A stretch of DNA of 34,764 bases from Prolixibacteraceae bacterium (GCA_016930735.1 JAFGGF010000261.1:1-34764); one strand, 5' to 3'. Numbered from the stretch's first letter, positions 1 through 34,764 are shown. The notes: generated by a model not told the origin, from the sequence alone. Program-made: numbers and translations.

Positions 1-787
1 CTTTTTCAACCACTTCTGTTTCCTTGAAACCTGAGCTAATCAGGCTTAAACAAACAAATGCAGTTAAAGGAATTGCTTCGAGGAATCCGCCACTCATCGG
101 CAACATTCGTTGTAAAATTTTCATTGCCCTGGGAATGGAAAACTTCCGGACAACCCGCCAGAAAATACCTGATTTTTTCTTTTTAAAAATAACGATTCCC
201 ACAGCTACAAGCGCCGGAATTGCATAACTTACAACACTCAGGTTAAGCAGTTTGAAAAACCTCCTGGGAAGCAACGACAATTCAAACGGAAGCTGCGGGA
301 TATGTTTAAATGCATTTTCCCCGGGGACATTACACAATCCGCACATAGCCAGGATGGGGACTGAAAAAGTATAATCTTTCTGATAATGATTCAGAATGTA
401 TTCTGCAACTTTAGGGGAGTTGGTTTCAATTCCCTTGCTCAATAAATAGGCAGAAATCCTGCTGTTGGTTTTTTTTGCTCTTATATTGTTTTCAGTGTAC
501 AAATTTAAAGCTGCATAAACCAACAGGCTTGTACTGACATTTCCGGGGCTTTCAGGAGTATCACCAAAACTTCCGTCAGCGTTAATATTTTTGTACAACC
601 AGGCTATTCCACTATGAATTTCCTTTAAGTTTTTTTCCAGGCCATCAAAATGCAAAGCAACAACAGCAACGGCAACTCCAAGAGCACTGGATGAAAGTTT
701 TCCTTCCCAAAAGCCTAAAGAATTTCTTCGCGCAATCAGCTCTAAAGCCACCTCATTAAAACGCTGTTGTATTTGTTCTTTTTTCAT
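1..787 (-). CDS. Squalene-hopene cyclase-like terpene cyclase, N-terminal part (continues past window start)
   Basis: Hand translation from ATG at 787-785 stays open to the edge: MKKEQIQQRFNEVALELIARRNSLGFWEGKLSSSALGVAVAVVALHF...NADGSFGDTPESPGNVSTSLLVYAAL...LPFELSLLPRRFFKLLNLSVVSYAIPALVAVGI. The QW-like G.W..L and DGSFG segments and the LP.EL..LP..F segment are cyclase-like. Not in the ORF track because it is partial. Start overlaps upstream stop (ATGA). Confidence 0.75.
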   Translation of the reverse strand, partial: MKKEQIQQRFNEVALELIARRNSLGFWEGKLSSSALGVAVAVVALHFDGLEKNLKEIHSGIAWLYKNINADGSFGDTPESPGNVSTSLLVYAALNLYTENNIRAKKTNSRISAYLLSKGIETNSPKVAEYILNHYQKDYTFSVPILAMCGLCNVPGENAFKHIPQLPFELSLLPRRFFKLLNLSVVSYAIPALVAVGIVIFKKKKSGIFWRVVRKFSIPRAMKILQRMLPMSGGFLEAIPLTAFVCLSLISSGFKETEVVEK

Positions 788-1617
788 GCCAATACTCCCA
801 ATGCCAGTAATCCGTAAAATGTATATTCAAGGTCGCGTATCTGGTCTCCATCGCCCGATAAAAAAGCCCCGTCACTGTAATTCTGCTGAACCAGATCCAG
901 ACAGGTTGGAGCAACCAATCGTAAATCCTGTCCTGAAATTTTCATAGCAAATAAAGCTACAGCCGTAGAAAGCAAATCAGATGCTTTGTTTTGATGATAC
1001 ATTTTAAATCCTTTTTTTTCATCAAAATAAGCAAGTAATTTTTGATTTACCTGACTGGTTTTTTTGCCTGAAAAATTTTGTACAACAAGCAAAGCAGCAG
1101 TCATACTGCAGGGAGAATTTGTATCAGGTTTATAAAACAATAAAAAGAAACGTATCAGTAATTTTACGAATAAAGTCCGTTTGTAAAAATTATCGAATGT
1201 GATCAGGAATAAAAATATCCGGTATGGAAGGTTCGTTTTCTGTTTTTTCCGAAAAAATAAATTGATCAAGGCAACCAACGATGGTTTTTTGCTTTTATCC
1301 GATACAATTGATTCCATAAGCATCAGGGAATACAATTCAGGTGTATTCAAGTTCTCCTTTTCAGCTTCGGAAATAAAAGTTTTAATTTTATCCAGATTTT
1401 CATTTAAACCAACAGCTTTTGCCAGCAATGTCCCGAAAAGCGAATAATAAAAATCCGGTTTCCCTCCGCGGTCTGTAAATCCACTGTTTTCATTTTGCCG
1501 GGAATTAATAAAAACCTTTACTTCATCCTGACTCTTTTCTTCAAGCAATTCAAATCCCTTTTTCAAAAAAAGAATGAAAAAATCAACAACTGATGTATTG
1601 ATTGATAAACCGGTCAC
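784..1617 (-). CDS. Prenyltransferase/squalene-cyclase-like alpha/alpha-barrel protein (single domain)
   Basis: 277-aa ORF. Contains NSGFTDRGGKPDFYYSLFGTLLAKAVG and a C-terminal DGAFLSGDGDQIRDLEYTFYGLLALGVL resembling prenyltransferase/cyclase repeats. Sits in an operon with a cyclase-like gene. Confidence 0.6.
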   Translation of the reverse strand: MTGLSINTSVVDFFILFLKKGFELLEEKSQDEVKVFINSRQNENSGFTDRGGKPDFYYSLFGTLLAKAVGLNENLDKIKTFISEAEKENLNTPELYSLMLMESIVSDKSKKPSLVALINLFFRKKQKTNLPYRIFLFLITFDNFYKRTLFVKLLIRFFLLFYKPDTNSPCSMTAALLVVQNFSGKKTSQVNQKLLAYFDEKKGFKMYHQNKASDLLSTAVALFAMKISGQDLRLVAPTCLDLVQQNYSDGAFLSGDGDQIRDLEYTFYGLLALGVLA

Positions 1618-1621
1618 GGGA

Positions 1622-3193
1622 TCATTTTTTAAAGACCTTGCCCATTACAGCATACAAACTCAAACGTAATTTCAAATTCAGAAGCTGATCCAATTCCTGG
1701 TAGCATTTCTGAAGAAATTGATCAAGCCATGTTTCAGCCTTTTTTTCGATTTCGAATTTTTCAAATTCCTTAGCGAGGCCATTCAATTTATATCCGTGAA
1801 TCAAATCCTTTAAAGAAATTCCACTTCCTTTCAATTCCAGATTTAACAAAACCAGAAGAAAAGGAAAGTCGAAAGCGTTTTTGAGGTCGTTTTCTTCCCT
1901 GTATTCGTTTAAATCGTCCCTGATCTGATATGCTATGCCAAAAAATTCAGAAAATGCCTTTAAATGCGTTAAATCAATTTCAGGGGCATTTCCACAAATA
2001 GCACCAGTTAACAATGCAACTTTTACAGCTTCACCGGTTTTCTGGCTGAAAATTCCGGTAATATCATCTACTGACAGGTTAAATATATTTTTATAAAGGC
2101 GGATATCATCGCCCTGCCCTTCCGAAAGCCTGGTATGTGATGCAGCAACTACTTTTAAACATTTTGAAATTATTTCAGCATTGACTGAATTATTTGCCAG
2201 CATCATGTAGCCCTTTCCAATCAGGTAATCACCCACATTTATTGCCACAGGAATACCTTCTGTACGGTGGATGGTAGGTTGCCCGTAACGTTCATCCTCA
2301 TCATCTTCAATATCGTCGTGTATCAATGAAGCTTTATGAAAACATTCAATAATTACAGACAAGGATTCCTGAACTTTTTCTGAAAAATCCTTAGTATATG
2401 ACTGATATGCCAATACTGATAATAACGGCCGCATCCGGTGTCCTCCCATTCCCATCATTTTTGCCGCCAGTTTTGCAGTAACACTTTCTGAATTAAAATG
2501 TTTTTGCAGGTTTTCCCCGGTAAAATAATTCAGCACATCGTTTTTGATCAGTGAAACTGAAATTGGCCGGATTTTTTCATTTTCAGCAAACAACTCCATT
2601 TCACTGAACAACCAGTCGTAATCAGCAGTCGTTTCCACACATCCTTCATATAAAAGGGGGATTCCGATTGCCGGGACTGCAGCCTGAGTAACCGGTTCAA
2701 ACGATTTTTGAAGTACTGACATACAGCTAACCCCGATCACCGCATCAATTGAACCTTCTTCAACCAAACCAATTGCAACTGTAGTCCCCTCAGCAACCAG
2801 AGTCGAATAGCCCAACTCTTCAGCCCGGGATAAAATACTGTCAATTTTACAACTTCCGCAACCTGCGCAAATCAATCCAAGTTCATCGATTTCAGCTTTA
2901 CAGCTTAACTGACTTTTCAGGCATTGTGGCAACAACAGTAACCTGCGGTTAAAAGGTACTGAAGCAACGGTTTCGCGCCATATTTCATTCCCTGCCAGGA
3001 CAATAGTAAAATCAAGGAATTCAGAATTTAAATTCAGTTTTGAAAGAATTTTTTCAGCGTGAATTTCAAGTGTTTCCAGGTTCGATGGTGGCAGGACTTT
3101 ATTTTCTGCAAAGTGCAAACGAACTGCTTTCCGCAAATCGTTGCGGACTTTCCTGTTTTCAGGAACCTTTAATAAGCGTTTTGTTTCAAACAT
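1622..3193 (-). CDS. Fusion protein: N-terminal DUF116-like domain + C-terminal polyprenyl diphosphate synthase
   Basis: 523 aa in one frame. N-term LLLLPQCLKSQLSCKAEIDELGLICAGCGSCKIDS...VIGVSCMSVLQ...AVPAIGIPLLYEGCVETTADYDW (DUF116-like). C-term GHRMRPLL, LIHDDIEDDEDERYGQPTIHR (first Asp-rich motif), AYQIRDDLNEY (second motif). Confidence 0.85.
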   Translation of the reverse strand: MFETKRLLKVPENRKVRNDLRKAVRLHFAENKVLPPSNLETLEIHAEKILSKLNLNSEFLDFTIVLAGNEIWRETVASVPFNRRLLLLPQCLKSQLSCKAEIDELGLICAGCGSCKIDSILSRAEELGYSTLVAEGTTVAIGLVEEGSIDAVIGVSCMSVLQKSFEPVTQAAVPAIGIPLLYEGCVETTADYDWLFSEMELFAENEKIRPISVSLIKNDVLNYFTGENLQKHFNSESVTAKLAAKMMGMGGHRMRPLLSVLAYQSYTKDFSEKVQESLSVIIECFHKASLIHDDIEDDEDERYGQPTIHRTEGIPVAINVGDYLIGKGYMMLANNSVNAEIISKCLKVVAASHTRLSEGQGDDIRLYKNIFNLSVDDITGIFSQKTGEAVKVALLTGAICGNAPEIDLTHLKAFSEFFGIAYQIRDDLNEYREENDLKNAFDFPFLLVLLNLELKGSGISLKDLIHGYKLNGLAKEFEKFEIEKKAETWLDQFLQKCYQELDQLLNLKLRLSLYAVMGKVFKK

Positions 3194-3196
3194 ATT

Positions 3197-4372
3197 TTAT
3201 CCGTATGCTCCCATTCCGAAAAATGCCTTTTTTTTGGCAAACCGGTACCAGCGGTTTGTTTCAGGAATTGCCGGGATCGATGAGTGGCTCGGAACCTGTG
3301 GCATTGCTTTTAATCGTTTTATCTCGTTTCCCCTGCCGGAAGTATCGGTTGCCAGATGGCTTTTTGCAAATTCTGCCAGCCAGACCGGGTCTTCCATTAT
3401 AATACAACCCTTCGTTTTTTCAGGAATCTGTTGTTTAAGTTCATTCAAAAATATTGAATTCTGATAGATTTCTGAAAGAGGTTTCTCTCCAACTTTTTCA
3501 TTTGCAAACTGAATAACAGGGCAAGGCTCTATGTACCCGGAAGCATTGATATGGTGACTTAATCCGGTTACTGCCGGGCAAAGAGGATTTCCATCTTCGT
3601 CCCAGTAGGCATCAATAATTACAATATCAAATTTTGAACGGGCTTCTACCATAAATTTCCTCAATTTCAAAATTTCGTCACTGCTCAATGCAAGTTCAAC
3701 AGTTGGATTCTCACCCACCGGACGGTAAATATAATACCACAAATAAACCACGCCCTTATCGATTAACCCATTGATAAATTCAGGTGATAAAGCCAGGTCG
3801 ATATTCGATTTGCAGACGCTCATGGCAACACCGGTAATAAGCCCGGCACCCACAGCAGTTTCGATAGCTTCGTTTGTTTTCCTGAAAACACCACTCCCAC
3901 CCCTACGGGTGTCGGCAATATTTTCATCACCTTCAAAACTTATCAGGGGTGTCACATTACCCAACTTTCTGAGTTTTTCAGCAATTTCAGGATTGAGTAA
4001 AGTCCCGTTTGTAAAGAGCTGAAAATAGCAGTCCGGATGTTTTCTGAAAACGTCAATCAGTGGTTTATACATTAAGGGCTCACCTCCCAGAATACCAAAA
4101 AAATATGATCCTTTTGCTTTGGTTTCCTTTATGATCTGATCAACCTGTTCAGGCGACAGCCGATTCTTTTTCTTTTTTCCAATCACCCAACATCCCTGGC
4201 AATTGAGGTTGCAGTCGTCGGTAACTGAAATGAAATGAAAAGCCGGGAAAAACTCACCTTTTTTCAACCTTTTCTGAAAACGGCTGAAACCAATGGCCCC
4301 CTTAATACCCATGTTGTATACAAATTTATACAGGCACTTTTTATCGGTATTTTTCAGAATCCTGCGGATCAT
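3197..4372 (-). CDS. Radical SAM protein with SPASM-like cysteine-rich C-terminal region
   Basis: CNLNCQGCW (CxxxCxxC), GGEPLMY (GGE motif), later CPAVTGLSHHINASGYIEPCPVIQFA...KGCI cysteines. Confidence 0.9.
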   Translation of the reverse strand: MIRRILKNTDKKCLYKFVYNMGIKGAIGFSRFQKRLKKGEFFPAFHFISVTDDCNLNCQGCWVIGKKKKNRLSPEQVDQIIKETKAKGSYFFGILGGEPLMYKPLIDVFRKHPDCYFQLFTNGTLLNPEIAEKLRKLGNVTPLISFEGDENIADTRRGGSGVFRKTNEAIETAVGAGLITGVAMSVCKSNIDLALSPEFINGLIDKGVVYLWYYIYRPVGENPTVELALSSDEILKLRKFMVEARSKFDIVIIDAYWDEDGNPLCPAVTGLSHHINASGYIEPCPVIQFANEKVGEKPLSEIYQNSIFLNELKQQIPEKTKGCIIMEDPVWLAEFAKSHLATDTSGRGNEIKRLKAMPQVPSHSSIPAIPETNRWYRFAKKKAFFGMGAYG

Positions 4373-5137
4373 TTATTCCTTTTTGAATTGCATTTTTTTG
4401 AATTCTGCCAAAGCTTTTTTTCTTTCTTCTTCAGCCAGTTGAACCACTCCCTGGCGAAAAATACTCTTCCTGTTCCGGTTGCGTTCATTCAATTGATTAA
4501 ACAAACTCTGTTCTTCTATGTTTATTTTGATCTCGCCCGGCTCAGCACCGGCAAGGACCGATTTTTCTGCCAACCTTGGAAATATAATTGCATTTGCAGG
4601 GCAGGTGCGTCCGCAGGCAGGGCAAAAATTTTTGCACGACAACGGATTTACTACTTCCAGGCTACCTTTACTAAACTTATAAACTCCAAAAAGGCAGAAT
4701 TTTGAGCATTTCCCGCAATAAGTGCATCGTGTATGATCAATCACAGGAAACCAGGCAGGCACATCCAGACTATTTTTAAAAATTTGATAATCAGCCATTC
4801 CTTCAGGAAGGGTTAATTCGTTTTTTAGCATCTTTTCTATTTGTTCAGGATTCAACTCCTTGAAACTGATAAAATTATAATTACCAATATCGATTCCGCC
4901 CTGAATCAGCATATGCTTAACAGCCCGGGGATAGCAGGCAATAATTGTTTTTTTGTGATATTTTTCTGAAATCGATTTTAGAACCTCTTTTTCGTTGACC
5001 GAATAAGCACATAAATCATGTAATTCAATTACATCGGTATTGAATTTTTTAATAAGAGAAGTTAACTGCCCATGCAGACTTTCTGAAACGTTTTCCCCTC
5101 CGCAACGACAATATATCAAACACTGTTTAACTGCCAT
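4373..5137 (-). CDS. 4Fe-4S ferredoxin with HdrA-like N-terminal segment
   Basis: MAVKQCLIYCRCGGENV...IIACYPRAVKHML resembles the CxCGgNi/ACSPR segments of HdrA. Two cluster motifs follow: CTYCGKCSKFC and CKNFCPACGRTCPANAI. ORF track start is 5209; the internal ATG at 5137 looks more plausible. Confidence 0.75.
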   Translation of the reverse strand: MAVKQCLIYCRCGGENVSESLHGQLTSLIKKFNTDVIELHDLCAYSVNEKEVLKSISEKYHKKTIIACYPRAVKHMLIQGGIDIGNYNFISFKELNPEQIEKMLKNELTLPEGMADYQIFKNSLDVPAWFPVIDHTRCTYCGKCSKFCLFGVYKFSKGSLEVVNPLSCKNFCPACGRTCPANAIIFPRLAEKSVLAGAEPGEIKINIEEQSLFNQLNERNRNRKSIFRQGVVQLAEEERKKALAEFKKMQFKKE

Positions 5138-5221
5138 AAAATTATTTGGTTGGCTGCCGAAAATAATTAAAATTTGAATAAGGTTAAAATCAATTCGCCA
5201 GATTCGCATTTCATTAACATT

Positions 5222-5235
5222 TTTAAACGTTTAAA
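5222..5235. promoter_or_regulatory. Perfect 14-bp palindrome TTTAAACGTTTAAA in divergent intergenic region; candidate operator
   Basis: Read directly; lies between starts at 5137 (-) and 5287 (+). Confidence 0.35.
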
Positions 5236-5286
5236 CAGGATGAATTTATTTTGAATATTATCTTTATAGACGCTAAAAATTGCCAT

Positions 5287-5544
5287 ATGAAAACATTAAC
5301 CGACCTTCCGAATATCGGAGCCACTCTTGTTGAAAAGTTAAAAAATGCAGGAATTTCCACACCGGAACAACTGAATGTACTGGGCGCAGAACAGACTTTT
5401 CTTAGACTTTCAATCGATGATGAATCAGCATGTTTTAATATGCTTTGTGCACTCGAAGGAGCAATACAGGGAATTCGCTGGCATAATTTGCCAAAAGAAA
5501 GAAAAGAGGAACTGAAAGAGTTTTTAAGGATAAAAAAGATTTAA
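5287..5544 (+). CDS. TfoX C-terminal-domain/helix-hairpin-helix protein
   Basis: MKTLTDLPNIGATLVEKLKNAGISTPEQLNVLGAEQTFLRL...LEGAIQGIRWHNLPKERKEELKEFL is typical of TfoX_C. ATG at 5287 is in frame with the track ORF start 5251. Confidence 0.8.
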   Translation: MKTLTDLPNIGATLVEKLKNAGISTPEQLNVLGAEQTFLRLSIDDESACFNMLCALEGAIQGIRWHNLPKERKEELKEFLRIKKI

Positions 5545-5556
5545 ATCGCTGTATCT

Positions 5557-5638
5557 CTCTGTGCTTACTCTGCGTTACTCTGTGGTAAGATTCTATTAAA
5601 TCCCAGAGATAAAGAGAAATAGCAGAGAAAACAGAAAA
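5557..5638. repeat. CTCTGnnnTA decamer-like tandem repeats followed by an inverted degenerate block
   Basis: CTCTGTGCTTA-CTCTGCGTTA-CTCTGTGGTA at 5557-5587; CAGAGAtaaagagaaataGCAGAGaaaaCAGA at 5604-5635. Confidence 0.5.
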
Positions 5639-5676
5639 CATTTTTAACAATTTAAAATTCAAATTCAGATTATAAA

Positions 5677-6099
5677 ATGAAACCAAGATTAAACATTGTT
5701 ACTCTCGGAGTAAAGGATCTTCAAATTTCGCGTGATTTTTACGGAAATATTTTAGGCTGGAAAGAAGCTGTAAGCAGCGATGAAAACATCGTTTTTTATT
5801 ATCAGGGAGGTATTGTCGTCGGATTATATCCACTTGATAAACTTGCTGAAGATGCAAATATTTCACATGAACGAAGTGGTTTTTCAGGCGTTGCTTTTGC
5901 CATAAACCAGGACTCAAAAGAAGCAGTTGACCAACTTTATTTCAGGGTAGTGGAAGGAGGTGCAAAACCATTGATTAAGCCCCGCGAAACTTTCTGGGGT
6001 GGTTACGATGCCTACTTTGCCGATCCCGATGGTTATGCCTGGGAAATAGCATGGGCTCCTTTCTGGGAATTTGATGAACAGGGAAGTTTGAAGATGTAG
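5677..6099 (+). CDS. VOC/glyoxalase family protein
   Basis: MKPRLNIVTLGVKDLQISRDFYGNILGWK...YFADPDGYAWEIAWAPFW. Confidence 0.9.
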   Translation: MKPRLNIVTLGVKDLQISRDFYGNILGWKEAVSSDENIVFYYQGGIVVGLYPLDKLAEDANISHERSGFSGVAFAINQDSKEAVDQLYFRVVEGGAKPLIKPRETFWGGYDAYFADPDGYAWEIAWAPFWEFDEQGSLKM

Positions 6100-6134
6100 C
6101 CAGCTTTGAGCTATGGGAAATTAGCTTGTTAAAA

Positions 6135-6170
6135 AAAGGATGCCATCTTTTTTTAGAGATGGCATCCTTT
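6135..6170. terminator. Hairpin terminator, probably bidirectional
   Basis: AAAGGATGCCATCT tttttttt AGATGGCATCCTTT between convergent genes. Confidence 0.8.
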
Positions 6171-6230
6171 CCGGGTGTGGTGATTTCTGAATCACCAAAT
6201 GTTTATGCGGTTTGGAAACCGCATCTCCCT

Positions 6231-7694
6231 TTATTTTTCAGGAATATGTTTTAACGTTTCAATCAGGAAATCCCAGAATTTCTGAACGGTTGCAATATTT
6301 ACTTTTTCATCTGGTGAGTGCGGGAAACGGATGGTTGGTCCGAATGAGATCATATCCCAGTTGGGATATTTTCCTCCCAGAATTCCACATTCCAAACCGG
6401 CATGAATAGCTTTTATTTCAGGTATTTTCCCGTATTTGTTGTTGTAAACATCCTGCATGGTTTTCAGGATGGGTGAATCCATGTTTGGTTTCCACCCCGG
6501 ATAGGCACCATTAAACTCTACGGTTCCTCCGGCTAAGGTAAATACAGCTTTTATCCTTGCCCCCAATTCAGTTTTTGCTGAATCAACCGAACTACGCATT
6601 AAACATGCGCCGTTAATAGTTTTTGTAGCAGGATCGGATTTAACAATGGCAAGATTGGTAGAAGTCTCAACCAAACCTTCCATGCTGTCGCTCATACGAA
6701 TCACACCATTGGGGCATGCTCTTATCGAAAAACTCAGGTTTTTCTGTGTTTGTGCATCAATCAGTTTATCAGGCAGATCAGTTGCTTCAATTTTAACGGT
6801 TAAAGTTGGTTCAGTAGCTGCCAGTTCGTTTTTAACTGTGTTTGTTATACGTTCAACCAAAGCTGCAAGGTCATTTACTTTTGTTTCATCGACAGCCAGC
6901 ACGCCAAAGGCTTCACGCGGGATGGCATTACGTAAACTGCCACCATCAACACTTGCCAGACGGACTCCCAGTTTCAGCATAGCCTCATTCATAATCCTGA
7001 AAAAGACTTTAATGGCATTACCCCTGCCAAGAGGAATATCAATACCGGAGTGGCCACCTTTCATGCCTGTAACACTCAGTTTTATACCTGTAAATCCGGC
7101 AGGAACATCTTCTTCGGTATAATTAAAAGTAATGTTAGCATCTTCACCACCGGCACACCCTACATACAATTCCCCTTCGTCTTCCGAATCCATATTGATC
7201 AGAATATCGCCTTTCAGGACTCCTGCTGCCAAACCATTTGCACCATCCATTCCTGTTTCCTCAGTAGCGGTCAGTAACACTTCAACCGGACCATGGGCAA
7301 TTTCTTTTGAGGCAAGCACTGCCATAGCAGATGAAACTCCAATACCGTTATCAGCACCAAGAGTTGTACCATTGGCAGTTACCCATTCGCCATCCACATA
7401 AGCTTCAATCGGATCGGTAACAAAATCGTGGTTCTTGTCGCTGTTTTTCTGCGGAACCATATCAAGGTGACCCTGAAGGATTACACCCTTTCGGTTTTCC
7501 ATACCCGGAGTTGCCGGTTTACGGATAATAACATTTCCGGCTTCATCTTTTGTGGTTTCCAATCCCAGGTTTTTCCCAAAATTAAACGCCCATTCCTGAA
7601 TTTTTTCTTCGTGATAGGATGGCCGGGGGATTTGAAGCATCTGATCGAAAATGCTCCATATTTCAGTTGGTTGTAAATCTTTTATCTGAGTCAT
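6231..7694 (-). CDS. pepD: Aminoacyl-histidine dipeptidase (cytosol nonspecific dipeptidase, M20)
   Basis: LQGHLDMVPQKN, GADNGIGVSSAMAVL, TATEETGMDGA, GGHSGIDI; start at MTQIKDLQPTEIW. Confidence 0.93.
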   Translation of the reverse strand: MTQIKDLQPTEIWSIFDQMLQIPRPSYHEEKIQEWAFNFGKNLGLETTKDEAGNVIIRKPATPGMENRKGVILQGHLDMVPQKNSDKNHDFVTDPIEAYVDGEWVTANGTTLGADNGIGVSSAMAVLASKEIAHGPVEVLLTATEETGMDGANGLAAGVLKGDILINMDSEDEGELYVGCAGGEDANITFNYTEEDVPAGFTGIKLSVTGMKGGHSGIDIPLGRGNAIKVFFRIMNEAMLKLGVRLASVDGGSLRNAIPREAFGVLAVDETKVNDLAALVERITNTVKNELAATEPTLTVKIEATDLPDKLIDAQTQKNLSFSIRACPNGVIRMSDSMEGLVETSTNLAIVKSDPATKTINGACLMRSSVDSAKTELGARIKAVFTLAGGTVEFNGAYPGWKPNMDSPILKTMQDVYNNKYGKIPEIKAIHAGLECGILGGKYPNWDMISFGPTIRFPHSPDEKVNIATVQKFWDFLIETLKHIPEK

Positions 7695-7762
7695 ATCTTT
7701 TTCAAAATTTTTATTTGTCGAATATTTTAATGTACAGTATTTCAGATGCCCTACTCCCATAA

Positions 7763-9313
7763 TTATTCCGGCTTTTGGCCTGATGGCATTTCCAACCCGA
7801 ACTTTTGTTTTTTATCTGCTTGTTTAAGTTTATATGATAAGAATATGGATATCACGCCGCAGCCTACCAGTAATAAAATAGGAACTGTGTAATTATAAAC
7901 CTCATTGCCTGCCCTGATAGCCTCTAGATTTTCTTTATTCGTTAAATCAAGTACAGCACCAATTCCCCAGAAAAATGCTCCAAGGCCCCAGTTCTGAACA
8001 GTGAACATACTTGCATAAGCTGTCCCCAGCCTGCTTTCAGGAACTATTTTTGCTACCGATGGCCACATGGCAGCGGGAACAAGTGAAAATGCAATACCAA
8101 GGCTTAACAAACCTGCATATCCTAATAACACACTATTAAAAACAGAAAGCGATAAGTGCGCAAATATTAAAAGTAATGACCCCAGCATCATAAGTGAAGC
8201 TGCTTTTCCTTTTTTATCAACTATATTTCCAAAAATAGGAGTAAATAATATAGTTCCCAATGGTATTAAACTGGCAGTTTTTGGCCCATTTTTAAACCAG
8301 ACTGAAAAAACATCTTTAAATGAATGAATAAAGAATCCAAACAATGCCAAAATAATAATCAGAGAGAATAATTTAGCGCCTTTAGCTTTCAATTGGGCTG
8401 GTATTAATGTAAATGAAAGGGCGAAAATAAAAAGGGCTAAATATATTATTACCGTCCCTAATGCATTGCTTCCAAACAATACAACAACTCCTTCTCCATC
8501 GGGTAAAGTGCTGGTAAATCCAAATTTATTTACTAAAAGATCGGCAGCATATTGAATAAAAGGGAATACAGCAGCGTAAAAAGCAACACAAAGCAGGGCA
8601 ATATAGATAAATGATTTGTTTTGTAAAAGTTTAAATAAATCCGAAAATTTAAATTCGTCTTCATCGCTACCTTCGGCAGCTTCCTTGACCTGTTTATCAA
8701 TTTTAATATCAAAGAAAATATAAATCACAAATAAAATCAGGGCAATTCCGATTAACGTTGCTGCAAATACAACAGCAGGAGGAACGGTTTTTACTGCCAG
8801 GTCGGGAGAAACCGCTATACCCATTGCTGAGCCTAACCGTCCGAATCCCATATTTATAGCCATTGCAAGTGCAAGCTCATAACCTTTAAACCACTTTACC
8901 ACTGTCCGGGTTGCAACCACACATGTAACTTCAAGCCCAACTCCAAAAAGAATACGTCCAACGATCATAAAGCTGAGTGTAGCTGAATGCGATTCACCAA
9001 AAAATCCGGTACTGGCCAAAGCTGAAATAGCGCCCCCTAAGGTTGCAAGGCCACCAAATAATATACCAGCAATCCTGATTCCCCACTTATCGAGGATCAT
9101 ACCTCCGATAATGATCATCCCAAACATATTAGCAATGGTTGTAAGCCCGATAAGCCTTCCGAATTCCTCACTGGTAAATCCCATTTTCGATTCCATCAGA
9201 GGTTTTAATCCTCCGAAGAAATCCTGGAACCAATATGTACTGAATGTCAATGCGCTAATCAAAATCAGAGCCAACCACCTAATGGCTGCCGAATCTTTTA
9301 ATGTTTTTTTCAT
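7763..9313 (-). CDS. MFS transporter
   Basis: 516 aa, about 12 hydrophobic segments, MFS loop motifs (GGMILDKWGIR; FGNIVDKKGK). Confidence 0.9.
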   Translation of the reverse strand: MKKTLKDSAAIRWLALILISALTFSTYWFQDFFGGLKPLMESKMGFTSEEFGRLIGLTTIANMFGMIIIGGMILDKWGIRIAGILFGGLATLGGAISALASTGFFGESHSATLSFMIVGRILFGVGLEVTCVVATRTVVKWFKGYELALAMAINMGFGRLGSAMGIAVSPDLAVKTVPPAVVFAATLIGIALILFVIYIFFDIKIDKQVKEAAEGSDEDEFKFSDLFKLLQNKSFIYIALLCVAFYAAVFPFIQYAADLLVNKFGFTSTLPDGEGVVVLFGSNALGTVIIYLALFIFALSFTLIPAQLKAKGAKLFSLIIILALFGFFIHSFKDVFSVWFKNGPKTASLIPLGTILFTPIFGNIVDKKGKAASLMMLGSLLLIFAHLSLSVFNSVLLGYAGLLSLGIAFSLVPAAMWPSVAKIVPESRLGTAYASMFTVQNWGLGAFFWGIGAVLDLTNKENLEAIRAGNEVYNYTVPILLLVGCGVISIFLSYKLKQADKKQKFGLEMPSGQKPE

Positions 9314-9394
9314 TGTCTATTTTTTAACAGATTAATACTTTTCGATACAACAAATAAATAAAAAAAATCAGTTTTATATATGATTTTAAAACAA

Positions 9395-9419
9395 AAGGGC
9401 TTCTGTTAAGTAAGCCCTT
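9395..9419. terminator. Hairpin downstream of the 9425-10537 gene
   Basis: AAGGGCTT ctgttaagt AAGCCCTT. Confidence 0.6.
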
Positions 9420-9424
9420 ATATT

Positions 9425-10537
9425 TTATTTTTGAATAATTTCTTTGATAGCTCCTGTTTCAGGATGAAATTCCAGCGAATACATTCCGCCGAGGTATAAT
9501 TCCGGAACCGGCGCAGCAACTCCAAACTGAGCCACGGGAATACTGGCTGTTGCGATGGTTTTTAATTCATATACCAGTTTCACATCAGCCATGCCGGGCT
9601 GGCGGTAATAAATTCCGCTTTCGCCGGCTTCCGGATTATCAGATGCCTTTAACCTGTCGTAATTATTTGTCAGTCCGGCAACTTTTGTTAATTCAATCAT
9701 TACAGGTTTCCCGGTGAGGTCTGTTTTTTCCAGCACTCCGTTTTCTTCTGAAAAACGAAAAATTACTTCCCCCTTGTTTGTATTTGGTTGCGGAATATAT
9801 TCAAAGCTGAAATGGTACGATCCGGTTTCATTTTTCCCGATAAATAACGAAAGGTATTCTTTTTCAAGCGATTCCAGTTGTTTCATACTTACTTCATACC
9901 CTTTCCCGTCTGGTGGCACAACATCAAGGTATCCGGTAGCCAGTTCAAAAGCCATTCTCCGGCATTCAAAAATCCTTGTTGCTGCTTCAGCAGCTTTTTG
10001 CTCCAGGCTTAGGCGGGCAGGGCGGAAATTATTGGTCGAATCACCTACGCTGTAAAACGGAGTATCGGAAAGTTTGAAAAAATGAAAATCCTTACTTTTT
10101 GAAGGATAAGAAACCGGATTGGTAATTACTTTATTTACTTCAGTTACAATATTTGTGGTATTAATTCCTGCCAGGCAACCACAAGGAGTAAGGCTTATTA
10201 ATGAGGCATAATCACCCAAAGCTTTATAAACCTGATTGGGATCCGGTTCAGAATAAGTTTCAAACCAGACTTTTTCGATCTCCCATTCCGATCCGACCTG
10301 AGTTTTTACTTCTTCGAGTCCAAGCAACTGACTGGCAAACCTGCTGTAAGGTCCCGGGGAATAATCAGTCCGTGAAGCATTTATATGAACCCTGATTCCG
10401 GTTTGGGGTAATGAATACATAACACCTTCTACAAATTCCGGTACTGTAACTTCAAGGCCTTCTTCATCCTTCTTTTTACGTTGCCCGAAAACAGGCAGGG
10501 CAACAGCTATTGCAACAATAAATATTAAGACTCTCAT
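9425..10537 (-). CDS. DUF4831 family protein, secreted
   Basis: Signal peptide MRVLIFIVAIAVALPVFG; GVMYSLPQTGIRVHINASRT...QVYKALGDYASLISLTPCGCLAGINT pattern of DUF4831. Confidence 0.75.
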   Translation of the reverse strand: MRVLIFIVAIAVALPVFGQRKKKDEEGLEVTVPEFVEGVMYSLPQTGIRVHINASRTDYSPGPYSRFASQLLGLEEVKTQVGSEWEIEKVWFETYSEPDPNQVYKALGDYASLISLTPCGCLAGINTTNIVTEVNKVITNPVSYPSKSKDFHFFKLSDTPFYSVGDSTNNFRPARLSLEQKAAEAATRIFECRRMAFELATGYLDVVPPDGKGYEVSMKQLESLEKEYLSLFIGKNETGSYHFSFEYIPQPNTNKGEVIFRFSEENGVLEKTDLTGKPVMIELTKVAGLTNNYDRLKASDNPEAGESGIYYRQPGMADVKLVYELKTIATASIPVAQFGVAAPVPELYLGGMYSLEFHPETGAIKEIIQK

Positions 10538-10574
10538 TCTTCCTTATTTTAATAATTGCTAAAAGTATTAAAAT

Positions 10575-12095
10575 TTATCCTTTTTTTGATGACTTAATTT
10601 TCAGAAAAGCCTTTCCAAGGTTATCAATTATATCTCCGGCAATCAGCGACTCTTCCGATGAATTTTGTAAAGCAATATCTGCTGCAAGCCCGTGAATATA
10701 CACTCCTATAACTGCAGCCGATTCAGCCTTTATTCCCTGTGCCAGCAATCCGGTTAAAATCCCGGTCAAAGTATCACCGCAGCCAGCTGTTGCCATTCCC
10801 GGGTTACCGGTCGAATTAAAAAATACTTTTCTATTGGGTAAGACAATGGTTGTATAAGCCCCTTTTAAAACAACAATAACTTTATATTTTTCAGCAAATT
10901 CCTTTTGAAGCATTAATCTTTTATATGAATTCTCAGAACCACCGACAAGTCGTTTAAATTCGCCAGGATGGGGTGTAAGGATTGAATTCTCAGGCAATTC
11001 CTCAAGCCATTCCTGATGCATGGAAAGAATGTTCAGTGCATCGGCATCTATAACCATTGGTTTTGTTGCACATTCAACCAATTCATATAAAGCACGCTGA
11101 GTATTATGTTTTGTATCAAGTCCGGGTCCAACTCCGATTGCAGTAAATTTTGATGGGTCCGGGAATTCTGTAAATATCAGATCCGACCTGTCGATGCTGC
11201 ACATTGCCTCTGGCACTGTAGCCTGAATTATTCCATAACCCAACCTTGGAACATGAGTTGTCAGCAATCCGACACCGGCACGCAAACATCCTTTTGATGC
11301 CAGTACAGCTGCTCCCATCTTTCCGTAGCTTCCCGAAATTAACAGGGCATGGCCAACCGTCCCCTTATGTGTAAATTTCGACCTGACAGGAATTAAATCA
11401 GCAATTTCTTTTTCTGAGATACAGGAAAACTCAGAGGGTGTATTTCTAATTGCATCGGGATGAAGCCCAATAGGTAACACCTCCCATTTTCCGAGGTATT
11501 TTTCATTCTCAGCAAAGAAAAAGCTGATTTTAGGGAATTGAAGGGTGAGGGTATAATCGGCACAAATAATATGTTCTGAAATATTTGTACTATTATCTTC
11601 CCCCATTAATCCGCTTGGAATATCAACCGCAACAACAGTTGTATTGTTTCCATTTATTTTTCTGACAATTGCCGCCGGCAAACCTTCGAGCGGACGTGAC
11701 AACCCGGAGCCAAAAAGCCCGTCGATAATTATTTCATCTTTAATTTCAGGAATATCGTTTTCGTCTTTTATTTTATTTAGCTGAACTTTATTCTGGTCTT
11801 CCAGCCTTTTCCAATTAATTGCAGGCGAACCTTTTAGCCCTTTATCGGTATCGAGCAAAAAAACGTTGACCTGATAATCATAATCTGCCATCATCCGGGC
11901 AATTGCCAATGCATCGCCACCATTATTTCCTGGTCCGGCAAAAACCATTAAATTCTTTTCATTCGAAATATTTTGAATCAGCCAGTTCACCATTTGAAGT
12001 GATGCACGTTCCATGAGGTCGATATCTGCTATCGGTTCATTTTCGATGGTGTATCGGTCGATTTCAGCAATTTGTTTTGTAGTAAAAATTTTCAT
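10575..12095 (-). CDS. nnr: Bifunctional NAD(P)H-hydrate epimerase / ADP-dependent dehydratase
   Basis: FAGPGNNGGDALAIARM, VAVDIPSGL, HKGTVGHALLISGSYGKMGAAVLA, LTPHPGEF, GCGDTLTGILTGLLAQG. Confidence 0.95.
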   Translation of the reverse strand: MKIFTTKQIAEIDRYTIENEPIADIDLMERASLQMVNWLIQNISNEKNLMVFAGPGNNGGDALAIARMMADYDYQVNVFLLDTDKGLKGSPAINWKRLEDQNKVQLNKIKDENDIPEIKDEIIIDGLFGSGLSRPLEGLPAAIVRKINGNNTTVVAVDIPSGLMGEDNSTNISEHIICADYTLTLQFPKISFFFAENEKYLGKWEVLPIGLHPDAIRNTPSEFSCISEKEIADLIPVRSKFTHKGTVGHALLISGSYGKMGAAVLASKGCLRAGVGLLTTHVPRLGYGIIQATVPEAMCSIDRSDLIFTEFPDPSKFTAIGVGPGLDTKHNTQRALYELVECATKPMVIDADALNILSMHQEWLEELPENSILTPHPGEFKRLVGGSENSYKRLMLQKEFAEKYKVIVVLKGAYTTIVLPNRKVFFNSTGNPGMATAGCGDTLTGILTGLLAQGIKAESAAVIGVYIHGLAADIALQNSSEESLIAGDIIDNLGKAFLKIKSSKKG

Positions 12096-12173
12096 GGCAC
12101 ATGCATTTCACGTAAAATTACAAATACTTTTCAATTTTAATGGATATAATTTGAATCCCTGACCTTTGTCAAG

Positions 12174-12203
12174 TTGTTCAACTGCAAAAGATTTCTATAT
12201 TTG
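12174..12203 (+). promoter_or_regulatory. Bacteroidota-type promoter (TTG - N19 - TATATTTG)
   Basis: gTTG at 12174-12176, 19-nt spacer, TATATTTG at 12196-12203 matches TAnnTTTG; 49 nt before ATG at 12253. Confidence 0.6.
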
Positions 12204-12252
12204 TTGTTAACTGGATCAAAAAACTAATTATTCACCAATAAAACAGGACTCT

Positions 12253-14106
12253 ATGTTTAAAGATCATCCAAAAGGTTTAATCGTTGCATTCTTCGCCAAT
12301 ATGGGCGAAAGGTTTGGTTTTTACACCATGATGGCTTGCCTTGTATTATTTCTTCAAGCCCAGTATAATTTATCACCTTCCGGTGCCGGAGATTATTATT
12401 CCTGGTTCTATTTCGCCATTTATGCTTTAGCCCTTCTGGGTGGTGTAATTGCAGATAAAACAAAAAAATACAAGACTGTTATTCTTGTTGGAATTGTCCT
12501 GATGTTTGTAGGATATATTTTTATGTCTATTCCAAAATTAACATTATGGTCAACTCTGGGGGCTCTTTTTGTAATTGCATTAGGGAATGGCATGTTTAAA
12601 GGAAATTTGCAGGCTCTGGTTGGCCAAATGTATGATGACCCCAAATATGCACATTTGCGCGACAGGGCATACAGTTGGTTTTATATGGGGATAAATGTCG
12701 GTGCATTATTTGCCCCTCATGCTGCCAACGGAATAAGAAACTGGTTTTTAAAATCGCAGGGATTTATTTACAATCAAAACCTGGCCGAGTTAAGCAACCT
12801 GTATAAAACAAATCCTGATTCTGTCGATTTGGATAAATTCAGGCAGGCTGCCGAAGCTGCAAGCCTGAATCCTATTGGTGTGAACATTGATTACTCTGCT
12901 ATTGCAAATAAATATCTGGATGTATTTTCACATGGATATAATTATGCCTTTGCAATTGCTGCTATTTCAATGATAATCAGCCTTGTTGTTTACCTCTTCT
13001 GGAAACGGCTTCTGCCAAATAAATCGATGGCTTTGGAAAGTACTGATGGAAAAGAAAAATCGGCACAAAAACAGGTTCCGAAAAAACCGCTGGCTATTGT
13101 TTGGGCAGTAATTATCGGGGTTGCAGTAGCAGTAGCAATCTATTTTACTGCCGGAGGTGCCAACAGTGATCCGGATATAGTAAAAAGGGCTTTTAACCTT
13201 GCATTTGCAGCCGGGATGTTTTTAATATTTGCCCTTTGGATTCTTCAGGTATCATCAAAAGAAGAAAGGCCAAGGATTTCAGCCTTACTGCTGGTTTTTG
13301 TTGTAGTTATCTTTTTCTGGATGGCTTTCCACCAGAATGGACTGACAATGAACTATTTTGCACGTGATTTTACAGTAAGGTCGGTTGGAAAAGCATCGAT
13401 GCTCCTTTTTAATGTATGGACTTTCCTTGCTTTAGGAATTGGTTTATCCGGATTGGTTTATATTTTACGAAAAAAATCAACTCAAAAAGAAAGGCTTTTC
13501 GGAGCTTTGGCAACCGTTGCAGGCATTGTTGTTATTTACCTGTTTTATCGTTCTTTTGGAAAATCAAACAGCATTCAACCCGAAATTTTCCAGCATTTTA
13601 ACCCATTTTATATTGTATTCCTGACTGCCCCTGTTGTTGGATTTTTTGTTTGGCTGAATAAAAAAGGGAAAGAGCCCTCCACCCCAAGGAAAATCGGAAT
13701 CGGGATGATCCTGGCATCTGTGGCTTTCCTTGTTTTACTTATCGGATCGCTTGACCTGGCTTCTTATAAGGAACTTAAAGATGCAGGAACCACGTTAAAT
13801 GATTCAGCCCGTGTTTCTCAGTGGTGGCTTATCGGCAGTTACTTTGTAATTACAATTGCAGAATTATTTCTCAGCCCGATGGGATTATCATTTGTATCCA
13901 AAGTATCACCCATCAGGTTTCAGGGGTTGATGCAGGGTGGCTGGCTGGCTGCTACCGCTGTGGGTAATAAGCTGCTTTTTGTAGGATCCGACCTGTATGA
14001 GAAAATAAACCTGTGGAAAATGTGGTCGGTTTTTATTATTTTGTGTCTGCTTTCAGCGGCATTTATATTTATAATTATGAAACGACTCGAAAGGCTGACA
14101 AAATAA
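12253..14106 (+). CDS. POT/PTR2-family proton-dependent oligopeptide transporter
   Basis: MFKDHPKGLIVAFFANMGERFGFYTMMACLVLFLQ (ERFxYY-like), GGVIADKTKKYKTV, SWFYMGINVGALFAP. Confidence 0.92.
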   Translation: MFKDHPKGLIVAFFANMGERFGFYTMMACLVLFLQAQYNLSPSGAGDYYSWFYFAIYALALLGGVIADKTKKYKTVILVGIVLMFVGYIFMSIPKLTLWSTLGALFVIALGNGMFKGNLQALVGQMYDDPKYAHLRDRAYSWFYMGINVGALFAPHAANGIRNWFLKSQGFIYNQNLAELSNLYKTNPDSVDLDKFRQAAEAASLNPIGVNIDYSAIANKYLDVFSHGYNYAFAIAAISMIISLVVYLFWKRLLPNKSMALESTDGKEKSAQKQVPKKPLAIVWAVIIGVAVAVAIYFTAGGANSDPDIVKRAFNLAFAAGMFLIFALWILQVSSKEERPRISALLLVFVVVIFFWMAFHQNGLTMNYFARDFTVRSVGKASMLLFNVWTFLALGIGLSGLVYILRKKSTQKERLFGALATVAGIVVIYLFYRSFGKSNSIQPEIFQHFNPFYIVFLTAPVVGFFVWLNKKGKEPSTPRKIGIGMILASVAFLVLLIGSLDLASYKELKDAGTTLNDSARVSQWWLIGSYFVITIAELFLSPMGLSFVSKVSPIRFQGLMQGGWLAATAVGNKLLFVGSDLYEKINLWKMWSVFIILCLLSAAFIFIIMKRLERLTK

Positions 14107-14120
14107 ATACAAATTAAACG

Positions 14121-14147
14121 GAGCGGTTTTTTACCGCTCTTTTTTTC
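14121..14147 (+). terminator. Rho-independent terminator
   Basis: GAGCGGT ttttt ACCGCTC followed by TTTTTTT. Confidence 0.85.
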
Positions 14148-14235
14148 CTAACGTTAAATAAAAAAAAGAAACGTTAAAACCCCACTACTCAGCACCTGAT
14201 TTTTTTATTTTTGTATGACTTCATAAATATTCAAT

Positions 14236-15246
14236 ATGGGAATTCTGACATTGGTTTTCGGTTTTTTATTTGGCACTATTCTTCAAAAAGCAATGCTGAA
14301 TAAATTTGATACGATCAGCGGGATGGCAACTCTTGAAGACCTTACTGTTGCTAAAGCAATTATGGTTGCAATCGGTGTTGGTGCTGTTATACTGAACATT
14401 GAAATCGGTGCAGGGTTGGCTGCATATCATGTCAAACCATTTATTTTTGGAGGAATTGTTCTCGGAGGTTTAATTTTTGGCATTGGCATGGCTATCCTGG
14501 GTTACTGCCCCGGCACTCTCGCTGTATCGCTTGGCGAAGGTTCAACCGATGCCCTTGCAGGGATTATTGGCGGATTATTTGGGGGCCTGATTTACACCCT
14601 GAGCCTGCCTTCGATCCAGGGGGTACTTGGACCTGACCTGGGGGCAATCTCATTATTTACACTCACCGGAAAGTCAAAAATAGTCTTTTACCTGCTTGTA
14701 TTTTTATTCGGAATAGTTATGACCGGTGGAGCCTTCCTTTTAAATAAAGCCGATAAAACAAAAAATTACCGATGGCTTTATGCCGGTATTGCCTTTGCAG
14801 TATTAAACGGAATAGTGTTCCTGATTTCAACATCAAACCGACCAATCGGAGCTTCAACTACTTATCCTTATGTTGCGGATTTATTAACAGGAACTATCAG
14901 AAACGGATATTTTGAAAAAATTAAAACACCCGGAAGCTGGGAATTGATATTTCTAACCGGAGCCATGCTGGCCGGGCTGGTATTTTCAATCCTTTCCAAA
15001 GAATTTAAAATTATTGCAATCCACGAAAGGTGGGCAAAATATAAAGGGACCAGTACTTTGAAACGGATTATTTTTGCTTTTATCGGTGGTTTTATTTTAA
15101 TATTTGGCGCAAGGATGGCCGGAGGTTGTACCAGTGGCCATGTAATTTCAGGGGGTATGCAGATTGCCATTAGCAGCCTTGTTTTTGCGATTTTTGTTTT
15201 TGCCGGGCTCCTGGTAACCGGAAAAATCTTTTACAGAAAAAATTAA
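14236..15246 (+). CDS. YeeE/YedE (TsuA-like) family membrane transporter, duplicated halves
   Basis: GMAILGYCPGT in N-half and GARMAGGCTSGHVISGG in C-half with hydrophobic segments. Confidence 0.88.
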   Translation: MGILTLVFGFLFGTILQKAMLNKFDTISGMATLEDLTVAKAIMVAIGVGAVILNIEIGAGLAAYHVKPFIFGGIVLGGLIFGIGMAILGYCPGTLAVSLGEGSTDALAGIIGGLFGGLIYTLSLPSIQGVLGPDLGAISLFTLTGKSKIVFYLLVFLFGIVMTGGAFLLNKADKTKNYRWLYAGIAFAVLNGIVFLISTSNRPIGASTTYPYVADLLTGTIRNGYFEKIKTPGSWELIFLTGAMLAGLVFSILSKEFKIIAIHERWAKYKGTSTLKRIIFAFIGGFILIFGARMAGGCTSGHVISGGMQIAISSLVFAIFVFAGLLVTGKIFYRKN

Positions 15247-15273
15247 AAAATATACTATCCATACTGATTTTAA

Positions 15274-16074
15274 ATGAAACTTCTATTTCCCTTTATTCTT
15301 TTTTTAACTGGTATTCTGACAAATGCACAGGAAAATATTTCTGTAAGAAATGATTTTAAACCGTTTTTTGACGAATATGAAGTCGATGGGTGTTTCCTTT
15401 TGTTTGATGTGCAAAAATCAGATTACCTAGCTTATAATTATGAAAGGTGCAAAGAATCATTTCTTCCGGCTTCCACATTTAAAATCCTGAATTCATTGAT
15501 TGGACTGGAAACGGGAATTATTCCTGATGAAAATTATATAATACCATGGGACAGTATTACAAGGCAGGTACCAGCCTGGAACCGTGATCACACGATGGCT
15601 TCTGCATTCAGAAATTCTGTGGTACCCTGGTATCAGGAACTGGCAAGGAGGATCGGTGTTGAAAATATGAAAAAATGGGTTGAAAAAGCCGGATATGGCA
15701 TCATGGATATTTCAGAAGAAAACATTGACACTTTCTGGCTTTACGGAAATTCAAGGATCACACCCCTGCAACAAATGGATTTTCTTCAAAGATTTGTAAG
15801 TAATAAATTGCCTTTTTCAGAACACAGTACGGAAACTGTACGGAAAATATTCATTATCGAAAAAAATGATGATTATACTTTCAGGGGTAAGACAGGCTGG
15901 GCAACCATGGATAATAAAAATATCGGCTGGTTTGCAGGTTATCTCGAAAAAGGGGGTTCAACCTGGATTTATGTACTGAATGTTGAAAGCGGAAATGAAG
16001 ATACAACTCAATTTTCAGCAAGCAGAGAAGGAATTACCCGAAAAATATTAAAAAAACTCAATCTGATTCATTAA
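15274..16074 (+). CDS. Class D (OXA-type) beta-lactamase
   Basis: Signal peptide; PASTFK (STxK), NSVVPWYQELARRIG (SxV), WLYGNSRITPLQQMDFLQ (YGN), RGKTGWA (KTG), GWFAGYLE. Confidence 0.92.
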   Translation: MKLLFPFILFLTGILTNAQENISVRNDFKPFFDEYEVDGCFLLFDVQKSDYLAYNYERCKESFLPASTFKILNSLIGLETGIIPDENYIIPWDSITRQVPAWNRDHTMASAFRNSVVPWYQELARRIGVENMKKWVEKAGYGIMDISEENIDTFWLYGNSRITPLQQMDFLQRFVSNKLPFSEHSTETVRKIFIIEKNDDYTFRGKTGWATMDNKNIGWFAGYLEKGGSTWIYVLNVESGNEDTTQFSASREGITRKILKKLNLIH

Positions 16075-16577
16075 ACGTTTTTTGTGGAAATCCCGAATTT
16101 TGGGATAATAAATATTACAAAAGCAAGAATAACCAACAACAAAAAAACAATTAAACACAGCAAAATAATTTTTATAACCTTGTTTTTTCTGGCTATCCTT
16201 TTTGTTTCACCTATTTTCCCGATTTTATCAACCAGGCGGTCCATGGTAGTTTCATCCTTTACAATATAATCATAAGCCCCGTAACGCATCGAATTAACAG
16301 CTATTTCCATGCTGCTTTGCCCTGAAAGAAAAATGAACTCTGTTTCAGGATAATGTTTTTTAGCCCTTTTTAATACTTCGATCCCGTTTAAACCATCCAG
16401 TAAATAATCCTGAATAACAATATCAGGTTTCAAATTCATATTTCTGAGGCAATCTTCTCCGTTTGAAAACGATTTCACATTGGTAAAACCTTTTTGAGAA
16501 AGAAATTTTACGATCAGTTGGTTGTATATTTTATTATCTTCTACAATAAAAATTAAAGGATTTTTTAAAACTCCCAT
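16071..16577 (-). CDS. Response-regulator receiver protein with C-terminal transmembrane helix
   Basis: IFIVEDNKIYNQLIVKFL, DIVIQDYLLDGLNGIEVL, FLSGQSS, YIVKDE (receiver D/T-S/K residues), then IKIILLCLIVFLLLVILAFVIFII. Confidence 0.88.
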   Translation of the reverse strand: MGVLKNPLIFIVEDNKIYNQLIVKFLSQKGFTNVKSFSNGEDCLRNMNLKPDIVIQDYLLDGLNGIEVLKRAKKHYPETEFIFLSGQSSMEIAVNSMRYGAYDYIVKDETTMDRLVDKIGKIGETKRIARKNKVIKIILLCLIVFLLLVILAFVIFIIPKFGISTKNV

Positions 16578-16696
16578 CCGAAAAGTATTTTTAAAATTGT
16601 ACGCTTAAAGATATAAAAAAAATGCTGGATTTTTAACGACAGAATTTAAACATAATAAAACCTTTTATTTAATTTTAACCTGTAAAATTTAATAAA

Positions 16697-17698
16697 ATGA
16701 ACCGGACTATAACATTACTTGCCCTTTTGAGTTTCTTTTACGGGTGTACAAATTCAGAAAAAAAACAAAGTTCTAAAACTCAGTCTGAAAAGAATAAAAT
16801 AAAAATATTAGTTGACACCGATGCCAACAATGAACTGGATGATCAGCATGCTCTTGCTTATGCATTTCTGAGCGATGATGTATTTAATGTTGTTGGAATT
16901 ACTGTAAATAATACGATTAACGGAGAAGGGATACAGGGGCATTACGATGAAGCTTTACGAATTATCAGGCTTTTCAATCTTGAAGAAACCATGCCTTTAA
17001 AAAAAGGGGCTGTAGGAATTTATAAAGATATTGCCCCGCATATTTCAGAAGCCGATTTTGACGGCCATGAAGCAGTCGATTTTATCATTGAACAAGCCGG
17101 AAAAAACACCGGTGATAAATTAGTCCTTATACCGGTCGGGAAACTGACCAACATAGCTCTGGCACTGTTAAAAGCTCCTGAAATAAAAGAAAAAATCAGG
17201 GTTGTCTGGTTAGGTTCCAATTACCCCGGTGAAGGTGAATACAACCTCGAAAATGATACAACCTCAGTAAATCCTGTAATTGAATCGGGAGTGGAATTTG
17301 AAATGGTTATCGTCAGGTATGGATTCTCTTCGGGGACAGCTGCTGTAACAGTTTCTCCGGAAGAAATAAGGGAAAATGTAGTGGGTAAAGGGCCAGTCGC
17401 AAAAACACCCATTACAGGGAGGCATGGAGGGGAATTCGCACGATTTGGCGATTATTCAATGAACCTTTTTGAGCATATCAACCAGCATGGTGAATTAACC
17501 TCAAGGGCATTGTTTGATATGGCGGCAGTTGCCACGGTAAAAAATCCTGAGTGGGCTGAAAAAGTTGAAATCCCTGCGCCCAGGCTTTCAGGAGTTGAAT
17601 GGATAGTCCAACCCGATAATCAGGTTAAAATATCTTACTGGGAAAATTTTAACCGCGATGCAATTGTGAATGATTTTTTTCAGTTATTAAACAGATAA
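16697..17698 (+). CDS. Nucleoside hydrolase-like lipoprotein
   Basis: Lipobox FYGCTNS; KILVDTDANNELDDQHALAYAFLS, VLIPVGKLTNIALALL. Confidence 0.85.
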   Translation: MNRTITLLALLSFFYGCTNSEKKQSSKTQSEKNKIKILVDTDANNELDDQHALAYAFLSDDVFNVVGITVNNTINGEGIQGHYDEALRIIRLFNLEETMPLKKGAVGIYKDIAPHISEADFDGHEAVDFIIEQAGKNTGDKLVLIPVGKLTNIALALLKAPEIKEKIRVVWLGSNYPGEGEYNLENDTTSVNPVIESGVEFEMVIVRYGFSSGTAAVTVSPEEIRENVVGKGPVAKTPITGRHGGEFARFGDYSMNLFEHINQHGELTSRALFDMAAVATVKNPEWAEKVEIPAPRLSGVEWIVQPDNQVKISYWENFNRDAIVNDFFQLLNR

Positions 17699-17711
17699 TA
17701 ATCATTTCTGA

Positions 17712-18485
17712 TCAGTTTCTGGAAATTATGGTTGCCTTATAAGGAAGAGCCCGGTAGATTGCTTTTGCATCATCGTTATCGAGCCAGATAAATACTACAG
17801 GCGTAAACACTCTTTTATTTTCAAGCTGTGCCTTTCTGCTAAATCTGTATTTTCTGATATCCCTGTGAAATGCAGGTTTTGAGCCTGTTGAGTCCTTAGA
17901 ATTATATCCGTTAATTACAAACCTGATATTGTTCTCTGTAATAAATTCCCAGTAAAATCTTCTGTTTATTGAGGCTGTAGTGTCTATGGGAACCGTATTT
18001 CCTTCAGAATCAATCCTGACTTTTTTTACCGGCTTTTTTGCAATATTTGAATTCCCTGCCAATATTTTAACTGGCTTACCGAAAAAATACTGGTATGCTT
18101 CAGAATTGATATCTGACAGGAAATTTTCAGGAATTTTATAATTTATTTTGCTTTTAACCAGGGCAAGATTTTTAAATTGAAGTTGAATTATACTATCAGT
18201 AAAATTTATACCAATATTCATCGAATCTTCTTTTCCGGTAACCAACTGATTTTCGATCCACAACTTCTCTTTCCAGAGGTTTTGTTTAACCGGATTATCC
18301 CACTCTTCCAAAGCCGGTATTTTTTCCAAATCATTTAACTTTAACGTTATGGCAGCTTTTTTTACTTCTGAGCGTGAAATCAATATTCCTGCAACTACAA
18401 CTATTAAAGCAGTTCCAATAACAACCATTGATATAATGTTTGCTGTTTTACTGGAAAGATTTGTTTTAAAAAATAAAAGCTTCAT
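17712..18485 (-). CDS. Hypothetical membrane-anchored protein
   Basis: 257 aa with N-terminal TM segment; 1-bp spacing to the L,D-transpeptidase gene. Confidence 0.7.
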   Translation of the reverse strand: MKLLFFKTNLSSKTANIISMVVIGTALIVVVAGILISRSEVKKAAITLKLNDLEKIPALEEWDNPVKQNLWKEKLWIENQLVTGKEDSMNIGINFTDSIIQLQFKNLALVKSKINYKIPENFLSDINSEAYQYFFGKPVKILAGNSNIAKKPVKKVRIDSEGNTVPIDTTASINRRFYWEFITENNIRFVINGYNSKDSTGSKPAFHRDIRKYRFSRKAQLENKRVFTPVVFIWLDNDDAKAIYRALPYKATIISRN

Positions 18486-18486
18486 T

Positions 18487-19155
18487 TTAATAAATAAAAA
18501 CTTTCGAACCTAATTGCATCGTGTCGTAAACATATTTAAGGTCAGCATCATTAAGCCTTACACAGCCATGAGTTACCGGCAGTCCAAGGAATCGCTGATA
18601 CAAAGTGCCATGAATAAGATAACCATTGCCAATATCAAGGGCATAATCGCCTAAAACACCGTATTCATACCTTGACGCATGTGTAGGAGGAGGTATTGGA
18701 AGCCCCTCTTCAATAAATGCCCAATCAGGTTTTCTCCAAACCGGATCAACAATTTTGTTTTTTACGGTAAACACTCCCTTGGGTGTCTCAAAAAGATATT
18801 GTTTATCTCCATCTGCTTCCAAATGAATGTAGCTTCCCGTAGAGCAAATCCCCTCATAATCCAGAACCTTATTTTTATAAACCTGAAATGAGTTTTCTGC
18901 GGTGTTAATTACCAAATAAACTTTTCCGGGGTTTAACCTGCCCAGTTTTTTCTGTAACGATTCAACTTCCTTTTCAAGTTTTAAAGCTGTAAGTTGCCCT
19001 TTATTTTCAGAGATGGCAAATTTTAATCCTTTTGAATATTCCTTTTCCCGGAATTCAGGAATAAATTTCAGAAATCCAAACCAGATAATAATGAACCCGA
19101 CAAATACAGATATAAGGATTTTAAAGTAAACCAGTATTTTACCTGAAGGAATCAT
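18487..19155 (-). CDS. L,D-transpeptidase (YkuD family)
   Basis: HGTLYQRFLGLPVTHGCVRLNDADLKYVYD (HGxx...SHGChR-type catalytic motif). ORF track uses TTG at 19164; ATG at 19155 is an alternative. Confidence 0.9.
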   Translation of the reverse strand: MIPSGKILVYFKILISVFVGFIIIWFGFLKFIPEFREKEYSKGLKFAISENKGQLTALKLEKEVESLQKKLGRLNPGKVYLVINTAENSFQVYKNKVLDYEGICSTGSYIHLEADGDKQYLFETPKGVFTVKNKIVDPVWRKPDWAFIEEGLPIPPPTHASRYEYGVLGDYALDIGNGYLIHGTLYQRFLGLPVTHGCVRLNDADLKYVYDTMQLGSKVFIY

Positions 19156-19160
19156 ATAAT

Positions 19161-20273
19161 TCAATTGAAAAATTTATCGTAGGGAATTTCACTGCCTATA
19201 ATTATTACCGGAGTATTGACCCCAACCATTCCAAATAATTTATCCATTTCAGTGTTTTCCAAAGCAATACAACCATCTGTCCAGTTGCTCCCTTTACCGC
19301 CTAATCCATGAATTTCAATTAATCCGCCAATTTTTGAATTCTTTGAAATTGCACCGCTTTTGACCAGTTTGTCGAACCTTTTTTTATCCTCTGAATTTGG
19401 ATAATTTATCAGAAGTGATTTATAAAATTTAGTCTTGTTACCGCTTTTTTTCTCAACAATATGATAAATACCTTCGGGTGTTGCTTTATCACCCATCCTC
19501 TTTTTATCTCCAAACCAGTTCCTTCCAAATTCGGCAGAAAAACTTCCTATTGTTTTATTACTTTTTAATACCAAACAGGTTGATTCAAGTTTATTAATGA
19601 GAATTACGGTCTGTCCATTCCTGGAAAGTTTCCGGGCATAACTTGCATCCTCCACCCACTTCGGATAATCGGCATAAAAATTCTTTAATAATTCCCTGGC
19701 AGAATCAGAGGCTCTGTTTATTAGTTTTTCTGCCTCATCAGTACGGATTTTTGTTTCCAAAATCTGCCCCCTCTTAAATAATTCCTCTGCCTCGTGATAT
19801 TTCATTCTTGCCTGGCTGAATAAATCAAAGTCGTGTTTGTTTAGTGGCAGGTGAATAAAATATTTTTCGAAATATGTAATTTTATTTTTTAATGAAGTGA
19901 ACTGGCTTTTCAGTTTTCCGTTATAGTTTTTCTTTTCATTAACTGCTTTGGCAAAGGCTTTATTACTAAGTTCAAATGATTTGCCTGCAAGTTCCTTCAC
20001 CTTTTCATAATCGCGAATGAGCAAAAACCTTTCATTCTGGTACTTCCATTCACTCATTGCCTGATTATACATTTTATCGGCTTCACTGAAAATTTGTTCA
20101 GCATATTTATCGGCCTGTTCTTTTTTTGCCTGGGCCAGTGCATTTACGGCATTTTTAACCTCAGCTTTAGGGGGTGTATTACTCAAATATTTATACAGCG
20201 AATAAATTGAAACTGCTAAAAAAACTATTATGAAAGAAAAAAGAATAATCCTTTTTGCCCTGTTTTTTTTCAT
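19161..20273 (-). CDS. L,D-transpeptidase with N-terminal coiled-coil region
   Basis: TM MKKNRAKRIILFSFIIVFLAVSIYSLY; YAEQIFSEADKMYNQAMSEW coiled coil; IEIHGLGGKGSNWTDGCIALENTEMD. Confidence 0.85.
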   Translation of the reverse strand: MKKNRAKRIILFSFIIVFLAVSIYSLYKYLSNTPPKAEVKNAVNALAQAKKEQADKYAEQIFSEADKMYNQAMSEWKYQNERFLLIRDYEKVKELAGKSFELSNKAFAKAVNEKKNYNGKLKSQFTSLKNKITYFEKYFIHLPLNKHDFDLFSQARMKYHEAEELFKRGQILETKIRTDEAEKLINRASDSARELLKNFYADYPKWVEDASYARKLSRNGQTVILINKLESTCLVLKSNKTIGSFSAEFGRNWFGDKKRMGDKATPEGIYHIVEKKSGNKTKFYKSLLINYPNSEDKKRFDKLVKSGAISKNSKIGGLIEIHGLGGKGSNWTDGCIALENTEMDKLFGMVGVNTPVIIIGSEIPYDKFFN

Positions 20274-20285
20274 ATTTTAAAAAAA

Positions 20286-20305
20286 GCCGGGAATATTATC
20301 CCGGC
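20286..20305 (-). terminator. GC-rich hairpin between lipoprotein gene and L,D-transpeptidase gene (terminator or attenuator)
   Basis: GCCGGGA atatta TCCCGGC in the 52-nt intergenic gap. Confidence 0.55.
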
Positions 20306-20325
20306 AATTTATATTTATGCGTGTC

Positions 20326-20925
20326 CTATCTTTTTTTCAAATTGTATTTTTCAATAACAGATTTTAGTTCCGCATTAATAGAATTTGATTTTTCAAGTGC
20401 TGCTTTGGCTTTTGACTGTGCTGTCAGAAGATTTCCGTCGTTGAGGAGTTGAGAAATTTCTCCAACAGTGGTATTAATGACTGAAAGCTCGCTCTTTATT
20501 GCATCAATAGCTGCTTTACCTTCTTTTCCTTTTGGAGCTTTTTCTACCAATCCGGCATTTTCATCAGCCAGGGCATTCAATTGTTCCAATTCAGAATTTA
20601 CTTCTTCTGTTATGGCAATTTTTTTAGCTTCAGCACTTTTAACCAACTCATTTGCCTGAGATTCAACGGCTGCCAGTTTAGCTTTTACACCCGAAAAACT
20701 CTTGAATAATTTGCCCTTTCCTGCTTCTATTTCAGTATTAATAGCATTCATCGAATCAAGAAGAACTGCATATTCCGATTCCAGATAAACATTGGCTTCG
20801 GCCTGTTCAGCATTTACAATAGCAGCATTTGCTGCATCAACTTCAGCCTGAGGAACTTTTGCGCAACCACCTAATATAAACGCTGCTGATATTACAACAG
20901 CAAAAATTAACATACTCTTTTTCAT
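20326..20925 (-). CDS. Alpha-helical coiled-coil lipoprotein (DUF4398-like)
   Basis: MKKSMLIFAVVISAAFILGGCAKVPQAEVDAANAAIVNAEQAEA...; start moved to 20925 because the lipoprotein signal begins there. Confidence 0.75.
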   Translation of the reverse strand: MKKSMLIFAVVISAAFILGGCAKVPQAEVDAANAAIVNAEQAEANVYLESEYAVLLDSMNAINTEIEAGKGKLFKSFSGVKAKLAAVESQANELVKSAEAKKIAITEEVNSELEQLNALADENAGLVEKAPKGKEGKAAIDAIKSELSVINTTVGEISQLLNDGNLLTAQSKAKAALEKSNSINAELKSVIEKYNLKKR

Positions 20926-21079
20926 AACTTTTATAAATCTTAAGTTTAAATTTCTAATATGAATTTCATGTTTATAAAATTCATTCAATTATTTTGACGA
21001 AAGGAATGCAGGAAGTAACATAATTGTATTAAAAAATGTAAATTTGATTTGTTTCTTTATTTTCAGGAAGCCCGTTTTT

Positions 21080-21643
21080 ATGAATAAGCTGAATTATAAT
21101 AATTTACCAGACGAAGAAATTCTGCAGGTTATATTAAAAGAAAACAATAAGGATCTTTATGATATTATTTATAAACGTTATTTCAATAAAGTTACCGACA
21201 GATGTTTCAGTTTTTTAAAAAATAAATTACTGGCAACTGAATTTGCCAACGATATTTTAATAAAAGCTTATGAAAACTTACACGGATTTAAAGGAAATTC
21301 ATCATTTTCTTCATGGCTTTACTCTATCACATATAATCATATAATCGATTTCCTGCGGAAAAAGAAACAATTGCATTACCCCAACTGGAACAGGGAAAAT
21401 GAAATTCCTGAAATAATTGATGAATCAACAACCGATGTTGAAGAAATCAGCTATGACAATTTGATGAAGATTTTTGAAATTATACACCCGGAAGAAAAAG
21501 CGTTATTACTTATGAAGTATCAGCATGGCTTATCGCTCAGGGAAATTGCAAAAAGCCTTTCAATCAGCGACGATGCTGTTAAAATGAGATTAAAAAGGGC
21601 CAGGTCAAGGGTAATTTACCTTTATCATAAGGAATACGATTAA
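21080..21643 (+). CDS. ECF-type RNA polymerase sigma factor
   Basis: DILIKAYENLHGFKGNSSFSSWLYSITYNHIIDFLRKKK (region 2) and LLLMKYQHGLSLREIAKSLSISDDAVKMRLKRARSRV (region 4). ATG at 21080 preferred to TTG at 21044. Confidence 0.9.
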   Translation: MNKLNYNNLPDEEILQVILKENNKDLYDIIYKRYFNKVTDRCFSFLKNKLLATEFANDILIKAYENLHGFKGNSSFSSWLYSITYNHIIDFLRKKKQLHYPNWNRENEIPEIIDESTTDVEEISYDNLMKIFEIIHPEEKALLLMKYQHGLSLREIAKSLSISDDAVKMRLKRARSRVIYLYHKEYD

Positions 21644-21704
21644 TTCAATGCTGACCGTTACTTTGAATTATAATTACGTCAAATATTTGTAGAAATCAAT
21701 CTAA

Positions 21705-22100
21705 ATGAAATTCAATTTTTTCAAAAATAATTTACACACGATTCCTAAAAAAGTCAGGGAACAACAAAAAATAATTTTCCCGAAATCACTGAATATTGAA
21801 TGGTCAAATTCGGAAAAATATTTTGAAGCAGTTTTTTACCTTGACGAAACAGAACAGATTGCACGGTATTCTACCGATGGAAAATTGGTGGAACACAAAA
21901 AAAACCTTTGGCCCGAAAAACTGCCTAAAATTATTACTGAGGCATGTAAAAAATTTGGAGAAGTGATGAATGCCATTGAAATTTTTAAAGATGGAAACCA
22001 TGTTTTTGAAATTATCATCAGGGATAAAAATTTCTCACGGCATCTGCTTTTGTTTTATAATGATGGTACCTTGCTGAAAAATTATCCTTTAGACAGCTAA
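21705..22100 (+). CDS. PepSY-like small protein
   Basis: ATG near 21704; two ~65-aa halves with VFYLDETEQIARYSTDGKLVEHK and IIIRDKNFSRHLLLFYNDGTLLK, the PepSY-like strand-turn pattern. Confidence 0.55.
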   Translation: MKFNFFKNNLHTIPKKVREQQKIIFPKSLNIEWSNSEKYFEAVFYLDETEQIARYSTDGKLVEHKKNLWPEKLPKIITEACKKFGEVMNAIEIFKDGNHVFEIIIRDKNFSRHLLLFYNDGTLLKNYPLDS

Positions 22101-22191
22101 TCCTTTCTTTTGTCGGCAATAAAATATTTTATATGTACCCGTTACTTTCACCGACCTGGTACGTCGAAATTTTGTATTAACAATTTTGTAT

Positions 22192-22293
22192 ATGGAAAAT
22201 GCAGGCAATCAACTCAGGAAAGGAAATAATACAGCACTTTTGATAGGTATAGTTTTAATGGGATTATTACTTGTTCTTTGGTTTTTAATATAA
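22192..22293 (+). CDS. 33-aa single-pass membrane miniprotein
   Basis: Hand translation MENAGNQLRKGNNTALLIGIVLMGLLLVLWFLI, ATG 22192 to TAA 22291-22293; below the ORF-track length cutoff. Confidence 0.5.
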   Translation: MENAGNQLRKGNNTALLIGIVLMGLLLVLWFLI

Positions 22294-22329
22294 AACGAAA
22301 AAATTAAACAAGACAAAACTCAAATCAAT

Positions 22330-23724
22330 TTAATATTCAGGAACATTAAATCCTGATAAATAATTATCGAGGACAAGGACCCAGTCGTTCCCTCGTCCTC
22401 CTGATTCAGGTTTAAATGTTTTTACATGGTTGGTTTTAACAATTCCGGAATTTATAGTTTCACCTGTCCGGCAATTATACCACCATGTTTTTGCTTCGGA
22501 CCAGCCGCAAAGATTCAGGTCAAGACTGGCTCCCCAACCAGTTGGAATATAAACCATAATATAATCTTTTCCTCTTGTGGCAACAATATAATCCGTTTCA
22601 GGCACATAGTTATTTTTTACAATTTCCTGAAACGGAATACGTTCGGTCATCGGGCGGCTTTCCATCAAATTCCTTACATGGATCATATCCCATGCTCCGG
22701 GTAAATCAAGGTCGTCGTACCATGTATTCCGAGCATTGCCAACCGGTATCCTTTCTGGAGTCAACATTTGCCAAATTGCATGGCAACCATAAGTATGACC
22801 AAAACCTCCGGTAAAAAGATTCCAGTAGGCAGCCTGCCTTACATCGGCATCGTCGAACCAACCTAAGGTTTCAGGCTGCCAGTTGTAAGGATGGTCTTCA
22901 TATCGTGGTTCCCCGTCGAAGGTTGGTTTTATCGGCTCCAGCTTATAATCGGGTTGTAAAAGTTTGATATAAGCAGCGTATGACCGTTCACCATGCCCTG
23001 TTTGCATCATATTAAAATCGAGCCAGTCTTCGTTATGAAACCATTTCGATGAACTGTTCCCTCCCATTGGGTGGAATGTCATTAGGTGGTTTTTATCGTA
23101 CTTTTTGATCCCTTCGGCAAGAGCTTTCCAAACCAGGAAGTTATCACCTCCGCCTTGTCTGTCGCCGCCGTTTATCCAGATTATATTTTTGAAATCCTTG
23201 TATCTTTCCCCCAATATTTCACCATATTTTTTAGCATTTTCAGGATTAAAAATTACAGGTCCAATTCCCCATTGTTTATCGACTTTGTCGCCCCAGGTTG
23301 GAAGTAAACCAATAAACAAACCTTTTTCTTCAGCTTTCCTGATCACCCAATCAACATGCTGAAAATAGGCTTCATTTATATTTGTAGGGTCATTACTAAT
23401 TAGTGGTTTTTCATCTTCCATATTCGGAGTGCTTAAACCGTCGAGTTCAGCAAGGATCACTGCCTGAATAACCGTAAATCCTTTTTCCCTCCTGTTTTCC
23501 AGGTATTTTTCAGCATCCTCTTTCGACAACCTGTGAAACAATTCCCAGGCAGTATCGCCCAGATAAAAGAATGGAGTTCCGTCTTCAAAAACCAAAAACC
23601 TTCTGTTTTCAGAAACCATTAATTTCCCGTGGGAAAAGTCGACTGATGGTCCCTGCCATTTAACTTCCTGTGAGTATGATGCTAGCGAAATAATAGCTGC
23701 AACTAGAACTAATATCTTTTTCAT
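22330..23724 (-). CDS. DUF4038 / GH140-like (apiosidase-like) glycoside hydrolase, secreted
   Basis: FLVFEDGTPFFYLGDTAWELFHRLSKEDAEKYLENRREKGFTVIQAV and HPMGGNSSSKWFHNEDWLDFNMMQTGH are DUF4038 hallmarks; start at MKKIL. Confidence 0.88.
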   Translation of the reverse strand: MKKILVLVAAIISLASYSQEVKWQGPSVDFSHGKLMVSENRRFLVFEDGTPFFYLGDTAWELFHRLSKEDAEKYLENRREKGFTVIQAVILAELDGLSTPNMEDEKPLISNDPTNINEAYFQHVDWVIRKAEEKGLFIGLLPTWGDKVDKQWGIGPVIFNPENAKKYGEILGERYKDFKNIIWINGGDRQGGGDNFLVWKALAEGIKKYDKNHLMTFHPMGGNSSSKWFHNEDWLDFNMMQTGHGERSYAAYIKLLQPDYKLEPIKPTFDGEPRYEDHPYNWQPETLGWFDDADVRQAAYWNLFTGGFGHTYGCHAIWQMLTPERIPVGNARNTWYDDLDLPGAWDMIHVRNLMESRPMTERIPFQEIVKNNYVPETDYIVATRGKDYIMVYIPTGWGASLDLNLCGWSEAKTWWYNCRTGETINSGIVKTNHVKTFKPESGGRGNDWVLVLDNYLSGFNVPEY

Positions 23725-23784
23725 AAATAAAGACAATTTGATTACAGCCTTTAAAAGTAATAATATCAGAAATTATTTATTTAT

Positions 23785-25980
23785 CTAATTGAATTTACTA
23801 ATTACAATTTTTCCCTGACCTACCTCTTCTTCAGCAGTCACTTTCCAAAAATATATACCAGAGTTCAGTCCTTTCGTTGAAATACTTTTGTTTGGATATA
23901 ATTTTTCTGATAACACCAACTTCCCGTTAATATCAAATAATCTCACTATGGCAGTTTTTGTAATTTCAGATAAATCAAAAGTGATAAAATTGGTAGCCGG
24001 ATTTGGGTAAACCAATACATTATCTTTTCCCAATTCAATTTCAGGAGTAGAGACAAGCGTGTAATAGTAAGTTTTTCTATTACTTTCAAACCACTCAAAT
24101 TCTACATGATCCCAAAGATATTCGGTGTCAATTAAAGGATATCCAAATTCATCAATATCATAAATATGCTTTCCTGTACCACGCCAGCAATGTCCTTCAT
24201 TATCCCAAATATAAGAACTATACATAGTAAAAAAACGTCCTTCTTCATCATAAACAATTTCTGTTTTTGATCCGCCCAGATAATATGGATTTCCATATGA
24301 ATCCATCTGAATAGATAAAATTTGTCTTCCATTTATATCATAAGCGTGTTCATATTTTCTGTATAAAATAAGCGAATCAACTTCGCTGTTATAATTATAG
24401 GTTGCGTCCAATATATAATTTCCATATTCATCAAATGCATATTCCTTTTTAGTAATATTAATCCAATCTTGTTTTCCACTGTTCCAGTTTGATTCCACAT
24501 ATAAAATATTTCTGTTCTGATTATCATACTCGTATTCATACATTTTATAATATGCCCAGTCATTTTGATTATTATTCCAATTCATATCCAGCTTCTGTGT
24601 AATTTTTCCTGAGCCGTTGTAAACGTATTCCGATTTAGATCTATCTGAATTAAATGCCCAATCTTTGGCTTCAACATCCCATTTATAAACTGATGAAAGA
24701 ATTCTATTTCCAAAATCATCAAATGAATAAACCTCTTTATTTGATCCAATCCATTGGTTTGATTCCCCATCCCAGATAAAATCAGCCTTATATAATTTTT
24801 CCCCATCTACATTGTAAGCTTCTTCGGTTTTTGATATTCCAATCCAAATATTTTGGCTCATATCCCAGATATATGCTGCATTTAATATTCTGTTCTGATT
24901 TTCATCAAATTGGTATACACCTTTTTGCTGATAAATCCATTCATTCAAACTGCTGTCCCATTGGCTATCTTCAACTAATATTTTATTGCCATTATCATCA
25001 TATCCATATAAAGTTCTGGCGGTTCCTCGCCAATCAGAAGAGTCTGAATTCCATAAATAATTATGTTGTGAAAGCACGTCTCCTGAATCGTTATAAGTAA
25101 ATTCCTGTTTATAATCAATTATCCATAAAAAATCATCATCATCCCATGAATAATAAAATACTTTTAAGTTATTTCCAATACTATCATTTTCGTAATTTAT
25201 TTTTTTAACTCCTCTTATAGTATCAGTTACGATATCCTGAATATAATCAATATCTGAAATAATGTTTCCGTAATCATCATATTCATATTCAAACCTTCTT
25301 AAGAACTCCCATTTTTTATTTTCTTTATCCCATTCATAAATTGAATGAATATTCAATTGGCTATGGTTGAATGTTTTTATTTCCTTCCTGTAATATGAAA
25401 AAATCCCGGTATAAAAATCCCTTTGATATTGAATATATTCTTCTAATTTTCCGTCAATTAAATACGAATAAAAATATTCAGCCTTTTGAAAATAGGTCAT
25501 ACCGGTATCACTAAGAGAAGAAGATGGATACTCAAGCAAATGTATCAAACTATCATTTGAATCATATTCTTTTATATTAATTGTAAAACTTTTCCATTCA
25601 TTTAAAGTATCATCCCAGATGTTGGCATTGTAATATTCTGTGTTTCCGACTTTTTCAGTTCCGTATTTATACTTAAGGTACCTGGACCAGTCGCCGGTTT
25701 CCCTCTCATAATTATCTACAACAATACTGTCAAGGTTGTGAACAATGTTATTTTCAGTATCATTTAAAAGAAATTGATTTGCATCTGAAAGAATATTAAT
25801 CAGAATTTCTTCAGAAACTGATTCCCTGCCATATAGGGAAGGTATTTGTTTTTTGGTATCTGTAGCCGAAAACTGCTTTTGATTTTTCCCTGATCGGAAT
25901 CCGGACTTAACATCTGAATTTTGACAAAAAGCTGAGAAGAAGATAAAATTTGCAAGAAAAAGAATGCTTAGGTTTTTCAT
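23785..25980 (-). CDS. Secreted YD-like repeat protein with C-terminal T9SS sorting domain
   Basis: Signal peptide; about 13 units of consensus YDxxGNxixxxxYxWDxxxxxWxxxxKxxY; VYPNPATNFITFDLS...RLFDINGKLVLSE...LNSGIYFWKVTAEEEVGQGKIVISK tail. Confidence 0.85.
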   Translation of the reverse strand: MKNLSILFLANFIFFSAFCQNSDVKSGFRSGKNQKQFSATDTKKQIPSLYGRESVSEEILINILSDANQFLLNDTENNIVHNLDSIVVDNYERETGDWSRYLKYKYGTEKVGNTEYYNANIWDDTLNEWKSFTINIKEYDSNDSLIHLLEYPSSSLSDTGMTYFQKAEYFYSYLIDGKLEEYIQYQRDFYTGIFSYYRKEIKTFNHSQLNIHSIYEWDKENKKWEFLRRFEYEYDDYGNIISDIDYIQDIVTDTIRGVKKINYENDSIGNNLKVFYYSWDDDDFLWIIDYKQEFTYNDSGDVLSQHNYLWNSDSSDWRGTARTLYGYDDNGNKILVEDSQWDSSLNEWIYQQKGVYQFDENQNRILNAAYIWDMSQNIWIGISKTEEAYNVDGEKLYKADFIWDGESNQWIGSNKEVYSFDDFGNRILSSVYKWDVEAKDWAFNSDRSKSEYVYNGSGKITQKLDMNWNNNQNDWAYYKMYEYEYDNQNRNILYVESNWNSGKQDWINITKKEYAFDEYGNYILDATYNYNSEVDSLILYRKYEHAYDINGRQILSIQMDSYGNPYYLGGSKTEIVYDEEGRFFTMYSSYIWDNEGHCWRGTGKHIYDIDEFGYPLIDTEYLWDHVEFEWFESNRKTYYYTLVSTPEIELGKDNVLVYPNPATNFITFDLSEITKTAIVRLFDINGKLVLSEKLYPNKSISTKGLNSGIYFWKVTAEEEVGQGKIVISKFN

Positions 25981-26154
25981 TTTTAAAAATTTGTGGATTA
26001 CAAAAATATAATGTCAATGGCAAGTTAATATAATATTTAAAAAAGCCCGTTAAATGAGGCGAATTCATTTCTGTGTTATCCAACACTAAATTTTACAAAT
26101 TTTAAAAATATGATTGATCCGATTTGGATTTTTGAAATAAATAGTTTTAATTTG

Positions 26155-26172
26155 TCGACTGATTAGTCGGTT
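26155..26172. promoter_or_regulatory. Candidate TetR operator, copy 1
   Basis: TCGACTGATTAGTCGGTT with inverted arms CGACT/AGTCG, 4 nt before the regulator ATG. Confidence 0.7.
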
Positions 26173-26176
26173 TAAT

Positions 26177-26740
26177 ATGAAAGATAAAAGAGAACAAATT
26201 CTTGAAACTTCGTTAAAACTTTTTGTGGAAAGGGGATTTCACAACACACCTACTTCGTTGATTGCCAAAGAAGCCGGTGTTGCAACAGGTACGTTGTTCC
26301 ACTATTTTAAAACAAAAGAAGAATTGATCAATAGCCTCTACCTCGAAATCAAGGATGATATGATTGCGGTTCTTGTAAATAAAATCGACACACATGATAC
26401 TATAAAAGCAAAACTAAAGCAGGTCTTTATGAATTCTGTTTTCTGGGCTTTTAACAAACCGTTTCAGCAACTGTTTTTTATGCAATACAGCCATTCGCCG
26501 TATATCGATCAAATCACAAAAGATCAGGGAATGCAACGATTTAGCGGAATTCTGGAGATTATTGAAGACGGCAAAAAAACGGAAATTTTAAAAAATATTT
26601 CAACTGCTTTGCTTTTTGAAATGGCACAGGGTTTTATAAATGGAACCATTAAATATTTCAGGGAAAATCAACAAAAATTAAAGGACCAAACAGAGTTGGA
26701 AAATGCTTTTTCAGCTTTCTGGGATGGAATAAAAGGATAA
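26177..26740 (+). CDS. TetR/AcrR family transcriptional regulator
   Basis: REQILETSLKLFVERGFHNTPTSLIAKEAGVATGTLFHYFKTKEELINSLYLE. Confidence 0.95.
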   Translation: MKDKREQILETSLKLFVERGFHNTPTSLIAKEAGVATGTLFHYFKTKEELINSLYLEIKDDMIAVLVNKIDTHDTIKAKLKQVFMNSVFWAFNKPFQQLFFMQYSHSPYIDQITKDQGMQRFSGILEIIEDGKKTEILKNISTALLFEMAQGFINGTIKYFRENQQKLKDQTELENAFSAFWDGIKG

Positions 26741-26757
26741 AAAATTTAAAATTAAGT

Positions 26758-26775
26758 TCGACTGATTAGTCGGTT
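26758..26775. promoter_or_regulatory. Candidate TetR operator, copy 2 (identical 18 bp)
   Basis: TCGACTGATTAGTCGGTT, exact repeat of 26155-26172. Confidence 0.7.
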
Positions 26776-26887
26776 AAAAACAACAGCTATGAAACGACCA
26801 TGATAAAAATCTTTACACAAAAAAGCATGATTATAATTATCATGGGAGTTCCATCTGTTACTTTAAAAAATATACAATTATAAACAG

Positions 26888-27946
26888 ATGAAAACAATTG
26901 ACAAAACAAAACCGGTACTTGTTACCGGAGCAACAGGCTACCTGGCTTCCTGGGTAGTAAAACAACTCCTTGATGACGGTTTAACTGTTCATGGAACAGT
27001 CAGGGATAAAACAAAAACAGAAAAATTTGAACATTTACTGAATGCAGAAAAACAACCAAAAGGAAAATTAATAATTTTTGAAGCTGACCTGCTTGAGCCC
27101 GGCTCATTTGAACCTGCAATGCAGAACTGTGAATTGGTAATCCATACCGCCTCGCCTTTTCAGATTTCGGGGATTAAAGATGCCCAAAAAGAATTGATTG
27201 AACCAGCCTTACAAGGAACAAAAAATGTTCTTGACTCAGTCAATAATACTGCATCGGTAAAACGTGTTGTACTCACTTCATCGATGGTGGCAATTTATGG
27301 AGATGCCTGCGATATTCTTACTACTGAAGATGGCGTTTTTACTGAAAATCACTGGAACAAAACAAGTTCTGTAACCCATCAGCCTTACCCGTATTCAAAA
27401 ACACTTGCCGAAAAAGAAGCATGGAAAATGGCAGGTGAACAGGACCGGTGGGATTTGAATGTGATCAATCCGGGATTTATTCTTGGCCCTTCGCTATCAA
27501 AGCGCACCGATTCAACGAGTATCAACCTGATCCTTCAGTTAACCTCCGGGAAGTTTAAAACAGGCGTCCCGGCGGGTGCACATGGCAATGTTGATGTGCG
27601 TGATGTAGCCAAAGCTCACATCTTAGCTGGATTCACTTCCACTGCCAGTGGACGACATATTACAGCTGCCCATGAAGCTGATTTCCTTGAAATGGCAAAC
27701 ATCATCAGAAAAAAATATCCTTCCTTGCCTTTGCCAAAAGGATATGTCCCGAAATGGTTGTTTAAACTGATTGCACCTGCAATTGGTTTTACCCGTAAAT
27801 ATGTAAAAAACAATGTTGGGTACGATGTGAAATTTGACAACTCGTATATTAAAAAGGATCTGGGAATTGAATTTATTCCATTTGAAAAAACAATCATCGA
27901 TTTTGTTGACCAATTAATTAAAGACGGCTTAATTAAGATAAAATGA
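26888..27946 (+). CDS. NAD-dependent epimerase/dehydratase (extended SDR, dihydroflavonol-reductase-like)
   Basis: VLVTGATGYLASWVVKQLL (GxxGxxG), YPYSKTLAEKEAW (YxxxK), NVINPGFILGPSL. Confidence 0.93.
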   Translation: MKTIDKTKPVLVTGATGYLASWVVKQLLDDGLTVHGTVRDKTKTEKFEHLLNAEKQPKGKLIIFEADLLEPGSFEPAMQNCELVIHTASPFQISGIKDAQKELIEPALQGTKNVLDSVNNTASVKRVVLTSSMVAIYGDACDILTTEDGVFTENHWNKTSSVTHQPYPYSKTLAEKEAWKMAGEQDRWDLNVINPGFILGPSLSKRTDSTSINLILQLTSGKFKTGVPAGAHGNVDVRDVAKAHILAGFTSTASGRHITAAHEADFLEMANIIRKKYPSLPLPKGYVPKWLFKLIAPAIGFTRKYVKNNVGYDVKFDNSYIKKDLGIEFIPFEKTIIDFVDQLIKDGLIKIK

Positions 27947-28599
27947 AACTATCAGCAAATGTAATTGGAGCTACCGGACTGGTTGGAAGGCAACTTGTCC
28001 GGCTCCTGCTTGAAAATGAAAATTTTGAAAAAGTCCGGATTTTTGTCCGCCGCGATTCCGGCATTATCCATCCAAATCTGGAACAGCAAATTGTCGATTT
28101 CAGGAAAGCCGAAACCTGGAAAAAACTCCTGATTGGCGATGCGCTTTTTTCAGCACTTGGAACAACCTTAAAACAAGCAGGCAGCAAAGAAAAAGAATAC
28201 GAAGTGGATTTCACATATAACCTGAATTTTGCGAAAGTTGCCAAAGAAAACGGAATTACAAATTATGTACTTGTTTCATCTGTTGGTGCCAATTCAAAAT
28301 CGAAAATATTCTATACAAGGATGAAAGGTGAATTAGATGATGCTGTGTCGGAACTGGGCTTTGAAAACCTTGTAATACTGCGGCCTTCTTCACTATCTGG
28401 AAAACGCGAAAAAAAAAGGTGGGCTGAAATCATTTCCCTTCCTGTTGCACATTTCCTGACAAAATTTATTTTCAGGAAATACCGCCCAATTCAGGATATA
28501 ACTGTTGCTGAAGCTATGATTAATGGTGTAATGATTCCGGATACTGAAAAAACGATCTGGAATGCAGATGAAGTTTTTCAATTGGCTCAAAAAAAATAG
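27943..28599 (+). CDS. NAD(P)H-binding atypical SDR (HTATIP2/NmrA-like)
   Basis: ANVIGATGLVGRQLVRLLLEN, YVLVSSVGANSKSKIFYTRMKGELDDAV, ILRPSSLSGKR; start overlaps preceding stop (ATGA). Confidence 0.88.
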   Translation: MKLSANVIGATGLVGRQLVRLLLENENFEKVRIFVRRDSGIIHPNLEQQIVDFRKAETWKKLLIGDALFSALGTTLKQAGSKEKEYEVDFTYNLNFAKVAKENGITNYVLVSSVGANSKSKIFYTRMKGELDDAVSELGFENLVILRPSSLSGKREKKRWAEIISLPVAHFLTKFIFRKYRPIQDITVAEAMINGVMIPDTEKTIWNADEVFQLAQKK

Positions 28600-28736
28600 A
28601 ACACTGATAGCACAGATTATAAGGATCATAACGGTTCAATTTGGACCAAACCAACTTAAATATGTAAAATTCAGTTTTCTATAATATTTTATAAACCAAA
28701 GCCGGTATTAAATGTTTTATTTCAAAACGAAATAAA

Positions 28737-29177
28737 ATGAACACAGCACTTTTACACATTCACAATATCCTTCGCTGGCTGGTCCTTGTTACTGCGGCTT
28801 TTGCAATAATTAGAGGTTTTATTGGCTGGTTTGGCAATAAAAAATGGACAAAAACAGATAATTTTTCGGGATTATTATTTACAATTATTATTGACTTACA
28901 ATTGCTTGCCGGGATTGTGCTTTATGCTTTTTACAGTCCGTTGGTAAAACTGGCATTTAACGATTTCGGTGCAGCCATGAAAAACGAAACATTAAGGTTT
29001 TTTGCGGTAGAACACATTTTAATGATGGTTATAGCAACTGTTGTAATTCATATCGGCAGGTCGAAATCGAAAAAGTCTAAAACACCGGTTAAGCAACATC
29101 GCAGCGCCACCATTTTTTATACGATTGGGATAATACTGATTTTGGCAGCTATCCCCTGGGATCGAGCTTTAATCTAA
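28737..29177 (+). CDS. Four-helix integral membrane protein, unknown function
   Basis: MNTALLHIHNILRWLVLVTAAFAIIRG... with several hydrophobic helices and conserved-looking His residues. Confidence 0.75.
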   Translation: MNTALLHIHNILRWLVLVTAAFAIIRGFIGWFGNKKWTKTDNFSGLLFTIIIDLQLLAGIVLYAFYSPLVKLAFNDFGAAMKNETLRFFAVEHILMMVIATVVIHIGRSKSKKSKTPVKQHRSATIFYTIGIILILAAIPWDRALI

Positions 29178-29191
29178 CATTTTTATTTCCT

Positions 29192-29274
29192 TGTCATGGT
29201 GAGCCTGTCGAACCATGAATCAATGAATCATCCGTCCCTGCCTGGCGGCAGACAGGGACAGGCTCAGGATGACA
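29192..29274. repeat. REP-like interspersed palindromic repeat
   Basis: Outer arms TGTCATggTGAGCCTGTC (29192-29209) / GACAGGCTCAggATGACA (29257-29274) pair at 16 of 18; inner hairpins TCATGGT..ACCATGA and GTCCCTG..CAGGGAC. Confidence 0.75.
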
Positions 29275-29288
29275 CATTATTAAGTTAT

Positions 29289-31763
29289 CTATTCTTTTAA
29301 TAGCTGATTCGCTGCAAGCACCAGGAACATAAAATTTGTTGCTCCACCACCCATCACATATTCGGTTTGTTGCCAGAAAAACGGCCATTCTTTTAATTCC
29401 GGAAAATCGGGTCGGATGATACCTGTTCCTGAAACTACCCCTCCGGGAATAAATGAACGGTCGGCACGGTTTACACCATAAGCCTCGGTTATTGAACGTG
29501 ACCCTACACCTGAAGCAAATGATGAAGTATTTTCCCCCGGATGATTTCCCAGAACAAAATTCAGGGCATTCAGCATAACTTCTTTATCAAATAATTCAGG
29601 GAAGGCTTTATGCAAAAAATACTGCCTCATCCCGAATTCCTGAATATTCCAGCCATCGCCCCATATTTTAATAGTATATGGCACACCAAAAGGATTCTGT
29701 TTTCTTTGATCCCCTATTTGTTCGCTGAGTTGTTTAAATCCTTCCAAAGCAGCAGCCTTAAATTCATCATCTTTACACTTGTCGAAAATACGTGCTAAGG
29801 CAGAAGCAGAACGACTGACACTCCTTCCAATATTGTCTTTAAATCCCAGTATATCTTTTTGATATCTCTCGTCGTTTGTGGTTATCAGTAATTCAGCAGC
29901 TGCATCAATTTTTGCAGAAGCACCAAAGCGGTTTTCCTGTTTATCGGCATCGTATAACCAGATAGCAATTTTCAGGCAGCGTTCTGCTAATTCGTCATTG
30001 TAGCCTTTTAACACACGTGAAGCTGCTGCCAAAGCTTTTACAGAACCATAAATCCTGCCTGAATTTTCCTGTGTAAATACCCAGCGGTCATCATGGATAC
30101 CTGATTCAGTCCCGGTTTTTTCATTTTTCCCAAGTTCAGGATTATATTTTAAATTGTCAGTCATTGAGGAAGCATCTCCCAGCAAAACATACTGCCTCAG
30201 GCTGTTGCAGATAATTCCGCGAAAATTCAAACCGGCATTTTCATATCCTCCTAAAATGGCAAGTACTCCGTGTTCAATTTGTTGAAGTGCATCAGGTTTT
30301 CCATCAGGCAAATGTATTTCCACCAAATGATTTTCCTGATCGATCGTAGTCTGATCCCAATCAATTCCGAATTCTTCATAAGCCATAGCCAACGTCCATA
30401 CAGTCCCGGCTTGCGATTCAACTCTGAGGTCGTAATCACCGGCATCATGCCAGCCCCCAATATTTAATCCAGGAACCTGGTCCAATGGATCATAATCATT
30501 TAAGGTTGAAGCTCCCTGAATATATCCATCGAAATGATTGGTATCAACCGGTGCCATTAAAGCGTCGTCCATGTGGCAGAGGTCATGCCAGACCCTATAT
30601 CCCTCATTTATTCTCATGTGGCACATCTGAACCGGAAGGAAATATTCCAGTGTTGGTTGCCAAACATGGCGTTCGTAGACATTATCATCAATTTTAAATG
30701 GTTCGGTAAAATAATCACCATATTTAACCTGATAAATCCCGGGTTTCTGAATATCTGAAAAATCGATTTGATAATAATTAAAGCGTAAATATTTGCCCCA
30801 CAATTCAGGCTGACCTTTTTTAACAACTTCCTTTCCCCCGTTTTCTGACATCCTTAGGATTTCTACCTGAAGAATATTATTTTCAGATTTATCCAATTCA
30901 ACTGTGGCTGTTTTATCCTGATTTGTATGATATCCAACCTGGCTTACATGAATTACCGGATTTTGTTTAAACCCTTCTACAATATTGGGTTTAATAATCC
31001 ATTCAATTGCTCCTTTTGTAGCACCTGCCGGCACTTCAGAACGTACAACAAACCAGCCATTATTATGGTAAAACCGGCCATCCAGAAGTTGAAGCTCCTC
31101 TTTTTCACTTTTTATAACCATGGTTAATTCTGGTACATCAGGAGCAATAGTTAATTGTTTGCCTGATGCTATCGGAAATGCCTGCCAGTTTCCATCAGCA
31201 TCTTTTTGCATGGGCCCATTTGCCTGCAGTGGAAATATTCCCGATTCATCATCCATGTACCAGGATTTTCCAAAAAATAATCCGGGAAATAGTTCGAGGT
31301 TAAAACCGACTTTCCCTATCCATTCTTCAGGAAGTGGTTGTTCCAGGTCAACAATTATCCGAAAATTTTTCCCTTCACCAAAAACACGCACATTATAACT
31401 GAAATCCAGGTCGGGATAATATATTGGATTAAAGCCTTTGGCATTTTTACTTTCATCGGGGAAAGAAAGAGGCACACTTATTTCGTTGGTTTCAGGAAAG
31501 ACTTCCCTCTTGCCTACTTTTGGAATTGGCTGCCATTGACCGGGAGTTGGCTCAAGGCGGATATCGCCGTTGGTTGCTACCCGTGTTCCGTTCTGAATAA
31601 TTCCTACAGCTCCCTGATGCCCTTCGGGATAAATATCGTAAAATACCATCACATTCAACCCAGGCATTTCAAAATACTCATCCTCATTGATTTTTAATTC
31701 CTGTGATTTGGCTGTTAAAAAAACTGAAAGAATCAGCGCGAAAGAAAAAAATATCTTTTTCAT
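29289..31763 (-). CDS. Glycoside hydrolase family 9 (endoglucanase-type) with N-terminal CelD-like Ig domain
   Basis: VIHVSQVGYHTNQDKTATVEL, GGWHDAGDYDLRVESQ, FVLGNHPGENTSSFASGVGSRSITEAYGVNRADRSFIPGGVVSG. Confidence 0.9.
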   Translation of the reverse strand: MKKIFFSFALILSVFLTAKSQELKINEDEYFEMPGLNVMVFYDIYPEGHQGAVGIIQNGTRVATNGDIRLEPTPGQWQPIPKVGKREVFPETNEISVPLSFPDESKNAKGFNPIYYPDLDFSYNVRVFGEGKNFRIIVDLEQPLPEEWIGKVGFNLELFPGLFFGKSWYMDDESGIFPLQANGPMQKDADGNWQAFPIASGKQLTIAPDVPELTMVIKSEKEELQLLDGRFYHNNGWFVVRSEVPAGATKGAIEWIIKPNIVEGFKQNPVIHVSQVGYHTNQDKTATVELDKSENNILQVEILRMSENGGKEVVKKGQPELWGKYLRFNYYQIDFSDIQKPGIYQVKYGDYFTEPFKIDDNVYERHVWQPTLEYFLPVQMCHMRINEGYRVWHDLCHMDDALMAPVDTNHFDGYIQGASTLNDYDPLDQVPGLNIGGWHDAGDYDLRVESQAGTVWTLAMAYEEFGIDWDQTTIDQENHLVEIHLPDGKPDALQQIEHGVLAILGGYENAGLNFRGIICNSLRQYVLLGDASSMTDNLKYNPELGKNEKTGTESGIHDDRWVFTQENSGRIYGSVKALAAASRVLKGYNDELAERCLKIAIWLYDADKQENRFGASAKIDAAAELLITTNDERYQKDILGFKDNIGRSVSRSASALARIFDKCKDDEFKAAALEGFKQLSEQIGDQRKQNPFGVPYTIKIWGDGWNIQEFGMRQYFLHKAFPELFDKEVMLNALNFVLGNHPGENTSSFASGVGSRSITEAYGVNRADRSFIPGGVVSGTGIIRPDFPELKEWPFFWQQTEYVMGGGATNFMFLVLAANQLLKE

Positions 31764-31821
31764 GTTTACCTGGTTTAGTTTTTACAAATATAGAAATTCA
31801 ATTTTGATTGCATTCTTTAGT

Positions 31822-31904
31822 CCGTCCCTTAAAAGGGACGGCAAAGGATATTTTACGACACCTGATCAATCAGCCTATCCTTTGCCGTTGGTTTTAACCA
31901 ACGG
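31822..31904. repeat. 83-nt multi-hairpin element, copy A
   Basis: CCGTCCCTTAAAAGGGACGG; arms GGCAAAGGATA (31840-31850)/TATCCTTTGCC (31876-31886); inner CTGAT CA ATCAG; right hairpin CCGTTGGTTTTAACCAACGG. Confidence 0.85.
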
Positions 31905-31984
31905 AATATCATTTAACAATCCAAATATGCAGAATTTTAATTCATAAAAATTAAATTTGACATAACCATATAACCTGATCCGAT

Positions 31985-33310
31985 ATGAAACGCAGAAAAT
32001 TTATCGACAGCCTAATATTAACCACCGGCGGATTAATGATCCTTCCAAAATGCAAATCTCCTGAACAAGGAAAAAATTCTTTAACTTCATCTTCAAATTC
32101 AGGAACCATAACCGAGCCATCAAGAGTAATTGAAATTCTTGAAGAAACGGATGTCCTGGTGGTTGGAGGTGGTCCTTCGGGAGTCACAGCAGCAATTTCA
32201 GCAAGCCGGGCTGGTGCCACAACAACCATTGTAGAACGGTATAACCACCTCGGTGGATTATGGACCGGAGGACTGGTTCTTCCATTGCTTTCAACGCATG
32301 GACTGAATAAAAGTAAACAACAGGAAAAAGTGATCCATGGTATTCCCGATGAGATAGCCCAAAGGCTGAAGGATATGGGCATGGCAATTCATGATGTTGA
32401 TCCGGTTATAGATCCTGAAGCTACAAAATATGTGCTTGAAAAAATGGTTCAGGAAGCAGGAATTCATATGCTTTACCATTGCTGGATGTCGAACATTGTT
32501 ATGGAAGATAAAAACATTAAAGCGGTTATTATTGAGTCAAAATCAGGCAGGAAAGCTATCGTTCCGAAAGTAGTTATTGATTGCACAGGCGATGGCGATG
32601 TTTTTCATTTGGCTGGTGAAGGTTTTGAAGAAATGAAATACCATATCGGATTGGTATCAAGGTTGGGAAATATCGATCGGATTGATAAAACAAAACCGGG
32701 ATTTGAGGAAATTTATGTTGGCGATCCTACACCTTTAAAAAGTGTAAACTGGTTTAACATGCACGGCGAAAACGATCAGGATGGAACCGATCTGCACACG
32801 CTTTCAAAACTTCAGCAACAATACCGGATCGATATCTGGGAAAATACAGAACATATCCGATCCATCCCCGGGCATGAAGAGGTCTTCTTGCTCGATACAG
32901 CTTCACAATTGGGTGTTCGTGTTTCCCGCATCCTCGATGGCAAATATAAACTTACACTTGAAGATTCAATGACTTACAAATCGTTTGATGATGTAATCGG
33001 TGTTTGCGGAGCCTGGACAAGTTTACTCTATAATACCAACCGGATTCAAAGAAATGAACGCCCCTTGTGGCAAATCCCCTACCGTTCGCTTGTTCCGAAA
33101 CATACAAAAAACCTGTTGGTTGCCGGGCGTTGTTTCAGCTTTGACAAACCACTGGTTGAAGATGCCCGGATTATCGGAACTGCATTGCTTACAGGGCATG
33201 GAGCCGGTGCTGCAGCAGCAGTTGCTGTTAAATCATACTGTGCTGTTCAGGATACTGATGTTCAAAAAATCCAGAAAGTTTTAAAAGACCAAAAGGCATA
33301 CCTCGGATGA
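31985..33310 (+). CDS. FAD-dependent oxidoreductase (FAD_oxidored-like), exported lipoprotein/Tat-like signal
   Basis: MKRRKFIDSLILTTGGLMILPKC; VLVVGGGPSGVTAAISASRAGATTTIVERYNHLGGLWTGGLV; VIDCTGDGDVFHLAG; NLLVAGRCFS. Confidence 0.9.
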   Translation: MKRRKFIDSLILTTGGLMILPKCKSPEQGKNSLTSSSNSGTITEPSRVIEILEETDVLVVGGGPSGVTAAISASRAGATTTIVERYNHLGGLWTGGLVLPLLSTHGLNKSKQQEKVIHGIPDEIAQRLKDMGMAIHDVDPVIDPEATKYVLEKMVQEAGIHMLYHCWMSNIVMEDKNIKAVIIESKSGRKAIVPKVVIDCTGDGDVFHLAGEGFEEMKYHIGLVSRLGNIDRIDKTKPGFEEIYVGDPTPLKSVNWFNMHGENDQDGTDLHTLSKLQQQYRIDIWENTEHIRSIPGHEEVFLLDTASQLGVRVSRILDGKYKLTLEDSMTYKSFDDVIGVCGAWTSLLYNTNRIQRNERPLWQIPYRSLVPKHTKNLLVAGRCFSFDKPLVEDARIIGTALLTGHGAGAAAAVAVKSYCAVQDTDVQKIQKVLKDQKAYLG

Positions 33311-34455
33311 GGTTAAAGGCAAAAAATATCAGGTATTTTTCATTTGTAGTTGCAGTTATTATAGCACTTCCACTGCCTCTTGGAATTTTTACCGGATTTT
33401 ATATCTGGTTAAGCCCGTATGTATTTTTGAACTCCTTTTTAGCAAAAACCGGTTTTACTTTATTCAATTTATTGGGAATTATTTTTCTTTTCCTGGCGGT
33501 TTACAGGCACAGGTGGATATGCCGTTATGCCTGCCCCATGGGTGTAATTTGCGATACTTCTTCCAAATTTTCGAAAAAGAAAAAAGGAAAATTTCCTCGT
33601 TTAAATAAATCAATCTTAATTCTCGCATTACTGATTTCTTTATTTGGATTGCCAATACTTTCTGTTTTAGATCCCTTTTACATATTTAATAATTTTTTCG
33701 AAGTTTTATCGCCGGAAATAGCATTGTTGGTATTTTTACAAATATCCGGATTAATCGTAGTTATTTTACTAAATGTGATTTTCCCACACTCCTGGTGTAC
33801 AAAAATTTGCCCGTTGGGAGGTTTACAGGAAATCGTTACCGATATTAAAAAATCAGTAATTCATCCAAAAAAAACTGATCAAAAAGGAATGATTTTGAGT
33901 AGGCGTTTTTTGATCTCAGGATTAGCCGGATTAGGTTTAGGATTGGCATTCCGAAAATTGATAAGTGTGCCAAAAATAAAAAAATTCCGGCCACCCGGAG
34001 CATTGGCTGAGGAAGATTTTACAACAACCTGCATTCGTTGTGGTAACTGTATTAAGGCTTGTCCGACAAAAATAATTCAACTATCTGTTGAAACCAGTAA
34101 CCCATTTTTGTTCCTGGCACCTGAAATTGGTTTTGATAAAAGTTATTGTTTGCCTGAATGTACATTGTGTGGTGATGTTTGCCCAAGCAATGCAATTTCT
34201 AAGTTTAATTTTGAAAAGAAAAAGGAACTGTTCATTGGAACAGCAAAAATAAACCTTAAAAACTGCTTGCTTACTCAGAACAAAGAATGCGACCGGTGCA
34301 AGTTCTATTGTGCTTACAATGCAGTTCAAATCAATTCAAAAAACATAAAATCATTCCCGGAAATCGATGCTGAAAAATGTGTAGGGTGTGGTGCCTGTAA
34401 AATTGTTTGCCCGGAGCAAGTGATTGAGATTGTAGCTACGGAAGTGGTAGCCTAA
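33307..34455 (+). CDS. NapH/MauN-like membrane ferredoxin fused to a NapG/MauM-like 4x[4Fe-4S] domain
   Basis: Hydrophobic N-half with CRYACPMGVIC and CTKICPLGGLQE; internal LSRRFLISGLAGLGLGLAF; CIRCGNCIKACP, CLPECTLCGDVCP, CLLTQNKECDRCKFYC, CVGCGACKIVCP. Start overlaps previous stop (ATGA). Confidence 0.88.
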   Translation: MRLKAKNIRYFSFVVAVIIALPLPLGIFTGFYIWLSPYVFLNSFLAKTGFTLFNLLGIIFLFLAVYRHRWICRYACPMGVICDTSSKFSKKKKGKFPRLNKSILILALLISLFGLPILSVLDPFYIFNNFFEVLSPEIALLVFLQISGLIVVILLNVIFPHSWCTKICPLGGLQEIVTDIKKSVIHPKKTDQKGMILSRRFLISGLAGLGLGLAFRKLISVPKIKKFRPPGALAEEDFTTTCIRCGNCIKACPTKIIQLSVETSNPFLFLAPEIGFDKSYCLPECTLCGDVCPSNAISKFNFEKKKELFIGTAKINLKNCLLTQNKECDRCKFYCAYNAVQINSKNIKSFPEIDAEKCVGCGACKIVCPEQVIEIVATEVVA

Positions 34456-34485
34456 AGTCCTGTTTTGTGCTATATATTCTTCAAT

Positions 34486-34568
34486 CCGTCCCTTGAAAGG
34501 GGCGGCAAAGGATAATCAACTTCCCTTGATAACTGAGTTTATCCTTTGCCGTTCACTTAAGTGAACGG
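34486..34568. repeat. 83-nt multi-hairpin element, copy B (same orientation as copy A)
   Basis: CCGTCCCTTGAAAGGGGCGG; arms GGCAAAGGATAA (34504-34515)/TTATCCTTTGCC (34539-34550); inner ATCAA cttccc TTGAT; right hairpin CCGTTCACTTAAGTGAACGG. Confidence 0.85.
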
Positions 34569-34595
34569 AATCAAGGCAAAAAATCTCTCCGGGTT

Positions 34596-34764
34596 TCAGC
34601 CCTTATCCTCTATTTTGAGTTTTTCAAATTCCTTGTTTTTGTACCAGGCAAAAATTAATAATCCGGCAATCAGCCCGAAACTTAAAATTACTGTCCAATG
34701 AATTCCATCGGCAACTCCTTTTCCGTATGAATGCAGACCCGAAAGGAAATAGTTCACTCCAAAA
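34596..34764 (-). CDS. C-terminus of a membrane protein, probably CcsA/CcsBA-type cytochrome c biogenesis protein (partial)
   Basis: Hand translation ...FGVNYFLSGLHSYGKGVADGIHWTVILSFGLIAGLLIFAWYKNKEFEKLKIEDKG*; NYFLSGLHSY resembles the CcsA C-terminal segment. Confidence 0.5.
   Translation of the reverse strand, partial: FGVNYFLSGLHSYGKGVADGIHWTVILSFGLIAGLLIFAWYKNKEFEKLKIEDKG

Follow-up and report, generated by a model that had tools for sequence, protein, structure and literature searches.

Polycyclic ring lipids stabilise membranes and serve as biomarkers, and the well-known bacterial polycyclic triterpenoids pass through squalene. The closest described protein to the cyclase homologue considered here (protein E) is squalene-hopene cyclase (SHC; e.g. 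that of Alicyclobacillus, PDB 1sqc/2sqc), with which it shares a two-domain alpha/alpha fold, a DxDD acid motif, an Asp/His partner and QW-type repeats. It differs from SHC in its low identity (19% in a structural alignment), in being linked to a prenyl synthase, and in having carriers that lack a squalene synthase. Next in similarity of fold are the drimenyl diphosphate synthase SsDMS and the bacterial class II diterpene cyclases (CPS, Rv3377c and Tpn2; TM about 0.63-0.79 depending on target), class II enzymes that take prenyl diphosphates rather than squalene. E is longer than these, at about 600 aa, and keeps the SHC-like repeats; we know of no drimenyl or diterpene class II cyclase that is linked to a radical SAM/Fe-S module. 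The trans-polyprenyl diphosphate synthases (PF00348) are the nearest described relatives of protein C, with the DDxxD motif, a second Asp motif and an upstream long-chain-type motif in common. In characterised synthases, the second Arg of the RR pair that follows the first Asp motif binds the diphosphate of isopentenyl diphosphate (IPP). C differs from them in having a DUF116 domain fused to it and in the replacement of RR by RY. The same domain fusion occurs in Psta_0175 of Pirellula staleyi, to which one sentence is given in PMC5898192 in support of a predicted role of DUF116 in electron transfer; the part of that paper considered here describes no cluster, cyclase or pathway for it.

The analysed window of 34,764 nucleotides makes up the whole of contig C263 in a metagenome-assembled genome (MAG) from Prolixibacteraceae, 4.1 Mb in size and estimated to be 81% complete. 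Five ORFs at its end form a probable terpenoid biosynthesis cluster, the strangest part of which is the altered, DUF116-fused prenyl synthase. We consider it probable that this operon encodes a previously undescribed, squalene-independent pathway to cyclic isoprenoids with redox or radical tailoring. This reading is built on the conserved linkage of the genes, their domain identities, the cyclase fold of E with its catalytic residues, and the existence of cassette genomes without squalene/phytoene synthase. Such a combination of a DxDD cyclase, an altered prenyl synthase of its own and redox/radical proteins would amount to an additional pathway and probably to an additional class of lipid, which would matter for lipid biomarkers, for membrane biology and for the discovery of enzymes.

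Layout of the operon

ORF calling on the window gave five minus-strand ORFs, A to E, at the left end of the contig (Table 1). A and B abut (0 nt), B and C are separated by 3 nt and C and D by 4 nt, whilst D and E share a 4-nt ATGA overlap; from the window sequence, the operon is real. The five-gene minus-strand operon of the original prediction thus matches the ORF calls at every gap and at the overlap, and its gene labels were backed by Pfam and NCBIfam searches of A-E. Its view that this is not a described hopanoid, sterol or carotenoid cluster also held, as no characterised pathway was matched in databases or the open-access literature. Searches of open-access papers on DUF116 and on this combination of genes returned no description of the cassette. 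The start of orfA at 5137 is an internal ATG of a longer ORF, and fits the relatives better than the upstream start. The genes flanking the operon (peptidase, MFS, aldolase-like, nicotinate and purine genes, and toxin-antitoxin-like pairs) differ among relatives and were excluded from the cassette.

Table 1. Coordinates of the ORFs, domains and motifs of the operon in the window
Feature	Position	Strand	Description
orfA	4373..5137	-	HdrA N-terminal-like, with two 4Fe-4S ferredoxin motifs; longer ORF start possible at 5209
orfA motif	5096..5110	-	CRCGG
orfA motif	4925..4939	-	ACYPR
orfA motif	4694..4726	-	CTYCGKCSKFC
orfA motif	4601..4636	-	CKNFCPACGRTC
orfB	3197..4372	-	Radical SAM protein
orfB CxxxCxxC motif	4190..4213	-	CNLNCQGC; radical SAM
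orfC	1622..3193	-	DUF116-polyprenyl synthase fusion, 523 aa
DUF116 domain of orfC	2603..3052	-	
orfC DUF116 motif	2849..2869	-	CAGCGSC (CxxCxxC)
Polyprenyl synthase domain of orfC	1892..2476	-	Pfam, alignment
orfC synthase motif	2303..2317	-	DDIED
orfC synthase motif	2282..2290	-	RYG (not RRG)
orfC synthase motif	1904..1930	-	Second Asp motif
orfD	784..1617	-	Small alpha/alpha toroid-like protein, 277 aa, GTG start
orfE	2..787	-	Class II (squalene-hopene-like) terpene cyclase homologue, N-terminal 262 aa, open at contig end

The fusion protein and the redox proteins

Both halves of C were matched in Pfam, DUF116 at 4.5e-34 and polyprenyl_synt at 1.9e-36, and the DUF116 domain is Cys-rich. The synthase domain retains much of the expected machinery: DDxxD is kept in 52 of 52 aligned C sequences, the Gln and Asp of the second Asp-rich motif in 51 of 52 (the remaining one has a gap), and an HKASL sequence upstream of DDxxD resembles long-chain synthases. 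In all 52 copies, however, RY takes the place of the RR pair downstream of the first Asp motif. In five cassette genomes, 11 of 11 ordinary prenyl synthases keep RR, whereas the five fusions from these genomes have RY. Because the substitution is universal in C, plain chain elongation may not be the reaction of this protein, and its synthase domain could instead be inactive or regulatory. The genome that contains the window also encodes two ordinary prenyl synthases, which makes the fusion a specialised third.

Protein A is 254 aa long and consists of a ferredoxin part and HdrA N-terminal-like Cys motifs only. Its CRCGG and ACYPR sequences resemble the N-terminus of HdrA, and HdrA models are its best NCBIfam matches; in Pfam, the 4Fe-4S dicluster matches fall under the curated cut-offs. 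Among 41 homologues, at least 92% keep the ferredoxin Cys residues. Against the full-length HdrA model, which includes the FAD domain, A scores 33.7 bits, far from the cut-off of 1300. An HdrA-like protein is also found in Hdr-like sulfur oxidation with a lipoate-binding protein (PMC6067878), and a GcvH-like lipoyl protein is found in planctomycete cassettes; this is a resemblance only. No HdrB/HdrC set was found in the cassettes, and isoprenoid enzymes are central to them.

Protein B belongs to the radical SAM superfamily (Radical_SAM, PF04055, 1.9e-19) and has SPASM-like Cys residues near its C-terminus, at aa 265, 284 and 323. Its nearest solved structure is SkfB (E 4e-14). A parallel with HpnH had been drawn at the outset, but B scores 44.5 bits on the HpnH model against a cut-off of 225, and it resembles many other radical SAM families at least as closely. 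An HpnH-type role was rejected on this basis, HpnH being one of many sub-cut-off matches. Gene linkage by itself suggests that B may act on an isoprenoid. The viperin model, which would invite an anti-phage reading, gives B 39 bits, confined to the radical SAM core.

Half of the gene set thus consists of Fe-S or redox proteins, which favours the main rival to our reading, a redox-cofactor pathway. Here, C would prenylate a small aromatic or thiol acceptor and E would cyclise part of the chain, giving a meroterpenoid-like compound; A, DUF116 and B would build or reduce the head group, yielding an electron carrier of the membrane instead of a structural lipid. The loss of the IPP-side Arg in C fits such a non-IPP acceptor. 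The cofactor reading is also favoured by the company the cassette keeps in Planctomycetota, where GcvH-like proteins, which retain the lipoyl Lys, lie near it in 14 of 20 loci, a CobW-type GTPase in 10 and a cysteine desulfurase in 5. The cassette has, however, no conserved aromatic prenyltransferase, methyltransferase or head-group enzyme, and E has the length and the two domains of an SHC; we regard a redox cofactor as a rather unlikely product.

The cyclase homologue, squalene supply and protein D

Of the steps in the squalene-independent pathway that we favour, the predicted cyclisation by E has the strongest support. The N-terminal piece of E in the window matches SQHop_cyclase_N in Pfam (4.1e-12). 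As orfE runs off the contig, the original prediction could not look for DxDD, and it proposed completing the cyclase. The missing 3' half was found at positions 2-1006 of contig C59 in the same assembly, in a reading frame that encodes PDCDDT, a DxDD motif; judged from relatives, about one codon is absent between the two pieces. Full-length relatives at loci L032-L036 are 599-606 aa long and carry PDGDDT, which aligns with PDVDDT of squalene-hopene cyclase in an alignment to the PDB. DxDD was present in 44 of 48 E homologues. The remaining four, namely the window piece and three short loci, are all fragments, and every full-length copy (44 of 44) keeps the motif. The Asp/His partner motif, LPFDxSxxDxxxH, is kept in nearly all homologues.

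An AlphaFold2 model of E from Tangfeifania, built from an 8-row alignment, had a mean pLDDT of 85.6 and a pTM of 0.87. In a Foldseek search of the PDB with this model, squalene-hopene cyclase was the top match (E about 1e-17, TM 0.74), followed by drimenyl diphosphate synthase (TM 0.74-0.79 depending on target); oxidosqualene cyclase, copalyl diphosphate synthase and Rv3377c were further matches. The full-length relatives, and E itself over its two pieces, have the two alpha-barrel domains and the DxDD motif that define class II terpene cyclases in the broad sense. A class II terpene cyclase homologue with its catalytic residues is the best-supported assignment for E from sequence and modelling, and cyclisation is its predicted activity.

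The same structural match could be read as a divergent hopanoid route, with squalene as the substrate that E cyclises and hopanoid tailoring as the task of the remaining genes. We consider this very unlikely. On the SHC equivalog model TIGR01507, whose cut-off is 431.1 bits, full-length Tangfeifania E reaches 88.7 bits, and it lies under the cut-off of every other named cyclase model too. In planctomycete cassette genomes, canonical SHCs score 326-473 bits on PF13243 and E about 50-118. E and true SHCs form separate clades in a maximum-likelihood tree (support 100/100), and the two coexist in many planctomycete cassette genomes. By these sequence comparisons E is not a true SHC, and B, as described above, is not HpnH.

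The supply of squalene was assessed by scoring squalene/phytoene synthase as a match to PF00494. A PF00494 protein is present in 68 of the 91 cassette genomes of the family, which suits the hopanoid route, although these proteins may be carotenoid-type enzymes. PF00494 was absent from the other 23, of which 14 are at least 98% complete; G036 and G071, single-contig cassette genomes that are 100% complete, had no match, nor did the three genomes behind L037-L039 or the genome of the window, itself 81% complete. Squalene is thus not an obligatory substrate, the absence of PF00494 from these carriers being still compatible with imported squalene or another squalene-forming enzyme. On the model score, the tree and the 23 genomes without PF00494, the squalene-fed hopanoid reading was rejected.

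D gives weak Prenyltrans and SQHop matches in Pfam. Its conserved motifs are DLLST and D-x-E-Y-T-x-Y-G, and DxDD is absent from it. The fold predicted for D from the window (pLDDT 88.4) is weakly similar to those of RabGGTase beta, drimenyl diphosphate synthase and SHC, with no match under an E value of 0.001. On this model, D is a toroid-like protein without DxDD. Its weak resemblance to RabGGTase beta would suit a toroid function outside terpenoid synthesis, such as protein prenylation, where D and E bind prenyl groups without cyclising them and the chain is attached to a protein. This seems still less likely, as E strictly keeps DxDD and its Asp/His partner, and neither a peptide gene nor an alpha-subunit gene is conserved in the cassette; a protein prenyltransferase role for D was set aside because every fold match of D had E >0.001.

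For the cyclic-isoprenoid pathway, we infer the following substrate, chain length, order of steps and product, and the following roles for A, B, D and DUF116. The synthase domain of C would bind a long allylic prenyl diphosphate and ionise it via DDxxD. As Tyr invariably replaces the Arg to which binding of the IPP diphosphate is usually ascribed, C may then join the chain to a non-IPP acceptor or couple it irregularly, with participation of the Cys-rich DUF116 domain. E would protonate a double bond via DxDD and fold the chain into rings, in the manner of SHC or drimenyl diphosphate synthase, with D as a toroid-like partner or a second prenyl-binding subunit. B, supplied by the HdrA-like ferredoxin A, would finally modify or reduce the ring or chain. 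The core of the original prediction largely survives in this scheme, in that a conserved operon places a prenyl-synthase fusion beside a DxDD cyclase homologue; plain chain synthesis by C, which it had assumed, is made doubtful by the RY substitution. A bolder version, which we offer only tentatively, is that C is a new isoprenoid-coupling enzyme with a non-IPP acceptor, possibly reductive through its Fe-S domain, and feeds a distinct class II cyclase to give previously unseen, squalene-free polycyclic membrane lipids in Bacteroidota and Planctomycetota.

Distribution of the cassette

Homologues of orfC were found in 91 of 141 Prolixibacteraceae genomes, in 8 of a further 197 genomes sampled from the order, and in none of 397 others drawn evenly from the phylum. 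They were also found in 65 of 297 sampled Planctomycetota, in one Sumerlaeota MAG and in one unclassified MAG. The cassette is therefore widespread, in about two thirds of sampled Prolixibacteraceae and about a fifth of sampled Planctomycetota. The order A-B-C-D-E is kept in nearly all Prolixibacteraceae loci examined, and the same gene set, with rearrangements, occurs in Planctomycetota. The neighbourhood might have proved limited to close relatives, an outcome that the original prediction had named as telling against it, but it is conserved across two phyla. Of the 92 family genomes with C or E, 89 have both (Fisher p about 2e-34, without correction for kinship). The C and B trees are broadly congruent with the E tree, in which the Prolixibacteraceae sequences nest among planctomycete and unclassified ones. 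This nesting fits horizontal transfer, with only moderate support for the deepest forks. Named carriers within the family are Mariniphaga sediminis SY21, Sunxiuqinia elliptica CGMCC 1.9156 and Tangfeifania diversioriginum DSM 27063, which make the proposed pathway directly testable.

That the five genes are unrelated neighbours or a decaying cassette, as the frame breaks in D and E of one copy (G041/L095) and the members missing from another (G095/L083) might suggest, is scarcely credible given an order fixed over many genera and two phyla, the co-occurrence of C and E and the conserved catalytic residues; chance neighbourhood was rejected by the cross-phylum conservation. In some planctomycetes B, D or E lies away from C, and the Prolixibacteraceae genome G095 has C and A without B, D and E, so the cassette may be divisible. 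The place of B is taken at L132 and L038 by another radical SAM protein, of the B12 type. Genes for PQQ-type beta-propeller proteins adjoin some copies of the cassette (6 loci), with none in the window.

Genes close to the cassette

A GcvH-like protein lies close to the five-gene cassette in 14 of the 20 planctomycete loci (L127-L133, L135-L140 and L144), and the lipoyl lysine is retained in those of these proteins whose sequence was read. Close neighbours at planctomycete loci also include a CobW-type GTPase (10/20) and a cysteine desulfurase (5/20). The genome from which the window comes carries two GCV_H-type domains on another contig (G000:C164; L205 and L207), contained within longer open frames of 569 and 242 aa. 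PQQ/BamB-type beta-propeller proteins were repeatedly found near one subset of cassettes (L082, L083, L084, L086, L037 and L038), with an ArsP-type permease as an additional neighbour at L082 and a CobW GTPase at L083.

Variation in orfB, orfD and orfE

At two loci, L132 and L038, the position of the radical SAM gene orfB is taken by a radical SAM protein of a second type (Table). In the single-contig relative G041, frame changes split the toroid-like orfD and the cyclase orfE alike (L095:6764-9715); these breaks may reflect either a decaying copy of the cassette or sequencing errors.

Other genes in the window

One transpeptidase-family protein appears to be a beta-lactamase of class D (OXA-type). 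Two minus-strand genes that adjoin each other have translations that look like L,D-transpeptidases (YkuD-type). An FAD-dependent oxidoreductase and a 4Fe-4S membrane protein are encoded at the opposite end of the contig from the cassette.

Table. Locations of individual features
Feature	Location	Strand	Remarks
Transpeptidase-family protein	window 15274..16074	+	PF00905, 3.6e-39; motifs PASTFK, YGN, KTGW
Two adjoining L,D-transpeptidase (YkuD-type)-like proteins	window 18487..20273	-	translation only
Small lipoprotein-like ORF	window 20326..20988		adjoins YkuD-type-like pair; translation only
FAD-dependent oxidoreductase	window 31985..34455	+	overlaps multi-cluster 4Fe-4S membrane protein; location covers both
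Second-type radical SAM protein	L132:6048-7583		TIGR04013-like, B12-binding type
Second-type radical SAM protein	L038:4556-6106		TIGR04013-like, B12-binding type
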